From: Pyrinomonadaceae bacterium
Lineage (GTDB): Bacteria; Acidobacteriota; Blastocatellia; Pyrinomonadales; Pyrinomonadaceae
Length of the DNA: 64,000 nucleotides
Assembly (NCBI GenBank): GCA_021228405.1
Contig: JAJQRF010000008.1
Location: 1-64,000, forward strand
Direction of reading: 5' to 3'
Shown: positions 1 to 64,000 of the stretch, piece after piece
Numbering within the stretch: the first letter of the stretch is position 1
Layout: every line of letters starts with the position of its first letter
The notes under the pieces: model-generated
What the model was told of the DNA's origin: nothing
The model's input: only the letters and a program-made list of their open reading frames with translations
Databases searched by the model: none
Made by a program: the position numbers and the translations under genes

Positions 1-97
1 TTTATGAATGAATTTACTCATTCATCCATTATAAAGCCGCAGCAAGCTGACCGGGTATTTAACCCAAAGCGAATAAATAAAATCAAACCTGTGAAGA

Positions 98-128
98 AAG
101 GTCGAAACTTCGGTTTCGACCTTTTTTC
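98..128 (+). terminator. Rho-independent terminator
   Basis: The arms AAGGTCGAAA and TTTCGACCTT flank a short CTTCGG-type loop and are followed by a run of T. It probably ends a gene that lies to the left of the window. Confidence 0.8.
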
Positions 129-198
129 TCGATTTTTAAAGCTTCGCCGAATCGGATGAAAGTCTTGCATCGATCTTTTTTACTTCCGAATCGTTATC

Positions 199-240
199 GA
201 AGAACTATTTTCTTCACGCGAAGAATTGCTTTCTTCGGCA
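199..240. repeat. Two 21-bp dyad units
   Basis: GAAGAA recurs at 199 and 220 and TTCTTC at 210 and 231, so two units follow each other with a 21-bp period. GAAGAA and TTCTTC are reverse complements, so each unit is a dyad. Period and architecture match the longer arrays at 15231 and 22360, although the sequence differs. Confidence 0.45.
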
Positions 241-553
241 ATTATTTTCTTATCTGAAAAGAATCTGAGGCATTTTCCCTTTATTTTTATGAAATATCTG
301 CATTTTTCAAAAGAATATTTACACTATGACTCCTTTCGTGTTATCTTTTTCAAACAGTAAGTTATTCAATGACACGATTTTTACTACGGCTTTTTTAGTG
401 AAAACTAAGGATTTTATTCTGAGAATTCATGGGAAACGGCTCGGCTTTGCTTTCTTACCTGCATTTTTCTGTGAATTTCGTGTTTCTTCCAACAAACCAT
501 TGCGAACCGTTTCGGTTCAGATAATTTTTTGAAATCAAGATCAAGGAGAAAAG

Positions 554-2542
554 ATGAGAAAACTACAAACTACCCTGTTCATTTGCTTTACTTTTTTGTT
601 TTTAGCATTGTCGGTCAATGCGGCAACATTTGTCGTCAATACAACGAACGACACCGTCGATGCAACGCCCGGTGACGGAACCTGTGCGGACGCAAGTTCG
701 GCTTGTTCGCTTCGCGCCGCCATCAGTGAAGCAAATGCGCTTGCCGGAGATGATACGATTACGGTTCCTGCCGGAACTTACACGCAAACGCTCGTCGCCG
801 CCAATGACGATGCGAACGCAGGCGGAGATTGGGATATTGCATCAAATATCACCATCAACGGCGCAGACGCGGCAACGACATTTTTACAAGCCGCCGCAAC
901 CGCAGGAACGGCGACCGAACGAGTGCTCAATATCAGATCGGGCACGGTCACGATCAGCAATGTGACCATCAGAAACGGTAGATTTACGGGAACGATGACT
1001 ACCGCCACGCGCGGAGCCGGAATCGAAAATCTCGGCTCGTTGACACTCAACACGGTCACTTTGCGCGATAATCAAATAAACTCGACATCGGGCAACTCGA
1101 TCGGTGCGGGACTTCATAACGCAGGTCCGGCAGTGACATTAACAAATTCGACCATCACGGCAAACAGCAATGTCCGCGTTTCGGGCGGAAGTGCTTTCGG
1201 CGGCGGAGTTTCGTCAATCGTTGCAGTGACTTTCACGATCACGAACAGCAGTATTTCGGGAAATTCGGCAACCAGTCAAGCAGGCGGTTTCGGTTTCGGC
1301 GCGGGAATGTATCTCGAAAACTTATTTAACGTGACCGCAACCAACAGCACCTTTAACAGCAACACGGGTTCGGGAACGAGCGGAAGCAACGGCAACGGCG
1401 TTCGCGCTCTGTCAAACATCGGTGCGGCGGTCTTTAATGCCACCAACTGCACTTTCAGCAACAACACAGGCACGACCGGAACGACCAATCAAGGCATCGG
1501 GCTTCAATTTTTTACGACCGCAGTTGCGGCAACTCTGACGGCAACGTTGGATCGCGTGACGGTCGCGGGAAATAACGGAACCGGTAACGGAGTCGGCGTA
1601 AATTTGACCCTGAACGGCGGAAACGCAACGGTCAACGTCAATAACAGCACGATTTCAGGCAACACCGGCGGACTCAACGGCGGCGGATTTTTCGTCAGCA
1701 ACGCCGGAAGTATCAATACTTCGCCGGGAACCGTCAATTTTACCAACAGCACGATCAGCGGCAACACCGTTTCCGCGAATGGCGGCGGTTTCGCGATGGA
1801 ACAGCCGACGACTGGCGTTATCACGACCAACTTCAATTTTGCGACGATTGCCAACAACCGCGCCAATAATGACAACACAGGCACGGAAGCAGGCGGCGGA
1901 ATCATTCGCGCTTCGGGCAATTTGAATTTGAAAAACTCGATCGTTGCCGATAACAGCGTCGGAACGGGCGGCACGGCTCCCGATATTTCGGGCGCGGTGA
2001 CTTCGCAAAATTACAACCATATCGAAGACACGACGGGCGCGACGATTACGGGAACGACGGCGAACGATACGACCGGCGATCCACAGCTCGGCGCATTGGC
2101 AAACAACGGCGGTTCGACGAACACGCATCTTCCCGCGGCGGCAAGCCCGGTCGTGAATACGATTCCGAACGGCACGAACGATTGCGGAACGACCGTGACA
2201 ACCGACCAACGCGGAAATTCACGTCCGGCTTCAGGTGCTTGCGAAAAAGGCTCGGTCGAACTCGCGGCGGCGGTTCCTGTCAGTATTTCCGGACGCGTTT
2301 TAACGGCTGACGGTCAAGGCATTAGAAACATTGCCGTGACGATTTCAGGCGGCGGACTTGCATCACCGATCACGGTTACGACCGGCGCATTCGGAAACTA
2401 CAGATTCGATAATATTCTGTCGGGTCAAACTTATACCATCTCCGTCAGCGGAAAACGTTATTCGTTTAGTCCGTCGAGCCGCAGCGTCACACCGAGCGGC
2501 GAGGTCACTAACGAAAACTTTACGGCTGTCGAAGGTTTCTAA
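554..2542 (+). CDS. Secreted CSLREA / parallel beta-helix protein
   Basis: A 662-residue exported protein. Residues 1-23 form a signal peptide. A CSLREA-type motif (C-S-L-R-A-A-I-S-E-A-N-A) sits near residues 50-62. About 450 residues of right-handed beta-helix repeats follow, rich in 'NSTISGN' and 'GGG.F' rungs, ending in a choice-of-anchor-Q-like stretch with conserved cysteines (DQRG...ACEKGSVE). The last 80 residues resemble a carboxypeptidase-regulatory-like (SdrD-type) beta-sandwich beginning SISGRV. AAGGAG at 543-548 fixes the start. It stands alone, ending at a terminator. Such proteins are surface adhesins or polysaccharide-binding factors; no catalytic site is visible and the ligand is unknown. 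The architecture call is secure, the function is not. Confidence 0.85.
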   Translation: MRKLQTTLFICFTFLFLALSVNAATFVVNTTNDTVDATPGDGTCADASSACSLRAAISEANALAGDDTITVPAGTYTQTLVAANDDANAGGDWDIASNITINGADAATTFLQAAATAGTATERVLNIRSGTVTISNVTIRNGRFTGTMTTATRGAGIENLGSLTLNTVTLRDNQINSTSGNSIGAGLHNAGPAVTLTNSTITANSNVRVSGGSAFGGGVSSIVAVTFTITNSSISGNSATSQAGGFGFGAGMYLENLFNVTATNSTFNSNTGSGTSGSNGNGVRALSNIGAAVFNATNCTFSNNTGTTGTTNQGIGLQFFTTAVAATLTATLDRVTVAGNNGTGNGVGVNLTLNGGNATVNVNNSTISGNTGGLNGGGFFVSNAGSINTSPGTVNFTNSTISGNTVSANGGGFAMEQPTTGVITTNFNFATIANNRANNDNTGTEAGGGIIRASGNLNLKNSIVADNSVGTGGTAPDISGAVTSQNYNHIEDTTGATITGTTANDTTGDPQLGALANNGGSTNTHLPAAASPVVNTIPNGTNDCGTTVTTDQRGNSRPASGACEKGSVELAAAVPVSISGRVLTADGQGIRNIAVTISGGGLASPITVTTGAFGNYRFDNILSGQTYTISVSGKRYSFSPSSRSVTPSGEVTNENFTAVEGF

Positions 2543-2575
2543 ATTCGTAAACTCAAATAGAAGTTTTCAACTCGT

Positions 2576-2605
2576 GAGGCAAACTGAAAAGTTTGCCTCT
2601 TTTTT
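2576..2605 (+). terminator. Rho-independent terminator
   Basis: The stem GAGGCAAAC/GTTTGCCTC with loop TGAAAA is followed by six T, 34 bp after the beta-helix gene stop. Confidence 0.85.
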
Positions 2606-2638
2606 GATGTTTGCTTTGTTTAAGTTAAAATCTGAATT

Positions 2639-3826
2639 ATGTTTCGCAGAGTTTATTTGGATAATTCAGCAACCACGCCGATCGACAAGGAAGTTTTCGA
2701 GGCGATGCTTCCCTTTTTAAACGAAAAATTCGGAAATGCTTCGAGCATTCATTTTTTCGGTCAGGAAGCCCGCGCCGCCGTTGATCGTGCGCGTCATCAA
2801 GTCGCTGAAACCGTCAATGCGCGCCCGAATGAGATAGTTTTCACATCCGGCGGAACGGAAGCAAATAATCTTGCCATTCGCGGATTGGTCGAGGCAAACG
2901 ACAAATACGGAAAGCATATTATTACCTCGGAAATAGAACATTCCGCCGTCAAGGAAGTTTGCGCCGACCTCGAAAAACGCGGCTATGAAGTGACCTATTT
3001 GCCCGTTTACGAAGACGGGATCGTAAAGCTCGAAGATATTAAAAACGCGATTCGCGAAGATACGATTCTCATCTCGATAATGACTGCAAATAATGAGATC
3101 GGCACGATTCAGCCTGTCGAAGAGATCGGTAAGCTCGTCCGTGACTTACGTGAAACGAGCAAAAAAATCTGGTTTCACACGGACGCGGTGCAGGCGGTCG
3201 GGAAAATCAAGGTCGATGTCGAAGAAATCGGATGTGACCTGCTCTCGATCTCGGGACATAAAATCTACGCGCCGAAAGGTGTCGGTGCGCTTTACGTGCG
3301 GCGCGGAGTTCGTCTGCACAAACAAAATATCGGCGGACATCAGGAACGCGAACGGCGCGGCGGCACGGAAAACGTTCCGTTTATCGCGGCTTTCGGAAAA
3401 GCTTGTGAAATTGCAAAAAACAAATTGAGCAAAAACGCCGAAAATCTGCAAATTCTCCGTGACAAATTTGAATCCGAAGTCGGTGAAAAAATCGCGCATC
3501 TCGTTTTTAACGGTAATCGCGAAAAACGTTTGCCGCACATTTCAAATCTTTCGTTTCGCTTTATCGAAGGCGAAGGTTTGCTGATAAATCTCGATATGAA
3601 CGGAATCGCCGTTTCGACCGGTTCGGCGTGTTCGTCGGGAAGCCTTGAGCCTTCGCCCGTGATTCGCGCCCTCGGCAGAAACGACGAACTGGCGCGCGGT
3701 GCGATCCGTTTCAGTTTCGGGAATGAAAATTCCGCCGAAGACGTTGAATATCTCTTAGAAGTTTTACCGAAAGCCGTTGAAAACCTGCGAAAACTTTCGC
3801 CTTCTTTTCAAAATTTCAAACAATGA
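2639..3826 (+). CDS. Cysteine desulfurase, NifS/IscS family
   Basis: A 395-residue PLP enzyme that takes sulfur from L-cysteine as a protein persulfide for Fe-S clusters or thiolation. Family hallmarks are all present: YLDNSATTP at the N-terminus, SGGTEANN, the aspartate motif HTDAVQA, SGHKIYAPKG carrying the PLP-binding lysine, and the persulfide cysteine in STGSACSSGSLEPS. The short active-site loop marks class I (NifS/IscS) rather than SufS. No iscU, iscA, nifU or mnmA is adjacent, so the acceptor cannot be told. Its stop codon abuts the stop of the opposite gene with no spacing. There is no strong ribosome binding site upstream of the ATG. Confidence 0.93.
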   Translation: MFRRVYLDNSATTPIDKEVFEAMLPFLNEKFGNASSIHFFGQEARAAVDRARHQVAETVNARPNEIVFTSGGTEANNLAIRGLVEANDKYGKHIITSEIEHSAVKEVCADLEKRGYEVTYLPVYEDGIVKLEDIKNAIREDTILISIMTANNEIGTIQPVEEIGKLVRDLRETSKKIWFHTDAVQAVGKIKVDVEEIGCDLLSISGHKIYAPKGVGALYVRRGVRLHKQNIGGHQERERRGGTENVPFIAAFGKACEIAKNKLSKNAENLQILRDKFESEVGEKIAHLVFNGNREKRLPHISNLSFRFIEGEGLLINLDMNGIAVSTGSACSSGSLEPSPVIRALGRNDELARGAIRFSFGNENSAEDVEYLLEVLPKAVENLRKLSPSFQNFKQ

Positions 3827-4261
3827 TCAGAGGCTCTTCCCAAGAGCAATTTCTTTTTCGCCTTTGATGTTTCGGACAGCCTTTTCGATTTCGTGACAAC
3901 TCATCAGATTTTTAATGTCTTTTTCCGGTTCCCAGAGATTGATCTGTTCGGAAAATCGGTGCGATTTTTTCAAAATTTCAATAATGCTGAGCGTCGTGAG
4001 ATTGAATAATTTTTCGACACTAACGGACGCGTCGATTATTAGTTTGATCTTTTTCTTGCGCACTCTTAAAATCAGTAAATTTCCTTCTAACACTTTGACC
4101 GCTTCGGAAATCATTTCCGCGATGAGCTTTCGCTGATTTTTGTCAGGACAATTTTCCAACGAATTTTTGACCGTCGGCGAATCACGGCACATAAAACAAA
4201 TAGTCAGTTGATATGCCAGAGGAAAATCTTCCGCATCTAATTGGTCACTTCGAATCAACAT
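3827..4261 (-). CDS. Uncharacterised 144-residue protein
   Basis: Not recognised. The ATG at 4261 is chosen because the longer in-frame opening (to 4426) would run through the bidirectional terminator at 4315-4356. AGAAAAG lies just upstream. The protein is soluble, with mixed charge and a C-x-x-C pair near residues 23-26 (CFMC), and a predicted beta-alpha pattern in the middle (LLILRVRKKKIKLIIDASV). Its stop codon is immediately next to that of the cysteine desulfurase on the other strand, so the two genes are convergent without a spacer. No function is proposed. Coding status is supported only by the length of the open frame and the sensible boundaries. Confidence 0.55.
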   Translation of the reverse strand: MLIRSDQLDAEDFPLAYQLTICFMCRDSPTVKNSLENCPDKNQRKLIAEMISEAVKVLEGNLLILRVRKKKIKLIIDASVSVEKLFNLTTLSIIEILKKSHRFSEQINLWEPEKDIKNLMSCHEIEKAVRNIKGEKEIALGKSL

Positions 4262-4314
4262 CTTTTCTACATTTCCAATCTTTTGATAAATACCGCAAAT
4301 ATTCTGTCTTTTAT

Positions 4315-4356
4315 AAAAAAAACAGCAAAACTGCCGTAGCAGTTTTGCTGTTTTTT
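4315..4356. terminator. Bidirectional terminator
   Basis: The 14-bp stem AACAGCAAAACTGC/GCAGTTTTGCTGTT with loop CGTA has an A run before it and a T run after it, so it can act on both strands. On the minus strand it ends the small peptide gene at 4402-4659. Confidence 0.85.
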
Positions 4357-4401
4357 CTGCGGGAGTTCGGTCCACTTTAGGTGCGGACTTAAATTTAATA
4401 A

Positions 4402-4659
4402 TTAGCCGACGGGAACGATACCACAATCAGTCGTAACCGTTTTTTCTGCAAAGATGATGATGGAAGTGAATCCGACCGGAACGATTCCTGTAAATCCGAC
4501 CGGAACGATTCCTGTAAATCCGACCGGAACGATTCCGTTATCGACGCACGGGGTCGGCTCAGTTCCAGCGATGTCACTGACTAACAATCCATTTCCCGCA
4601 AAAGTCGTTCCAACCATCAAAACCAATGTCAAAGTAATTGCTGCTATAATGTTTCTCAT
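4402..4659 (-). CDS. Small secreted repeat peptide (GIVPVGFT repeats)
   Basis: An 85-residue precursor with a clear signal peptide (residues 1-21, cleavage near TFA-GN), then three head-to-tail octapeptides GIVPVGFT and a C-terminus that ends with the same GIVPVG. Two cysteines (PCVDN and TTDCG) flank the repeats. AGGAG precedes the ATG at normal distance and a strong terminator follows the stop, so it looks like a real short transcription unit. The repeats are 24-bp DNA repeats, two of them perfect. The gene is divergent from a membrane GGDEF-EAL gene 447 bp away. Function unknown: a secreted signal, a processed peptide or a structural peptide are all possible. Confidence 0.7.
   Translation of the reverse strand: MRNIIAAITLTLVLMVGTTFAGNGLLVSDIAGTEPTPCVDNGIVPVGFTGIVPVGFTGIVPVGFTSIIIFAEKTVTTDCGIVPVG
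4475..4548. repeat. 24-bp direct repeats inside the peptide gene
   Basis: About three copies of a 24-bp unit, two perfect and the third diverging at its end. Each contains the small dyad GGAA-CGA-TTCC. Read on the minus strand each unit encodes one GIVPVGFT octapeptide. Copy number could change by slippage. Confidence 0.8.
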
Positions 4660-5106
4660 TTTTTTTCTCCTGTTTTCTTTTTATATCAGAAGCCTTTTGC
4701 TTCTTGCTTGTCGCTGATATGTATTACAAGCCGCGTGCCAAAAACATTTTCCTGCTTCATATTCTTCTAAATTCCATTATTGCAACACTTGCGCCAACCC
4801 GAACAATTCCCTGCTCTTTTCGCTTCAAAATGCCATTTTTTGTATACTAAATCACCACTTCTCAAGCCCTCTCACATAAACCTTTATATTGCCGCATTTA
4901 TCTGATGAGTATTAACTATACACCGCATTATGCCTACAAAATATCCAGTATACAAAGTTAAAAAGATCGTTATTTTTCTGGATTTATTTGCTAATAAAAT
5001 GGTATAGTGTATTTGCAGAGTTTTTCACTCTCTTACTCACTTTTAATAAGCCCTCTCTAAATCTAAATTAGACCGAACTTTTTCCTAAGCAGTTAAGCCA
5101 TCTTTC
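4660..5106. other. Divergent intergenic region
   Basis: A 447-bp AT-rich gap between the peptide gene (minus) and the GGDEF-EAL gene (plus). It should hold both promoters. On the plus strand an extended -10 (TGGTATAGT) lies at about 5000-5008, leaving a leader of about 95 nt. No repeat, hairpin or further gene was seen. Confidence 0.45.
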
Positions 5107-7353
5107 ATGTTAAATCGAGAAAAACTATCTAACTATATTAAAATTTCCATTATAGTTGCGGGAAGTTTTTGTTTCGGCGTGTCTGCGCTTCGTATCTTTG
5201 GACAGTCTTTTCATTTGGGTTTTATTGTGCTTTTAGGACTCACGATATTCGTCGCCCCGCGAATGACCCTGCAAATGCCGCGTTCGCGCTATATCCTGAC
5301 CTTTTCCGACGCGCTTATCTTTCTGACGATCTTGATGTATGGCGGCGAGGCGGCAGTTCTCTTAGCCGGGGTCGAGATGCTGGTGAACTGCCTCTATATG
5401 AGGTGGCGGGACAAGATAAAGTTCGGAAAACTGATGATTCCGACCAATACGGCGGCGGCGGCACTCTGTGTTTATTTAACCGTTTTAGTCTGGGAATTTT
5501 TCCCTTCTATTTCCGATCGGGTCAGTGTTGCCAGAGATACGAAAATCTTGATGTCGAGTCTGGGAGTTTTGGCATTCACAAACTTCCTGATCGTTTCTTT
5601 GTATGCCGCGATCTTTCAAACTATTAAAGATGGCACAACGTTCTGGCAAACCTGGAAAAAAGACTGTTTCACGAGTTCGTTGGCGCAAATCGTCGGCGCG
5701 GGTTTAGCCGGAATTATCTTTAAGTTGTTGAATTTCGGCGATGTCGTGGCGGCGGCGATAGCTTCGGTTGCCATCGGAATTGCGTATTACTCCTACCGGC
5801 AATCGATCAGCGAAATCAACGAAGCAATTGCACACGCGGAAAATGCCGAACGCGAAAAATCCGAAACCGAAAGAAAACGCCGTAAAGAAGCCGAAAAACA
5901 CGCTTCGCAACTGATCGAATCGCTCAAAAAAGAAGAAAAAGCTAACGATGCTCTACGCAAAAGCGAGAAGGCGTTTCAATACGCGGCACTGCACGATTCG
6001 CTCACCAATCTCGCCAATCGTCAAAAATTCAACGACGAACTCAAAAAACTCATCGATGAATATAAAGAAGACCCGACGACCGCGTTTCAGGTTTTATTTT
6101 TGGACATCAGCCGCTTTAAAAACATCAACGACAGCCTCGGTCACACGATCGGCGACAAAGTTTTAATAATCGTCGCGAAAAGATTTTTGCGGATGTTGCG
6201 ACCGTCGGACGTGGTTGCGCGCATCGGCGGAGACGAATTTGCCATCATTCTGCGCGATCTCAGCACAGTCGGCAAAGCGCAGAAGATCGCCCGTAAAATT
6301 TATCAAAATCTCGCGCAACCTTTCTCATTGAGCGGAAACCGAATTTTTATCGGCGTAAACATCGGCATTGCACCGTGCGATGTGGAATACGACAACGCCG
6401 AAGAAATCCTGCGGGACGCGGATATTGCGATGCACTTTGCGAAGGAAAAAGGCATCGGCGTGGCGGTTTTTACCAAAGAATTACGTTCGAGATTTCTGGA
6501 ACGCGTCCGGCTCGAATCCGATCTGCGCTATGCGATCGAACGCAGCGAGCTTTCGATGCACTATCAACCGCTGGTTTCGTTACAAACCGGTGAGATCATC
6601 GGATTTGAAGCACTTTTGCGTTGGCAGCACAGTCAACTCGGAATGATTCCGCCCGTGAAATTTATTCCGCTTGCCGAAGATTCGGGATTGATCGTGCCGA
6701 TCACGATCTGGATTTTGCAGGAAACCTGCAATCAGCTGGCACGCTGGCAAAAAATTTCGCCTTCATATGAAAATCTGATTATGAGCGTCAATATTTCGGG
6801 CAAACATTTGACCAATGACGAGCTTATCGATGATGTCGAGCAAGCTTTGGAATCATCGGGTTTATCGGCTGATTCCTTAAAACTCGAAATCACCGAAAGC
6901 GTGGCGATGGAAAACGCCGAAAATACCATCGAGGTTTTGACCAGACTCAAACAGCTCGGCGTTCAGCTCTCGATCGACGATTTCGGAACCGGTTATTCTT
7001 CGCTCAATTATCTTCACCGTTTGCCGTTCGACACACTCAAGATCGACCGTTCGTTCGTTTACAGCGTCGGCGAGAAAGGCGAAAATTCAGAGATTCTGCA
7101 AACGATCATTTCGCTTGCCAAGAATCTGAAAATGAAAGTTATCGCGGAAGGCATCGAAACCGAAAGCCAGTTGAATTTACTGCAAAATCTCGGTTGCGAT
7201 TACGGGCAGGGATATTTGATGTCGAAGCCGAAACCGCGCGACGAAGCGGAAAAAATGCTTTACGAGCATCAGCCATTGATCTCTTTTCAGCATTTACAGC
7301 ACTTTGATTCCGAACGACCGCAAAACCAACGTGAGAATTTACCGATCTTTTAG
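5107..7353 (+). CDS. Membrane GGDEF-EAL protein (c-di-GMP turnover)
   Basis: A 748-residue c-di-GMP enzyme. Residues 10-235 form a multi-helix membrane domain of no named MASE type that I recognise, followed by a charged coiled coil (240-290), a GGDEF domain and an EAL domain. GGDEF is intact at 374-378, and the inhibitory I-site RPSD lies at 365-368 at the correct distance. The EAL domain starts EALLRW at 501 and keeps SVNISG, LEITES, DDFGTGYSSL, the lysine of LKIDRSF and AEGIET, so both cyclase and phosphodiesterase activity are plausible. No sensor domain other than the membrane part is visible. No clear ribosome binding site precedes the ATG. Monocistronic, with a terminator after the stop. 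Confidence 0.92.
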   Translation: MLNREKLSNYIKISIIVAGSFCFGVSALRIFGQSFHLGFIVLLGLTIFVAPRMTLQMPRSRYILTFSDALIFLTILMYGGEAAVLLAGVEMLVNCLYMRWRDKIKFGKLMIPTNTAAAALCVYLTVLVWEFFPSISDRVSVARDTKILMSSLGVLAFTNFLIVSLYAAIFQTIKDGTTFWQTWKKDCFTSSLAQIVGAGLAGIIFKLLNFGDVVAAAIASVAIGIAYYSYRQSISEINEAIAHAENAEREKSETERKRRKEAEKHASQLIESLKKEEKANDALRKSEKAFQYAALHDSLTNLANRQKFNDELKKLIDEYKEDPTTAFQVLFLDISRFKNINDSLGHTIGDKVLIIVAKRFLRMLRPSDVVARIGGDEFAIILRDLSTVGKAQKIARKIYQNLAQPFSLSGNRIFIGVNIGIAPCDVEYDNAEEILRDADIAMHFAKEKGIGVAVFTKELRSRFLERVRLESDLRYAIERSELSMHYQPLVSLQTGEIIGFEALLRWQHSQLGMIPPVKFIPLAEDSGLIVPITIWILQETCNQLARWQKISPSYENLIMSVNISGKHLTNDELIDDVEQALESSGLSADSLKLEITESVAMENAENTIEVLTRLKQLGVQLSIDDFGTGYSSLNYLHRLPFDTLKIDRSFVYSVGEKGENSEILQTIISLAKNLKMKVIAEGIETESQLNLLQNLGCDYGQGYLMSKPKPRDEAEKMLYEHQPLISFQHLQHFDSERPQNQRENLPIF

Positions 7354-7374
7354 AAACGAAGCGGCATAAAAATT

Positions 7375-7409
7375 GAAGAAGGTTTCGTTTCAGTAACGAA
7401 ACCTTCTTT
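7375..7409 (+). terminator. Rho-independent terminator
   Basis: The stem GAAGGTTTCGTT/AACGAAACCTTC with a short loop is followed by TTT, 22 bp after the GGDEF-EAL gene. Confidence 0.8.
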
Positions 7410-7496
7410 GCATTTTTGCTTTCAAATTTGTTCTACTGAAAAACAACACTATAATTATTTCTAATTTTCCGGAAAGAGGTTTTCAATAAACAAATA

Positions 7497-9614
7497 ATGA
7501 AGAGCAAATTTTTACTGTTTCTAATAATTTCTATGGCTGTATCCGCAAATAATTTTGCACAAAGCAAAATCAAATATCCCAAAACAAAAAAGGTCGAACA
7601 GGTTGACGATTATCACGGCACTAAAGTCGCCGACCCGTATCGCTGGCTCGAAGATGACAACTCCGCCGAAACGAAGGCTTGGGTCGAAGCGCAAAACAAG
7701 GTAACGTTCGATTATCTGAATCAGATTCCCGAACGCGCCAGAATCAAAAATCGTTTGACCGAACTCTGGAATTACGAAAAATATTCCGCGCCCTTCAAAC
7801 GCGGCAGTAAATATTTCTACTACAAGAACGACGGTTTGCAGAATCAATCGGTGCTTTACGTGGCAGATTCGATCACGGATAAAGGTCGCGTTCTGCTCGA
7901 CCCGAACAAACTTTCGACCGACGGAACGGTTGCGCTTTCGGGGCTTTCGATTTCCGAGGACGGCAATCTGGTCGCCTACGGTTTAGCCGGTGCAGGTTCC
8001 GATTGGCAGGAATGGCATTTTATGAACGTCGAAACGGGCGAAAAACTTTCAGACGTTTTGAAAGACATCAAATTTTCGGGCGCGTCTTGGAAAAAAGACG
8101 GTTCGGGAGTTTTCTATTCGCGTTATCCCGCCCCTGACGCAAAGGCGAAACTTTCGGCGGAAAACTTCAATCAAAAACTATATTTCCACCAGCTCGGCAC
8201 GCCGCAGACGGACGATATGCTCGTTTACGAACGTCCCGAAGACAAGGAAATGTTCGTCGGCGGATTCGTTTCCGAAGACGGTAACTATCTCATCATCAAC
8301 GTCGGCAAAGGCACTGCGCCGATGAATATGGTTTATGTCAAAAACATCAATTCGGACCGCGCCGGAATTCAGCCGATCGTTGACAAACTCGAAAACGATT
8401 ACAGTTTTATCGGAAATGTCGATAACGTTTTCTATTTCCGCACAGATAAAAATGCGCCACGCGGACGCGTCGTTTCGATCGACATCGGACAGATGCAGAA
8501 AGGCTGGACGGAAGTTATTCCGCAAGCCGCCGAAACGCTCGAAGGCGTTAGTTTTATCAACGATCAGTTCGTTCTTTCGTATCTGAAAGACGCTTACACG
8601 CAATTCAAGATTTACGACCGCAACGGGAAATTCGTGCGCAACGTCGAGCTTCCGGGCATCGGTTCGGCAGGCGGATTCGGCGGCGACCGCACCGACACGG
8701 AAACTTTTTACACGTATTCGAGCTTTAACACGCCGCCGACGATCTATCGTTACGATATGAAATCGGGCAAATCGGAACTTTTCCGCGAATCTAATGTCAA
8801 ATTTAACCCCGGTGATTTCGAGGTCAAACAAGTCTTTTACAATTCAAAGGACGGCACGCGCGTTCCGATGTTCATCGTCCATAAAAAAGGACTCGTACTG
8901 AACGGCAAAAACCCGACCTTGCTTTACAGTTACGGCGGTTTTTCGATCTCCTTAACGCCGAGCTTTTCGGTTTCGCGGCTGGTTTGGATGGAAATGGGCG
9001 GAGTTTTCGCGATGCCGAACATTCGCGGCGGCGCGGAATACGGCGAAGAATGGCATCTCGCGGGCACGAAATTGAAAAAGCAGAACGTTTTCGACGATTT
9101 CATTGCGGCGGCGGAATATTTGATCGATAACAAATACACCAGCCCGAAAAAACTGGCGATCTCGGGCGGCTCGAACGGCGGTTTGCTCGTCGGTGCGACG
9201 CTCAATCAACGTCCCGAACTGTTCGCGGCGGCACTTCCCGCCGTCGGCGTAATGGATATGCTTCGTTTCCACAAATTCACCATCGGCGGCGCGTGGCGTT
9301 CGGATTACGGTTCGTCGGAAAACCCCGAAGAATTCAAAGCGATTTACAAATATTCGCCGATCCATAACATTAAAAAAGGCGGCAAATATCCCGCCGTAAT
9401 GGTGACGACCGCCGACCACGACGACCGTGTTGTTCCCGCGCACAGCTTCAAATATGCGGCAACTTTGCAGGAAAATCAGAAAGGCAAAGCCCCCGTTTTG
9501 ATCCGTATCGAAACCAAAGCGGGACACGGCGCGGGCAAACCGACCGCCAAAGTCATCGAAGAACAAGCCGACATTTACGGATTTCTGATAAAAAATCTGG
9601 GAATGAATCAATAA
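7497..9614 (+). CDS. Secreted prolyl oligopeptidase (S9A)
   Basis: A 705-residue serine peptidase that cuts short peptides after proline. A signal peptide (1-22, ending NNFAQ) sends it to the periplasm or outside, followed by the S9A N-terminal segment (YPKTKKVEQVDDYHGTKVADPYRWLED) and a seven-bladed propeller. The C-terminal alpha/beta hydrolase domain carries the nucleophile in GGSNGG (Ser559), the acid region TADHDDRV and the histidine in KAGHGAGKP. All three catalytic regions are intact and the length is normal. It stands alone between terminators. A TATAAT-like -10 lies near 7451. The substrate is unknown; peptide nutrition is the usual role. Confidence 0.93.
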   Translation: MKSKFLLFLIISMAVSANNFAQSKIKYPKTKKVEQVDDYHGTKVADPYRWLEDDNSAETKAWVEAQNKVTFDYLNQIPERARIKNRLTELWNYEKYSAPFKRGSKYFYYKNDGLQNQSVLYVADSITDKGRVLLDPNKLSTDGTVALSGLSISEDGNLVAYGLAGAGSDWQEWHFMNVETGEKLSDVLKDIKFSGASWKKDGSGVFYSRYPAPDAKAKLSAENFNQKLYFHQLGTPQTDDMLVYERPEDKEMFVGGFVSEDGNYLIINVGKGTAPMNMVYVKNINSDRAGIQPIVDKLENDYSFIGNVDNVFYFRTDKNAPRGRVVSIDIGQMQKGWTEVIPQAAETLEGVSFINDQFVLSYLKDAYTQFKIYDRNGKFVRNVELPGIGSAGGFGGDRTDTETFYTYSSFNTPPTIYRYDMKSGKSELFRESNVKFNPGDFEVKQVFYNSKDGTRVPMFIVHKKGLVLNGKNPTLLYSYGGFSISLTPSFSVSRLVWMEMGGVFAMPNIRGGAEYGEEWHLAGTKLKKQNVFDDFIAAAEYLIDNKYTSPKKLAISGGSNGGLLVGATLNQRPELFAAALPAVGVMDMLRFHKFTIGGAWRSDYGSSENPEEFKAIYKYSPIHNIKKGGKYPAVMVTTADHDDRVVPAHSFKYAATLQENQKGKAPVLIRIETKAGHGAGKPTAKVIEEQADIYGFLIKNLGMNQ

Positions 9615-9650
9615 ATAACGATTTTGTTTCAGTTCCGTTAATCAAAACCG

Positions 9651-9694
9651 AAAATAAGCCGATAAATTCAAATGAATCTGTCGGCTTATTTTTT
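9651..9694 (+). terminator. Rho-independent terminator
   Basis: The long stem AATAAGCCGA/TCGGCTTATT, with further pairing across AAATTCA/TGAAT, is followed by six T. It ends the prolyl oligopeptidase gene. Confidence 0.8.
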
Positions 9695-9842
9695 GGAATG
9701 GTCTGTTTTTATAGAACGTCGTTTCACTACCGCTCCGTCATTTTTCAGGGAATTTTCAAAAAAATATTGATTTTCTCATTTGAATAAATGTAATATTATG
9801 AAAAATTTCCCGTTACAACCCGCTTTTTTCAAGGAGGACTCT

Positions 9843-12767
9843 ATGTTCCGGTTCAGCAGATTTCTGATAATTTTTCACTTATTTTTCTTTTTTCTTTTTT
9901 CAGTTGCCATAGTTCAAAGTGCGCCGCGCGATGTCGATGCCGGATTCAACCCGAAATTGACGATCGATCTGGTATCGAATTACAACGGCGGCGTGCTTAT
10001 TCAGCCCGACGGGAAAATGCTCGTCTACGGAACTGAATATCTTGTCTTTAAACCTTATTTCCAAAGATTGAATCCCGACGGAACGGTTGATCCGACGTTC
10101 AATTGTCCGGCTTGTCTTTCGTTCAATCCGAGCAGTATCAGCCTGCAACCCGACGGAAAAATTCTGATCGGCGGACAAAACATAGTTATCAGGGTAATGC
10201 CGAACGGCAGTCTGGATATTACTTATAAGACAAATTTCGCCGGCATCGGCGGTTGTCTGGTGACACAATTGAAACCGTTGCCGGACGGAAAAGCGTTGTT
10301 CGGATGTATCAACACTGCCGACTCGACTCCCCAGATCAGGCGTTTGAGTGCTAACGGCGTGATGGACTTGAGTTTCAATGCGACCGTTCTTACCAACAGA
10401 TTCACCATAAGTAGAATAATATCGCTGTCTGACGGAAAGTTTCTCAGCGCGGGCAAAAACTTTGATACGAATCGCGGCTGGATGCAAAGATACAATGCGG
10501 ACGGAACGATCGACAGTTCGTTTCAGACCGATATCAACGCAAACGTCGCGGATATTGACTTAACGGTTGACGGGAAATATATGATCGTCGGCGATTTTAC
10601 CTCGGTAAACAATATCGGACGTAACCGCATCGCCAGATTATTGCCCGACGGCAGTCCCGACCCGACGCTTATAGTCACGCTGCCGGGCGGAACGGTTTCT
10701 TCTCTCCGAATTCTCTCGAACGGTCAGTTTTACGTGAAATCATCCATCACCCAAATCACGACCATTTATAATCTTACCCGCTATAATCCTGACGGAAGCG
10801 TGGACAATACTTTCACCTTCCCGCTTAATCGCGGCACGTCCTGGACGGTGGATGGTTCAGACCGCGTCGTAGTCTTTAACGATACCGACCCGAGTCGCCG
10901 TTATTTCAGGCTCAATATCGACGGCAGTATCGATTTCACTTTCGCTCCGGTGTTGGGATATGAAGGCACGGTGACTGCCGCCGCGCTGCAAAGCGACGGG
11001 AAAGTGATCGTCGGCGGAAATTTCACGCGGGCGAACGGCATCCAATCCAAAAATCTTGCAAGGCTCAACGCGGACGGCACGACCGACACGACCTTTAACG
11101 TCGGAAGCGGTCTGAACGGCATCCCGCAAGAGATTACCGTGCAAGCAGACGGCAAAATTCTGGTCGGCGGAAACTTTACGCTTTACAACGACGCGACACG
11201 CAACAAATTATTGCGCCTCAATGCGGACGGCTCGCTCGATACGGCATTCGATCCGAATATCGACCCGACCGACGCGAATCGCGGCGTTTACGCGATCACG
11301 GTCGCGGCGGACGGGAAGATTCTTATCGGCGGAAACTTTACGACGGTTGCAGGTGTCAGCCGAACGGGTGCGGCGCGGCTGAACAGCGACGGCAGTTTCG
11401 ATGCTTCTTTTGTGCCGCCGACGCTCAATGCTCTTTTCATTACCGACACGATCGTCATTCAGCCGAACGGACAGATTCTTTTGGGCGGAAATCAAACCTT
11501 ATATCGTTTGGATGCAAACGGCACGCGAGATACGACCTTTGAGATTCCGATTGCCGGTCGCGTCAGTCAGGTCATTCCGCAAACGGACGGCAAATATCTG
11601 ATCTCCTATTCTGCAAATGTTACATACGGATTATTCCGTGCCAATAACAACGGTTCGTTCGATTTCAGTTTTAAGGGCATTTCAAACAGCAATTTCGCGG
11701 TTAATGCAATCTATCAACAACCGAACGGCAACGTTCTGATCGGCGGAACATTCAGTGCGCGCAACTTACAGCGCGTCGGTCCGAACGGGCAATGGGATTA
11801 CAGTTCCTTAAAATTCGGCGCGAACGGAACGGTTACAAAAATTCTCGGTCAGCCCGACGGAAAGGTGCTCGTTTTCGGACAGTTCAGCGGCATCGAAGAT
11901 AATCTGCGTTCGGGCGCGGCGCGTCTTTCGCTCCGAAAATCCTTAAACTACACCTACTTCGATTTCGACGGCGACGGACTTTCGGACGTTTCCGTTTTTC
12001 GTCCCTCGAACGGCGGCTGGTATGCCCTGCAAAGCTCGAACAACGCCTTATTCGCGGCAAACTTCGGGCAGACGGGCGACATTGCCGTTCCCGCCGATTA
12101 TGACGGCGACGGCAAAACCGACGTGGCGATCTTCCGCAACGGCGTTTGGTATTCGCTCCGCAGTTTCGACAACACCTTTGCCGGAATCAGCTTCGGGCAA
12201 GCGGGCGACATTCCCGTTCCGACCGATTTCGACGGCGATCAAAAGGTCGATCAAGCCGTCTATCGAAACGGCAACTGGTATCTGTATCTTTCGATCTTCG
12301 GATACATCAATCTGAATCTGGGCAATTCGACCGACATCCCGATGGCGGGCGATTTCACGGGCGACGGCACCGCCGATATTATGGTTTATCGTCCGTCAAA
12401 CGGCACCTGGTATCGCTCGTCGCCTTCAAACAACCAGGTTTTCGCAACCAATTTCGGCACAAGCGGCGATAAACCCGTCGCGGCTGATTACGACGGCGAC
12501 GGCACACTCGACATCGCGGTTTACCGCCCGTCGGTCGGCGATTGGTATTGGCTCAACAGTTCGGACGGCTCTTTCAGCGGCGTGCACTGGGGCACGAACG
12601 GCGACAAACCCGTGCCCGCCGACTACGACGGCGACGGGAAAACCGACATCGCCGTTTACCGCCCGTCCGACGGAACGTGGTATCTCCTGCAATCGACGGC
12701 AGGATTCAAGGCGGTCAATTGGGGAATCTCGACCGACATTCCGATTCCGAATGTTTACGTTCGTTAA
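9843..12767 (+). CDS. Secreted delta-60 propeller plus FG-GAP-type repeat protein
   Basis: A 974-residue exported protein. The ATG at 9843 is chosen over 9780 because AAGGAGG sits at 9831-9837 and the protein then begins with a signal peptide (cleavage near VQSA-PRD). Residues 25-700 are delta-60-type propeller repeats, recognisable by 'QPDGKILIGG' and 'RLNADGTxDTTF'. Residues 715-974 are FG-GAP/VCBS-like repeats with the Asp-rich calcium motif DxDGDGxxD followed by V/I-x-VFRPSNGxWY. No enzyme motif. The C-terminal 75 residues are nearly the same as those of the next gene. Probably a surface or extracellular structural protein; its partner is unknown. Confidence 0.85.
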   Translation: MFRFSRFLIIFHLFFFFLFSVAIVQSAPRDVDAGFNPKLTIDLVSNYNGGVLIQPDGKMLVYGTEYLVFKPYFQRLNPDGTVDPTFNCPACLSFNPSSISLQPDGKILIGGQNIVIRVMPNGSLDITYKTNFAGIGGCLVTQLKPLPDGKALFGCINTADSTPQIRRLSANGVMDLSFNATVLTNRFTISRIISLSDGKFLSAGKNFDTNRGWMQRYNADGTIDSSFQTDINANVADIDLTVDGKYMIVGDFTSVNNIGRNRIARLLPDGSPDPTLIVTLPGGTVSSLRILSNGQFYVKSSITQITTIYNLTRYNPDGSVDNTFTFPLNRGTSWTVDGSDRVVVFNDTDPSRRYFRLNIDGSIDFTFAPVLGYEGTVTAAALQSDGKVIVGGNFTRANGIQSKNLARLNADGTTDTTFNVGSGLNGIPQEITVQADGKILVGGNFTLYNDATRNKLLRLNADGSLDTAFDPNIDPTDANRGVYAITVAADGKILIGGNFTTVAGVSRTGAARLNSDGSFDASFVPPTLNALFITDTIVIQPNGQILLGGNQTLYRLDANGTRDTTFEIPIAGRVSQVIPQTDGKYLISYSANVTYGLFRANNNGSFDFSFKGISNSNFAVNAIYQQPNGNVLIGGTFSARNLQRVGPNGQWDYSSLKFGANGTVTKILGQPDGKVLVFGQFSGIEDNLRSGAARLSLRKSLNYTYFDFDGDGLSDVSVFRPSNGGWYALQSSNNALFAANFGQTGDIAVPADYDGDGKTDVAIFRNGVWYSLRSFDNTFAGISFGQAGDIPVPTDFDGDQKVDQAVYRNGNWYLYLSIFGYINLNLGNSTDIPMAGDFTGDGTADIMVYRPSNGTWYRSSPSNNQVFATNFGTSGDKPVAADYDGDGTLDIAVYRPSVGDWYWLNSSDGSFSGVHWGTNGDKPVPADYDGDGKTDIAVYRPSDGTWYLLQSTAGFKAVNWGISTDIPIPNVYVR

Positions 12768-12795
12768 TAGAATGACATAACCCCTTGAGGAAATA

Positions 12796-14868
12796 ATGAA
12801 AACAACCAAACTTACATATTTAATCGCTACTTTACTATTTGTTTTGACCTTTTCAGTCAAACTGATTGCCGCGCCGGGAGATTTGGACACGAGTTTCGGA
12901 ACGGGCGGAAGAGTCGAAACTTCGATCGGGATTTTTGATAATTCCGTTGATACTGCCGTTCAAGCCGACGGCAAGATCGTCGTTTTGGGCAACACGTCAA
13001 CCGACGGAACAATCAACGATTTTTCCTTCGCCCGCTACAATGCAAACGGCAGTTTGGATACTTCTTTCGGAAACGGCGGAACAGTTCAAATCGTCGAAGC
13101 AGGTAATCAAATCGTTAGAGCGGTAGCAGTTCAAGCCGACGGTAAGATCGTCGCGGTCGGCGGCGATGCTGCAAATTTAACGGTTTACCGCCTGAACGCG
13201 AACGGCATTTTGGATACGACCTTTGCAACGGGCGGCAAATTCGTTCTCAATCTCGGTGTCGTAAGTGAGGCGCGTGATGTCGTCATTCAGCCGGACGGAA
13301 AGATCGTTGCCGTCGGTTATATCAACAACCCTTCCGGGACGGCAATGGTTTCGGTTGTCAGATTAAATCCGAACGGAACTTTGGATACGAGTTTTAATTC
13401 GGTCGGTTACGTTTCGGTCAACACCTTTGCCGGCGGCACCTGGGGAATGAGCGCGATACTTGAAAGCAACGGGAAAATTCTGGTCGGCGGTTATATACTT
13501 TCAAGCGACCGCAACGGATTTGTCGGGCGGTTCAACAGCGACGGCACACTCGATGGAATATTAACCCAGATCGCCTTTAAAATATCAGATATTGCTTTAC
13601 AGCCCGACGGCAAGATCGTCTGTGCGGGTTACGGTATCGCAAACAATATCCAAACCTTTGTGATCGTCAGACTCACCGCCGATAAAAATTACGACACCAG
13701 TTTTCGTAATTCCGGTTATACGTTTATTAATTTGGGAAATTCTGCCCGCAGTGAAGCCAACTCCGTCATTATCGATGCGAGCGGTCGGATTATCGTTTCC
13801 GGTTTAAGCTATCCCGACCTTCAGACACAGCAAGCATCTATCGTGCGGATTAAACCGGACGGTTTGCTCGATGCGGGTTTCGGGATCGCCGGCAAAGTTA
13901 CGACCCATTTCAGTGATATGAAACGCCTCGCATTCCAGCCCGACGGTAGAATTATCGGTGTCGGAAGCGTTAACTCAAGTTCGCCGTCCGGTTCCGATAT
14001 AAGCGTTGCCCGCTACCTCAACGGCGATTCATTTATTTCATCCAATCGAACGGCGTTCGATTTCGACGGCGACGGCAAAACCGACATTGCCGTGTTCCGA
14101 CCTTCGACGGGAACGTGGTATGTTTTGCGAAGTTCGGATAATTCCTACACGGCAGTAAATTGGGGACTTGCGACCGATACGCTCGTGCCCGCCGACTACA
14201 ACGGCGACGGTAAAACCGATTTTTCCGTGCGTCGAAACACTTTCTGGTATACCTTACTAAGTTCAAATTCAGCCGTCATCACCACCCAATTCGGTCGCTC
14301 TAACGCCGTTTCGGTCCCGGCGGATTATGACGGCGACGGAATTGCCGATTATTCGGACTTTCTTCCTTTTTCCTGGATATACCGCCGTTCAACCACTCAG
14401 TTCGATTATGAGGATTTTTATGGATATAGCGGCAGTCTTCCGCTTCCGGGCGATTACGACGGCGACGGCAAAACCGATTTATCGCATTTCTACCCCAACA
14501 ACCGAATCTGGTATATTCTGCGTTCTTCCACGCAGGGCGTGAGCCTCACTTACTTCGGATTTACGACCGATCTGCGAACGCCTGCCGATTACGACGGCGA
14601 CGGTAAGACCGATATTGCCGTTTTCCGCCCGTCAAACGGCGACTGGTATTGGGTCAACAGTTCAAACGGCACGCTTTCGGGCGTGCACTGGGGCACGAAC
14701 GGCGACAACCCCGTTCCCGCCGATTACGACGGCGACGGCAAAGCCGACCTTGCGGTTTATCGTCCGTCTAACGGCACCTGGTATATCCTGCAATCGACCG
14801 CCGGATTCAAAGCGGTCAATTGGGGCGTTTCAACCGACATTCCGATTCCGAATGTTTACGTCCGTTAG
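12796..14868 (+). CDS. Secreted delta-60 / FG-GAP-type repeat protein, tandem paralog
   Basis: A 690-residue shorter paralog of the upstream gene, 28 bp downstream and probably co-transcribed, with GAGGA ahead of the ATG. Signal peptide 1-26, delta-60 repeats at about 30-410, FG-GAP-like repeats at about 420-690. One repeat has lost its usual form (DYSDFLPFSWIYRRS instead of VFRPSxGxWY), a sign of drift. Both paralogs end with an almost identical 75-residue block closing in STDIPIPNVYVR, which suggests recent gene conversion or a conserved C-terminal signal. Function as for the neighbour: surface-exposed repeat protein of unknown target. Confidence 0.85.
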   Translation: MKTTKLTYLIATLLFVLTFSVKLIAAPGDLDTSFGTGGRVETSIGIFDNSVDTAVQADGKIVVLGNTSTDGTINDFSFARYNANGSLDTSFGNGGTVQIVEAGNQIVRAVAVQADGKIVAVGGDAANLTVYRLNANGILDTTFATGGKFVLNLGVVSEARDVVIQPDGKIVAVGYINNPSGTAMVSVVRLNPNGTLDTSFNSVGYVSVNTFAGGTWGMSAILESNGKILVGGYILSSDRNGFVGRFNSDGTLDGILTQIAFKISDIALQPDGKIVCAGYGIANNIQTFVIVRLTADKNYDTSFRNSGYTFINLGNSARSEANSVIIDASGRIIVSGLSYPDLQTQQASIVRIKPDGLLDAGFGIAGKVTTHFSDMKRLAFQPDGRIIGVGSVNSSSPSGSDISVARYLNGDSFISSNRTAFDFDGDGKTDIAVFRPSTGTWYVLRSSDNSYTAVNWGLATDTLVPADYNGDGKTDFSVRRNTFWYTLLSSNSAVITTQFGRSNAVSVPADYDGDGIADYSDFLPFSWIYRRSTTQFDYEDFYGYSGSLPLPGDYDGDGKTDLSHFYPNNRIWYILRSSTQGVSLTYFGFTTDLRTPADYDGDGKTDIAVFRPSNGDWYWVNSSNGTLSGVHWGTNGDNPVPADYDGDGKADLAVYRPSNGTWYILQSTAGFKAVNWGVSTDIPIPNVYVR

Positions 14869-15160
14869 CAATAATGCAGGGGCAGGTTTGTGCATATTAT
14901 GTAGGGACAGGTCTTGTGCATATATGTAGGGGCAGGTCTTGTGCCTGCCCGATGAGCGAAGCGAAGATTTCCATCGCAATCGCACAATGCAATCATTAAT
15001 CGTTAATGTAGGGGCAGGTCTTGTGCCTGCCCGATGAGCGAAGCGAAAATTTCCATTGCAATCGCACAATGCAATCATTAATCGTTATTTCAGCCATTCG
15101 GCTGATTGGGCAGGCACAAGACCTGCCCCTACATTCTCGGCACAAGACCTGCCCCTACTT
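14869..15160. repeat. REP-like palindromic elements, 82-bp tandem copies plus inverted copies
   Basis: The core GTAGGGGCAGGTCTTGTG followed by CCTGCCC has the 7-bp stem GGGCAGG/CCTGCCC. Full cores lie at 14926-14950 and 15008-15032 within two tandem 82-bp units (14924-15005 and 15006-15087), which differ by very few bases. Partial cores lie at 14877-14895 and 14901-14921. Inverted copies lie at 15108-15132 and 15139-15158. Similar GTAGGGGC...GCCCCTAC elements are common intergenic repeats in several phyla. Opposed copies could fold into a long hairpin and end the upstream operon. Confidence 0.85.
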
Positions 15161-15230
15161 TTTTCGGCAAAAAATATACTGAATAAACGATTTTGTGACG
15201 GCGTTTTAGGGCAAAGCGAATCCGCATTGT

Positions 15231-15494
15231 ATTAGCGGGAGTTCCCTCTGCATTAGCGGGAGTTCCCACTACGTCAGCGGGAGTTCCCTCTGCTCTAAAA
15301 GGAGTTCCTTCTGCTCTAAAAGGTATTCCCTCTAAAGTAAAAGGAGTTCCTTCTGCTCTAAAAGGAGTTCCTTCCGGGCTGGAAGGAATTCCCTCTAGGC
15401 TGGAAGGAACTCCTTCCGGACTAAAAGGAGTTCCCGCTGATGCAAAAGGAGTTCCCGCTGACGCAGAAGGAACTCCTTCCGCAGTAAAAGGGAA
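15231..15494. repeat. 21-bp tandem array A, dyad-centred units
   Basis: Twelve full 21-bp units begin at 15231 and every 21 bp after, with a partial thirteenth. Each unit is centred on GGA-[GT/AC/AT]-TCC, with flanks that often change together (GGGA/TCCC, AAGGA/TCCTT, GGAAGGA/TCCTTCC). Since 21 is divisible by three, the minus strand stays open as heptapeptides of the type GTPFRAE, but that frame has only a TTG start and no useful ribosome binding site, so I do not call a gene. There are no spacers, so it is not CRISPR. Confidence 0.8.
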
Positions 15495-15575
15495 AGAAAA
15501 CGACTCCTTCACCAACCCTTTCGGAACATTGTTATTAATATTTGTAAAATTATACAATCCTTATTAATAAAAATA

Positions 15576-15605
15576 TTGACAAACATTTATAACTCATTTT
15601 ACAAT
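15576..15605 (+). promoter_or_regulatory. Sigma70-type promoter
   Basis: TTGACA at 15576-15581 and TACAAT at 15600-15605 are separated by 18 bp, about 80 bp upstream of the ATG at 15686. This is the best canonical promoter in the window. Confidence 0.6.
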
Positions 15606-15685
15606 GCGTTCATTCATTTATTTTCATACTTTTGCACGGTCTTTTAAAGACAAATAATAAATATTTTATTGGAGGATATTTCAAT

Positions 15686-16381
15686 ATGGCGAATGAAGAT
15701 AAAGATGTAATTCCTACTGCTGAAGAGGGACGCAACACGATGCTTCAATTGATGAAGTTGAATTTACCCGTGCACGGCGCGACGCTCGGTTTGACGAATG
15801 CAGAGGTGGCGCAGACCGTTGCCGATGCGAATGCTTACGCTTATTTGCGAACGTGGCGCGATGCGGCGGAGGCTTTCGGCAAGGAAGCGTCCGCGTTTCT
15901 GAACCTGATAACCGACGAAGAACCCGGCACACCGACGAGCGATCTGCCGACGTTCGATCCGCCGCCGCTCGGCGATGTCACGTTTCTGGTCGGAATTGTC
16001 CGCCGGCTTCGCTTGCTGATTCGGAAAATAAAAGCGTCGGCAAATTTTAACGAATCGATCGGGCGCGACCTTTATATTATCCGCGACAGCGAACGCACCC
16101 CGAACAACGAAAAGAAACCGACGCTCGAAGCCGCCGCGCTGGTCAATGATAAGGTCGAACTGAAATTTAACAAGCAGGGAATGAAAGCCGTCCGCATCAG
16201 GCGTTTACTGGCAGACGGAACGGCGCAAAACCTTGCCGACCCGACGACCAGCCCGTTCATCGACAACACGCCGTCGCCGAACAATCAACCCGAAAAACGC
16301 CAGTATCAAGCCGTCTATCTCGAAAACAACGAACCCGTCGGTCAATATTCCGACATCGTTGTCGTCGTCACAACACCTTAG
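15686..16381 (+). CDS. Uncharacterised protein with Fn3-like C-terminal half
   Basis: A 231-residue soluble protein without signal peptide. The ATG at 15686 is preferred to 15632 because GGAGG lies at 15671-15675. The N-terminal part (1-90) looks helical, with the pattern LGLTNAEVAQTVADANAYAYLRTWRDAAEAFGKEASAF. A proline-rich linker follows. The C-terminal 90 residues look like a beta-sandwich of fibronectin-III type (ending QYQAVYLENNEPVGQYSDIVVVVTTP). I do not recognise a family with known function. It has its own promoter (15576-15605) directly after array A, and no operon partners. Confidence 0.7.
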   Translation: MANEDKDVIPTAEEGRNTMLQLMKLNLPVHGATLGLTNAEVAQTVADANAYAYLRTWRDAAEAFGKEASAFLNLITDEEPGTPTSDLPTFDPPPLGDVTFLVGIVRRLRLLIRKIKASANFNESIGRDLYIIRDSERTPNNEKKPTLEAAALVNDKVELKFNKQGMKAVRIRRLLADGTAQNLADPTTSPFIDNTPSPNNQPEKRQYQAVYLENNEPVGQYSDIVVVVTTP

Positions 16382-16383
16382 AT

Positions 16384-16482
16384 TAACTGAGAAGTGTGAA
16401 GATTAACTGAGAAGTGAGAAGTGAGAAATGAGAAGTGGATAAGAATATCTTTTAATTATCCGTTCTCAGTTCTCACTTCTCC
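16384..16482. repeat. Low-complexity inverted repeat
   Basis: Direct repeats of TTAACTGAGAAGTG and GAGAAGTG on the left (16384-16440) face their reverse complement at 16458-16481 across an AT loop. It lies between convergent genes and may serve as a shared terminator. The same layout recurs at 35733. Confidence 0.65.
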
Positions 16483-16483
16483 A

Positions 16484-17512
16484 TTATTTAAGCAGTGTTC
16501 CGTAAACATCCATCGGGATGGAATAGACGTTTTCGTTCGAGGCGACGATCATTTCGCCTTTGCGGGTGAAGCAAAGTCCGACCAAACCTTTGCCCGCGAC
16601 GAAAAGTTCGGCTTCTTTGGTTTCGTTGGCGATGCGGACGATGCCCTGTTTGCCCTGAAAGCTTGCCGCGACGTATAAATTTCCCGCCTTGTCGAACGCC
16701 AAGCCCTGCGGTCTGCCGAAACCGCGAAAATATTCGTCTTCGTAACCTTCCTCATCGATCACGTAAATGCCGTCGAAGCTCGCCAAACCCGGCGCGGTCA
16801 CGTAAAGTTTGTTGTCGATGCCGAACGCGAGATGATATGCCGAAACGCTCGCTTCGAGCACCGCAAAGGAACTCGCCTTGCCGAATTCGGTGACTTTGTG
16901 AATCGTCCCGCTGCGGTCGCCGACGAGCAGATTGTCGTCCTTATCGAACGCCAATCCCGTCGCAATGCCCAAACCCGTCATATACGTGACGACTTCATCA
17001 TCGTGCTTGATGCGGCAAACTTCGCCGTCCGAGCGGTTCGTCACGAAAAGATTTCCACTGCGGCTGAAGGCAAGCCCCGTCGGGTTCAGCACATCCGCCT
17101 GCATTTCGGCTAAATAACCGTCCGCTTCGAGGCGGTAAAGCGTGACGGGCAATTTCTGCCCGCGCGACCCCGAACGCGTCAGGATGATCGAATCGTCCTT
17201 CGGATCGACCGCCGGATTTGCCACGATGTGCATATCTTCCGCGATCAGCTTCCCGACCGTCAAAGAAATCGAATTACTCTTTTCGACACCGTTATCGAAA
17301 TAGATTTCGACCTTTGTTTCTTCGAGTTCGGACGGCACGACGGCTAAAAGATGTTCGTGCGAAGCCGCCGTCACGTGCGCTTCTCTGCCGCCGATCAAAC
17401 AACGGAAACCGCTCTCGAATCCGGCGTTGTAGCCTTCGCATCTGATCGAGATTTCACCGCCCGCGATCGCATATTCAGGGGTGACGGAAATAATCCTGCC
17501 TGCATTATTCAT
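16484..17512 (-). CDS. IPT/TIG plus NHL/SMP-30-type propeller protein
   Basis: A 342-residue protein. Residues 3-85 resemble an IPT/TIG immunoglobulin-like domain (GRIISVTPEYAIAGGEISIRC). Residues 95-340 are propeller repeats with the NHL/SMP-30 pattern 'PTGLAFSRSGNLFVTNRSDG' and 'ATGLAFDKDDNLLVGDRSG'. GGAG lies eight bases before the ATG. No signal peptide is seen, which is odd for this architecture; export by another route or a cytoplasmic role is possible. Virginiamycin-B-lyase-like and gluconolactonase-like proteins share the fold, but no catalytic residue pattern is clear, so no enzyme is claimed. Confidence 0.75.
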   Translation of the reverse strand: MNNAGRIISVTPEYAIAGGEISIRCEGYNAGFESGFRCLIGGREAHVTAASHEHLLAVVPSELEETKVEIYFDNGVEKSNSISLTVGKLIAEDMHIVANPAVDPKDDSIILTRSGSRGQKLPVTLYRLEADGYLAEMQADVLNPTGLAFSRSGNLFVTNRSDGEVCRIKHDDEVVTYMTGLGIATGLAFDKDDNLLVGDRSGTIHKVTEFGKASSFAVLEASVSAYHLAFGIDNKLYVTAPGLASFDGIYVIDEEGYEDEYFRGFGRPQGLAFDKAGNLYVAASFQGKQGIVRIANETKEAELFVAGKGLVGLCFTRKGEMIVASNENVYSIPMDVYGTLLK

Positions 17513-17695
17513 TTTATCTACTCCAACTAAAATTATAGATTTTACGACGCATTGCGGAAAGTGTCTATTTCACTAAAATAATTGTTGACCGAACGATTAC
17601 GGAAAAGTTAAAATTGTTTTTGACGGTTTGGCATTTCAGGCATTCCAACGTAAAATTTCCACACATAACCGTTAGACTTCTTTAAACCCTAATTT

Positions 17696-18850
17696 ATGTC
17701 GAGCAGAATTGATGATTTATTGCGAATGGCGATCAGCTTCGGCGCGTCGGATTTACATCTGCGCGCAGGTGCTTATCCGGTAGTTCGCGTCAATGGCGAG
17801 CTGAAACCGCTGGCGGGCGTAAACCGTATGACGCAGGACGAAACGCTGGAAATGGCGTTTTCGATGATGTCCAACCGTCAGAAACAGCACTTTAAAGAAG
17901 TTTACGAAGTGGACATCGGCTACGGCGTTTCGGGTTTGGGACGTTTCCGTGTCAATATTTTCCAACAGAGAAACTCCATCGGCATCGTCGCCCGCGTCAT
18001 TTCCGACACGATTCGCGGTTTTGCCGAACTCGGAATGCCGCCGATTATGAACAAGATCGCAGAAGAAGCGCGCGGTCTGATTCTCGTCACGGGCACGACC
18101 GGTTCGGGAAAATCGACGACGCTTTCGGCAATCGTCGATTACATCAACCAAAACCGCAATTGTCACATCGTCACCATCGAAGACCCAATCGAATTTCTCC
18201 ACAAGGACAAGAAATCTTTTATTACCCAACGCGAAGTTGACGTGGACACGCGCAATTTTGCCGAAGCCCTGCGCGGAAGTCTGCGCCAGGACCCGGACGT
18301 GATTCTCGTCGGCGAAATGCGCGACCTCGAAACCATCGAAACCGCGCTCGTCGCCGCCGAAACGGGACATCTCGTGCTTTCGACACTGCACACGCTCGAC
18401 GCTTCGGAAACCCTGACGCGCATCATTTCCGCGTTTCCGCCGTATCAGCAAAAGTCGATTCGGATTCAGCTTGCGGGCTTGCTCAAAGCCGTCGTGTCAC
18501 AGCGTTTGATGAAGTCTGCCAAAGGAAATTCACGTGTTCCGGCAGTCGAAGTGATGATCTCGACACCGCTTATCAGGGATTACGTTCTGCACGAAGACAA
18601 AACGACGCAAATCCGCGACGCGATCGCCGCCGGAACTTCGCAATACGGGATGCAGACGTTCGACCAATCGCTCTTTTATCTCTATCAATCAGGCTTGATC
18701 TCGCTCGAAGAAGCCTTGCGCGGTTCGACCAATCCCGACGAATTCCGTCTGCGGCTCGCGGGAATCCAAAACACGGCGGCGCAAGCCAAAGAAGATATGG
18801 AAAGAATCAGCGGAGTCGGTCAGGTCAGCAAATTGATTAACCGCCTGTAG
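17696..18850 (+). CDS. pilT: Type IV pilus retraction ATPase PilT family
   Basis: A 384-residue hexameric secretion ATPase that depolymerises type IV pili to power twitching. The N-terminal PAS-like part (ASDLHLRAGAYPVVRVNGEL), Walker A GTTGSGKST (about 132-140), the Asp box TIEDPIEF, Walker B VILVGEMRD and the His box STLHTLDASETLTRIISAFP are all present. The C-terminal signature is GMQTFDQSL rather than the classical AIRNLIRE, so the PilT versus PilU choice is not absolute. No other pilus gene is in the window, so this is a detached pilT, as is common. It ends at a terminator. Confidence 0.93.
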   Translation: MSSRIDDLLRMAISFGASDLHLRAGAYPVVRVNGELKPLAGVNRMTQDETLEMAFSMMSNRQKQHFKEVYEVDIGYGVSGLGRFRVNIFQQRNSIGIVARVISDTIRGFAELGMPPIMNKIAEEARGLILVTGTTGSGKSTTLSAIVDYINQNRNCHIVTIEDPIEFLHKDKKSFITQREVDVDTRNFAEALRGSLRQDPDVILVGEMRDLETIETALVAAETGHLVLSTLHTLDASETLTRIISAFPPYQQKSIRIQLAGLLKAVVSQRLMKSAKGNSRVPAVEVMISTPLIRDYVLHEDKTTQIRDAIAAGTSQYGMQTFDQSLFYLYQSGLISLEEALRGSTNPDEFRLRLAGIQNTAAQAKEDMERISGVGQVSKLINRL

Positions 18851-18880
18851 TTTTTCCGTCAAAATTTGATTCGTTTAACG

Positions 18881-18922
18881 AAAGCACGAAGCGAAAAAGT
18901 AACAAAGCTTCGTGCTTTTTTT
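18881..18922 (+). terminator. Rho-independent terminator
   Basis: The stem AAAGCACGAAGC/GCTTCGTGCTTT with a loop of about 14 bases is followed by a T run. It ends pilT. Confidence 0.85.
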
Positions 18923-19352
18923 ATGATTTTTCCTTGATTTTTGCTGATTTCGAGCATTTTCCCGCGAATCTTCGGCAAGCCGGAAAAACATTTTTTTACG
19001 GGTCGATGTCGGCTAATCGGAGTAATGACAACAAATATCGGGAAAATTACCCGTTCAGATTTCACAAATATAAGTTTTTTAAGGATTTTAGTAGTCTTAG
19101 TCTTGACAGAAAAGCACTAGGACGTGTAAATTTTAGTTTTATCCGTTCAAGCGAGAAAAATTCGGAAATGAAGCGAAACCAATGTCCTTCTCTACATTTC
19201 AAATTTATATTTCATATTAAATTTACGGCGCGTAAATTCTCGCCGCCCCGCATTCTCGCTTTGAGGCTTATTTTTTAGTAAGCCGAAAAGGATAAAAATA
19301 ATTACGTAATTTTATAAAGCAATTTTTTAGAAGGAAGTTAATATAAGGCTAA
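18923..19352. other. Long intergenic region upstream of rpsA
   Basis: 430 bp without a convincing gene; an open frame at 18934-19278 has no ribosome binding site and an unlikely composition. A promoter candidate lies at 19103-19132. The transcribed leader of rpsA would be about 215 nt, long enough for autogenous control as known for S1 in other bacteria, but no defined structure could be assigned by eye. Confidence 0.5.
19103..19132 (+). promoter_or_regulatory. Candidate promoter of rpsA
   Basis: TTGACA at 19103-19108 and TAAATT at 19127-19132 are separated by 18 bp. This is the only good -35 box in the gap before rpsA. Confidence 0.45.
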
Positions 19353-21398
19353 ATGGCAAACGAGGTTAACAAGGCAGCCGAAGATTCGGTCAACGAAACG
19401 ACGGCATCAGAAAACACAAACACAGAAACAACTACTCCAACCGCAGAAACGGCTTCTGCGGAAAACGGTTTGACTGAAGAACAGCAAAATTCGGCGGAAG
19501 TCGATTTCGGCGTGATTCTCGAACAGTTTGAACAAGAGCAGACAGTCTATCATTCGGGCGAATTAGTGACCGGAACCGTCGTCGGTGTGTCCGACCGCGG
19601 CGTTTTGGTCGATTTCGGATACAAATCCGAAGGTGTCGTCCCGACCGAGGAATTTACCAATTCCGCAGGTGAAGTCACGGTGCAGAAAGGCGATTCGGTC
19701 GAAGTCGTCATCAAGAGCATTCATTCCGGCGATGCGCCGCCGACCCTGTCGCGAAACGACGCGGTGGCACGTAAATCGTGGAGCGAGATCGAAGACGCTT
19801 TCAATCAGGAACAGCCGATCAAAGGTCGCGTCATTGACAAAACCAAAGGCGGTCTGCGCGTCGACATCAACGGCGTGGAAGCATTTTTGCCCGGTTCGCA
19901 GGTAGATTCACGTCCGCTCCGCAATCTCGATTCGTATATCGGACAGGAAATCGAGGCGAAGATCATTAAATTCAGCCGCCGCCGCAATAACATCGTTTTG
20001 TCGCGCAAAGCTCTGACCGATGAAGTCGTCAATCAGCAGAAGAGCGCAACCCTGAGCAATATCGAAATCGGCTATGTCGTCGAAGGAACGGTTAAAAATC
20101 TGACCGATTACGGCGCATTCGTTGACATCGGCGGGATCGACGGTTTGCTTCACGTGACCGATATGTCGTGGGGCAGATTGCACAATCCCGGCGAACTTTT
20201 CAAAGTCAACGACACGGTTCAGGTCAAAGTTTTGAAGCTCGACCGTGAAAAGGAAAAAGTTTCACTCGGCTACAAACAGCTTCTTCCCGATCCTTGGTCA
20301 ACCGTCGTCGAGGTTTATCCGGTTGATACGAAACTCCAGGGAAAAGTTTCATCCGTGACCGATTACGGCGTTTTCGTCGAGCTCGAACCGGGTGTCGAAG
20401 GCTTGGTTCACGTGTCAGAAGTTTCGTGGTCGAAGCGTTCCAAGAGTCCGAAGAAAATGTTCAAAAACGGCGATGTTGTCGATGTGCAGGTTCTCGGAGT
20501 CGATACGGACGAACGCCGCATCAGCCTCGGAATGAAACAGCTTCAGGAAAATCCGTGGGATTTGGTCGAGCAGAAATATCCGGTCGGCACGAAAGTTCGC
20601 GGTAAAGTCCGCAACCTGACCGATTTCGGCGCATTTGTCGAAATCGAAGACGGTATCGACGGACTCGTTCACGTTTCAGACATTACGTGGGCGAAAAAAG
20701 TTAAGCATCCGAAAGAAGTTCTCAAGAAAGATCAGGAAGTCGATGCAGTCGTGACGAGCATCGACCGTCACGGCAAGCGTCTTTCGCTTTCGATCAAGGA
20801 ACTGACACCGAGCGCGTGGGAAACATTCCTGGCAACGCACCGCCCCGGCGATATTGTCAAAGGAAAAGTTTCACGCTTTGCCGGATTCGGCGTATTTGTC
20901 GAATTGGGCGAAGGTTTGGAGGGCTTATGCCACATTTCCGAACTTTCCGACGAACGTGTTGAGCGACCCGAACAGGTCGTTCAGATGGGTCAGGAAATGG
21001 ATTTCAAAATCCTGCGTATCGAAAACGAAGATCAGCGCATCGGACTTTCCGCCCGCGCGGTCGGCAAGGAAGACGAACCGATCGTCGATACGAGAATGTA
21101 TTCGACCGAAGCGAAAGGCGGAATGGCTTCGCTGGGTGAGTTGGCAAATCTGAAGTTCGGAAAAGCGGCGGAAGAGCCGAAGGAAGAACCGAAGAAGGAA
21201 GCCGCCGCTCCGAAAGCTGAAAAAGCCGAAGAAACGCCGGTTGAAGTTCCTGAGGAAGAAACCGCAACGGAAGAACCTGCGGCTGAAACCGAAACCGAAA
21301 CAGCAGAAAATTCGGAAGAAGTGAGCGCAGAAGCCGAAACAGCAGAAACGGCTGAAGCTGAAACCTCAGAAGAAGAAGCCGAAGAAAAATCGGCTTAA
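19353..21398 (+). CDS. rpsA: 30S ribosomal protein S1
   Basis: A 681-residue mRNA-binding ribosomal protein that helps dock and unfold mRNA on the 30S subunit. Six S1/OB-fold domains lie between residues 60 and 565, the last four carrying the strong pattern GxVxxxTDYGxFVxLxxGxxGLxHxSxxSW. An N-terminal extension of about 50 residues is rich in T, E and N. The C-terminal 80 residues form a low-complexity Glu/Ala tail (EETPVEVPEEET...), longer than in E. coli S1. AGAAGGAAG lies about 20 bases before the ATG. Here it is followed by an HU gene instead of the common cmk neighbour. Confidence 0.95.
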   Translation: MANEVNKAAEDSVNETTASENTNTETTTPTAETASAENGLTEEQQNSAEVDFGVILEQFEQEQTVYHSGELVTGTVVGVSDRGVLVDFGYKSEGVVPTEEFTNSAGEVTVQKGDSVEVVIKSIHSGDAPPTLSRNDAVARKSWSEIEDAFNQEQPIKGRVIDKTKGGLRVDINGVEAFLPGSQVDSRPLRNLDSYIGQEIEAKIIKFSRRRNNIVLSRKALTDEVVNQQKSATLSNIEIGYVVEGTVKNLTDYGAFVDIGGIDGLLHVTDMSWGRLHNPGELFKVNDTVQVKVLKLDREKEKVSLGYKQLLPDPWSTVVEVYPVDTKLQGKVSSVTDYGVFVELEPGVEGLVHVSEVSWSKRSKSPKKMFKNGDVVDVQVLGVDTDERRISLGMKQLQENPWDLVEQKYPVGTKVRGKVRNLTDFGAFVEIEDGIDGLVHVSDITWAKKVKHPKEVLKKDQEVDAVVTSIDRHGKRLSLSIKELTPSAWETFLATHRPGDIVKGKVSRFAGFGVFVELGEGLEGLCHISELSDERVERPEQVVQMGQEMDFKILRIENEDQRIGLSARAVGKEDEPIVDTRMYSTEAKGGMASLGELANLKFGKAAEEPKEEPKKEAAAPKAEKAEETPVEVPEEETATEEPAAETETETAENSEEVSAEAETAETAEAETSEEEAEEKSA

Positions 21399-21417
21399 AT
21401 TCGATTTCATTTTTGGA

Positions 21418-21474
21418 AACATTGAAGAGTTACGTATTTATCCATCTGGTTTGTAAATCGTAACTCTCAATGTT
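21418..21474 (+). terminator. Long hairpin after rpsA
   Basis: AACATTGA plus GAGTTACG pairs with CGTAACTC plus CAATGTT across a loop of about 25 bases. The T tract after it is weak, so it may be a terminator or an attenuating or processing hairpin between rpsA and the HU gene. Confidence 0.5.
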
Positions 21475-21546
21475 TAGGCATTACATAGATTTATAATCTC
21501 GTTGATTTACAAATAACTTAAAAGGGTCTAGTGAGGGATAATTAAA

Positions 21547-21828
21547 ATGACAAAAGCAGATTTAGTAGAAAGAGTTGCCAAAGAAGCCGATATGACGAAA
21601 AAAGATGTCGAACAACTGGTCGAGATCATTTTTGACAGCATCATCGGTTCTTTGAACAAAGGGGAAAAGATCGAGCTTCGCGGTTTCGGCAGTTTCCGTG
21701 TGCGTCAGCGTAATGCACGTAAAGGACGCAACCCGAAAACAGGTGCTTCGGTAAGCATTCCGGCGAAACGCGTGGCTTACTTCAAACCCGGCAAAGAACT
21801 CAAAGAAGTCATTAACGACGGCAAATAA
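21547..21828 (+). CDS. HU/IHF-family DNA-binding protein
   Basis: A 93-residue histone-like protein that bends DNA as a dimer. MTKADLVERVA starts the helical dimer core, GFGSFRVRQRNARKGRNPKTG forms the DNA arm with the conserved RNPKTG tip, and FKPGKELK closes the domain. Length is standard. GAGGG precedes the ATG. It is 12 bp ahead of the HIT gene and probably co-transcribed with it. HU and IHF subunits cannot be told apart with certainty, but HU is the default. Confidence 0.93.
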   Translation: MTKADLVERVAKEADMTKKDVEQLVEIIFDSIIGSLNKGEKIELRGFGSFRVRQRNARKGRNPKTGASVSIPAKRVAYFKPGKELKEVINDGK

Positions 21829-21840
21829 GGACTTAAAACC

Positions 21841-22335
21841 GTGGATGTATTGTGGAGTCCGTGGCGATACGATTACATCAAGGGCGGTGATAAGCCGACA
21901 ACTGCCGATCAATGCAGTTGTGTATTTTGCGGTGTTTTAAATAACTCGGCGACTGATGAAGAAAACTTCATTCTTCATCGCGCCGAGTTTAATTTTGTCA
22001 TTCTGAACATTTATCCATACATCACGGGACACCTGATGGTCGTTCCCTTCGCACATCTCGCCGACATCGACCGCGCCGAAAAACCGGCAACCGACGAATT
22101 GATGGATTTAGCGAAAAAAAGTCAAACCATCCTGCGCGAAGTTTACCAGCCGAACGGTTTCAATCTCGGAATGAATCTCGGCAAAGCGGGCGGCGCGGGC
22201 GTTGCCGAACATTTTCATCTGCACATTATGCCGCGCTGGATCGGCGACGTGAATTTTATGACCTCGATCGCCGAAACGCGCACGATTCCCGAAGCTCTCC
22301 AAACTACTTACGACAAACTGAAAGGAAAATACTAA
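21841..22335 (+). CDS. HIT-family nucleotide hydrolase/phosphorylase
   Basis: A 164-residue histidine-triad protein. It starts with GTG 12 bp after the HU stop; the N-terminus MDVLWSPWRYDYI matches family members of the Ap4A phosphorylase-like branch. CSCVFC may bind zinc. The catalytic triad is AEHFHLHIMPRW. Expected activity is cleavage of dinucleoside polyphosphates such as Ap4A or of AMP-lysine type adducts; the exact substrate cannot be read from sequence. Position after an HU gene suggests growth-related housekeeping expression. Confidence 0.9.
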   Translation: MDVLWSPWRYDYIKGGDKPTTADQCSCVFCGVLNNSATDEENFILHRAEFNFVILNIYPYITGHLMVVPFAHLADIDRAEKPATDELMDLAKKSQTILREVYQPNGFNLGMNLGKAGGAGVAEHFHLHIMPRWIGDVNFMTSIAETRTIPEALQTTYDKLKGKY

Positions 22336-22359
22336 AAAGTAAGCCAGCTTGCTTGAATG

Positions 22360-22569
22360 AAAAATCATCAGCGATGAAAATGTTTCATTGCCCGATAAGT
22401 TACTTTCAGCGGTCGCTGAAACACTTTCAGCGACCGCTATTTCTCTTTCATTGAGCAATGAAACACTTTCAGCGCGTGATAATTCTGTTTCATTGCACGA
22501 TGAAACACTTTCAGCGATCAATAAGTTACTTTCAGCGGTCGCTGAAACACTTTCAGCAGTCAAGTTTTT
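22360..22569. repeat. 21-bp tandem array B with covarying palindromes
   Basis: Ten 21-bp units start at about 22360 and every 21 bp after. Alternate units (22402, 22444, 22486, 22528) hold near-perfect 18-bp palindromes: TTTCAGCG-GT-CGCTGAAA twice, TTTCATTG-AG-CAATGAAA, and TTTCATTG-CA-CGATGAAA. Intervening units keep mostly the left arm ACTTTCAGCG, so there is a 42-bp higher-order period. The arm changes GCG/CGC to TTG/CAA are compensatory. There are no spacers, so it is not CRISPR. It fills the 3' gap between convergent HIT and 7TM-HD genes. Confidence 0.85.
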
Positions 22570-22604
22570 TTTTCAAAAAAGCGCAGCTGAACGCTTTGGC
22601 TGTT

Positions 22605-25067
22605 TTATTTAACGGTTTTCGCTTCGGCTTTGGTGTCGGGCGGATGCGAATGCTCGACGGCTTCGTCTTCGACTTCGCCGCCTTTGCTGATCGGGATTTC
22701 GCGCGGACTCGAATAATGGATTCCGCGTTCTTCGGAGTCGAGCAATTCCTTCGGAACGACGAGCTTCTGCATCGATGACGGCGGTGTGTAGCCCGGATAA
22801 TCGACGCGCGAATGATAGATCGAAACGAGCGATTTTATCATCGATTCGCGAATCTGCGTCAACTCCCGCAAGGTCAGATCGCATTCATCGAGTTGGTCGT
22901 CCGCAAGAATCGCGTCGATGATTTTTGTGACGATGTAACGGATATTTTCGGGATTAGGCTCATCGAGCGAACGCGCCGCCGCTTCGCAACTGTCGGCGAT
23001 CATCATAATCGCGGCTTCGCGAAACTGCGGTTTCGGTCCCGGGTAACGAAAATCGTTTTCGTCGATCTCGGCTTCGTCACGCGCTTCGCCCTGCGCTTTT
23101 TTCAGGAAATAATGCAAGGTTCGCGTGCCGTGATGTTGCGGGATAAAGTCGATGATTCTCTGCGGCAAACCCATTTCCTTGCCGAGCTTGATGCCGTAAG
23201 TGACGTGGCTGACGATGATCTTTGCGCTCTGCGCCGGACGCAGACGGTCGTGCGGATTCTTGCCCGTCTGATTTTCGACGAAATGTTCGGGCGCGGCGGT
23301 TTTGCCGATGTCGTGATAAAGCGCGCCGATGCGCGAGAGCAGTCCGTTTCCGCCGACGACGCGGCAGGCTTCTTCCGCCAATTGCCCGACGGCGTGCGAA
23401 TGCTGATTCGTTCCCGGCGCACGAAGCGCAAGCTGTCCGAGAATCGGCAGATCGGCGTTTGAAAGTTCGAGCAGTTTTACGTCGGTCAGAATTCCGAACG
23501 TATTTTCACAGATCGGCAGAAAAACCGCGGTCACGGCGGCAGTCGCGATTCCGCTTCCGAGTCCGCAGGCAACCGCCAGCATAACCGTGTTCAAAATAAA
23601 CGGCTGTTGCGTGTAAGCGATCAGCGCAATCGCCGTCAGAGCACTTGCGATACCAACCAGAACGCCCGCCAAAGTCACGGTTTGACGGCTTCGGTAACGC
23701 CCGATACCGTAAACCGAAACACTCGAAGCAAGCGTTGCATAAATAACGAATTCGAGTCCGCGCGGCGCGATTATCCCGGCGATCAAGGCGTTGAAAAGTC
23801 CCGTAAAGATCGCCGTTCGTCTATCCGCCAGAAGCGTCATCAACAGCGAACCGAACGCAAACGGAATCGCAAAACTCCAGAGCGACGGATCGTTGAGCGG
23901 TGCTTTGACGTTTTGAATCGCGGTAAATTCGGCAATCCGAAAGAAAACCGCCATCAAAGCCGTCTGCACGAAAACGATGAAACCGAAGAGCGCAAAGGTT
24001 TTTTCTTCAGAAAGTGCCAGACGCGGAACGATGCCGCGATGCTGGACGAATTTCCAGGCGACCCAAAACAGTGCGGAAATCAAGATCAAAAGCCCGATAA
24101 AACGATTGATGCGGCGGCTCGACTGGCTGTAATTTTGAATCGCGGCGATCTGCGAAAGGTCTTCCGAAGTCACCGTGTCGCCTTCGCGCACGATGGTTTG
24201 ACCGCGTTTGAGCGAAACCGTCACGGGCTGAACGCTGTCGCTGCTCGCCTGTTTTGACGATTGCGTCGCCACGCTGTCATAAAAAACGGTCGGTTCGATC
24301 AAGGCTTCGGTCGCTTTATAAAATGCTTCGACCTCTTTCGGCGAAAAGCTTTTTATCTCGACCAGCCGCGATCTCAGATTTTTGCGCGCATCGGAAAGTT
24401 TTGTCCAATTGGATTCGGGCATCGAAACGGTCAATTGCGAACTCGGACGAGTGCGGTCGAAAACCGAAACTTCGTTTTGAAAATGCTGACTTTCGATGTC
24501 GTCGTAAATGTACCCCTCGGAACTTTCGCGCAATCCCGTGCGGACGGCTTCGATCTCGTTGCGGCTGAAATTTCGGGAAGCTAAAACCTTTCCGACCTCG
24601 TCGCCGCCGCTTCCCGACCAGTGCGTTTCGTTTTTCAGATCGGCGTTGGATTGTTTCGAGTTCGTGTTTGAACTGCTTTCGTCGCCGTGACGCTGGAGTT
24701 TTTCAAAAGCGGAAAGAAATCTTTGGACGGCTTGCTCGGCTTTGTTCGACTCGAAACGAAAGATCGGTTTGACGGTTTCGCCCGCCACTTGCCGAATGCG
24801 TTCGGTTTCGGCTTCATCGACCGAATAAATATCGGCGGGTGAAATAATACTTTCGCGGGCGATGTCGCCTTCCTTGTAAATCGCTTCGTTCGAGCCGCGC
24901 CAGAGCGGGTTGGTGATGAGCAAGGTCGTCAAAAAACACAAAACCGCAAAGCCGAACCAGAACTTCTGCTGATCGGAGAATTTTCCGACCAGACGCGAAA
25001 TTTTCTGCTTCAGCATTTTGCGCCATTTGTTCAGCGGTGAAGCCAAATCTTCGACTCGTTTACTCAT
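22605..25067 (-). CDS. 7TM-HD phosphodiesterase (PgpH/YqfF-like, probable c-di-AMP hydrolase)
   Basis: An 820-residue membrane protein. One TM helix near the N-terminus (residues 35-55) is followed by an extracytoplasmic 7TMR-HDED-like domain (60-320), seven TM helices (330-520) and a cytoplasmic HD domain (about 540-740) with the metal pair YHDIGK at His585-Asp586 and upstream NQHSHAVGQLAEEA. The family known from Listeria PgpH degrades c-di-AMP. The C-terminal 50 residues are charged and variable. It lies 13 bp after hflX and is probably co-transcribed with it. The family usually sits next to phoH and ybeY, which are not here. Confidence 0.9.
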   Translation of the reverse strand: MSKRVEDLASPLNKWRKMLKQKISRLVGKFSDQQKFWFGFAVLCFLTTLLITNPLWRGSNEAIYKEGDIARESIISPADIYSVDEAETERIRQVAGETVKPIFRFESNKAEQAVQRFLSAFEKLQRHGDESSSNTNSKQSNADLKNETHWSGSGGDEVGKVLASRNFSRNEIEAVRTGLRESSEGYIYDDIESQHFQNEVSVFDRTRPSSQLTVSMPESNWTKLSDARKNLRSRLVEIKSFSPKEVEAFYKATEALIEPTVFYDSVATQSSKQASSDSVQPVTVSLKRGQTIVREGDTVTSEDLSQIAAIQNYSQSSRRINRFIGLLILISALFWVAWKFVQHRGIVPRLALSEEKTFALFGFIVFVQTALMAVFFRIAEFTAIQNVKAPLNDPSLWSFAIPFAFGSLLMTLLADRRTAIFTGLFNALIAGIIAPRGLEFVIYATLASSVSVYGIGRYRSRQTVTLAGVLVGIASALTAIALIAYTQQPFILNTVMLAVACGLGSGIATAAVTAVFLPICENTFGILTDVKLLELSNADLPILGQLALRAPGTNQHSHAVGQLAEEACRVVGGNGLLSRIGALYHDIGKTAAPEHFVENQTGKNPHDRLRPAQSAKIIVSHVTYGIKLGKEMGLPQRIIDFIPQHHGTRTLHYFLKKAQGEARDEAEIDENDFRYPGPKPQFREAAIMMIADSCEAAARSLDEPNPENIRYIVTKIIDAILADDQLDECDLTLRELTQIRESMIKSLVSIYHSRVDYPGYTPPSSMQKLVVPKELLDSEERGIHYSSPREIPISKGGEVEDEAVEHSHPPDTKAEAKTVK

Positions 25068-25080
25068 TTAATTTATTAAT

Positions 25081-26835
25081 TTACCTTTCAGACCGGGCAA
25101 AACTGCTCAGTTCTTCCGTTTCCGCTTCGCCCGCTTCAAAACTTTCATACTCAAATTTCGGCGGCGGAAACTCGATCATCGCTCCGATCTTTTCAACTAA
25201 AGGCTTTAACGTTTGGGGCTGAATAGCTGAAATTTGCACCACTTCATAGCCTTTGTCAAGCCAAACTTGTCTTTGCAGGGCTTCGAGCGAAATTTCATCG
25301 AGCAGATCGGCTTTGTTGAGCACGATTATCTGCGGAATCTCGTTGAGTTTCAGGTCGGCTAAAATCTTTTCGACCGATTCGATCTGCTGAACCGCGCGCG
25401 GATTCGACGAATCGACGACGTGAATGAGCAAATCCGAATCCGAGATTTCTTCGAGCGTGGCGCGAAAAGCGGCAACCAGCGATTCGGGCAGATCGCGGAT
25501 AAATCCGACTGTGTCGTTGATGATAACTTCCTGTTCGATCGGCAGACGCAGACGGCGCGAGGTCGGGTCGAGCGTCGCAAACATTTTCTTTTCGGCGTAA
25601 ACCGCGCTCTGCGTCAGCGTATTGAGAAGCGTTGATTTTCCGGCGTTCGTGTAACCGACGAGCGAGATGATCGGAACGTTTTTCTGGACGCGCTGACGAC
25701 GGCGTTCGTGACGCTGGCGTGAGAGTTTGTCAACCTGCTTTTCGAGTTGCGAAATCTTGTCGCGCACCCGGCGGCGGTCGGTTTCGAGTTTCGTTTCGCC
25801 GGGACCGCGTCCGCCGATGCCGCCCGCCAGACGCGAAAAGGCGGAGTTCTGCCCCTGCACAAGGCGCGGCAGAAGGTATTTCATCTGCGCGAGTTCGACC
25901 TGCAGTTTCCCTTCACGCGATTGAGCGCGTTGGGCGAAAATGTCGAGAATCAACTGCGGACGGTCGATAACTTTCAAGTCCGTGATCTCGGAGATCGCAC
26001 GCACCTGCGAAGGCGAAAGTTCGGTGTCGAAAACGATCAAATCCGCACCGAGCCGCATCGAACGGATGAGCAGTTCTTCCAGTTTTCCGCGACCGAGCAC
26101 GGTTTTCGGGTCGATCTTCGGACGGCGTTGGATGATCTTGTCGAGCACGACGGCATCCGCCGAAAGCGTCAGTTCTTCGAGCTCGGCAAGCGATTCTTCG
26201 GCTTCACTCAAATAGCCCGTCGTCACGTTGACGAGAATCACGCGGTCGCGGTTGGTCTGACGGTTGCGCGCCGTCAGGCGAATCCGCGCCATCTCGGTTT
26301 CGAGCGAATTTATCAAGCCGATGAAATCCGTGTCGAGCTGTGAAGGAATATTCGGTTCGAGAAACTCGTAGGGCAGAGTTTGCGCTTCGGTTTCGAGTTT
26401 TTGCGCGGTCGTCGGAAGCAAATGCGCCGAATAAACCAGGTCGGGCAAGCCCGTCTTTTCGTTGACCTGAATGACCGACATCAGATCGAGGCGAAGCAGA
26501 GCAAGGTCGGTCAGATCGTCCTGTGTGAGCTTTTCCTTCATCAACTGCGTATGCACGCATCTGAGCCCGCGAAAGCGGTCTTGCGAAGCGCGGGCGCGAC
26601 CGAAATCGGGCATTTCGATTCCCTTCGCCGTGCCGACCATCACGTATTCGACCTGACCTTTGCGATTGAGCAAAACGCCGATCTGTCTGCCTGTTTCAAA
26701 CGAAATTTCGGACATTTGACGGGCGAGTTCGGGCGAGATTATCTGTTCGGGTGCGACGCGCCGCGTTGCAAGACGTTCGATGCGGCGAAGCTGATTGTGT
26801 TTTAAGCCTTGTGTAAATCCCTGGATGTTGCTGAT
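25081..26835 (-). CDS. hflX: Ribosome-associated GTPase HflX, probable ATC start
   Basis: A GTPase that splits stalled or stressed ribosomes. G1 GYTNAGKST, switch/G3 DTVGFIRDLP, G4 NKAD and the HflX-domain glycine-rich GGIGGRGPGETKLE are intact. The first ATG (26713-26715) gives 544 residues, but the frame continues upstream for 40 codons with sequence typical of HflX (GLKHNQLRRIERL, IISPELARQ). There is no ATG, GTG or TTG before an in-frame stop. ATC at 26835-26833 lies nine bases after CGGAGG (26850-26845), right behind an extended -10, so I take it as the start (584 residues). The distal gene is the 7TM-HD protein. Confidence 0.9.
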   Translation of the reverse strand: MSNIQGFTQGLKHNQLRRIERLATRRVAPEQIISPELARQMSEISFETGRQIGVLLNRKGQVEYVMVGTAKGIEMPDFGRARASQDRFRGLRCVHTQLMKEKLTQDDLTDLALLRLDLMSVIQVNEKTGLPDLVYSAHLLPTTAQKLETEAQTLPYEFLEPNIPSQLDTDFIGLINSLETEMARIRLTARNRQTNRDRVILVNVTTGYLSEAEESLAELEELTLSADAVVLDKIIQRRPKIDPKTVLGRGKLEELLIRSMRLGADLIVFDTELSPSQVRAISEITDLKVIDRPQLILDIFAQRAQSREGKLQVELAQMKYLLPRLVQGQNSAFSRLAGGIGGRGPGETKLETDRRRVRDKISQLEKQVDKLSRQRHERRRQRVQKNVPIISLVGYTNAGKSTLLNTLTQSAVYAEKKMFATLDPTSRRLRLPIEQEVIINDTVGFIRDLPESLVAAFRATLEEISDSDLLIHVVDSSNPRAVQQIESVEKILADLKLNEIPQIIVLNKADLLDEISLEALQRQVWLDKGYEVVQISAIQPQTLKPLVEKIGAMIEFPPPKFEYESFEAGEAETEELSSFARSER

Positions 26836-26844
26836 AAACTGAAA

Positions 26845-26867
26845 CCTCCGAATGTCGTATTATACCA
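26845..26867 (-). promoter_or_regulatory. hflX extended -10 promoter and ribosome binding site
   Basis: On the minus strand TGGTATAAT (26867-26859) forms an extended -10. Transcription would start a few bases later, and CGGAGG (26850-26845) would lie close to the 5' end of the mRNA, nine bases before the ATC. Confidence 0.6.
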
Positions 26868-27140
26868 AATCAATCCTGTAAAACTCTACAATAACCGCGA
26901 CGGCGCAATTTTGAAAGAAATTATTTTTGTCCGCGAATAAACACGAAAGAGCGCGAAAAAAGAAAATGTTTTATTGTCTTTTTCTTATTTCGTGTCTTTT
27001 CGCGTTTATTCGCGGGCAAAATTTAAATCGTTTCCGTCATTTTCGTTATCGTAACCGTTATACGCGGCGTTGCGTCTGTGAGATGCAAAGTTTCCGTTGG
27101 ATTTTGCTTTCGTGCGGGCGGTAAAATAAAATTCTTTTTT
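26868..27140. other. Divergent intergenic region hflX / lexA-like
   Basis: About 270 bp holding the hflX promoter, the 94-bp inverted repeat at 26927-27020 and, to its right, the presumed promoter of the LexA-like gene. No SOS-box-like operator could be picked out by eye. Confidence 0.5.
26927..27020. repeat. Imperfect inverted repeat, MITE/REP-like
   Basis: The outer ends TTTGTCCGCGAATAAACACG and (reverse complement) TTTGCCCGCGAATAAACGCG pair, and pairing goes on for about 40 bases with mismatches around an AT loop. The termini resemble those of the element at 63462-63606, so they may be one family. Confidence 0.7.
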
Positions 27141-27761
27141 ATGCAGACGCGCACCAAGCGGCAGAAACAGGTTTACGATTATATCAAGCAATATATCGAG
27201 AAACACGGCTACGAACCTTCGTATCAGCAGATCGCGTGGCATCTCGGCGTTCGTTCAAAGGCGGGCGTGGCAAAACACATCGCCGCGCTCGAAAGTCAGG
27301 GTTTGATCCACAGACGTAATGAAAACGGCAGTTTTAATCTCGAATTGACCAATAATCAGGTGCTTTCGGATGCCGTCTGCGAGATCGAATGGATCGACGG
27401 CAAAACGGTGCGTGATGATGCCGAAGCGTGGCAGACCGTTCCGCTCATTTTGCCCAAGTTTATGCTCGGTTATTTTCTGCCCGAAAATCTCTGCGCTTAC
27501 CTGGTCAGAAACGATGCGATGAGCGGCGACGAGATTTACGAGGGCGACGTGGCGATCATCGAAAGACGGAGTTTTGCGCGTGACGGCGACATCGTGGCGG
27601 CGGAAATTAACAGCAAACAGACCGTGCTCAAAAAGTATTACCGCGCCGGTGCCGACATCGAGCTTCGTCCTTCCAACTTTGAATATGACACGCTCAGATT
27701 TGCGGCTGACAAGATCGCTCTGCGCGGCATCTTTCGCGGTGTCTTGCGTCCGCTCGGTTAA
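27141..27761 (+). CDS. LexA-like repressor lacking the catalytic serine
   Basis: 206 residues with LexA layout: a winged HTH (residues 3-58: TKRQKQVYDYIKQYIEKHG.EPS..I) and an S24 peptidase-like domain (100-206). The family motif RGDSM is replaced by RNDAM, with Ala126 (codon GCG) at the nucleophile. The lysine of TVLKKYYR (Lys164) is kept, and no Ala-Gly cleavage site is seen in the linker. Self-cleavage is therefore unlikely, and it may repress without SOS-type inactivation or use another signal. The ATG at 27141 matches the family N-terminus; the longer frame from 27078 adds unrelated residues. Malic enzyme follows 51 bp later. Confidence 0.85.
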   Translation: MQTRTKRQKQVYDYIKQYIEKHGYEPSYQQIAWHLGVRSKAGVAKHIAALESQGLIHRRNENGSFNLELTNNQVLSDAVCEIEWIDGKTVRDDAEAWQTVPLILPKFMLGYFLPENLCAYLVRNDAMSGDEIYEGDVAIIERRSFARDGDIVAAEINSKQTVLKKYYRAGADIELRPSNFEYDTLRFAADKIALRGIFRGVLRPLG

Positions 27762-27812
27762 AAAGGTAACGTAATATTTTGCTTTGATATTAACATTTAA
27801 GGAATTTTTTTT

Positions 27813-29267
27813 GTGTCAAATAACCCAACACCCAACGCGAGTTACAGCGTTACTTTAAGAATCAAGATTCATAACCGTCCGGGCAAGCTCGGCGAGATCA
27901 CGACCGCCATCGGGCGGGCGGGCGGCGACATCGAAGCCGTCGATATTGCGAGCGTCGGCAAGGATTTTCTCATCCGTGACATCACCGTCAACGCCGCGTC
28001 CGAGAGTCACGACGAGGAGATCGTCAGCGCGGTCAGAGCGATTGACGGCGTTGAGGTCATCAACGTCAGCGACCGCACGTTTCTGATGCACATCGGCGGC
28101 AAGATCGAAACCGTTTCCAAAATGCAGTTAAAAACGCGTTCCGATCTTTCGATGGCATACACGCCGGGCGTGGCGCGTGTCTGCCAGGCAATCGCCAAAG
28201 ACCCCGAAAAAGCCTACAACCTGACCATCAAAAAGAACACCGTCGCCGTGATCTCGGACGGCACGGCGGTTTTGGGCTTAGGCGACATCGGACCTGCCGC
28301 CGCGATGCCCGTGATGGAAGGAAAATGCCAGTTGTTCAAGGAATTCGGCGGCGTTGACGCTTTTCCGATTTGCTTAAACACGAAAGACCCGCACGAGATC
28401 GTCGAAACGGTCAAAAATATCTCGGTCGCGTTCGGCGGCATCAATCTCGAAGACATTTCCGCACCGCGCTGTTTCGAGATCGAAGAAAGACTCAAAAACG
28501 AGCTCGACATTCCCGTTTTCCACGACGACCAGCACGGAACGGCAGTCGTCGTCCTCGCGGCGTTGATTAATGCCTTGAAGATCGTCGGCAAGAAAATGGA
28601 CGAGATCAAGGTCGTCGTCAACGGTATCGGCGCGGCTGGAATCGCGTGTTCTAAAATCGTGATGGCGGCGGGCGTGAAAAATATCGTCGGATGCGACACG
28701 ACGGGTTCCTTGTATGAAGGACGCACCGAAAATATGAACTGGGTCAAGGATTGGTTCGCGCAAAACACCAATCCCGACAAGGAACGCGGCACGATCAAGG
28801 ACGTTATCAAAGGCGCGGATGTTTTTTTCGGACTTTCCGCGCCCGGCGTGATCGACGTGAACGACGTGAAAAATATGGCGAAAGACCCGATCGTTTTCGC
28901 GATGGCGAATCCTGTCCCCGAAATTATGCCCGAAGAAGCCGAAGGACACGTTGCGGTGATGGCGACGGGCAGAAGCGATTATCCGAACCAGATCAACAAC
29001 GTTCTCTGTTTCCCCGGCATCTTTCGCGGTGCGCTCAACTGCCGTGCCTCGCGCATCAACGAACAGATGAAGCTCGCCGCCGCCAACGCCATCGCGGGCA
29101 TCATCACCGAAAACGAGCTTTACGCCGATTACATCATCCCGTCCGTCTTTGATCGAAGGGTCGGCGAAGCCGTCGCCAGAGAAGTCGAAGAAGCCGCCTA
29201 CGAAACCGGCGTTGCCAGACGCGAACGCACCGACAGCGAATCCGAATTTCATTCCGGCAATGAATAA
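27813..29267 (+). CDS. NAD(P)-dependent malic enzyme with N-terminal ACT domain
   Basis: A 484-residue oxidative decarboxylase turning malate into pyruvate and CO2. Residues 8-85 are an ACT regulatory domain (VTLRIKIHNRPGKLGEITTAIGRAGGDIEAVD), which suggests allosteric control by a small metabolite. The malic N-domain shows TPGVARVC, SDGTAVLGLGDIGP and FHDDQHGTAVVVLAAL; the NAD-binding fold shows VVNGIGAAGIACSKI. It starts with GTG after AAGGAA. Short bacterial malic enzyme without a phosphotransacetylase tail, so not the long MaeB form. Cofactor preference is not decided. Confidence 0.93.
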   Translation: MSNNPTPNASYSVTLRIKIHNRPGKLGEITTAIGRAGGDIEAVDIASVGKDFLIRDITVNAASESHDEEIVSAVRAIDGVEVINVSDRTFLMHIGGKIETVSKMQLKTRSDLSMAYTPGVARVCQAIAKDPEKAYNLTIKKNTVAVISDGTAVLGLGDIGPAAAMPVMEGKCQLFKEFGGVDAFPICLNTKDPHEIVETVKNISVAFGGINLEDISAPRCFEIEERLKNELDIPVFHDDQHGTAVVVLAALINALKIVGKKMDEIKVVVNGIGAAGIACSKIVMAAGVKNIVGCDTTGSLYEGRTENMNWVKDWFAQNTNPDKERGTIKDVIKGADVFFGLSAPGVIDVNDVKNMAKDPIVFAMANPVPEIMPEEAEGHVAVMATGRSDYPNQINNVLCFPGIFRGALNCRASRINEQMKLAAANAIAGIITENELYADYIIPSVFDRRVGEAVAREVEEAAYETGVARRERTDSESEFHSGNE

Positions 29268-29278
29268 AAGCCAATCGA

Positions 29279-29346
29279 TGAAGGATTAAGTGTCAACGGA
29301 TCATAAAAATCTATTAATTGCCGTTGACTGTCACTTGATCCTTCAT
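29279..29346. repeat. Inverted repeat after malic enzyme
   Basis: ATGAAGGATTAAGTG plus CAACGG pairs with CCGTTGA plus CACTTGATCCTTCAT, a stem of about 22 bp with small bulges around an AT-rich loop. Possible terminator without T tract, or a mobile palindromic element. The rest of the gap to 29510 shows nothing further; an open frame at 29290-29538 is not called. Confidence 0.7.
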
Positions 29347-29510
29347 CTGTCTGCCGCGACGAAAAAATTCATTAAAAATGAAACCGTGGGCGGATACTGC
29401 AAAGCACCTCTTTTCGGTGAAATTCCCTTTTCGGCATCTTCCGAGGATGATAGAAAAATATTGCGAAACATCGTAGTTTATGATATTTTCATCTTAAATT
29501 GGGGGTTATT

Positions 29511-29789
29511 ATGGCAAAAAGTTCATATCATGTTATAGCTAAGTCGGACGGAGCCTGGAGCGTCAAAAGAACCGGAGCGGAACGTGCTTCAGGAAATTAT
29601 CCGACCAAAGCCGCCGCGGTTACGAGCGCAAAGAGATTGGTTTCCAAAGAAGGCGGCGGCGAACTTATAATTCACGGGAAAGACGGCAGAGTCAGCAGTA
29701 GAAGCTGTTTCGGAAATGAACCTGAACCAGCCGGGGAAAGAGGTAATTTAAGCTGCGTCGGTGACGTTTCACGTTCCGTCAAAAGCTGA
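29511..29789 (+). CDS. DUF2188-domain protein
   Basis: A 92-residue protein. Residues 1-60 match the DUF2188 pattern (YHVIAKSDGAWSVKRTGAERASGNYPTKAAAVTSAKRLVSKEGGGELIIHGKDGRV), a small domain of unknown function often found beside stress or defence genes. The start at 29511 follows GGGGG; upstream residues do not fit the family. The 30-residue tail has no recognisable feature. It is nine bp ahead of the next gene, so the two form an operon. Confidence 0.85.
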   Translation: MAKSSYHVIAKSDGAWSVKRTGAERASGNYPTKAAAVTSAKRLVSKEGGGELIIHGKDGRVSSRSCFGNEPEPAGERGNLSCVGDVSRSVKS

Positions 29790-29798
29790 TATGCGACT

Positions 29799-30446
29799 AT
29801 GGCAAACTCTCCAATTCCGGATTTTGATAAAAACGTTTTTATAAATTGTCCTTTTGATTCAGAATTTACCAAACTACTTCACCCATTATTGTTCACAATC
29901 ATTTATTTCGGATTCACGCCCAAGATCGCGACCGAACGCGCGGATTCGGGAGAACAAAGAATCGAAAAGATTTGTCAATTCATCGCGGCTTCAAAATATA
30001 GTATTCACGATTTGTCCAGAATAAAATCTACCAAAAAGAATGAATTTTCCCGCCACAATATGCCTTTTGAATTGGGCATAGATTATGGAAGCAGAAAGTT
30101 TGCCGAAAATCATTTCTGTGAAAAGAAGTTTTTGGTCATTGCAAAGGAGAGATTCGGGTATGCTAAAGCACTCTCCGATCTGGCGGGCGTAGATATTAAA
30201 ACTCATAACAACAATATCGAAGACTTAATCAGGGCAGTCAGAAATTGGTTTTCTAACACTGTAAATTTAACGGGAATAAAACCCGCCAGTGTTGTTTTCA
30301 GCGATTTTATCGATTTTATGGCGGACTTTGATGCGGAAAGAAGAAAAGAAGGCTATCAGGATAAGGATATTTACGATATGCCGACACCCGAATTTACCCG
30401 CTTCATCGAAGATTGGCTCAAGAAAAAAGCCAATCCGGTTATGTAA
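29799..30446 (+). CDS. Uncharacterised protein, possible TIR/deoxyribosyltransferase-like fold
   Basis: A 215-residue soluble protein of a family I know only as uncharacterised. Characteristic stretches are VFINCPFDSEF at the N-terminus, ERADSGEQRIEKI, SKYSIHDLSR, RHNMPFELGIDYG and LSDLAGVDIKTH. The order of beta-strand, acidic/Ser motif and the FELG helix recalls TIR or nucleoside deoxyribosyltransferase folds, where an early hydrophobic strand and a Glu build an NAD- or nucleoside-cleaving site. This is a guess from pattern only. The operon with DUF2188 makes it a candidate two-gene accessory or defence module. A terminator follows. Confidence 0.7.
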   Translation: MANSPIPDFDKNVFINCPFDSEFTKLLHPLLFTIIYFGFTPKIATERADSGEQRIEKICQFIAASKYSIHDLSRIKSTKKNEFSRHNMPFELGIDYGSRKFAENHFCEKKFLVIAKERFGYAKALSDLAGVDIKTHNNNIEDLIRAVRNWFSNTVNLTGIKPASVVFSDFIDFMADFDAERRKEGYQDKDIYDMPTPEFTRFIEDWLKKKANPVM

Positions 30447-30477
30447 ACGTAAATAACTCAAAAAAATAGAGTTCAAG

Positions 30478-30510
30478 GATGAAGAATGGTTTATTCTTCA
30501 TCTTTTTTTT
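30478..30510 (+). terminator. Rho-independent terminator
   Basis: The stem GATGAAGAAT/ATTCTTCATC is followed by eight T. It ends the DUF2188 operon. Confidence 0.85.
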
Positions 30511-30679
30511 CTTAAATCGCGTTCATAGTTAATTCATTAAAAGGTATTTTGTTTTGGTAACGTCGCCCGAATGCGGGGCTTTGAAATATAACTTTTAATT
30601 ACCCAATCTTGAAACCTTCTTTGGAATTTTTGCGTTTCACACCTATACTTTGTCGAGATTAAATAAAAAATATAAAACT

Positions 30680-32650
30680 ATGCAAATCAAGAAGCATTTA
30701 CTTTTCTTAACCGTGCTGTTGGTCTTCTGCACGTCTGCCGCGTTTGCACAGGCTCCCGCGCCGCAGAACGAGCTTGCCAAATATATTCAGGAAAATTACA
30801 CGAAACGCGAGGTAATGATCCCGATGCGCGACGGCGTAAAACTTTTTACCGCGATCTATGAGCCGAAAGATAAAGCGCAGAAATATCCGATCCTGCTCAA
30901 CCGAACGCCTTATACCGTTGCGCCCTACGGCGCGGACAAATTCAAAGGTTCGCTCGGTCCGAGCGCGCTCTACGCCCGCGAAGGCTACATTTTCGCCTAT
31001 CAGGACGTGCGCGGAAAAACGATGTCCGGGGGCGAATTTATGGACGTGCGCCCCGACATTGACAACAAAACGCCGAAAGACATCGACGAATCGACCGATG
31101 CTTACGACACCATCGATTGGCTCGTCAAAAACGTCGCGAACAACAACGGGCGCGTCGGCACTTACGGCATTTCATATCCCGGTTTTTACACGTCCGCCGG
31201 TTCGATCGATTCGCACCCCGCGCTGAAAGCGTGTTCGCCGCAGGCTCCCATCGGCGATTGGTTCAAAGGCGACGATATGCACCACAACGGCGCGTTGTTT
31301 CTTGCGCAAAACTATTCATTTTTCAGATTCTTCGGACAGTATCGTCCGACCCCGAACTTCGATTTCTCGCATCTCAAAGACTGGAACGGTCGCGACACCG
31401 AGGACGGCTACGATTATTTCAGATCGCTCGGCGGACTCAGGGAAACGGCTGACAGTTATGAAAAAGGGCTCGGCGTGCGCATCAAATTCTGGGACGATAT
31501 GATGGCGCACCCGACTTACGACGAATACTGGAAGGCGCGAAACATCCTGCCGAAACTCAAAAATATCAAATGCGCGACGATGACCGTCGGCGGTTGGTAT
31601 GACAACGAAGACCTTTACGGCGCACTTCAAACGTATCAGCACATCGAACGTCAAAATCCCGGCATTTTCAACGTTCTCGTCGTCGGTCCGTGGGATCACG
31701 GCGGCTGGTCGCGCAATGACGGCGACTGGCTCGGCACCGCGTATTTCGGCGAAAAGACGGGCAAATATTACCGTGAAAATCTCGAACTTCCCTTTTTCAA
31801 TCATTTTCTGAAGGACAAGGGCGACATTTCCAGGCTCAAGGAAGTAAATCTTTTCGACACGGGCGCGCATCAATGGAAAGCCTTCGACGAATACAACCCG
31901 ACGAACGGCACGGACACCGCGCTTTATCTGACCGCAAACGGCGGTCTGACCTTCTCGACCGACGCGCTGAAAGCCGCCGGAGGTTACGACGAATACGTTT
32001 CCGACCCGCTCAAACCCGTTCCTTATACCCAGAAAGTTACGCTCAATTATCCGCGTGATTTTATGACCGAAGACCAGCGTTTCGTCGCGGGCAGACCCGA
32101 TATGCTGGTTTATCAAACCGAACCTTTACCTGACGATGTGACGGTCGCGGGCGACATCAAACCGTATCTTTTCGTGTCGTCGAGCGGCACGGATGCGGAT
32201 TTCGTCGTCAAACTGATCGACGTTTTCCCCGACGAATACGATTTTCCCGAAACGGGCAACAAACTGCCGAACGGCGAACCCGAGCGCATCAAACCGCCCG
32301 AAAATTCGGCGTGGACGGTCTTTCAGCCCGGCGGTTATCAAATGCTTCTGCGCGGCGAACCGATGCCCGCGCGTTTCCGAAATTCGTTCGAGAAGCCCGA
32401 ACCGCTCTCGGCAAACCAGCCGGCGAAGCTCGAATATACGATGCCGGGCATTGCGCACACCTTCAAAAAAGGTCATCGCATAATGATCCAGATTCAGAGC
32501 ACGTGGTTTCCACTCGTCGCACGAAATCCGCAAAAGTTTATGCCGAATTATAAACAGGCGACCGCCGCAGATTTCCAAAAAGCGACGAACCGCATCTATC
32601 ACGGCGGAAAAACGGGTTCGATGATCGTTCTGCCGATTATGAAAAAGTAA
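30680..32650 (+). CDS. Secreted CocE/NonD-family alpha/beta hydrolase
   Basis: A 656-residue serine hydrolase of the X-Pro dipeptidyl-peptidase (S15)/CocE/alpha-amino-acid ester hydrolase group. The ATG at 30680 starts a clean signal peptide (MQIKKHLLFLTVLLVFCTSAAFAQ); a TTG at 30650 would only add ten residues. The nucleophile lies in GTYGISYPGF, and VVGPWDHGGW carries the catalytic histidine region. The C-terminal 230 residues form the jelly-roll domain typical of the family (PDMLVYQTEPLPDDVTVAGD). Acyl or amino-ester specificity cannot be inferred. Single gene between terminators. Confidence 0.9.
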   Translation: MQIKKHLLFLTVLLVFCTSAAFAQAPAPQNELAKYIQENYTKREVMIPMRDGVKLFTAIYEPKDKAQKYPILLNRTPYTVAPYGADKFKGSLGPSALYAREGYIFAYQDVRGKTMSGGEFMDVRPDIDNKTPKDIDESTDAYDTIDWLVKNVANNNGRVGTYGISYPGFYTSAGSIDSHPALKACSPQAPIGDWFKGDDMHHNGALFLAQNYSFFRFFGQYRPTPNFDFSHLKDWNGRDTEDGYDYFRSLGGLRETADSYEKGLGVRIKFWDDMMAHPTYDEYWKARNILPKLKNIKCATMTVGGWYDNEDLYGALQTYQHIERQNPGIFNVLVVGPWDHGGWSRNDGDWLGTAYFGEKTGKYYRENLELPFFNHFLKDKGDISRLKEVNLFDTGAHQWKAFDEYNPTNGTDTALYLTANGGLTFSTDALKAAGGYDEYVSDPLKPVPYTQKVTLNYPRDFMTEDQRFVAGRPDMLVYQTEPLPDDVTVAGDIKPYLFVSSSGTDADFVVKLIDVFPDEYDFPETGNKLPNGEPERIKPPENSAWTVFQPGGYQMLLRGEPMPARFRNSFEKPEPLSANQPAKLEYTMPGIAHTFKKGHRIMIQIQSTWFPLVARNPQKFMPNYKQATAADFQKATNRIYHGGKTGSMIVLPIMKK

Positions 32651-32674
32651 ATCTTTTCGAGTCACGGCTTAAAA

Positions 32675-32709
32675 AGCGGACTTCCTTTGCGGAGTCCGCT
32701 CTTTTTTTT
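32675..32709 (+). terminator. Rho-independent terminator
   Basis: The stem AGCGGACT/AGTCCGCT with loop TCCTTTGCGG is followed by eight T. Confidence 0.85.
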
Positions 32710-32782
32710 CGCGACCCTTTTTCATATAAAAAAATGCGATTATAATTAACCCGATTTTTATTCGACTTTTGGAGAACCGTTT

Positions 32783-33862
32783 ATGAAAAAAAAATTTTTG
32801 ACTTTGATCTTTTTACTACCGCTTTTCGCGCTTTCGATACAGGCACAGGATGCCAAAACGCTTTTTGACAACGCTCTGACGGCGTTCCGGGCAAACCGCT
32901 ATGATGAAGCCGCCGCCGGTTTCAAAAAAGTGATCGCGATCAATCCGAATGTGCCCGAAGCCTATTTCAATCTCGGGCTTTGCTATTCGCGTTTGAAGCG
33001 CAGTAGCGGAGCTATCGCCGCTTTCCGCGACGCAGTGCGGATCAAAAGCGATTATTATTCAGCTTGGGTTCAGCTCGGAACGGAATATGATATTACCGAC
33101 CGCTACGACGAAGCCGTAACCGCTTATCAAACGGCGATCAGAATCGATCCGAACAATTACTCCGCCTATCGCGAACTCGGAATCGCGCACAATCTCTCCA
33201 AAAATCACTCGCTCGCGGTCGAATCGCTCAAAAAGTCGCTGGCATTGCGTCCCGACGATCTCGGCGCGCGTTACAGGCTGGCGCAATCGCTTCAAAACAT
33301 CCAGCAATATGAAGAATCGATAAAAAGTTACCGTGAAGTAATCCGCTTAAAACCTGATGCCCATTATGCCCATCGTGAACTGGGCGACGTTTTCAACAAA
33401 ATGAAGAGATTTCCCGAAGCGATCTCGTCTTTCCGCGAATCTTTGCGCATCAAACCCGATTTCCCCGAAGCGTATCTCGGTTTGGGAAACTCTTATTACA
33501 ACGACAATAAATTCGCGCTCTCGGTCGAACATTATCAAAACGCCGTTAAATATTCGCCGAACTGGGCAACCGCCCATCTCTATCTCGGCGACAGTTATCT
33601 CAAGCTGAAACGTTATTCGGAAGCGATTCCGTCTTATGAAAAAGCGGTCGCACTCGACTCACAGCTTCAGGACGGCTATTACGGACTCGGATTAGCTTAT
33701 GTAAATTTGCGAAATCAAGCCAGACTGCAAAAACCGCAAACCAAAGCCAAGATCGCCGAAGCCGCCGGTTATGACACGAAAGCGCGTCAGCAATACGAAA
33801 AACTTCGCCCGTTCGACCTCAGCCGCGCCGACCAGCTGATGGAATTGATAAATAAAAAATAA
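32783..33862 (+). CDS. Exported TPR protein
   Basis: 359 residues: a signal peptide (1-22, FALSIQAQ) and about eight tetratricopeptide repeats spanning residues 24-310 (e.g. NPNVPEAYFNLGLCYSRLKRSSGAIAAF and KPDFPEAYLGLGNSYYNDNKFALSVEHY). TPR solenoids are protein-binding scaffolds. No enzymatic domain is attached, and the partner is unknown. GGAG lies about ten bases before the ATG. Own promoter (a TATAAT-like box near 32741) and own terminator. Confidence 0.88.
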   Translation: MKKKFLTLIFLLPLFALSIQAQDAKTLFDNALTAFRANRYDEAAAGFKKVIAINPNVPEAYFNLGLCYSRLKRSSGAIAAFRDAVRIKSDYYSAWVQLGTEYDITDRYDEAVTAYQTAIRIDPNNYSAYRELGIAHNLSKNHSLAVESLKKSLALRPDDLGARYRLAQSLQNIQQYEESIKSYREVIRLKPDAHYAHRELGDVFNKMKRFPEAISSFRESLRIKPDFPEAYLGLGNSYYNDNKFALSVEHYQNAVKYSPNWATAHLYLGDSYLKLKRYSEAIPSYEKAVALDSQLQDGYYGLGLAYVNLRNQARLQKPQTKAKIAEAAGYDTKARQQYEKLRPFDLSRADQLMELINKK

Positions 33863-33880
33863 CCGCCGCTTCTTTTACAA

Positions 33881-33923
33881 AAAAGCTATAAAGTCCTGTC
33901 CCAACGCAGGACTTTATAGCTTT
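33881..33923 (+). terminator. Rho-independent terminator
   Basis: The stem AAAGCTATAAAGTCCTG/CAGGACTTTATAGCTTT is perfect over 17 bp with an eight-base loop. It ends the TPR gene. Confidence 0.85.
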
Positions 33924-34014
33924 AAACTTCTGATACCGATTTTTTGTTTCCCGCACTTTCTCAAGACACCCTGAATTTGTTAATTTGTAAATATATATCT
34001 CTGAGAGAAAATTT

Positions 34015-34383
34015 ATGCCATCTACTTCTATTATTTGCGGTGTTTTACTGATTCTGGTCGGGATTATCGGCTATGTTTACGGAATGATGAACGGAAATGC
34101 GAGTATGACTGCATTTATTCCGGCGGTTTTCGGCTTGGTGATCGCTCTTCTTGGATTTTTCGCGCTCACGAAGGAAAATTTACGCAAACATATAATGCAC
34201 TTTTTAATGCTCGTCGGACTTTTGGGATTTCTGATCCCGGCAGGTCGTTTGTTGATGAAATTTCGCGATCTGTCGCTTTCGGCGGCGGTCGTTTCACAGC
34301 TTGCGATGGCTTTGATCTGTCTGGTTTTCGTGATTCTGGGCGTGAAATCGTTTATTGATGCGCGCCGTTCAGGGGCAGTCTGA
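34015..34383 (+). CDS. Small four-helix membrane protein
   Basis: 122 residues with four predicted transmembrane helices (about 5-22, 32-50, 62-80 and 92-112), a short positive loop after helix two (TKENLRKHIMHF) and a basic C-terminus. Uncharacterised small inner-membrane protein. Its last 32 bp overlap the end of the opposite kinase gene, so the two are convergent and overlapping. No ribosome binding site stands out, but length and hydrophobic periodicity support coding. Confidence 0.7.
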   Translation: MPSTSIICGVLLILVGIIGYVYGMMNGNASMTAFIPAVFGLVIALLGFFALTKENLRKHIMHFLMLVGLLGFLIPAGRLLMKFRDLSLSAAVVSQLAMALICLVFVILGVKSFIDARRSGAV

Positions 34384-35725
34384 TTTCGATTTCGAGTCCG
34401 CCGCCGTCGGCATTTTTCGCAATGATTTTTCCCTTGTGCGAACTGACGGCTTGCTCGGCGATCGCCAGTCCCAACCCGACTCCGCCGGAGCCTCTCTCGC
34501 GCGCTTCGGCAACGCGATAAAACGGCGTGAATAATTTATCGAGTTCGTTTTCGGGAACGCCTTCGCCGTGATCGCGGATTTTTACGACGACGTTAGAACG
34601 CTCTTTTCTGAGCGAAACGTCGACCGTGTCTTTTGTGTAGCGCAAAGCGTTGCGCAAAACGTTTTCGACTGCGCTCCGCAAAAGATTTTCGTTGCCGGCG
34701 ATCTCGCAATTTTCGTCCTGCACGATCTCGACCTTTTTGCCTTGCGCGGCGGCTTCAAAATTTGCGTCCGCCGCTACTCTTTCGACCAGTTTACACAAAT
34801 TAACATTGCGCTTTTCGATCATTTCCGACTGGCTTTCGAGTCTTGCAAGCGTCAAAATCTGCCCGATCATCTCGTTCAATTTTTTGCCCTCGCGTTCGAT
34901 ACGGTCGAGCAGTTTGTCGTTTTCGGGATTGGCTTTCTGCTTGGCGAGTTCGAGCGCGACGTTCAGACGCGCCAAAGGCGAACGAAGCTCGTGCGAAATG
35001 TCACGCGTCAAACGCTGTTGCGAAGTTATCAGAGCTTCGATCCTTTCCGCCATTTCGTCGAAATCCTTGGCTAGTTTGCCGATCTCGTCGCCGCGTTTGC
35101 CGATCTCGGGCGTAACACGCGTTTGCAGTTCGCCCGCCGCAAGCTGTTTCGTGGCACGGCTGAGTTTTACGATCGGCGAAGAAAGATACCGCGCCAACGC
35201 ATAACAAACCGCCAATGCCGTCAGGATCAAACCCAAAAGCCTGACGTAACGATAATTTGCTTCGCCGAAAAACGGGGTCGGTCGCGGACGCGTCCATTGC
35301 GTTACCAGAATATACTTTTCGCCGTTTATCAAAGTTACGGGTTTTGCCGAGTAGCCGTAATCGGGCGCGCTGAAATCGAGTTTGGGTTCGTTTACTTCGA
35401 TGGTTTTATTGTAAAGATTCTGCAAAATCTCGCGGTTGCCTTCATTGACGATGCGGCTTTGTTCGATGTTTTTCGCAATTTCGATGTCTTTGATATTTTC
35501 GCTGTTTCTGATTCGTTCGAGAAATTGCTCCAAACCTTTTTCGCCTTCATAACTGTAAATCTGAGCCGACGTTTCGGCGAAAATATTCGTCTGATTTTTA
35601 ACCGAAGACTGCCAACGGCTGACGACGGGTTCGGTCTGCGTCGTCCACGTCAGAAAGATCACGACCCCGACCATCAAGGCGATCGCCGCCAAAAACCAAA
35701 GGAAAATTTTGATGAAAAGATTCAT
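34352..35725 (-). CDS. cpxA: CpxA-like sensor histidine kinase
   Basis: A 457-residue inner-membrane kinase. TM1 at 7-27, a periplasmic sensor of about 130 residues, TM2 near 165-185, HAMP, HisKA with the phospho-acceptor in DISHELRSP (His245), and an HATPase domain with N box (NVLRNALRY), GEGVPENELDKLF and GSGGVGLGLAIAEQ. Membrane layout and the LARLNVALELA helix fit the CpxA branch. It lies downstream of the response regulator on the same strand, with an inverted repeat in the 112-bp gap, and opposite a Spy/CpxP-like gene, which together define a Cpx-type envelope-stress system. Confidence 0.88.
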   Translation of the reverse strand: MNLFIKIFLWFLAAIALMVGVVIFLTWTTQTEPVVSRWQSSVKNQTNIFAETSAQIYSYEGEKGLEQFLERIRNSENIKDIEIAKNIEQSRIVNEGNREILQNLYNKTIEVNEPKLDFSAPDYGYSAKPVTLINGEKYILVTQWTRPRPTPFFGEANYRYVRLLGLILTALAVCYALARYLSSPIVKLSRATKQLAAGELQTRVTPEIGKRGDEIGKLAKDFDEMAERIEALITSQQRLTRDISHELRSPLARLNVALELAKQKANPENDKLLDRIEREGKKLNEMIGQILTLARLESQSEMIEKRNVNLCKLVERVAADANFEAAAQGKKVEIVQDENCEIAGNENLLRSAVENVLRNALRYTKDTVDVSLRKERSNVVVKIRDHGEGVPENELDKLFTPFYRVAEARERGSGGVGLGLAIAEQAVSSHKGKIIAKNADGGGLEIEIRLPLNGAHQ

Positions 35726-35732
35726 TGATTAA

Positions 35733-35838
35733 ATGGAAAATGGAAAGTGAAAAACGGAAAATGAAATACAGATAAATCAATTGATATTAAAAGATTTTTT
35801 TCCTTAATTTTCCATTTTCCGTTTTCCGTTTTCCGTTT
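35733..35838. repeat. AT-rich inverted repeat between cpxR and cpxA
   Basis: GGAAAATGGAAAGTG plus ACGGAAAATG on the left face CATTTTCCGTTTTCCGTTTT on the right around an AT loop. In the mRNA it would form a long hairpin between the two coding regions and could lower cpxA expression relative to cpxR. Similar in style to 16384-16482. Confidence 0.6.
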
Positions 35839-36533
35839 CAAACTGTGTAAATATAGCCGACCGAGCGAATCGTTTTGATGCGTTCTTCCTCGCCGTCGCT
35901 TTCGCGTTTTCCGAGTTTCTTGCGCAGATTGCTGATGTGCATATCCAAACTGCGGTCGAACGGCGAAAGGTCGCGCTCCAAAACCCTGCGGCTCAAATCT
36001 TCTTTTTTGACGATCTTTCCCGCCTCCTTCAAAAGCGTCACGAGCAGATCGAATTCGACTGAAGTGAGTTGCAAATCTTCGCCGTCGCGCTTTGCCGAAC
36101 GCGCCGAAGTCGAAATTTCGAGATCGTCAACCTTGAATTTTTCCGCGTGAACCTGTTCGGCTTCGCTTTCGAGATGTGCGCGTCTTAAAATTGCCCGAAT
36201 CCGCGCCGCCAGTTCTCGCGGGTTGAAAGGTTTCGGCAAATAATCGTCCGCGCCGATCTCAAGCCCGACGATGCGTTCCATATCGTCGCCGCGCGCAGTC
36301 AGCATTAAAACAGGCAGTTTCGATGTTTTCCGAAGCTCGCGCAAAACGTCGAAACCGTTCATTTTCGGAAGCATCACGTCCAGAATCGCCAGATCGAACT
36401 GTTCGTTCAGGGCTTTTTCCAAACCGCTTTTCCCGTCGTGCACGTTTTCCGTTTCAAAGCCTTCGACCGAAAGAAATTCGGAAACAAGATCGCATAAGTC
36501 TTCGTCGTCGTCAATAATTAATATCCGGTTCAT
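35838..36533 (-). CDS. cpxR: CpxR-like response regulator, OmpR family
   Basis: 231 residues: receiver domain with acidic pocket IIDDDED, phospho-Asp52 in AILDVMLPKMNG, the Thr of MLTARGDD and Lys of YLPKPFNPREL, then an OmpR-type winged helix (ARSAKRDGEDLQLTSVEFDLLVTLL, FDRSLDMHISNLRKKLG). Activated by the kinase encoded next to it. A GTAAA-N5-GTAAA box, the recognition sequence known for E. coli CpxR, lies just upstream in the shared gap with the Spy/CpxP-like gene, suggesting that it controls itself and its neighbour. Confidence 0.9.
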   Translation of the reverse strand: MNRILIIDDDEDLCDLVSEFLSVEGFETENVHDGKSGLEKALNEQFDLAILDVMLPKMNGFDVLRELRKTSKLPVLMLTARGDDMERIVGLEIGADDYLPKPFNPRELAARIRAILRRAHLESEAEQVHAEKFKVDDLEISTSARSAKRDGEDLQLTSVEFDLLVTLLKEAGKIVKKEDLSRRVLERDLSPFDRSLDMHISNLRKKLGKRESDGEEERIKTIRSVGYIYTV

Positions 36534-36576
36534 ACCGTTTTCGATTTTACGACAATTTTTTGCGCTTGTCCTAAGT

Positions 36577-36598
36577 TTTACAATTCTTTACGTTTTAC
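36577..36598 (-). promoter_or_regulatory. CpxR box
   Basis: On the minus strand the site reads GTAAA-GAATT-GTAAA (36591-36577), an exact match to the E. coli CpxR consensus GTAAA-N5-GTAAA. A third GTAAA lies at 36598-36594. It sits between divergent cpxR-like and Spy/CpxP-like genes, 44 bp from the cpxR start. Confidence 0.75.
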
Positions 36599-36692
36599 TC
36601 AAATAAATTGACGTTCGGAAAAATTTAAAATTCGTCTAACACATTGAACGCGAAAACAGCGCGTAAATTTTAGAAATCATTGGAGCAAAAAA

Positions 36693-37187
36693 ATGAAAAA
36701 ATTATTAATCGCAATCTTAGCAATCGTGATAGTCGCCACAGGCGCAATTTTTATCTTCGCTCAGAAAGGCGGACAGGAAGGCAAACACGGATTCGGAAAA
36801 CGCGGACATCGCGGCGGGCACGGATTTTTCCTGCGCGGACTCGATCTGACCGATGAGCAGAAGGCGCAAGTCAAACAAATCAGGGAAGCAAGCAAGGAAA
36901 AAAACAAAGCCGTCCGCGAACAGCTGAAGGCAAATCATCAGAAACTCGCCGAATTGACTGCCAACGGCGCATTTGACGGAGCGCAAGTGACGGCAATCGC
37001 CAACAGTCAGGGCGCGTTGCAGGCGCAAATGATCGTCGAAAAAGAAAGAGTTAAATCACAGATTTTCGCAATCCTGACCGACGAGCAAAAAGCGAAAGCC
37101 GCACAAATGAAAGAGCAGATGAAGGAACGCTTCAAAGAAAGAATGAACAAGCGTCAAAATTCTCAAGAAAAATCGGGCGACGAGTAA
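36693..37187 (+). CDS. Spy/CpxP-family periplasmic protein
   Basis: 164 residues with a signal peptide (1-24), a short His/Gly-rich segment (HGFGKRGHRGGHG) that may bind metal, and two LTxxQ-type motifs (DLTDEQKAQVKQI and LTDEQKAKAAQMK) in long amphipathic helices, the hallmark of Spy and CpxP. In enterobacteria CpxP inhibits CpxA and Spy is a holdase chaperone. Here it is divergent from cpxR with a CpxR box in between, so it is probably both target and feedback partner. GGAG precedes the ATG and a terminator follows. Confidence 0.87.
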   Translation: MKKLLIAILAIVIVATGAIFIFAQKGGQEGKHGFGKRGHRGGHGFFLRGLDLTDEQKAQVKQIREASKEKNKAVREQLKANHQKLAELTANGAFDGAQVTAIANSQGALQAQMIVEKERVKSQIFAILTDEQKAKAAQMKEQMKERFKERMNKRQNSQEKSGDE

Positions 37188-37222
37188 TTTCAAAAATACT
37201 CAGACCAGCAATCGCTCGAAAC

Positions 37223-37254
37223 AAAAGCCGCGTCGACTTATGACGCGGCTTTTT
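37223..37254 (+). terminator. Rho-independent terminator
   Basis: The stem AAAAGCCGCGTC/GACGCGGCTTTT is followed by T-rich sequence. It ends the Spy/CpxP-like gene. Confidence 0.8.
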
Positions 37255-37347
37255 AATTTGAAACGAGATTTCAGATAAACCCAGACACACGCAGACATTA
37301 CGCTTTTGGAAATTATCATCGAAAGTATTCAAATATTGTAAAATATA

Positions 37348-38001
37348 ATGGGCAAAATGATGAAATTTCTAAGCAAACATTGGTATGACATAGGCGGCGT
37401 GTTAACTGTTCCTGTTCTGATTTATTTATTTCAAGCCAAAGACCTGACAAACTACGATTATTTAATGTGGTTGAGTTTAATTTCTCTATTCCTGCACCAA
37501 CTCGAAGAATATAGAATAGTCGGGACATTTCCCGGAATGGTAAACAGGGTAATTTACAACAGTGATTTGCCCGACAGGTATCCGTTAAATCCTAAAACAT
37601 CATTCTACGTAAATGTTCTGATCGGCTGGTTTTCTTATTTTCTTGCGGCTTTGTTGGGACAAAAAGCGGTATGGCTGGGAATCGCGACGATTTTAATTTC
37701 ACTCGGGAACACTATTGCACATACGACATTTTTCAATATTAAAGGCAGAACATTTTATAACGCAGGAATGGCAACCTGCTGGTTGTTTTTTGCGCCTTGT
37801 ATCTATTTTTTCTTTACGACAATTCATAAAGACAATTTAGTTACCGGAACCGACTATTTAATAGGTATTCCTTTAGGGTTAGTATTAAATGTTATTGGGA
37901 TTTTGAAGTTTATTGATTGGTTCGCGGACAGAGAAACCGAATATATTTTTAGTCAACAAAATTTGTTACCGATTGACCGGAAAGCAAATAACAGCTTATA
38001 A
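37348..38001 (+). CDS. HXXEE-domain membrane protein
   Basis: 217 residues with six hydrophobic segments. The motif FLHQLEEY at about residues 48-55 is the HxxEE signature, and a second conserved-looking Asn/His pair lies in LGNTIAHTTFFN, which would place polar residues inside the membrane bundle. HXXEE proteins are uncharacterised; the buried His and Glu suggest metal binding or an enzymatic role, but none is shown. The last six bases overlap the convergent nagA gene. An ATG at 37360 is an equally possible start. Confidence 0.75.
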   Translation: MGKMMKFLSKHWYDIGGVLTVPVLIYLFQAKDLTNYDYLMWLSLISLFLHQLEEYRIVGTFPGMVNRVIYNSDLPDRYPLNPKTSFYVNVLIGWFSYFLAALLGQKAVWLGIATILISLGNTIAHTTFFNIKGRTFYNAGMATCWLFFAPCIYFFFTTIHKDNLVTGTDYLIGIPLGLVLNVIGILKFIDWFADRETEYIFSQQNLLPIDRKANNSL

Positions 38002-39144
38002 GTCATTAAAAGCAACTTTTCCGCCGATGATCGTTAATTTCACGTTTCCGTCAGCATCGAGCGCGACCAGATCGGCACGTTTTCCGGCTTCGACCGAACC
38101 GCGTTCGTTTTCAAGTCCGAGCAATTTTGCGGGATTTGCACTCGCCATTTTGGAAACATCTTCAGGCGAAAATCCGAGCTTCAGCATCATTTTCACCGCG
38201 TCGAGCATCGTAATCACCGAACCTGCAATGCTTCCGCGCTCGTTTCGCGTTTTGCCGCTTACGACTGAAATATTTTCGCCCCAAATCTGAAAATCGCCGT
38301 CGCCCAATCCGGTCGGCAAAACCGAATCGGAAATAAGCGAAACTTTGCCGGGTGTTTTCGTTTCCGCCGCAAATTTCAGCATTTTCGGGTGAACGTGAAT
38401 ACCGTCGGCGATGATGTCGAAAGTCACGTTTTCATTTGTCAAAGCCCAGCCGACCACGCCGACATCGCGGTGATGCAGTCCTGTCATCGCGTTATAAAAA
38501 TGCGTCAGATGTTTTGCGCCCGCTTCAAACGCGCTGTCCAAAATTCCGGTTTCGGCTTTCGTGTGACCGATGGAAACGATCCAGTTTTCGCTGATTAATT
38601 TTTTGATCGTTTCGATGCCGTTTTCGACTTCGGGCGCAAGCGTCGTTAAATGCGCACCGTTTTTGAGGCGCGGAATCTGTGCAATTTCGTCGCCGTTTTT
38701 CAAGGTCTTGAAATATTGCGGACGAAGCGCGCCGCACATTTTTTCGTTCGCAAAAATCCCTTCGTAATGAACGCCGACGGCTTGCGCGATCGGCTCGTTC
38801 GCCTGAATTTTCATCAATTCTTCGATCGCCGCGATTCCCTTCCGGTAATTTTCATCCGAATCGGGCACAAACGTCGGCATCCAAGCCGTCACGCCGTTTT
38901 CCGCCAGAAACTTCGCCATTTTATAAAAATCTTCCGGCGCGGCTTCGTTGGTATCGACCCCGACCGCACCGTGAATGTGAATATCGATAAACCCGCCATA
39001 AAGAGTCAATTCGGACAAATCGTAAACTTCGTCGAAAGCAACTTGTCGATTATCAAAGTAAATTTCTCCGATCTTCCCGTTTTCGATCAAAATTGACCTT
39101 CTTTCCGTATCGCCTGATCTCACGTTCGAGAGCTTTATTTTCAT
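37996..39144 (-). CDS. nagA: N-acetylglucosamine-6-phosphate deacetylase
   Basis: A 382-residue amidohydrolase turning GlcNAc-6-P into GlcN-6-P and acetate. Characteristic stretches are FIDIHIHGAVGVDT (metal-binding HxH), GVHYEGIFANEKMCGA, SIGHTKAE, THFYNAMTGLHHRDVGVVG and the catalytic aspartate in LISDSVLPTGLG. It follows the TonB receptor on the same strand 93 bp downstream, with a terminator between. NagA uses the product of the MurQ reaction encoded 11 kb away. No nagB or GlcNAc PTS is in the window. Confidence 0.93.
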   Translation of the reverse strand: MKIKLSNVRSGDTERRSILIENGKIGEIYFDNRQVAFDEVYDLSELTLYGGFIDIHIHGAVGVDTNEAAPEDFYKMAKFLAENGVTAWMPTFVPDSDENYRKGIAAIEELMKIQANEPIAQAVGVHYEGIFANEKMCGALRPQYFKTLKNGDEIAQIPRLKNGAHLTTLAPEVENGIETIKKLISENWIVSIGHTKAETGILDSAFEAGAKHLTHFYNAMTGLHHRDVGVVGWALTNENVTFDIIADGIHVHPKMLKFAAETKTPGKVSLISDSVLPTGLGDGDFQIWGENISVVSGKTRNERGSIAGSVITMLDAVKMMLKLGFSPEDVSKMASANPAKLLGLENERGSVEAGKRADLVALDADGNVKLTIIGGKVAFNDL

Positions 39145-39179
39145 ACTTAAATCTTCCGATTATATTTTACCGATGGCAA

Positions 39180-39220
39180 ATCAAAACCCGCATCGCCTGA
39201 CGACAATGCGGGTTTTGATT
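39180..39220 (-). terminator. Rho-independent terminator of the TonB receptor gene
   Basis: The stem ATCAAAACCCGCAT/ATGCGGGTTTTGAT has a 12-base loop and a T-rich 3' side on the minus strand. Confidence 0.75.
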
Positions 39221-39237
39221 AAGTTAAACTGCAAAGT

Positions 39238-42200
39238 TTAGAAATACAACTTTGCACCGAACTGGAATTCACGCGGCAAGCGGGTTCCGGTCGGACGCGC
39301 AACCAGAGTGTTGGAAAGCGGTCCGGCGGTCGGCAATGTCGTCGCGTTTCCGGCTGCCATCACAAACTGCGTCGTATTGAACAAGTTAAAAGCTTCGGCA
39401 CGGAGCTGTAAATATGCGGTGCGCTCCTTGTTGAAGTAAAACTGTTTCGCCAACGCCAGGTTCGTCTGGTTACGTTTCGGCAAACGTGCAAACGCGCGCG
39501 GTGCACTTCCGAATTCGCCTGTGTTCGCCGGGGCAAATGCCGTCGGGTCGTAAATGAACGGCAATCCCGTAACAGGATCGATCGTTCCGGCTAAACCGCC
39601 GTTCGGGTCGCCGATCTGATTCGGATAAAGTCCGCGCGTTCCGTTGATCGTGTCGGCAACGGCGATACGCGGAACGGGTGCCCCCGATTCGATCTGCGTG
39701 ATGCCCGAGATCTGATAACCGCCTAACAGAAAGCGGAGGAATTTGTTTTCCGAACTGCGGAAAAACGGCAGTTCATAAACATAGCTTGCGCTGAAAATAT
39801 GCGGACGGTCGGTTCGCGCCAGGGCATATTCGTTCGCAACAAGCGGGTTTTGCGGTTCGTCGATGGCATCGCGGTCGTTTGTCGAATCGGTCAAAGACTT
39901 GCTGAAAGTGTAAGCCAATGTGATCGTGAAACCGTTTTGCAAGCGATAGTTAAAGGACGACAGGAAACCGTGATACCGCGATCTTGCCGCCGTTTCCTGG
40001 TAAGTAATAGTCGAATATCCGACATAAGGACGAACTGCCGCGCTATTTCCGACACCCGTTCCCGTGGCACCGGCGGCGATGGCTGTCAGCGGCGTAATAA
40101 AGTTGATATTACGGCGGCGGACAAGCTTATCGCCTTTCGTTCCGACGTATGAAAGATCGATTACCGCGTTTTTGAAAACTTCACGCTGAAGACCGAGCGA
40201 CCAAACTTGTGATTCGGGCGTATCGAAATCAGGTGCAAGTGCGATCAAAGCACGGTTGCCGAATGTTCCCGGTGCGACACCGGCGGTCGGATTATCAAAC
40301 GTGATAACTCCGGTCGCGGTACTGCTGTTGCTGAAATTCGGACTGAAAGCAGGTGTCGTAAAGGCTGCCTGTTCATAAATTCCGACCAAAACCTGATCGT
40401 AATAAAAACCGTATCCGGTTCTGATGACCGATTTGTTCGGTCCGCCGAAAAGCAGTTTTCCGAAGCCGCTTTCAAAATTCGGGCTGTAAGCCAATCCGAC
40501 ACGCGGACTGAAATTATTGTAATCGTTGGGAACGATCGAGCGTCCGAATCTCGAAGTGCTTCCGCCGATGCCGATGCCGTTCAATTGATCCGAAGTCAAT
40601 GTAAATGCCGTGCAAGCCGCCGTTGTGCAGGTGATCTTTGAACGGTCGTAAAGTTGCGGATCGAACGAGCCGATCTTGTTGTCGCGGTCATACGGCGGAA
40701 CAAAATATTGATAGCGCACGCCCAGGTCCAACGTCAGATTCGGTCTGACCTTCCAAGTGTCCTGCACATAAAATTCGCGGCGACCGAAACGCAAATGGAC
40801 ACGAAAATCCGTCTGCGCTTCCGAATAACTGCTTGCGCGGTTGAGCAAAAATGAAGCGAGCGCATCGCCCGTTCCCGTGATGTTGATGACGGCATTGGTC
40901 GAACTCAACGTAGTTCCCAAACTTTGGGTAGTCGCGTATGTGTAACCGCCCTGCGTTGCGCCGCCCGTGTTTTCATTTTTGATCTCGCTCGTGATCTCGG
41001 TTCCGAATTTGAGAATGTGATTGCCGCGCGTGTAAGTCAAATTATCGCGAAACGTCAGATTCGAGTATTCGATACTGAAACCCTGGAGCGAACCGAGCGT
41101 TGCCACGCGTGAGTTGGTGTTAATAGTCGGAATCGCGTCCGCATTGTTCTCTGCAAAAGCCGGGTCGATCAAAGTTGCCTGTCTGATCAAGCTTGCTCCC
41201 GCATAATCGGCTCTTCTTCCGCGCCCGATCAGAGTCGAAAGGATTTCGTTACCCGAAAAATTGAAGGTCGCTTCGTTAACCAGATTGTTCGAGAAAATTC
41301 CGGTATAAGTTGCCGCAAAGATTTTGCCCGGAACGTTTGTGTCCGTGGTGGCAACGCCCGGAACGGCAATTCCCGTAAACAATCCGCCGGCTTCACGCGT
41401 TTTGCTGTTGTCACGCGTAAAGCGTCCGAAAATCTTGTGATTTGCCGTGATGTTGTGATCGATACGAACGACAAACTGATCCGTGTCCAGAATATTGAAA
41501 GGCGTGCTTTGCAATCCGTTGACACCGATATTCGGCAGTGGAAAAGCCTGCAATAAACTGAGCGCGCGCGGGTCGAGTGCGCTCAGAGGAATAATATTTC
41601 CGGCATATGCACGGTTATCGGATTGGCGGAAGATCATTCCCTGACGTGCCTGAATGGTGTTTCCGTTCGTGTCGATAACATTGACCGGAACGGCTCCGGC
41701 GGCAGTACAGGCGGTCGAAACCGTGTTATTGGTTTGACGGCACAACGGCGATCCGAGCGTTCTCGAAAAATCTCCGGTTCGTTCGGCAGCCGTCGGAACC
41801 GTAATGATCGAATCCGTCACACCGCGCGTGACGCGCCGACCTTCGTATGAAAAGAAAAAGAAGGTTTTATTTCTGCCGTTGTAAAGATCAGGTCCGCCGT
41901 CGCCGAAATTCGGCAGGAAAACCGGACCGCTGATCGTTCCGCCGAAATTGTTGTAACGCAGTTTCGGAACCGGCGCGACTTCGCTTCCGTCGGCTCTTCT
42001 ACCCAGGCGTTTATTGAAAAAGCTGTTGGCGTTGAAACGGTCGTTGCGGTTGAAATCATAGATCGAACCGCTGAATTTGTTTCCGCCGCCGCGGGTTGAA
42101 ATAATGACCGAACCGCCGCCCGAACGTCCGATCTCAGCCGTGAAATTCGAGGTCAAAACTTTTACTTCACCGATCGAATCGACCGTCGGAGCGGAAAGCA

Positions 42201-42831
42201 ATGTGATGTTCGAGCCAACGTCCGTATTGTTCACGCCGTCAACCAAGTAGTTGACCGCATTGCGGCGCAAACCGTTGATCGAAACGTTGGTCAAGCTCGT
42301 CAAACCGAATCCGGCTTCGTCCGACAAATCCGAACTGATGCCCGGAACTGTTTCCAAAAGACGGATGAAGTTACGGTTGTTGAGAGGTAATTCCGTAACC
42401 TGATTTCCCGAAACCAGTGCTTGTCCCGTCGCACTTTCCTGGATCAAAGGCGGCTCGTCCGTGACGGTCACAACGACCGAAGTATCGCCGACTTCCAGAA
42501 CGACATCGACCGGACGACGATCTCTTGCGTTCAAAGATGTCGTCACGACCGATTTCTTAAATCCTGATTGTTCGATGCTGACCGTATAAGTTCCCGGACT
42601 TAACGGAAACACCGTGTAAAGACCGTCGCTATTCGTTTGAACGGTTCGCTCCTGTCCGGTGGCATTATTTTTGACAACAACATTGGCATTTGCGACGACT
42701 GCACCGTTTGAGTCGGTAACTTGCCCTGTTATCGTTGCCGAACTTTCTTCTTGCGCCAAAACAGGAAAACTCATAAATAAAGCAACCAATATTGGCATCA
42801 GAATCGTAAATCGGCTAAAAATCTTTCTCAT
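39238..42831 (-). CDS. Oar-like TonB-dependent outer-membrane receptor
   Basis: A 1197-residue outer-membrane protein. Signal peptide 1-26, carboxypeptidase-regulatory-like domain at about 28-115 (ATITGQVTDSNGAVVANANVVV), plug at about 125-240 (TELPLNNRNFIRLLETVPGIS, VNYLVDGVNNTD) and a large 22-strand-type barrel ending in the aromatic LPREFQFGAKLYF. Typical of the many such receptors in Acidobacteriota, thought to import glycans or peptides. No SusD partner is present. AGGAAG precedes the ATG. The ligand is unknown; lying between nagA and the muramidase gene makes a cell-wall fragment conceivable but unproven. Confidence 0.9.
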   Translation of the reverse strand: MRKIFSRFTILMPILVALFMSFPVLAQEESSATITGQVTDSNGAVVANANVVVKNNATGQERTVQTNSDGLYTVFPLSPGTYTVSIEQSGFKKSVVTTSLNARDRRPVDVVLEVGDTSVVVTVTDEPPLIQESATGQALVSGNQVTELPLNNRNFIRLLETVPGISSDLSDEAGFGLTSLTNVSINGLRRNAVNYLVDGVNNTDVGSNITLLSAPTVDSIGEVKVLTSNFTAEIGRSGGGSVIISTRGGGNKFSGSIYDFNRNDRFNANSFFNKRLGRRADGSEVAPVPKLRYNNFGGTISGPVFLPNFGDGGPDLYNGRNKTFFFFSYEGRRVTRGVTDSIITVPTAAERTGDFSRTLGSPLCRQTNNTVSTACTAAGAVPVNVIDTNGNTIQARQGMIFRQSDNRAYAGNIIPLSALDPRALSLLQAFPLPNIGVNGLQSTPFNILDTDQFVVRIDHNITANHKIFGRFTRDNSKTREAGGLFTGIAVPGVATTDTNVPGKIFAATYTGIFSNNLVNEATFNFSGNEILSTLIGRGRRADYAGASLIRQATLIDPAFAENNADAIPTINTNSRVATLGSLQGFSIEYSNLTFRDNLTYTRGNHILKFGTEITSEIKNENTGGATQGGYTYATTQSLGTTLSSTNAVINITGTGDALASFLLNRASSYSEAQTDFRVHLRFGRREFYVQDTWKVRPNLTLDLGVRYQYFVPPYDRDNKIGSFDPQLYDRSKITCTTAACTAFTLTSDQLNGIGIGGSTSRFGRSIVPNDYNNFSPRVGLAYSPNFESGFGKLLFGGPNKSVIRTGYGFYYDQVLVGIYEQAAFTTPAFSPNFSNSSTATGVITFDNPTAGVAPGTFGNRALIALAPDFDTPESQVWSLGLQREVFKNAVIDLSYVGTKGDKLVRRRNINFITPLTAIAAGATGTGVGNSAAVRPYVGYSTITYQETAARSRYHGFLSSFNYRLQNGFTITLAYTFSKSLTDSTNDRDAIDEPQNPLVANEYALARTDRPHIFSASYVYELPFFRSSENKFLRFLLGGYQISGITQIESGAPVPRIAVADTINGTRGLYPNQIGDPNGGLAGTIDPVTGLPFIYDPTAFAPANTGEFGSAPRAFARLPKRNQTNLALAKQFYFNKERTAYLQLRAEAFNLFNTTQFVMAAGNATTLPTAGPLSNTLVARPTGTRLPREFQFGAKLYF

Positions 42832-43029
42832 AATTTTTTCTTCCTTTACTCTGAAAATCCTCTAAATTATAGCCTTCGAGCTATAAGAAATATTTAGGTT
42901 TTTGGAAATATATTCAAAATTTCGTTATCGATTCAAAGACACACTTCTTGAATACCTTTTAAAAAACCTGATTTGTTAATGAATTATTACAAAAACTGCG
43001 TGCTAGAACTTTTATAACCCTATGACGGA
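42832..43029. other. Gap upstream of the TonB receptor gene
   Basis: About 200 AT-rich bases that must carry the receptor promoter. The only structure seen is a small hairpin, TTATAGC/GCTATAA at about 42871-42890, close to the expected leader. Confidence 0.35.
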
Positions 43030-45693
43030 CTATTTGTAAAGCAAAAATGATGCCCGACGCACATTAAATTCTGTCAGCGAATTGAGCCAGATTTTTTCGA
43101 CTTCTTCGGGCGAATTTCCGGCTTTGATTTTTTCCAGTATTTCAGCATTTACCAGCAGTCTGGAATATTTATCAACCTGCCAATCATTCGGGTAAAGTTT
43201 ACGCAAAGCGGCGGCGATCTCGATGCCTGTTCTGACAGAATTAAAACTACCGCGTTCCGTGATGACAATGTTAATTCCGCCGACATTTTCATCTTTAAAG
43301 ACCGATGCGTTCGGTTTAAATTTTATCGGCACGAACCGCACGCCTTTCAGATTTCTCTCGTTCAAATATTTTGCTAATTTCTGCCCGTCAAGCCACGACG
43401 CACCGACGACCTCGAACGGCGAATCGGTTCCGCGACCGACGCTTAAATTCGTCGTTTCGAGCAAACCGATCCCGGGGTAAAGCGTTGCCTGCGTCAATGA
43501 ACGCATATTCGGCGAAGGATTTATCCAGGTTTGATTGGTTTCGTCAAACCACATCGAACGCGCCCAGTTTTCCATTTTGATGACTTTCAGCTCTGCACCG
43601 ATCTTGCGTTCGGCATTCATCATCATTCCGAGTTCTCCGATCGTTAGACCGTAACGGACGGGAATCGTGTGTGCTGCGATAAAAGAAAGTTTGTCTTCGT
43701 CCGCGAGCGAACCTTCGACCGAAATGCCGTTGATCGGATTCGGACGGTCGAGCACGTAAACGGGCTTTCCGACTTTTGCGGCTTCTTCCAAAACATTTTT
43801 CAAGGTCGCCGTGTAAGTATAAAAACGCGCGCCAATGTCCTGAATGTCATAAACTATCGCGTCCAAATCTTTAAGCTGTTCGGGTTTCGGTCGGCGTGTT
43901 TCGCCGTAAAGCGAATAAACGGGCAAACCGGTTTTTTCATCCTTTGAATCGTTGATCTTTTCCTGATCTAATTCGCCGCGAATGCCGTGTTCGGGCGAAA
44001 AAAGCGCGACGAGTTCGACGTTTTTCGTTTCCTTCAAAACATCGATCGTCGGTTTTCCCGCCAGATTTCTGCCTGTTTGATTTGTCACCAGACCGATCTT
44101 CAAGCCCTTTAATTCCCTGAAATCGTTTCTTTCGAGCACGTCGATCCCGTTAAGCACGACATTATTTAACGGCGCGGGGCGCAAATTTTCCAAAGGAACT
44201 CTCGATGATACGATAGGCAAATTTACGAGTTGCTGTTTCAAAACTCCCTGTTTGAATTTTTCAAGTTGGGCGGCAACTTGCGAAGAATAAATACTTTCCG
44301 CCAATCTGACTAATTCAATCGGCGTATCTTCGACGGCTGATGCGGCGATGGTTGCGACTCTCGCCCGAATCGGCGTAACATCCCCTTTTCCGTCAGGGTG
44401 AACGCGGTTCGACATAAAGACGACAAATGTTTGCGTGACGCGGTCGATCCACACGGAAGTTCCCGTAAAGCCTGTGTGTCCGAACGATCCGAGCGGGAAG
44501 AATTCGCCGCGATTCGACGAGAACGAAGTGTTCATATCCCAACCCAAACCGCGCGTTTCACCAGTTTCGCTGACGACATACGGCGCAGTCATTTTCGCAA
44601 TCGTGTTAGACGACAAAATGCGTTTGCCCTCTAACATTCCGCCGTTCAGGATCATCTGACAATAACGCGCCAGATCGTCGGCAGTCGTAAAAAGTCCCGC
44701 GTGTCCGGCAACTCCGCCCATCCGAAAAGCCGTCGGATCGTGAACTTGTCCACGTAAAATTTGATTTCCCTTTTTTTCATCTCCGTCGAAACTTGAGCCG
44801 AGATAACTATTTTGCCCTTTAATACTTTCAGTAGGGGCGACTCTATTACTCTTATTCCAACTTGTTCCATTGATAAAATTATGAGAACGAACAAATTCAA
44901 CAAAACCCGTATCTTGGATTTTTAAATTTTTGAAAAATAATTCGCTTGTAAAATCGCTCAATTCTTCGCCAGAGATATTATTTGAATTTCTAACATTACT
45001 ATTAAAAATTCCCAATCCTTCGTATGAAAAATCAGAGTTTCTTGTTACTCGACTAAAGATTTCGCCAAGCACGATAAAACCGATGTCCGAATAAACGAAT
45101 TTCGTTCCGGGCGTATTTTGCAGTTTTTCTTTCTTCAGGGCTTCGAGCATTCCGTTGCGTCCCGTCCATTTTTCACGAAGATCGAAATCGGGACGATACC
45201 CTGAAACGTGCGTCAATAATTGCTGAATCGTGACTTTTTTGGCGTTTTCGTCCTCGATTTCGGGAATGAATTTGCCGATGGTGTCGTTCAGGCGGAGTTT
45301 TCCCTGTTCGACCAGAATCATAACGCTCGTCGCCGTTGCGATCGGTTTCGTCAAAGATGCCGCGTCAAAGATCGTGTCAACCGTCATTTTTTCGACCGTC
45401 GGCACGAGCGCACGATTGCCGAACGCCTTTCGGTAAACTATTTTTCCTTTGTGTCCGACGATCACGACCGCGCCGGGCATTTTTTTATCAGCGATGTCTT
45501 TTTCAACCAGAGCGTCGATCTGATTGAGTTTTGCCCCGTTCATCCCGACCGTATTGGGCATCGCAACGGGCAAACCTTGAGCATTTGCCAATGAAAAATT
45601 CAAAATTAAAAATGCAATAAGCAATAAGACCCGACTTGAATTTTTATTTCCCCTAATCTTGTAAGCAAAAGCCTTTCGACAATTTAAAATCAT
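43030..45693 (-). CDS. AmiE-like serine hydrolase fused to NamZ-like (DUF1343) exo-muramidase
   Basis: An 887-residue exported fusion. After the signal peptide comes a beta-lactamase-fold serine hydrolase (about 45-430) with SLTK (Ser113, Lys116) in DAASLTKPIATA and YSDIGFIVLGEI. This is the family of B. subtilis AmiE/YbbE, a MurNAc-L-alanine amidase. Residues 505-885 are DUF1343 (LKIGLVTNQTG, LFSPEHGIRG, YSLYGETRRP, YDIQDIGARFYTYTATL), the family of NamZ/YbbC, an exo-beta-N-acetylmuramidase. In Bacillus these are separate genes of the ybb cluster. The start at 45693 is preferred over 45708 because AAGGGG lies ahead of it. Confidence 0.88.
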   Translation of the reverse strand: MILNCRKAFAYKIRGNKNSSRVLLLIAFLILNFSLANAQGLPVAMPNTVGMNGAKLNQIDALVEKDIADKKMPGAVVIVGHKGKIVYRKAFGNRALVPTVEKMTVDTIFDAASLTKPIATATSVMILVEQGKLRLNDTIGKFIPEIEDENAKKVTIQQLLTHVSGYRPDFDLREKWTGRNGMLEALKKEKLQNTPGTKFVYSDIGFIVLGEIFSRVTRNSDFSYEGLGIFNSNVRNSNNISGEELSDFTSELFFKNLKIQDTGFVEFVRSHNFINGTSWNKSNRVAPTESIKGQNSYLGSSFDGDEKKGNQILRGQVHDPTAFRMGGVAGHAGLFTTADDLARYCQMILNGGMLEGKRILSSNTIAKMTAPYVVSETGETRGLGWDMNTSFSSNRGEFFPLGSFGHTGFTGTSVWIDRVTQTFVVFMSNRVHPDGKGDVTPIRARVATIAASAVEDTPIELVRLAESIYSSQVAAQLEKFKQGVLKQQLVNLPIVSSRVPLENLRPAPLNNVVLNGIDVLERNDFRELKGLKIGLVTNQTGRNLAGKPTIDVLKETKNVELVALFSPEHGIRGELDQEKINDSKDEKTGLPVYSLYGETRRPKPEQLKDLDAIVYDIQDIGARFYTYTATLKNVLEEAAKVGKPVYVLDRPNPINGISVEGSLADEDKLSFIAAHTIPVRYGLTIGELGMMMNAERKIGAELKVIKMENWARSMWFDETNQTWINPSPNMRSLTQATLYPGIGLLETTNLSVGRGTDSPFEVVGASWLDGQKLAKYLNERNLKGVRFVPIKFKPNASVFKDENVGGINIVITERGSFNSVRTGIEIAAALRKLYPNDWQVDKYSRLLVNAEILEKIKAGNSPEEVEKIWLNSLTEFNVRRASFLLYK

Positions 45694-45745
45694 TTTTCCC
45701 CTTTTCATTTTTAATTTTTAACTTTGAATTTTTAACTTGAACGGT

Positions 45746-46663
45746 TTATTTTCTTGCCTTAAATTCCTTCTCGCGTTCCTTGAAACTTTCCTTGCAAAGA
45801 TTGACGAACTCGCGCGCGATCGGCGAAAAATATCCGCCCCTTAAACGTGCCAAACCCAAATCCCATTTGATTTCCGCGCCTTCGATAAACCAGGACGAAA
45901 GCCGACCTTCGCGGATTTCGTCAGCAACGGTTTTTGCGCCCGCAATGCCGACTCCCATTCCGTTTTCGACCATTTGATTGATCGCTTCCTGCCGCGAAAG
46001 TTCCATCACGACATTCGGCTTGACGTTTTGCGCCGCGAAAAAATCGTCGATCATCCGCCGTGTATTTCCGCCCTGTTCGCCTAAAATTAACTGTTCGCTC
46101 GCAAGTTGCGCCGCGCTCACAAGTCCGTCTTCGCCGATCTGATGCGACGGATGCGCGATGGCGACGATCTCATCGCTGAACAGCAATTCGGTGAGCAGAT
46201 TCGTGTTGTCAACGGGCAACGAAACGAACGCAATATCGATCTCGCCGTGCAGGATTTTATCGCCCAGTGCCTGACTTGTGCCGGAACTGACGGTGATTTC
46301 GGCGCGCGGAAATTTTTCTTTGAGTTCCTGCAAAATTGTCGGCAGTTGCGCCGTCGCAAACATTGCCGAAGCCGAACCGATGCGCAATCGTCCGTGTTCC
46401 GCACCTGCGAGCTCGGCGATTTCGGCAAGTGCGGCATCGTGTTCGCGCAATATTTTGCGGGCGCGGTCGATCAGGTGTTCGCCCGCTTCGGTCAAGATCA
46501 CGCGGCGCGGCGTGCGGGTGAAAAGCGGAATCCCGACTTCGTCTTCGAGCTGGCGAATCTGCATCGAGATCGCCGCCTGCGTCACGTTCATCAAACGTGC
46601 CCCTGCCGTAAAAGTTTTCGCTTCGGCAATTGCCAAAAATGCCTTCAACTGTCTAATTTCCAT
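45746..46663 (-). CDS. LysR-family transcriptional regulator
   Basis: 305 residues: an N-terminal winged HTH (MEIRQLKAFLAIAEAKTFTAGARLMNVTQAAISMQIRQLEDEVGIPLFTR) and a periplasmic-binding-protein-like effector domain (about 90-295). It is upstream of the amidase-muramidase fusion on the same strand (52 bp gap) and divergent from the sugar kinase gene, so it may control both arms. The effector is unknown; a cell-wall sugar is a reasonable guess. In the 150-bp divergent gap no clear T-N11-A site stands out beyond general AT richness. Confidence 0.9.
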   Translation of the reverse strand: MEIRQLKAFLAIAEAKTFTAGARLMNVTQAAISMQIRQLEDEVGIPLFTRTPRRVILTEAGEHLIDRARKILREHDAALAEIAELAGAEHGRLRIGSASAMFATAQLPTILQELKEKFPRAEITVSSGTSQALGDKILHGEIDIAFVSLPVDNTNLLTELLFSDEIVAIAHPSHQIGEDGLVSAAQLASEQLILGEQGGNTRRMIDDFFAAQNVKPNVVMELSRQEAINQMVENGMGVGIAGAKTVADEIREGRLSSWFIEGAEIKWDLGLARLRGGYFSPIAREFVNLCKESFKEREKEFKARK

Positions 46664-46813
46664 AGATTTCTTACAATTAATTATTAATCTTTATTGATTT
46701 TCCCGACACAGAAAGACTCTGCGTTTTTCCGAACTAAACGTCTTGCGACCGAATAAAATTTTAGAGCATTAAATAAACTTATCGAAGATATAAAATCTTT
46801 TAGGATTGATTAT

Positions 46814-47878
46814 ATGTCAAGTGACGCTAAAATAGTAAAGGAAAAGTTTATTTCCGCAAAAAAATTTTATCTAATGCCGACCAATCCGAAAAATACCCTG
46901 AAACTTTTGACATCACACAATCTTTATTTGGGCGTTGACGGCGGCGGAACGAAAACACACATTTCATTGATGAATCAGGCGGGCAGGATCGTCGGCGAAG
47001 GCGTTGCAGGCGCGTCAAATCCTTTGCGCGTCGGGGTCGAAAACGCGGTCGGAAATATCGTCAAAGCAATCAACAATGCCTGCGACGCTTACGAACTGAG
47101 CCGCGGCGACATCGTTTCGGCAACGCTCGGGCTTGCCGGGGTCAGACGCGCCGACATCAAAAAGATCGTTGCCGAAAGTTTTCGTAAACGTCTGCCGATC
47201 AAAAAAATTCAGGTCGTGACGGATGCGGAAATCGCACTTTTCGGAACGACTTTGGGCAAAGCAGGATTGGTGATAATTGCCGGAACGGGTTCGGTTTGCA
47301 TCGGTATTGACGAGAACGGAAAACTCGCGTTGGCGGGCGGTTGGGGACCGCTGGCGGGCGACGAAGGCGGCGGCGCGGGCATTGCAAAACGCGCGCTTCA
47401 GGCAATTGCGAAAGCCTCGGACGGGCGCGGAAAGCCGACCGCTTTAAGCCAGGTTGCGTCGAAATATTTTCGTGCCGCGAAAACCGAAGATTTGATCGTC
47501 GTTATTTATTCGCCGCAGACCGATAATGCCAAACTTGCCGGATTTGCCCGCGAAGTTTCCGAAACTGCTTTGAACGGTGACGAAGTTGCCATCGAAATTA
47601 TGCAGGAAGCAGGTAACGAGCTCGGGCTTGCCGCCGTTGCGGTCATCGAAAGATTAAAACTGCAAAACAGAAAGTTTCCTATCGGACACGTCGGAAGCGT
47701 TTTCAATACGGGCGAATTATTAACGAAACCTTTGCTCGAAACTATCCATAAATCTGCGCCGAAAGCGTATCTGACCGAGCCGAAACTGATTCCCGCATAC
47801 GCCGCCGCTAAGATGGCTTTTGAAATTTACAATATTCCCGTTAAGGAAAAGAACGGACGAAAAACCGCGCACACTTAA
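46814..47878 (+). CDS. BadF/BcrA-type N-acetylhexosamine kinase (MurK/NagK-like)
   Basis: 354 residues of the ASKHA fold: phosphate-1 motif YLGVDGGGTKTHISL, GLAGVRRADI, phosphate-2 motif VTDAEIALFG, adenosine motif AGTGSVCIGI and GGWGPLAGDEGGGAGIAKRAL. Members phosphorylate GlcNAc or, as with Clostridium MurK, both MurNAc and GlcNAc at O-6. With murQ two genes downstream, MurNAc-6-P production is the likely role. The start is uncertain: 46814 has a weak AGGA, while ATG 46874 would drop 20 residues that are not conserved. Divergent from the LysR gene. Confidence 0.88.
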   Translation: MSSDAKIVKEKFISAKKFYLMPTNPKNTLKLLTSHNLYLGVDGGGTKTHISLMNQAGRIVGEGVAGASNPLRVGVENAVGNIVKAINNACDAYELSRGDIVSATLGLAGVRRADIKKIVAESFRKRLPIKKIQVVTDAEIALFGTTLGKAGLVIIAGTGSVCIGIDENGKLALAGGWGPLAGDEGGGAGIAKRALQAIAKASDGRGKPTALSQVASKYFRAAKTEDLIVVIYSPQTDNAKLAGFAREVSETALNGDEVAIEIMQEAGNELGLAAVAVIERLKLQNRKFPIGHVGSVFNTGELLTKPLLETIHKSAPKAYLTEPKLIPAYAAAKMAFEIYNIPVKEKNGRKTAHT

Positions 47879-47944
47879 ATTGGGCTTATTCAATATTTAT
47901 TTTCTTATGCCCGATAAATTCTGATACCATCTATTAAATATTTT

Positions 47945-48814
47945 ATGAAAAGATCGAGCCTTTTATTTTTTATCTGGATATTTCTATTCTCGCTTTCAAA
48001 TTTTGCCCAAACGGAAAGTGCCGATTGGCAGATTTTCCAACCGCCGACGGATGAATATTCCATCGAACTTCCCGTCACAGCCACCCTTATTTTTGCGGAT
48101 AAGCAGGAAAATAATTACAGATTTTCGGCTAAATTCGACGGTCGTTTCTTTTTTATTTTTTCTGAAAATATCAAAGCCAAAAGCCCGGATAAAACCCTTC
48201 AGAAATTTATCGATTACATCAACACTAAACCTGTCGAATCCCAAATGAACGGCTTGAAAGTGGAAAAATATTCATTCAAATCCCCTGACGGTTACTTTCA
48301 TAATCTCTGGCTCGTCAACACCAAAAATAAAATTTACGCTTTTCATTCTGCGAGCGAGATCGAAAAAGATGAAGTTGTCGAAAGAGTTCTGAAGTCAATA
48401 AGTTTTGATGGAAAAGCAAGGAAAATAAAGAGGGTCGAATCCCGACCGGCTGAAACCGAACAGGATGCCGGAACTTCAAATGATAATGCTGTGAGCAATT
48501 CCGGGACAGGAAGCGGGCGAGGAATTCCGCCGAAACTCCCTGCAAACGAATCGACACTCCGAATCCTGTCAAAACCGCGCGCCAAATATACCGATTTTGC
48601 ACGTTTTTTTGACACTCAGGGAACTGTCAGGTTAAGAGTTACATTTCTTTCGACAGGCGAGATCGGAGCGGTCGAAGTAGTTAAAAAACTTCCCTTCGGT
48701 TTGACCGCTCAGGCGGTCGAAGCCGCCCGACTAATGCGTTTTGAACCGTATAAAAGGGACGATAAGCCGATCAATACCGCCAAATTAGTCGAATATATAT
48801 TTACAATCTACTAA
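47945..48814 (+). CDS. Secreted protein with TonB C-terminal-like domain
   Basis: 289 residues. A signal-peptide-like N-terminus (1-22, SLSNFAQTES) is followed by a beta-rich domain (28-155) resembling PsbP/DUF-type small folds, a Ser/Asn/Gly linker (170-200), and a TonB-C-like domain (205-289: GTVRLRVTFLSTGEIGAVEVVKKLPFGLTAQAVEAARLMRFEP). True TonB is anchored in the inner membrane, and here the N-terminus looks cleavable, so energy transduction is doubtful. It sits between the kinase and murQ, its stop one base before the murQ ATG, which suggests translational coupling. Confidence 0.8.
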   Translation: MKRSSLLFFIWIFLFSLSNFAQTESADWQIFQPPTDEYSIELPVTATLIFADKQENNYRFSAKFDGRFFFIFSENIKAKSPDKTLQKFIDYINTKPVESQMNGLKVEKYSFKSPDGYFHNLWLVNTKNKIYAFHSASEIEKDEVVERVLKSISFDGKARKIKRVESRPAETEQDAGTSNDNAVSNSGTGSGRGIPPKLPANESTLRILSKPRAKYTDFARFFDTQGTVRLRVTFLSTGEIGAVEVVKKLPFGLTAQAVEAARLMRFEPYKRDDKPINTAKLVEYIFTIY

Positions 48815-48815
48815 A

Positions 48816-49712
48816 ATGCTGCCGATCACCGAACAGGAAAATCCGAATACGAAAAACATTGACCGCGTTTCAACTCTCGAAGCGGTTCGTCTTATTAACA
48901 ACGAAGATAAAAAGGTCGCCGAAGCGGTCGGGAAGGTTTTGCCCGAAATCGCGCAAACTGTCGATAAAATCGTCGAAAAATTACAGAACGGCGGACGGCT
49001 TTTCTATGTCGGCACGGGCACGAGCGGACGGCTCGGCGTTTTGGACGCAAGCGAAATTCCGCCGACTTACGGCGTTTCTTACGAGCTGGTTCAAGGCATC
49101 ATCGCGGGCGGTTACGACGCGCTTTACAAAGCGACCGAAGCCTCCGAAGACAACCGCGAACAAGGCGCGAAAGATTTGCAAGCACGTAATTTAACGAAAA
49201 AGGATGCGGTCGTCGGGCTTGCCGCTTCGGGCAGAACGCCTTATACCATCGGCGCGTTGGATTTTGCCCGCGAACTCGGATGTTTTACGGCTTGCATCGC
49301 TTGCGTTCCCGGTTCCCTGATTACGAAATCCGTCGAGATCGCTATCGTTCCCGTCGTCGGCGCGGAAGCCGTGACGGGTTCGACGCGGATGAAATCCGGC
49401 ACGGCGCAAAAGATGGTTCTAAATATGATTTCGACGGCGGCGATGATCCGCCTCGGTTACGTCACCGGCAATCGGATGACGAACGTAAAATCTTCAAACA
49501 TTAAACTTAAAGAAAGAAGTTTGCGGATTTTGATGGACGAAACGGGTTTGAACGAAACAGACGCGCAAAATCTTTTGAAAGAAGCGGGCGAAGATTTGCG
49601 GATTGCAATTGTGATGCAAAAAGCCGGGTCTTCGCTCGAAAAGGCGGAAAAAGCCTTGACCGAAAATAATTTCGTCATCGAAACAGCTATTAACAAACTC
49701 AAGGCATCATAA
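48816..49712 (+). CDS. murQ: N-acetylmuramic acid 6-phosphate etherase
   Basis: A 298-residue SIS-domain lyase that removes D-lactate from MurNAc-6-P, giving GlcNAc-6-P. Diagnostic stretches are YVGTGTSGRLGVLDASEIPPTYGV, GLAASGRTPYTIGALDFA and PVVGAEAVTGSTRMKSGTAQKMVLNMISTAAMIRLG (with catalytic Glu). The C-terminal helices carry a UBA-like tail (LTENNFVIETAINKLKA). The ATG begins one base after the preceding stop. Central to the muropeptide salvage cluster around it. Confidence 0.96.
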   Translation: MLPITEQENPNTKNIDRVSTLEAVRLINNEDKKVAEAVGKVLPEIAQTVDKIVEKLQNGGRLFYVGTGTSGRLGVLDASEIPPTYGVSYELVQGIIAGGYDALYKATEASEDNREQGAKDLQARNLTKKDAVVGLAASGRTPYTIGALDFARELGCFTACIACVPGSLITKSVEIAIVPVVGAEAVTGSTRMKSGTAQKMVLNMISTAAMIRLGYVTGNRMTNVKSSNIKLKERSLRILMDETGLNETDAQNLLKEAGEDLRIAIVMQKAGSSLEKAEKALTENNFVIETAINKLKAS

Positions 49713-49743
49713 TCTTGAGTTTTCTAATTTCAAATCTAAAAGT

Positions 49744-50220
49744 ATGCGCAGGTTTAGTTACATTTGTATCTTTCTGGTTGCCTTTTTTTCAATTTCGGTT
49801 CAACTTGCCAAGGCTTGCACTGTAAACATTGAACCTCTGCGTAAAACATTTCGGCAATCGAAATATGTCTTTATTGGTGAAATAGTTTCAGTTGAATCAA
49901 TAGGAACGTCCGAATTACCTGAAAAACTTAAAGAGTATGATTATCTTGAAAAATTGATATTCAAAGTCGAAAACTCCTGGAAAGGAAATTCAAAAAATAT
50001 CACCATTTATTCTTCACCTTTCTGCTCTTGCCCAATGCGGCAATATAATTTTTCGGTCGGTAAAAGATTTCTTGTTTTTGCTGATAAAAACTCCAATTTT
50101 GACGTTTGTAATCTGTCCAATATCGAGATCGATTCCGACAAAAATCACAATTCGACCTTAATCATAAAACGGCTCGACAAATTCTGGTTCCGCACTTGGG
50201 CTTCAATTTATCCTTTATAA
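49744..50220 (+). CDS. Secreted NTR/TIMP-like protein
   Basis: 158 residues: a signal peptide ending LAKA followed by Cys at the mature N-terminus, then a small beta-barrel with the pattern seen in netrin/TIMP-like bacterial proteins (SKYVFIGEIVSVES, IFKVENSWKGNSKNITIYSS, VGKRFLVFADKNS, CNLSN). Four further cysteines could form disulfides. TIMP-like modules inhibit proteases in animals; the bacterial ones are uncharacterised. The Cys after LAKA is not in a canonical lipobox. 31 bp after murQ, so possibly the last gene of that operon. Confidence 0.72.
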   Translation: MRRFSYICIFLVAFFSISVQLAKACTVNIEPLRKTFRQSKYVFIGEIVSVESIGTSELPEKLKEYDYLEKLIFKVENSWKGNSKNITIYSSPFCSCPMRQYNFSVGKRFLVFADKNSNFDVCNLSNIEIDSDKNHNSTLIIKRLDKFWFRTWASIYPL

Positions 50221-50294
50221 ATTTCTCACAACTTTCAGAATTCTTACTTTTCAAAGACTCGACTTTTTATTTATAATTCCGCAAGCCTATTAAA

Positions 50295-53200
50295 GTGAGT
50301 CTGAATCTGAAAAATTTATTCGCCAAAACAGTTTCTATTTTTGATACTGCGATTTACGCGTTTATTTTTCTGTGTCTATTTGGTTTCCCTGTTTTGGGCG
50401 AGCGTTTGTCCGTCAAAACATTTACCACCGCCGATGGTCTGGCGAACGACAGCATCAATAAAATTTTCGCCGATTCGCGCGGTTTTGTTTGGTTTTGCAC
50501 AGGCGAAGGATTGTCGCGGTTCGACGGTTACAAATTCAAAAACTACACGCAGGATCAAGGCTTACCGCATCGCAATATCAATAATCTGATCGAAACGAAG
50601 GACGGCGATTACATCATCGCGTCGAGCGGCGGCGTGGTCGTTTTCAACCCGTTCGGCAAGGCTTTTCGCTGGAATCTCGTCGAAGGCAAACTTGAACAAA
50701 ACTCCGACGAGCCGCCGATGTTCCGAACTTATCTAACGCCCGATTCGCAGAAGGACGATAAAATCTCCAAAAACATCATCTCGCTTGCCGTTGACGGCAA
50801 CGGAATCGTCTATGCCGGCACAAATCACGGACTTTTCAGATTTTTAAAGACGGGTGAAAATTGGAAATTTGAAAAAGTCGAGTTCAGGGATTGGAACGAC
50901 AAATCGCAAAACTTTAATTTTTTATTAACCGATTCGAGAAAAAATCTCTGGATCGCCACGAGTTTGGCGGTTTATCTGCGCCGGAATAACGGCGAGATCA
51001 GAAAAATAAACGATCTGGGCGGAAATTCGATCTTTGAGGATAAAAGCGGAAATATCTGGGTTGACAGCGGCGGAAACGATGTCGGCATCAGGCTTTTTTC
51101 GTTTCAAAACGACGAACTTACACCGAATCTGATTCGCACGTTTACGACGAAGGACGGATTGACGGTCAACGGTTTTTCAAACGCAATCGCCCAAACTGCG
51201 GAAGGAAACATCATCGTTACTTCGGGCGGCAAAGCTTTTGAATATTTGCCGAATTCGGGAGAAAACGAGCCGAAATTTCAGCGTATCGAAAATGAATTTT
51301 ACGGTGCGGCAAACGACAAAAGCGGTAATATCTGGTTTACGACCGCCGGCTTCGGTGCGACGCGTTACGCGCCGAATAATTTCAATGTTTACGGTGAAAT
51401 CGACGGAATTCCGAACGAACCGATCTATTCGATCTTCAGCAATCAGGCGGGCGAAGTTTTTCTGAACGCGGGCAAGGAAAAACTCGTTCGGGTGTTCAAC
51501 GGAAAGAGCGAAACCGTCAAGCCATTCGGCACATCTTCCCGAAACTGGCTGGAAACATTTCTCGATCTGCAATCAAAGGACGGCGAATTCTGGATTCCGA
51601 CGACGACCGGATTGTTTCGTTTTCCGAAGGTCGAAAATTTTGCCGATCTCGCCCGCACAAAAGCAAAGAAAATTTATTCGACTGAAGACGGTTTATATGT
51701 AGATCACGTTTTCCTGCTTTTTGAAGATTCGCGCGGCAACATCTGGATTTCCGCGCCGACACAGGAAAACTCCGTGCTGAGATGGGAAAAAGCGACCGAC
51801 AAAATTCATCAATACACTTTTGAACAGGGCTTGCCGAAGGAAAGCGGCGCGGTCGCTTTCGGCGAAGACGCGGCGGGAAATGTCTGGATCGGTTTTTATT
51901 TCGGTCAACTTGTCCGCTTTAAGGGCGGAAAATTTCGCTCATTCAGCGACGAAGGTTTGATTCCGCAGACCTCGGTTTCGGAAATGATAACTGACAAAAA
52001 CGGTCATTTCTGGCTGGCAACCCGGAGCCGCGGGATTTTCCGTGTGGAAAATCCCGATGCCGAAACGCCCGTTTTTACGAATGTTTCAACCGCGCAGGGA
52101 CTTTCGAGCAATCAGGCTCTGTGTCTTACGCAGGACAAATTCGGGCGGATTTACATCGGCACGGGTCGCGGTATCAACCGCTATGACATCGCTACGAAGC
52201 GGATCAAGATTTTCACTCAAAACGACGGACTACCGGGAAATACGATTTCGCAATGCCACTCTGATGTTCACGGTAATCTGTGGTTTTCGGTCAATAATTA
52301 TCTGATAAATTTTTCGCCGATTCTTGAAAAACCTTCCTCGCCGCCGCCGATCTTCGTTGACGGGATCAGCGTCAACGGCAATCCGCGGACGATTTCCGAA
52401 TTGGGCGAAACCGAACTGAAAAATCTCGAATTCGCTTCTGACGAAAAGCAGGTTCAGATCAGCTTTTTCGCGATTTCCTTCGATTCGGGCGAGAGTTTGC
52501 GCTATCAATACAAACTCAACGGGCAGGATTGGAGCGAACCTTCCGATCAGCGCAATGTCGATCTGAACTTAACTTCGGGAAATTACGATTTTGAAGTGCG
52601 CGCCATCAATTCGGACGGAGTTTTTTCCGAAAAATCCGCCGCCGTTTCCTTCAAAATCCTGCCGCCGATCTATCAACGTTGGTGGTTTGTCGCGCTTGTC
52701 GCGCTCGTGATTGCAGGTTTGATCTTTGCGCTCGACCGTTTCCGCGTTTCAAAAACCAAACAGGTCGAAGCCGCGCTCGATGAAACTCGCCGCGCCGGAA
52801 AGATCATCCGCGAAAGCGAAATCCGTTACCGAACTCTAGCCGAAACCGCTTCGGACGCGATCATTACGATCGATAAAAACAGCAAAATCGTCTATGTCAA
52901 CGAAGCCTGCGAACAGATTTTCGGCTTCACGGCAAATGAATTGATCGGCAAACCGCTTGTCCTGCTGATGCCTGACTGCCATCGCGAACACCACGAAGCA
53001 GGACTCAAACGCTATCTCGAAAGCAATTCAAAATCTTTTGAATGGAATGCCGTCGAGCTTCCGGGTCTGCACAAACTCGGGCACGAAATTCCGCTCGAAC
53101 TGTCGTTCGGCGAATTTGAAAAGGACGGCGAACGATTTTTTACGGGAATTGCCCGCGACATTTCCGAGCGCAAAAAAGCCGAAGCCGCGCTTCAAAAAGC

Positions 53201-53903
53201 CCGCGAAGAACGCATTGCCGAACTGCAAAGAGTGCGTTCACGCATCGCCACCGATCTGCACGACGACATCGGTTCGTCGTTGACGCAGATCACTCTTTTC
53301 AGCGAAATTGCGCGTCAGCGCGAACGTGAAAACGGCAAGGTCGGCGAACCGCTCGACACCATCTCGAACGTTGCCAACGAGCTGGTCGAAACGATGAGCG
53401 ACATCGTTTGGGCGATCAATCCGAAAAAAGATCATCTACAGGATTTAACCCAACGAATGCGCCGTTTTGCCGCGAACGTTTTGACCGCAAAAGAGATCGA
53501 AATGACGTTTCGCACGCCCGCTTCCGAGATCGAAATCCCGCTCGGCGCAAACATCCGCCGCGAAGTTTTTTTAATCTTTAAGGAAACCGTCAACAACATC
53601 GTCAAACATTCCGAAGCGACCGAAGCCGAGATCGTTTTTTCGACTGAAAATCATTTTTTGACGATACATTTTAAAGACAACGGCAAAGGCTTTGACCAAA
53701 GCGATAAAATCTCCGAAAACGGCAATCACGACTGGAAAAAACTTCGCGGCGGAAACGGTCTTAACAATATGAAAAAACGTGCCCGGGAGCTCGGCGGAAA
53801 TTATGAAATCCGCTCGGAAAAAGGCAAAGGAACGACCGTTATTTTGAAAATTCCGCTCGAAATCGCGGAACTGCCAGTCAAAGCGGCGGGCAATCCGCAT
53901 TAA
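50295..53903 (+). CDS. Periplasmic-propeller sensor histidine kinase (Reg_prop/Y_Y_Y/PAS/HisKA_3)
   Basis: 1202 residues starting with GTG. A signal anchor (14-35) is followed by two-component propeller repeats (40-690: TADGLANDSINKIFADSRGFVWFCTGEGLSRFDG), a Y_Y_Y domain (about 730-790), one TM helix (796-815), a PAS domain (840-960), HisKA_3 with DLHDDIGSSL (His989) and an HATPase domain (1085-1190: KETVNNIVKHSEA, DNGKGF). Propeller kinases of this kind sense glycans in Bacteroides; the ligand here is unknown. The response regulator follows 97 bp later. Unlike hybrid two-component systems, the regulator is a separate protein. Confidence 0.92.
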   Translation: MSLNLKNLFAKTVSIFDTAIYAFIFLCLFGFPVLGERLSVKTFTTADGLANDSINKIFADSRGFVWFCTGEGLSRFDGYKFKNYTQDQGLPHRNINNLIETKDGDYIIASSGGVVVFNPFGKAFRWNLVEGKLEQNSDEPPMFRTYLTPDSQKDDKISKNIISLAVDGNGIVYAGTNHGLFRFLKTGENWKFEKVEFRDWNDKSQNFNFLLTDSRKNLWIATSLAVYLRRNNGEIRKINDLGGNSIFEDKSGNIWVDSGGNDVGIRLFSFQNDELTPNLIRTFTTKDGLTVNGFSNAIAQTAEGNIIVTSGGKAFEYLPNSGENEPKFQRIENEFYGAANDKSGNIWFTTAGFGATRYAPNNFNVYGEIDGIPNEPIYSIFSNQAGEVFLNAGKEKLVRVFNGKSETVKPFGTSSRNWLETFLDLQSKDGEFWIPTTTGLFRFPKVENFADLARTKAKKIYSTEDGLYVDHVFLLFEDSRGNIWISAPTQENSVLRWEKATDKIHQYTFEQGLPKESGAVAFGEDAAGNVWIGFYFGQLVRFKGGKFRSFSDEGLIPQTSVSEMITDKNGHFWLATRSRGIFRVENPDAETPVFTNVSTAQGLSSNQALCLTQDKFGRIYIGTGRGINRYDIATKRIKIFTQNDGLPGNTISQCHSDVHGNLWFSVNNYLINFSPILEKPSSPPPIFVDGISVNGNPRTISELGETELKNLEFASDEKQVQISFFAISFDSGESLRYQYKLNGQDWSEPSDQRNVDLNLTSGNYDFEVRAINSDGVFSEKSAAVSFKILPPIYQRWWFVALVALVIAGLIFALDRFRVSKTKQVEAALDETRRAGKIIRESEIRYRTLAETASDAIITIDKNSKIVYVNEACEQIFGFTANELIGKPLVLLMPDCHREHHEAGLKRYLESNSKSFEWNAVELPGLHKLGHEIPLELSFGEFEKDGERFFTGIARDISERKKAEAALQKAREERIAELQRVRSRIATDLHDDIGSSLTQITLFSEIARQRERENGKVGEPLDTISNVANELVETMSDIVWAINPKKDHLQDLTQRMRRFAANVLTAKEIEMTFRTPASEIEIPLGANIRREVFLIFKETVNNIVKHSEATEAEIVFSTENHFLTIHFKDNGKGFDQSDKISENGNHDWKKLRGGNGLNNMKKRARELGGNYEIRSEKGKGTTVILKIPLEIAELPVKAAGNPH

Positions 53904-53929
53904 TTTTTCGCTTTTCGCCTCTATTAACT

Positions 53930-53941
53930 ACCTAAACGGGT
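53930..53941 (+). promoter_or_regulatory. Dyad operator 1 (ACCTAAACGGGT)
   Basis: A 12-bp dyad of the family ACCYRAANRGGY, 59 bp before the response regulator ATG, followed by GATG. A single copy, unlike the pairs further on. Confidence 0.6.
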
Positions 53942-54000
53942 GATGTTTTATTTCGTTTTCAAAATTAAAATCTAACACAGCTTAATTTTGGAGTTTTGCA

Positions 54001-54684
54001 ATGTTGGATACTTTAACACTAAAAAATATGACCGAAGCCACAAAAAAACCGATCAAAACGGCGATCATCGAAGATCAGGACGACATCCGCGAAGGACTCG
54101 CTTCGCTGATCGGTTTTACGGATGGATTTAAATGCACGGGCGCATATAAATCGATGGAAGAAGCCTTTGAAAAAATCCGGCGCGACGTTCCCGACGTGGT
54201 GCTTTCGGACATCGGCTTGCCCGGAATGGACGGGATTCAGGGCATCAAGATTTTGAAAGAACGCTATCCGCAAATGCTGATCCTGATGATTACGGTTTAC
54301 GACGACGACGAGCGGATTTTCGACGCGCTTTGTGCGGGCGCGAACGGTTATCTGCTAAAACGCACACCGCCGATGCGTCTTTTGGAGAGTTTGCGCGAAG
54401 CCGTTGACGGCGGTTCGCCGATGTCGCCCGAAGTCGCTTCAAAGGTCATCAAGCTTTTCCGCGAAATCCGTCCGCCCGAACGTGCTGATTATGATCTGAC
54501 ACCGCACGAAATTCGTCTGCTGAAACTCCTCGTTGACGGGCATAATTACAACACGGCGGCAAAGGAATTAAAGAGTAGTATCAACACGGTAAAATTCTAC
54601 ATTAAAAGGGTTTACGAGAAATTACAGGTTCATTCAAAATCCGAAGCGGTCGCTAAAGCATTAAAGGAACGACTGCTCGAATAA
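54001..54684 (+). CDS. NarL/FixJ-family response regulator
   Basis: 227 residues. Receiver domain with IIEDQDDIREG, phospho-Asp70 in VVLSDIGLPGMDG, the Thr of MITVYDDD and the Lys of YLLKRTPP; C-terminal LuxR-type HTH (LTPHEIRLLKLLVDGHNYNTAAKELKSSINTVKFYIKRVYEKLQVHSK). Partner of the propeller kinase upstream. GGAG at 53990-53993 fixes the ATG at 54001. A dyad operator lies 59 bp upstream, and paired copies precede the next two genes, so I infer that it binds ACCYRAANRGGY and regulates itself and them. Confidence 0.92.
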   Translation: MLDTLTLKNMTEATKKPIKTAIIEDQDDIREGLASLIGFTDGFKCTGAYKSMEEAFEKIRRDVPDVVLSDIGLPGMDGIQGIKILKERYPQMLILMITVYDDDERIFDALCAGANGYLLKRTPPMRLLESLREAVDGGSPMSPEVASKVIKLFREIRPPERADYDLTPHEIRLLKLLVDGHNYNTAAKELKSSINTVKFYIKRVYEKLQVHSKSEAVAKALKERLLE

Positions 54685-54710
54685 TCACATTCCCCATTTT
54701 TCATCCCCGG

Positions 54711-54740
54711 AAGACAGTTTATTAAAGCTGTCTTTTTTTT
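54711..54740 (+). terminator. Rho-independent terminator
   Basis: The stem AGACAG/CTGTCT with an AT loop is followed by eight T. It ends the response regulator gene just before operator 2. Confidence 0.75.
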
Positions 54741-54755
54741 GTTTTTCGCTTTCTT

Positions 54756-54767
54756 ACCCGAATAGGT
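54756..54767 (+). promoter_or_regulatory. Dyad operator 2, distal (ACCCGAATAGGT)
   Basis: Preceded by TT and followed by ATT. It starts 63 bp upstream of operator 3 and lies 151 bp before the ATG at 54919. Confidence 0.65.
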
Positions 54768-54818
54768 ATTAAAACCCGAAATTGACCGGTATTTTCCATA
54801 TTTCCGCCGAAAACTTTT

Positions 54819-54830
54819 ACCTGAACAGGT
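54819..54830 (+). promoter_or_regulatory. Dyad operator 3, proximal (ACCTGAACAGGT)
   Basis: The most symmetric copy (ACCTG/CAGGT arms), followed by GATT, 88 bp before the ATG at 54919. Confidence 0.7.
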
Positions 54831-54918
54831 GATTACAAGCCGAAGAAAAATCCTTAACCTTAAACACATCGCGGGAAAAACCGCCGGTTTATTTTGAGGA
54901 ATGTAGGAGAAAATTTTA

Positions 54919-56289
54919 ATGTTCAGTAATAATTCATATCGTGTAATTTCATTTTTTGTTTTCGTATTTTTAAGTTCATTCGCGGTTTTCGCCGCGCCGC
55001 CTGCGAACGACAATTTCGCAAACGCCGAACAGATCGGCAACGGCGCGTTTTTTACCGCCAGTTTCAGCGCGTCGAACGCCGAAGCGACGAGCGAAGCGGG
55101 CGAACCGAATCCGTCGAGCATCGGCGCGGGAAAAAGCATCTGGTATAAATGGACGGCTCCGGCTGATCCGCGCCCGATGCAGATCACCACGCACGGAACG
55201 GCTTTCAGAGTCTTTCTAAACATTTATTCGGGAACGGCATTGAACAATCTCGTGATGCTTACCAATGCCAACACTTTTTTTGATACTACACGCGGCTCAT
55301 TTGCCGTTTTCTTTCCGCAGCCGAACACGACATATTATTTCAGTCTTGACGGCGCAAGTTCCAGTCAATCGGTTAATCAAACGGGTATAATCCGTATTTC
55401 GCTCGCTCCGGCGATCAACCGCCAATCGTCCGATTTCGACCGTGACGGCAAAACCGACATCGGCATTTTTCGCCCTTCTGACGGAAATTGGTATGTGCAG
55501 AGAAGCTCGCTCGGCACACTCTTGACGAATAATTGGGGAACGAACGGCGATATTCCCGTTGCCGCAGATTTCAAAGCAGGCGGTTTAGTTTACGGAAACG
55601 GGGATTATCTTTTATTCCGCCCGTCCACCGGCACGTTTCTGCTCGATTTCGGCAGTTCGCCTGAGCTGCCTTTATTTTTTCAATGGGGACAGGCAGGCGA
55701 TGTTCCCGTGACGGGCGATTTCTTCAGAAACAATGAAGGCGGTTATCGTTCCGTCACAGACTTCGGGGTTTTTCGTCCTTCAAATGGTGAATGGTATTTC
55801 GCACCGCGCAATTTCGACGGCACGGTTACTTCTTATTACGGCATAAAATTCGGGCAAGCGGGCGATATTCCCGTTTGGGGCGATTATGATATGGACGCGA
55901 AAACCGATTACGGCGTTTTCCGTCCTTCAACCGGAACTTGGTATATCAACAGTTCGCAAAACGGTTTGATGGTTGCGGCTTGGGGCAAAGCGGGCGATAT
56001 TCCGATGCGCGGCGATTTCGATGCCGACGGGCGCAATGATTTTGTCGTTTACCGTCCTTCCGAAGGCAACTGGTATGTAACGCGCAGCACCAATAATACT
56101 TGGTATGTCCGCAAATGGGGCGCAAACGGCGACATTCCGCTGTCGGGCGATTATGACGGCGACGGCAAATTCGATTTCGCGCTGTTTCGCCCATCCAATT
56201 CGACTTTCTATATCGCATCGAGCGCACTTGGAACGACGACGATCGTAAACTGGGGAACGGCGGGCGACGTTCCGCTTTCCAAAAATTAA
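54919..56289 (+). CDS. Secreted FG-GAP-type repeat protein with PPC-like N-domain
   Basis: 456 residues: a signal peptide (1-25), a beta-sandwich resembling pre-peptidase C-terminal domains (28-165: APPANDNFANAEQIGNGAFFTASFSASNAEATSEAGEP, SIWYKWTAPA), then six to seven FG-GAP-like repeats (175-456) with DxDGKTDxGxFRPSxGxWY. Related to the C-terminal halves of the 9843 and 12796 genes but without the delta-60 part. AGGAG precedes the ATG. Two dyad operators in front suggest control by the adjacent two-component system. Probably a cell-surface or secreted carbohydrate or matrix protein. Confidence 0.85.
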   Translation: MFSNNSYRVISFFVFVFLSSFAVFAAPPANDNFANAEQIGNGAFFTASFSASNAEATSEAGEPNPSSIGAGKSIWYKWTAPADPRPMQITTHGTAFRVFLNIYSGTALNNLVMLTNANTFFDTTRGSFAVFFPQPNTTYYFSLDGASSSQSVNQTGIIRISLAPAINRQSSDFDRDGKTDIGIFRPSDGNWYVQRSSLGTLLTNNWGTNGDIPVAADFKAGGLVYGNGDYLLFRPSTGTFLLDFGSSPELPLFFQWGQAGDVPVTGDFFRNNEGGYRSVTDFGVFRPSNGEWYFAPRNFDGTVTSYYGIKFGQAGDIPVWGDYDMDAKTDYGVFRPSTGTWYINSSQNGLMVAAWGKAGDIPMRGDFDADGRNDFVVYRPSEGNWYVTRSTNNTWYVRKWGANGDIPLSGDYDGDGKFDFALFRPSNSTFYIASSALGTTTIVNWGTAGDVPLSKN

Positions 56290-56320
56290 TTTTTCCAAAT
56301 TTTTCTTGCTCAAATCTCAC

Positions 56321-56359
56321 AAAGAAAGCGTTGCACTCCGAGCGACGCTTTCTTTTTTT
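56321..56359 (+). terminator. Rho-independent terminator
   Basis: The stem AAAGAAAGCGT/ACGCTTTCTTT is followed by seven T, ten bases before operator 4. Confidence 0.85.
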
Positions 56360-56368
56360 CGACACACT

Positions 56369-56380
56369 ACCCGAAAAGGT
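56369..56380 (+). promoter_or_regulatory. Dyad operator 4, distal (ACCCGAAAAGGT)
   Basis: Preceded by CT and followed by ATC. It starts 62 bp upstream of operator 5 and lies 147 bp before the ATG at 56528. Confidence 0.65.
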
Positions 56381-56430
56381 ATCTTTCTCTTCAAATTGCT
56401 TTTCTTTTCTGCGATTTTTGCGTTTTTACT

Positions 56431-56442
56431 ACCCGAACGGGC
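56431..56442 (+). promoter_or_regulatory. Dyad operator 5, proximal (ACCCGAACGGGC)
   Basis: Followed by GATT like operator 3. It ends 85 bp before the ATG at 56528. Confidence 0.65.
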
Positions 56443-56527
56443 GATTTCAAAGGCGATTTTTTCAGATATTATTTTAAATATCACGGCATCAGCCGCATAT
56501 TTTACGCATTTATATTTTGGAGTTTAT

Positions 56528-56971
56528 ATGGTTCAGGAAATTTATAAAAATTCATTGTCTTTATTCATCCCCGTCGGGCAAATTGCGGTCGGAGAACTTT
56601 CGCTCGAAAATCCCGCCAAACATTTGATCAAAACAGGTCGCAGACTTTTCGTTTCTGCAAAAAAGGAATACGATTTCGGGGAAACCGCCGAAATGTTGGC
56701 TGAAAACCAAACCGAAACGAAGCAACGCGAACACTTAAACGAGATTGCCGGATGGCATTTTCAGTGCGCGGTCGAACGGCTCGAAACGGCGATTTCAAAT
56801 TTCAAACGCGCCGAGCAATGTGCGATTTCGGCAAAATACCGCAAATATGCACGAATTCAGCGCAAAAAATGCTCCCGGACTTTGCGAAATTACCGCAACC
56901 GAAAGGCGGTCAAAACGGATTTTTTTTCGTTCGGAAGTTTTTCCGTCAGTTTGCGCGGTTTATTTCGCTAG
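56528..56971 (+). CDS. Uncharacterised small basic protein under the dyad operators
   Basis: A 147-residue protein without signal peptide. The ATG at 56528 is chosen because GGAG (56519-56522) stands five bases ahead, exactly as in front of the response regulator gene, and because the longer frame from 56306 would include the terminator and both operators. A hydrophobic start (SLSLFIPVGQIAVGEL) is followed by long charged helices (AKHLIKTGRRLFVSAKKEYDFGETAEM, HFQCAVERLETAISNFKRAEQ) and a very basic tail (RKYARIQRKKCSRTLRNYRNRK). It could bind nucleic acid or an acidic partner, but no family is recognised. Confidence 0.65.
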   Translation: MVQEIYKNSLSLFIPVGQIAVGELSLENPAKHLIKTGRRLFVSAKKEYDFGETAEMLAENQTETKQREHLNEIAGWHFQCAVERLETAISNFKRAEQCAISAKYRKYARIQRKKCSRTLRNYRNRKAVKTDFFSFGSFSVSLRGLFR

Positions 56972-56999
56972 TTTGATTCGATTTCAAAAAAGAAATTGA

Positions 57000-57107
57000 C
57001 GACCAAACGAATCGGACGGAAAATTAACGGAAAACGGCGATTACAAGATCGAAGTCGCGCCGATGCACGAAAACGCGACTTATCGTTTGACCGTTTCGAT
57101 CAGATAA
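57000..57107 (+). pseudogene. Possible remnant of a secreted beta-sandwich gene
   Basis: Downstream of an in-frame TGA (56997-56999) a 35-codon open stretch reads GDYKIEVAPMHENATYRLTV and ends SIR-stop at 57105-57107. This is the kind of C-terminal strand pattern found in pre-peptidase or other beta-sandwich domains. There is no start codon in a sensible place. It looks like the 3' end of a gene whose 5' part was lost between 56971 and 57000. Confidence 0.35.
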
Positions 57108-57126
57108 ATTTCGGAGAAAAAAAAAG

Positions 57127-57681
57127 ATGAAAAAAGCAATTATTTTGGGATTATTTTTATTAACTGTCGGCGCAAATTCGATCTTCGGACAAGCGGATTT
57201 GGTCGATGAATATGACCGTCTTGTAAAAAAATACAAATGCGTTTCGGAAGTTTGGATCGAAGACAAAGACCCGAAAGGGACGAATGTCCGCGATGCGCCG
57301 AGCATCAAAAGAAAGATCGTCGATGTTTACGAGCGTGAAACCGACGACGAGCCGCAAGGAAGCGTTTACATTCTCGGTTATTCAAACGGTTGGGTCAAAG
57401 TCTTGTTAAAGGAAGGCGGCGACACTAACCCGAACAACGACAAAACGGGCTGGGTTTCCGCCAGGCTCGTGACGGCAAATGTTCAGACGAAAACGGGAAA
57501 ACCCGCCGTTTTATATGCTTTGCCGAAACGTTCGGGTAAAAAGATCGGCAAGATTCCGAGCGAAAATTTGATAAAGATCGTCGGCTTCGGCTGTTTCGGG
57601 TTCAAGATCGAATACAAGGGCATCGTCGGCTGGATTTCAGACGAAGACGTTTGCGGAAATCCGTTAACGACCTGTGCTTAG
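57127..57681 (+). CDS. Secreted SH3-like protein, copy 1
   Basis: 184 residues: signal peptide (1-20, ANSIFGQ), a bacterial SH3-like domain (35-118: EVWIEDKDPKGTNVRDAPSIKRKIVDV ... SNGWVKVLL ... GWVSARLV) and a second one (122-178: KPAVLYALPKRSGKKIGKI ... IEYKGIVGWISDEDVCGNPLTTC). SH3b modules bind cell-wall peptides or other ligands. Cysteines at the end (VCG..TTC) can form a disulfide. GGAG precedes the ATG. A paralog follows 16 bp later. Confidence 0.8.
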   Translation: MKKAIILGLFLLTVGANSIFGQADLVDEYDRLVKKYKCVSEVWIEDKDPKGTNVRDAPSIKRKIVDVYERETDDEPQGSVYILGYSNGWVKVLLKEGGDTNPNNDKTGWVSARLVTANVQTKTGKPAVLYALPKRSGKKIGKIPSENLIKIVGFGCFGFKIEYKGIVGWISDEDVCGNPLTTCA

Positions 57682-57697
57682 TGAGAGAAATAAAATT

Positions 57698-58234
57698 ATG
57701 AGATCGAAAAGACTTTTAATAATTGCGTTTATGATTTCAGCTTTCACCGTTTCGGCTTTTTCGCAGAAAAACCTCGAAAAATGCGCGGTCAACACCTGGA
57801 TCGAAGACCCTGAAATCCCGAAAATCGACGATCAGCTTCGCGCACAGCCGAAATACGAAAGTAAATCTTTGATGAAAATCCCTTTCGCTTTTGAAGCGGG
57901 CGACGAAACCGGGATCGAGATCATCGGATTTTCAAACGATTACGTGAAGATCAGCAAGGCTTTCAATGAAAAACATAAGATCGATTTTCAGGGAAACGGC
58001 TGGATTTGGGCAAAACGCGTCGCCGTAAAACTGAAACACGAAAACGGAAAAGCCGTAAATCTTTACGCTTTGCCGAAATCGACGAGCAAAAAAGTCGGCA
58101 AAATCTTAAAAGATACTTTTTCCGATTACTTCATTATCGGCTTTGACTGTTTCGGCTTAAGGGTCGAATACAACGGCAAAAAAGGCTGGATTTCTAAAAA
58201 AGACATTTGCGGCAATCTGACCGAATGCCGATGA
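57698..58234 (+). CDS. Secreted SH3-like protein, copy 2
   Basis: 178-residue paralog of the upstream gene; signal peptide ends SAFSQ. The same two SH3-like modules recur (NTWIEDPEIPKIDDQLRAQP ... NDYVKISK ... GWIWAKRV, then AVNLYALPKSTSKKVGKI ... VEYNGKKGWISKKDICGNLTEC). The ATG at 57698 starts the signal peptide; GTG at 57674 would overlap the previous gene. A tandem duplication that has diverged widely, so it is old. Co-transcribed with copy 1 and closed by a strong terminator at 58265. Confidence 0.78.
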   Translation: MRSKRLLIIAFMISAFTVSAFSQKNLEKCAVNTWIEDPEIPKIDDQLRAQPKYESKSLMKIPFAFEAGDETGIEIIGFSNDYVKISKAFNEKHKIDFQGNGWIWAKRVAVKLKHENGKAVNLYALPKSTSKKVGKILKDTFSDYFIIGFDCFGLRVEYNGKKGWISKKDICGNLTECR

Positions 58235-58264
58235 TTTATCAAATTCCTACTTCAATAGATGAAA

Positions 58265-58294
58265 TAAAAAAGCGGCTTTCAAAGCCGCTTTTTT
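58265..58294 (+). terminator. Strong bidirectional-type terminator
   Basis: The perfect stem AAAAAAGCGGCTTT/AAAGCCGCTTTTTT has a two-base loop. It ends the SH3-like pair. Confidence 0.9.
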
Positions 58295-58338
58295 ATTTCA
58301 TCAGAACAACGATTAAAAGCAGAAACCGAACTTTTTCA

Positions 58339-58427
58339 GAATGCGAATCACACGAATCAAGCGGATTCAACCTGATTTTTATAAAATACATCCGCAATAA
58401 TCAGCCCAATCCGCCTAATCCGCGTTC
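58339..58427. repeat. REP-like inverted element
   Basis: GAATGCGAATCACACGAATC plus AAGCGGATTC on the left resembles the reverse complement of the right side (GAACGCGGATTAGGCGGATT). Such 'CGGATT' inverted elements are widespread as intergenic repeats. Apart from this, the terminator at 58265, and the presumed symporter promoter to its right, the gap 58235-58565 shows nothing. Confidence 0.65.
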
Positions 58428-58565
58428 AAATTTTTGCCGGATTTAAAGGCTTTACGATTTTTCATTTTCAAATTCATTTTCCGATTTGACCTCGGCATAC
58501 GTTTCAAGATAAAAATTTCTTATCGCTTTCTCAAAGTCTTTCGTGTATTCTTATTGATAAAATTC

Positions 58566-60074
58566 ATGCAAACTTTAGATTTGGTCATTATTTTCGGCTA
58601 TTTAATCGGAATCACGCTTTTCGGCGTTCTCTATTCGGGCAAACAGGAAACCACACAGGATTATTTCGTCGGCGACCGCAGTGTGCCTTGGTGGGCGATC
58701 GCGGCTTCGATCGTGGCGACGGAAACTTCGACGATCACGTTCATTTCCGTGCCCGGCATCGCTTTTGCGAAAAACGGCAATTTCGAGTTTTTACAACTCG
58801 TTTTCGGTTATATGCTCGGTCGCGTCGTCATTTCCCTGCTCTTTATCCCGATGTATTTCAAGGGCGAGCTTTTCACGGTTTACCAGCTTCTGGGCGAAAG
58901 GTTCGGCGAAAAAGTGAAAATGCTCGCGTCCGCGCTTTTCGTGATAATGCGAAACATCGCCGACGGCATCCGGCTTTTGTTGACGGCGATCGTGCTGGCG
59001 GCGGTTTATACGGCTTTCGTGCCCGACGCAAACGCCAATGTCATCATCATCGCTTCGATCATTTTGCTCGGTGTCGTGATGATAATTTTCACGTTTTACG
59101 GCGGAATGGAAGCGGTCATCTGGGTCGAAGTCGTCCAGCTCGGCATTTACATCGGCGGTGCGATCGCGGCGGCAGTTGTGATTTTGAACGGGATTGATGG
59201 CGGAATGACGCGGGTTTTAGAGATCGGAAGTCAATTCAATAAATTTCAGCTTTTCGATTTCAGCTTGAATTTCACGAAAACATACACATTTTGGGGCGGA
59301 CTGATCGGCGGTTGTTTCTTAACGATGTCAACGCACGGCACGGATCAATATCTCGTTCAGCGTTATCTTTGCACCGACAAACCCGCGTCCGCCGCCACCG
59401 CTCTGCTTTCTTCGGGCGCGGTCGTGCTCGGTCAATTTATCGGATTTCTGTTCATCGGCGTTTTGCTTTTCGCTTATTATCAACCGTTCAATCTGCCCGA
59501 ATATGCACAGATCGGCGCGGCAGGTTCGACGATTCCCGCAACATTTCCTTTTTCGGGCGGCGACAAAGTTTTTCCCGATTTTATCACTCAGCATATGCCG
59601 ACGGGTTTGAGCGGTCTGGTCGTGGCGGCAATTTTTGCGGCGGCACTTTCTTCTTCGCTCAATTCGATCGCGGCGACGGCGATCAACGATCTTTACAAAC
59701 CGTTTGCGAAGGACAAATCCGACGGAAATCTTCTGCGAAAAGCGAGTATTTTAACGGTCATCGTCGGAATAGTTCAAATCATTGTCGCCATTGCGGTCAA
59801 AGATGCGGCGGCTTCGGCTTTGAATCAGGCATTGTCGATCGCATCGCTGATAAACGGTCCCGTTTTAGGCGTTTTCCTTGTCGGAACTTTCGTCAAAAGA
59901 GCAAATCAAACGGTCGCGCTGATCGCGATGGCATCGAGCATTTCGCTGATGCTTTACATCTATTTCGGCACGAAGATCGCATTTCCGTGGTATGCCGTGA
60001 TCGGGAGTTTGACGACATTATTCGTCGCTTTCATCGTCAGTTTATTTGTCACGGATAAAAACCCCGATGCCTGA
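58566..60074 (+). CDS. Sodium:solute symporter (SSS family)
   Basis: A 502-residue membrane carrier with about 13 TM helices. The ATG at 58566 starts directly with helix 1 (LDLVIIFGYLIGITLFGVLYSG); the upstream extension is basic and not conserved. The family motif region QDYFVGDRSVPWWAIAASIVATETSTITFISVPGIAFAKNG contains the conserved sodium-site area. Substrates in the family range from sugars to sialic acid, and 102 bp upstream of nagZ the likely cargo is an amino sugar such as MurNAc or GlcNAc, or an anhydro-disaccharide. Inference from context only. Confidence 0.88.
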   Translation: MQTLDLVIIFGYLIGITLFGVLYSGKQETTQDYFVGDRSVPWWAIAASIVATETSTITFISVPGIAFAKNGNFEFLQLVFGYMLGRVVISLLFIPMYFKGELFTVYQLLGERFGEKVKMLASALFVIMRNIADGIRLLLTAIVLAAVYTAFVPDANANVIIIASIILLGVVMIIFTFYGGMEAVIWVEVVQLGIYIGGAIAAAVVILNGIDGGMTRVLEIGSQFNKFQLFDFSLNFTKTYTFWGGLIGGCFLTMSTHGTDQYLVQRYLCTDKPASAATALLSSGAVVLGQFIGFLFIGVLLFAYYQPFNLPEYAQIGAAGSTIPATFPFSGGDKVFPDFITQHMPTGLSGLVVAAIFAAALSSSLNSIAATAINDLYKPFAKDKSDGNLLRKASILTVIVGIVQIIVAIAVKDAAASALNQALSIASLINGPVLGVFLVGTFVKRANQTVALIAMASSISLMLYIYFGTKIAFPWYAVIGSLTTLFVAFIVSLFVTDKNPDA

Positions 60075-60175
60075 TTTTAAGTTTCGGCATCGAACAATCA
60101 ATCAAAAGAAAATTGAATTTTAATAAACCGCAATTCATAATTATTAAAATTCGATTTTTCAGCGTATTAATTTTA

Positions 60176-61966
60176 ATGAAAAAAGTATTAGCAATTTTAT
60201 CGATATTTCTTTGTTTACAAGCATGGGCAGTTCCCGCTTTTGCGCTCCGACCGAACGAAAAAGCGAATAAATGGGCAGACAAAATGCTCAAAAAAATGAC
60301 GCTCGACGAAAAGCTCGGGCAGATGGTTCACATCGGCGTGAATGCCGAATTTCTGAATCAGGACAGTGCGGCGTTTCAGGATTTGAAACGGCAGGTCGTC
60401 GAAAACAAGATCGGCGGCATCACGGTTTTCGTCGGCGACGTTTACGAGACGGTGCATTTGATGAACCGGATGCAGGAAGCCGCGAAAATTCCTTTGCTGA
60501 TTTCAGCCGATTTTGAAACGGGCTTAGGAATGCGTTTTCCCGATGCGGTCAATTTTCCCTGGAATATGGCGATTGCGGCAACGGGAAACCCCGAACTGGC
60601 GCGTCGGCAAGGCACGATTGTGGGACGCGAATCGCGGGCGGTCGGCGTTCAGCAGGTCTTTGCGCCGGCGGTCGATGTCAACAATAACGCGCAGAATCCC
60701 GTCATCAATGTCCGCAGTTACGGCGAAAATCCTCAGGAAGTCGCCCGTTTCGGCTCGGCTTTTACCGAGGGCTTACAGTCGGAAAACATTCTCGCCACGG
60801 CGAAGCATTTTCCCGGTCACGGCGATACGGCGGTCGATTCGCACCGCGGACTTCCCGTCATCGATTTTTCGCGCGAACGGCTCGAAAAAACCGAGTTCGT
60901 CCCGTTTCGCGCACTCATTAATTCGGGAATCGGTTCGGTGATGGTTTCGCATATCTCGATGCCGCAACTCGACCCGACGGAAGTAAAACCGCTCAAACAA
61001 TCGGAAAAACCGACTTATGCCGAATCCGAAGTTATCACCGAAGCGACGACAATTCCCGCGACGCTTTCGTCGAACATCATCACCAATATCTTGAAAAAAG
61101 AGATGAATTTCGACGGACTGGTCGTCACCGACGCGATGGATATGAGCGGTTTGACGCTCTATTTCAATGCCGAAGAAGGTGCGGTTCGGGCAGTTCTCGC
61201 GGGAAACGATATTCTCGTCAAACCCGCCGCTTCCGATCTTCCGCTTAAAGGTTTGCGCGAAGCCGTCAAAAACGGACGCATCACCGAAGCGCGCATCGAT
61301 CAATCGGTCAGAAAGATTCTGGCGTGGAAATATCAGCTCGGATTGAGCGAAAGGAAGATCACGCCGCTCGATGCGATCGACACGATCGTTTCCGGAACTC
61401 AAACGCGTCAATTAGCCGAAGAAATCGCCAACAACGCGGTCACGCTCGTGAAAAAGGAAGAAGATTTTCTGCCGCTTGAGAGCGGAAAACGCGTCGCGGT
61501 TTTGTGCATCACGAACGGCGAAGACCGCAATTTTGTCGGAAATTCCTTGATCTCGACGCTTCGTCAAAACGGCTTGCGCGTCGAACGCATCGTGATCGAC
61601 GAACGCGCCACGCCGCAGGAAGTCGAAAATGCCATCGAAAAAGCGAAGGCGGCAGAATTTGTCGTTGCCGGACTTTACGGGCGCGTTCGTTCGGGCGCGA
61701 AAAACTCGATCGGGCTTCCCGCTTCGGGCGAAAAGGTTTTGCGCGAAGTTTACGCGAGCGATGCCAAGGTCGTTTCGGTCAGCTTCGGAAACCCGTATTT
61801 ACTGCTCGGTTTTCCCGAAATCAAAAATTACGTCGTTGCTTACGGCGATATGACCGCGCTCCAACGCGCCGCCGGAAGCGCAATCACCGGAAAGATCGAA
61901 TTCAAAGGCAAGCTCCCGATCACCATCGAAAACTACCCGCGCGGAACAGGTTTAACCGTCAAATAA
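60176..61966 (+). CDS. nagZ: Exported beta-N-acetylglucosaminidase, GH3, two-domain NagZ type
   Basis: 596 residues. The ATG at 60176 gives a signal peptide (MKKVLAILSIFLCLQAWAVPAFA); earlier starts do not. The GH3 N-domain has the NagZ signature KHFPGHGDTAVDSHRGLPVI (His/Asp acid-base loop) and the nucleophile in VVTDAMDMSGL. Residues 400-596 form the GH3 C-terminal domain, as in B. subtilis NagZ/YbbD and unlike short E. coli NagZ. It releases terminal GlcNAc from muropeptides outside the cytoplasm, the step before AmiE and NamZ. Followed by a terminator. Confidence 0.92.
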   Translation: MKKVLAILSIFLCLQAWAVPAFALRPNEKANKWADKMLKKMTLDEKLGQMVHIGVNAEFLNQDSAAFQDLKRQVVENKIGGITVFVGDVYETVHLMNRMQEAAKIPLLISADFETGLGMRFPDAVNFPWNMAIAATGNPELARRQGTIVGRESRAVGVQQVFAPAVDVNNNAQNPVINVRSYGENPQEVARFGSAFTEGLQSENILATAKHFPGHGDTAVDSHRGLPVIDFSRERLEKTEFVPFRALINSGIGSVMVSHISMPQLDPTEVKPLKQSEKPTYAESEVITEATTIPATLSSNIITNILKKEMNFDGLVVTDAMDMSGLTLYFNAEEGAVRAVLAGNDILVKPAASDLPLKGLREAVKNGRITEARIDQSVRKILAWKYQLGLSERKITPLDAIDTIVSGTQTRQLAEEIANNAVTLVKKEEDFLPLESGKRVAVLCITNGEDRNFVGNSLISTLRQNGLRVERIVIDERATPQEVENAIEKAKAAEFVVAGLYGRVRSGAKNSIGLPASGEKVLREVYASDAKVVSVSFGNPYLLLGFPEIKNYVVAYGDMTALQRAAGSAITGKIEFKGKLPITIENYPRGTGLTVK

Positions 61967-61993
61967 TTTAACAGCCGCAATAATAAATAAAAA

Positions 61994-62037
61994 ACAAAGG
62001 CGTGAAAGTAATTTTACAGATTATTTTCACGCCTTTG
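61994..62037 (+). terminator. Rho-independent terminator
   Basis: The stem CAAAGGCGTGAAA/TTTCACGCCTTTG with a loop of about 18 bases is followed by GTTTTTTC. It ends nagZ. Confidence 0.8.
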
Positions 62038-62258
62038 GTTTTTTCTGCCGGAACAAAAAATATAAGCAAAAATAAATCCTTGAAACGTCCTAATAGGATA
62101 AACAAAACAGCGAATCAAAGGCGGAAATTTGATACCGAAAATAAAACAAATAAACAAAACCGATTCCGGCAAAATCAAAAGTTGCGGCTTCGTCGTTTTT
62201 TTTCCGATTCCTGATTCGCATTTTTTCCAATTAGCATTTTAGAACCTGAGGAGAATTT

Positions 62259-62780
62259 ATGCCATACGCATTTAATACCAAACAAAAAGCGATCGATTTC
62301 ATTACGCCTTTTAACAATGGGAATCCGACGTGGACGGCAAAACTGAATATCGGCAGAGCGGTCGGACATTCGCAAATTACTTTATATGCTAACGACACAT
62401 TCGTCGGCGTTTTGCAGGGCGACATTTTAGGCTCTGCTTTATACAAAGAAAAAAACACCAACGGAGTCGAAGGTAATCCGATTTCATTGACGTGGCAGCA
62501 GGTTTTGGATGGCGTGGATGAAGTTTACCTCCACGGCACGGCTTGGGGAACGTGGTATTGCCACGACATTACGGCGGCGGTTTTTCGGCGTTGGGGGCTA
62601 AACGGCGAAGATGTTTACAGGTCGGTTTATCCGAGCACGCCCGGCGGTCGGGCAGGATTGGTAACTGCGCGAATCGTAACAATTATGAGCGGTACACCGA
62701 TCGTGACGACGTGGTTTTTAATTCTGCACGAAGAGTGGAATCTGTTTCAAGATGCGTGGCGGGCGATTACCAGATGGTAA
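62259..62780 (+). CDS. Uncharacterised 173-residue protein
   Basis: Not recognised. GAGGAG precedes the ATG at an ideal distance. No signal peptide. The sequence has many Trp and Gly (WTAKLNIGRAVGHSQITLYANDTFVGVLQGD, YLHGTAWGTWYCHDITAAVFRRWG) and ends WRAITRW, suggesting a compact alpha/beta fold rather than a membrane protein. It stands alone between two terminators (61994 and 62827). The 220 bp upstream are AT-rich and hold no other gene. Confidence 0.7.
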   Translation: MPYAFNTKQKAIDFITPFNNGNPTWTAKLNIGRAVGHSQITLYANDTFVGVLQGDILGSALYKEKNTNGVEGNPISLTWQQVLDGVDEVYLHGTAWGTWYCHDITAAVFRRWGLNGEDVYRSVYPSTPGGRAGLVTARIVTIMSGTPIVTTWFLILHEEWNLFQDAWRAITRW

Positions 62781-62826
62781 TTTTCGGTTTCAAAAATTAA
62801 ATAATTCATAAAATTCAGATAAAAAG

Positions 62827-62866
62827 AGAGAGTTTGCGCGGATTTGCCTTCAAACTCTCTTTTTTA
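62827..62866 (+). terminator. Rho-independent terminator
   Basis: The stem AGAGAGTTTG/CAAACTCTCT with a 14-base loop is followed by T-rich sequence, 46 bp after the 62259 gene. Confidence 0.8.
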
Positions 62867-62881
62867 TTTGCTTCTTCGTGC

Positions 62882-62912
62882 TTGACTTAGACCGCTCTAA
62901 GTTTTGTAACCT
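62882..62912 (+). promoter_or_regulatory. MerR-type promoter with 19-bp spacer and dyad operator
   Basis: -35 TTGACT (62882-62887) and -10 TAACCT (62907-62912) are 19 bp apart, the over-long spacer typical of MerR-controlled promoters. The dyad CTTAGA-CCGC-TCTAAG (62886-62901) fills the spacer. The site resembles operators of the AdhR/NmlR group of MerR regulators. Confidence 0.8.
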
Positions 62913-62952
62913 TATACATATCGGATTTTTCATTAAACGAGGAGTTATTTTT

Positions 62953-63444
62953 ATGGCATCGACGGCAGTCAGCGAACAACAGACGGAGCTTCAAGTTTCA
63001 AACGGCGGTTTGACCGTTCAGCAGGTTTCCGAATTGACGGGTTTGAGCGAACACACTTTGCGCTATTACGAAAAGATCAAGTTGCTTTCACCCGTTCAGC
63101 GCGACGTGAGCAGTAAACATCGGCGTTACACGAGCGAAGACCTTGCCAAGATCGAAACTCTGGCGTGTTTGCGCGCGGTCGGAATGCCGATCGAACAAAT
63201 GCGTTATTACTTTGAAATGGCGAAAAACGGCAAGGATGCCGCCGCCGAATTAAAAGCGATTCTCGAAACACAGCGCGCCGTTTTGCAGGAAAGAATCGCG
63301 CAAATGCAGAAAAATCTTGATTACGTCGATTATAAAATAACCTTCTGGAGCGAAGTCGAAGCCGGAAACGAAGAAAAAGCAATGGAAATTTCCCGCGATT
63401 TTCAACGGAAGATCAGAGGGAAAGCAGGTATTTGTAAAATATAA
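62953..63444 (+). CDS. MerR-family regulator, probably aldehyde-responsive (AdhR-like)
   Basis: 163 residues. After a 20-residue variable start comes the MerR HTH (LTVQQVSELTGLSEHTLRYYEKIKLLSPVQRDVSSKHRRYTSEDLAKIETLACLRAVGMPIEQMRYYF) and a dimerisation coiled coil (LETQRAVLQERIAQMQKNLDYVDYKITFW). A Cys (Cys161) sits at the far C-terminus; no metal-binding cysteine cluster is seen. The ATG at 62953 follows GAGGAG. Its own promoter has the dyad and spacer of a MerR target, and the next gene is a zinc alcohol dehydrogenase, so the pair probably responds to aldehydes. Confidence 0.9.
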   Translation: MASTAVSEQQTELQVSNGGLTVQQVSELTGLSEHTLRYYEKIKLLSPVQRDVSSKHRRYTSEDLAKIETLACLRAVGMPIEQMRYYFEMAKNGKDAAAELKAILETQRAVLQERIAQMQKNLDYVDYKITFWSEVEAGNEEKAMEISRDFQRKIRGKAGICKI

Positions 63445-63461
63445 AAATTAATGAAAGGAGA

Positions 63462-63606
63462 TTTGCCTACGAAATACACGAAAGAAACGAAAGGAAAAAA
63501 CAAAATAGAAACTGAAAAATAAAAGATTGAGAACAAAATTTGAGGATTAAAAGCATATAAAGAATTTTGATTTATTTTCGTATTTTTCGTGTATTTCGTG
63601 GGCAAA
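63462..63606. repeat. Inverted repeat, MITE/REP-like
   Basis: TTTGCCTACGAAATACACGA on the left pairs with the reverse complement of the right end (TTTGCCCACGAAATACACGA) with a central AT-rich stretch of about 60 bp. The ends are related to those of the element at 26927-27020. It lies between the MerR gene and the alcohol dehydrogenase gene. Confidence 0.7.
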
Positions 63607-63635
63607 AACTCTTAAAAATTTATTGAGGAGAAATT

Positions 63636-64000
63636 ATGACTAAAAGTTTTGGATATGCCGCTCAGAGCAAGACGAGCGAATTGGAACCGTTTTCATTTGA
63701 ACGCCGCGAGGTCGGCGCGGACGATGTTTTGATCGATGTCGAATACTGCGGAATCTGCCATTCCGACATTCATCAGGTGCGCGACGAATGGGGCGGCTCG
63801 ATCTACCCGATGGTTCCCGGGCACGAGATCGTCGGGCGCGTCGCCGAGGTCGGCGCAAACGTCACGAAGGTAAAAGTCGGCGATTATGCGGGAGTCGGCT
63901 GTATGGTCGATTCGTGCGGCGAATGCACTTACTGCAAAAGCGACATCGAACAATTTTGCGAAAAAGGCGCGGCGTTGACCTACAACTCGACCTATATGGA
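63636..64000 (+). CDS. Zinc-dependent alcohol dehydrogenase/aldehyde reductase, partial (YahK/CAD-like)
   Basis: The first 121 residues of a gene cut by the window edge. GAGGAG precedes the ATG at 63636. MDR features: catalytic zinc ligand in CGICHSD, PGHEIVGRV, and structural-zinc cysteines in CGECTYCKSDIEQFC. The pattern EYCGICHSDIHQVRDEWGGSIYPMVPGHEIVG is typical of the cinnamyl-alcohol-dehydrogenase/YahK group, which reduces aldehydes with NADPH. It lies downstream of the MerR regulator, separated by an inverted repeat. Confidence 0.92.
   Translation, partial: MTKSFGYAAQSKTSELEPFSFERREVGADDVLIDVEYCGICHSDIHQVRDEWGGSIYPMVPGHEIVGRVAEVGANVTKVKVGDYAGVGCMVDSCGECTYCKSDIEQFCEKGAALTYNSTYM

Follow-up and report, generated by a model that had tools for sequence, protein, structure and literature searches.

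The window analysed here, a 64-kb stretch of DNA, carries between two converging genes a tandem array with a 21-bp step at positions 22362-22571, which comprises nine in-register units from 22383 and a degenerate unit ahead of them. The features of the locus are as follows.

21841..22335, plus strand: HIT-domain gene, the upstream neighbour, its stop codon some 27 bp ahead of the leading unit
22362..22382: degenerate leading unit, palindrome TCATCAGCGATGA, read directly; repeat family D1 begins at 22372
22383..22571: array core, nine 21-bp units in register (direct reading, TRF and lag identity)
22404..22421: palindrome TTTCAGCGGTCGCTGAAA, 0 mismatches
22408..22438, plus strand: 14-pair stem around the second dyad centre, loop CAC, with ATTTCTCTTT after it
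22446..22463: palindrome TTTCATTGAGCAATGAAA, variant arm pair
22488..22505: palindrome TTTCATTGCACGATGAAA, 1 arm mismatch
22530..22547: palindrome TTTCAGCGGTCGCTGAAA, second exact copy
22605..25067, minus strand: 7TM-HD gene, the convergent neighbour on the far side of the array

The first-pass annotation of this DNA had described a 21-bp array with a 42-bp super-period, in which alternate units keep one arm only, and our data agree on both points. Periodicity, super-period and symmetry of the array are real. Lag identity reaches 0.57 at 21 bp, 0.70 at 42, 0.56 at 63 and 0.66 at 84, as against 0.16 at lag 20 and 0.18 at lag 22, and TRF reported one row with period 21 (22402-22561) and another with period 42 (22392-22557). 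Four 18-bp palindromes are spaced 42 bp apart and the weaker units between them hold just the left arm, so that in the core a unit of the form TTTCA[GC/TT]G-N2-C[GC/AA]TGAAA-N3 alternates with one whose right half is degenerate. The two blocks of this TTTCAGC family are TTTCAGC and GCTGAAA in a 7+4+7+3 layout. The 42-bp super-period is not peculiar to this array, as the best multiples across arrays were 21 (36 cases), 42 (24), 63 (9) and 84 (3).

The annotation had also held that both arms of the palindromes change together, and here our results differ. When the right arms were redealt among the units, pairing was unchanged, with 0.60 vs 0.57 for the window array (p 0.34) and 0.725 vs 0.716 for three TTTCAGC-family arrays pooled (p 0.33). 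The apparent paired change in the window array comes down to a single type of swap, GC to TT/AA. Besides, arms that drift independently, which the annotation itself had set against its claim, occur in this genome's two sister arrays, which hold the unmatched arms TTTCAGG/GCTGAAA, TTTCAGT/GCTGAAA and GTTCAGC/GCTGAAA. Compensatory evolution within the TTTCAGC family is rejected, since the arm-redeal test gave no signal.

Folded as RNA, the stretch 22360-22569 reaches -76.1 kcal/mol vs -42.9 +/- 4.1 kcal/mol in shuffles (z -8.0). Under a stricter control, in which the 21 columns are permuted alike in every unit and the periodicity is retained, the first five units of the array gave a z of -8.3 (p<0.01) and the second five a z of -1.8 (p 0.04). 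The stem at 22408-22438 resembles a terminator that would serve the HIT gene. An Rfam search of the 64-kb window returned no match above the gathering score. On the minus strand a reading frame is open across the whole array, for which no Pfam match was found.

When 1.664 Mb of the 5.72-Mb Pyrinomonadaceae genome were scanned for tandem repeats, 58 clusters had a period of 21 or a multiple of it. A few of these are coding or other repeats; 52 remained after exclusions, and a stricter rule gave 44 merged arrays. Extrapolated to the whole genome, the total is estimated at roughly 150-200 arrays. Further arrays, for which the annotation had recommended a search, are thus plentiful. In the same 1.664 Mb, windows with at least 60% identity numbered 50 at lag 21, 49 at lag 42 and 42 at lag 63, whereas the neighbouring lags 19, 20, 22 and 23 gave 2, 7, 1 and 1, and the lag spectrum showed period 21 only and not 15, 18 or 24. 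Inside the arrays, lags 7 and 14 showed no excess of identity. Units differ from family to family and are mostly unrelated in sequence between arrays, yet all keep the fixed 21-bp period. A search of open-access full text found no literature on 21-bp arrays in Acidobacteriota.

Within the same genome, two sister arrays share the TTTCAGC-family unit (C6:11443-11634 and C4:1077366-1077567). The window itself contains a second array, which has a sister at G000:C4:476060-476283.

15193..15508: second array of the window, unit GGAGTTCCYTCTGCTCTAAAA, unrelated to that of the first and dyad-symmetric (TRF, fold test)

Next to this second array, at 14874-15148, repeats of GTAGGGGCAGGTCTTGTGCCTGCCC occur in both orientations together with an inverted copy; they look like a separate dispersed palindromic repeat. 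Downstream of it lies a called gene (15632-16378) with a likely start ATG near 15686, MANEDKDVIPTAEEGRN..., and a gene in the corresponding downstream position at the C6 sister array, which starts with MYDSKDLGNLSDRELLAESR, is perhaps distantly similar to it.

Ten array queries against the own genome gave between 1 and 6 loci per family. The loci compared within a family have no collinear register, and their flanks are mostly unlike apart from other short repeats, which argues that whole loci are not, as a rule, copied; the pair C6:132182 / C7:1084466, of composite structure, is the only one that matches along both of its parts. Such composite arrays change their unit along their length. In column entropy, the same columns are conserved at separate loci of a family, the correlation between loci reaching 0.87 and lying mostly at 0.4-0.8 for the closest pairs. 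Identical units are common to separate loci above expectation (4 vs 1.0, 2 vs 0.04 and 1 vs 0.002), so part of the common conservation may be due to copying, and some exchange between loci is likely. In two places, L135 2270-2524 and G000:C9:146395-146633, we also noticed inverted units or a switch of unit orientation part-way.

With regard to symmetry, the class is divided. About 40% of the arrays are dyad-symmetric, including that at 22362-22571, and may be viewed as one block paired with its reverse complement, short variable gaps lying between; the rest are directional, with two unlike blocks. Of 81 array segments, 33 outperform their own column-permuted versions in the fold test (p<=0.01), and most others look uniform; the remaining segments, about 44-48, show no clear fold excess and yet have the same period, location and helical phasing. 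Dyad symmetry as a general principle was rejected, as the symmetry of the consensus is significant in just 5 of 51 units and the fold test, which is more sensitive, splits the class. Since directional arrays lack a fold excess, hairpin formation is not what unites the class; it is united by geometry.

This geometry is visible in the column entropy of 34 dereplicated families, whose largest Fourier component lies at 10.5 bp (0.199 vs 0.10 expected, p<0.0005 by permutation). The peak is found in the dyad and the directional class separately, was the top harmonic in 12 of 12 parameter settings (p<0.002 over the 34 families in each of them) and gave p 0.0005 against an AR(1) null near the observed lag-1 correlation; under a stronger AR(1) null of 0.4 the peak alone has a p of 0.15 and the hole at 7 bp is still significant. 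Within a unit, two conserved blocks stand about 10.5 bp apart with variable bases between them. As 21 bp is exactly two turns of B-DNA, the 10.5-bp peak implies that the conserved bases share one helical face and that each unit begins exactly two turns after the last. The AA/TT steps show no 10.5-bp phasing: their autocorrelation is below zero at lags 10-11 and above it at 6 and 15, so that intrinsic curvature through phased A-tracts is unsupported. A faint pattern common to the families amounts to 5.74 bits vs at most 5.12 in column-permuted controls.

The placement of the 44 merged arrays relative to genes was taken from gene calls made in this analysis, with expectations by intergenic length. 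Tandem gaps hold 29 of them, convergent gaps 12, divergent gaps 2, and one lies inside a called frame. Convergent gaps are favoured (12 vs 6.4 expected, p 0.03) and divergent gaps, that is promoter gaps, are avoided (2 vs 9.8 expected, p 0.003). The preference for convergent gaps is modest, and divergent gaps could be avoided simply because promoters do not tolerate arrays. Among 73 flanking proteins no common function emerged, and there was no common family and no common initiator or partition gene next to the arrays (both for the 25 most frequent of 128 families).

The distribution in relatives is patchy. The matching convergent gap between the HIT and 7TM-HD genes is without an array in L028 and L031, and about 1.5 Mb from relatives held no comparable array except in G074, a genome of genus g17. 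This genome has at least three arrays, with the units GGGTTCCCGATATCTTATACC and GGAATGGTATTCCGCAATTGC and one around GCGAGTGCTCGC, and three unit families have matches in genomes of that genus (CATCGGCAA..., TTCGAGTT... and TGTTTTTCNNCATCTGTCAGT). The TTTCAGC family was not found among the relatives searched, where one 22-base match (E 0.006) occurred in G030.

Of the readings offered by the annotation, that of a multi-site protein-binding array is favoured over plain slippage or an RNA, because the arrays form a genome-wide class and their conserved columns follow the helical period of DNA. That they are multi-site arrays bound by protein on one face of the DNA, perhaps with a BIME-like role at gene ends, is an explanation in which we place roughly even confidence. 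The 21-bp unit, repeated about 5-20 times per intergenic array, would in each case be a putative double-stranded site for a protein dimer, with half-sites that would be inverted in dyad arrays and unequal in directional ones. The exact two-turn step would put neighbouring proteins on the same face and could support cooperative binding side by side. Slippage or recombination in steps of a whole 21-bp unit would account for the multiplication and turnover of units, and other loci would be seeded with new arrays. The least certain part is a role at the borders of genes, in topology or insulation, where the arrays might for instance attract a nucleoid or topology protein in the manner of enterobacterial BIME/REP clusters; it is suggested by the avoidance of promoter-only gaps and the preference for gene ends. 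A point against protein binding is the large number of proteins that a separate specificity for each family would require.

In this context, several known systems offer themselves for comparison. Plasmid iterons and ParR/parC-type centromeres are direct repeats of about 20-22 bp with proteins on one helical face and cooperative binding at multiple sites, and there is one array per replicon beside a rep or par gene. The 21-bp arrays resemble them in their helical register, with period 21 and a 10.5-bp conservation on one face, and differ in number and neighbourhood, since we estimate well over a hundred chromosomal arrays without a rep or par neighbour. BIME clusters, such as BIME-2 of enterobacteria, are bound by gyrase, IHF and Pol I. 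REP copies are dispersed and intergenic, may cluster and favour convergent gene ends (PMC1525189), and another study describes them as palindromes of 20-40 bp, most of them in two super-families (PMC3733652). Like these, the 21-bp arrays occur in many dispersed intergenic copies, are often palindromic, may cluster, have a proposed role in protein binding at gene ends and favour convergent over divergent gaps. A palindromic hairpin unit is present in the array at 22362-22571 but is not general in a class that is dyad-symmetric to about 40%; moreover, the 21-bp class differs from REP/BIME in its strict head-to-tail arrangement, its many unrelated unit families and the fact that more than half of it is non-palindromic. 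RAYT-associated REPs likewise comprise several dispersed repeat families per genome, and nine Y1_Tnp genes (PF01797, RAYT-like), one copy with a stop codon, are found here. In contrast to such REPs, the 21-bp units are tandem and often not hairpins, and just one of the nine genes (G000:C9:118543-118887) has a known array less than 1 kb away, at about 700 bp. This is about chance level.

Cyanobacterial STRR/LTRR and the TAACTGA heptamer repeats of Beggiatoaceae and cyanobacteria are short tandem repeats that abound between genes and whose function is unproven. The TAACTGA repeats consist of one 7-bp sequence, with 169 sets in one genome, and lie mostly just upstream of start codons in the Maribeggiatoa genome (PMC4679880). 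The 21-bp arrays share with both the abundance of short intergenic tandem repeats; in contrast, their units are degenerate and not perfect 7-bp repeats, fall into dozens of sequence families and favour gene ends. Short heptamer tandem repeats of differing sequence do occur in the window (9882-9901, 16408-16437, 35731-35763, 35808-35838 and 45702-45735), and 7-mers similar to them were seen in several relatives (L033, L044, L058, L070, L081 and L087). A different dispersed repeat type, with 42-bp repeats carrying GGCTCTGCC/GGGCAAAGCCC motifs, is located at L130 13008-13497 (G000:C6:113008-113497) and is similar to stretches that flank other arrays (L004 1100-1300).

The main rival, to which we attach a smaller though substantial likelihood, is a neutral or selfish minisatellite. 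One ancestral 21-bp array would have spread by copying of small pieces, its letters drifting and being homogenised locally, so that the period would be a fossil kept by turnover in whole units, without function, and the location would reflect tolerance outside promoters. This would explain the patchy distribution, with the empty HIT/7TM-HD gaps and the array-free majority of the relatives scanned. The best super-period that differs among arrays (42, 63 or 84), as segmental duplication would give, the composite arrays, the identical units at separate loci and the weak pattern across families above its column-permuted controls also agree with it. However, the 10.5-bp phasing over 34 families is not easily explained by neutral drift, under which one would likewise not expect the same columns to be conserved at separate loci, and unit families are kept across genera, as the matches in g17 indicate. 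If the arrays are neutral, they are a clean natural case of a repeat period that outlives its sequence.

A more far-reaching version of the protein-binding reading is tentative, and we consider it rather doubtful: the arrays may be an undescribed class of Pyrinomonadaceae elements, more than 100 in number, in which each family would be a platform for its own or a diversified binder within a system of gene boundaries or chromosome architecture, with geometry conserved and sequence free. Bacterial genomes rarely show a repeat class with a fixed step length but free letters. Should the phasing reflect filaments or platforms of protein at the ends of genes, chromosome organisation in a little-studied phylum would have a signature that can be read from sequence.

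The annotation had alternatively proposed a multi-hairpin RNA, which would act at transcript 3' ends as terminator or mRNA stabiliser. At this locus the terminator-like 14-pair stem behind the HIT gene and the very stable fold speak for it, as do, in the class, the 33 segments that beat their permuted folds and the bias towards gene ends. As a general function it is disfavoured: directional arrays, which make up over half of the class, show no better folding than controls with permuted columns, in spite of the shared period, location and phasing. Together with the missing covariation in the TTTCAGC family, the lack of an Rfam match in the window and a conservation period that is a property of duplex DNA, this makes a hairpin RNA improbable as an explanation of the class.

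Repeats that encode seven residues each (21 = 3 x 7), as part of small or extended proteins, are very improbable. The open minus-strand frame through the window array and a slight excess of open frames (55 vs 48 of 77 in controls) are compatible with coding, but the unit variation has no third-position pattern (codon phase at p<0.05 in 1 of 65 arrays, 3.0-bp harmonic depleted), period 21 occurs without 15, 18 or 24, and the array-spanning frame has no Pfam match. Least probable of all are rut arrays, C-rich and G-poor transcripts that load Rho: several units are indeed G-poor on one strand, but the skew has the wrong sign, as the transcript strand in tandem gene pairs is slightly G-rich (mean C-G skew -0.076, t -2.3).

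Apart from the 21-bp class, the window contains at 4469-4536 a perfect 24-bp tandem repeat of 2.8 copies, with a length that is a multiple of three and which is perhaps coding.
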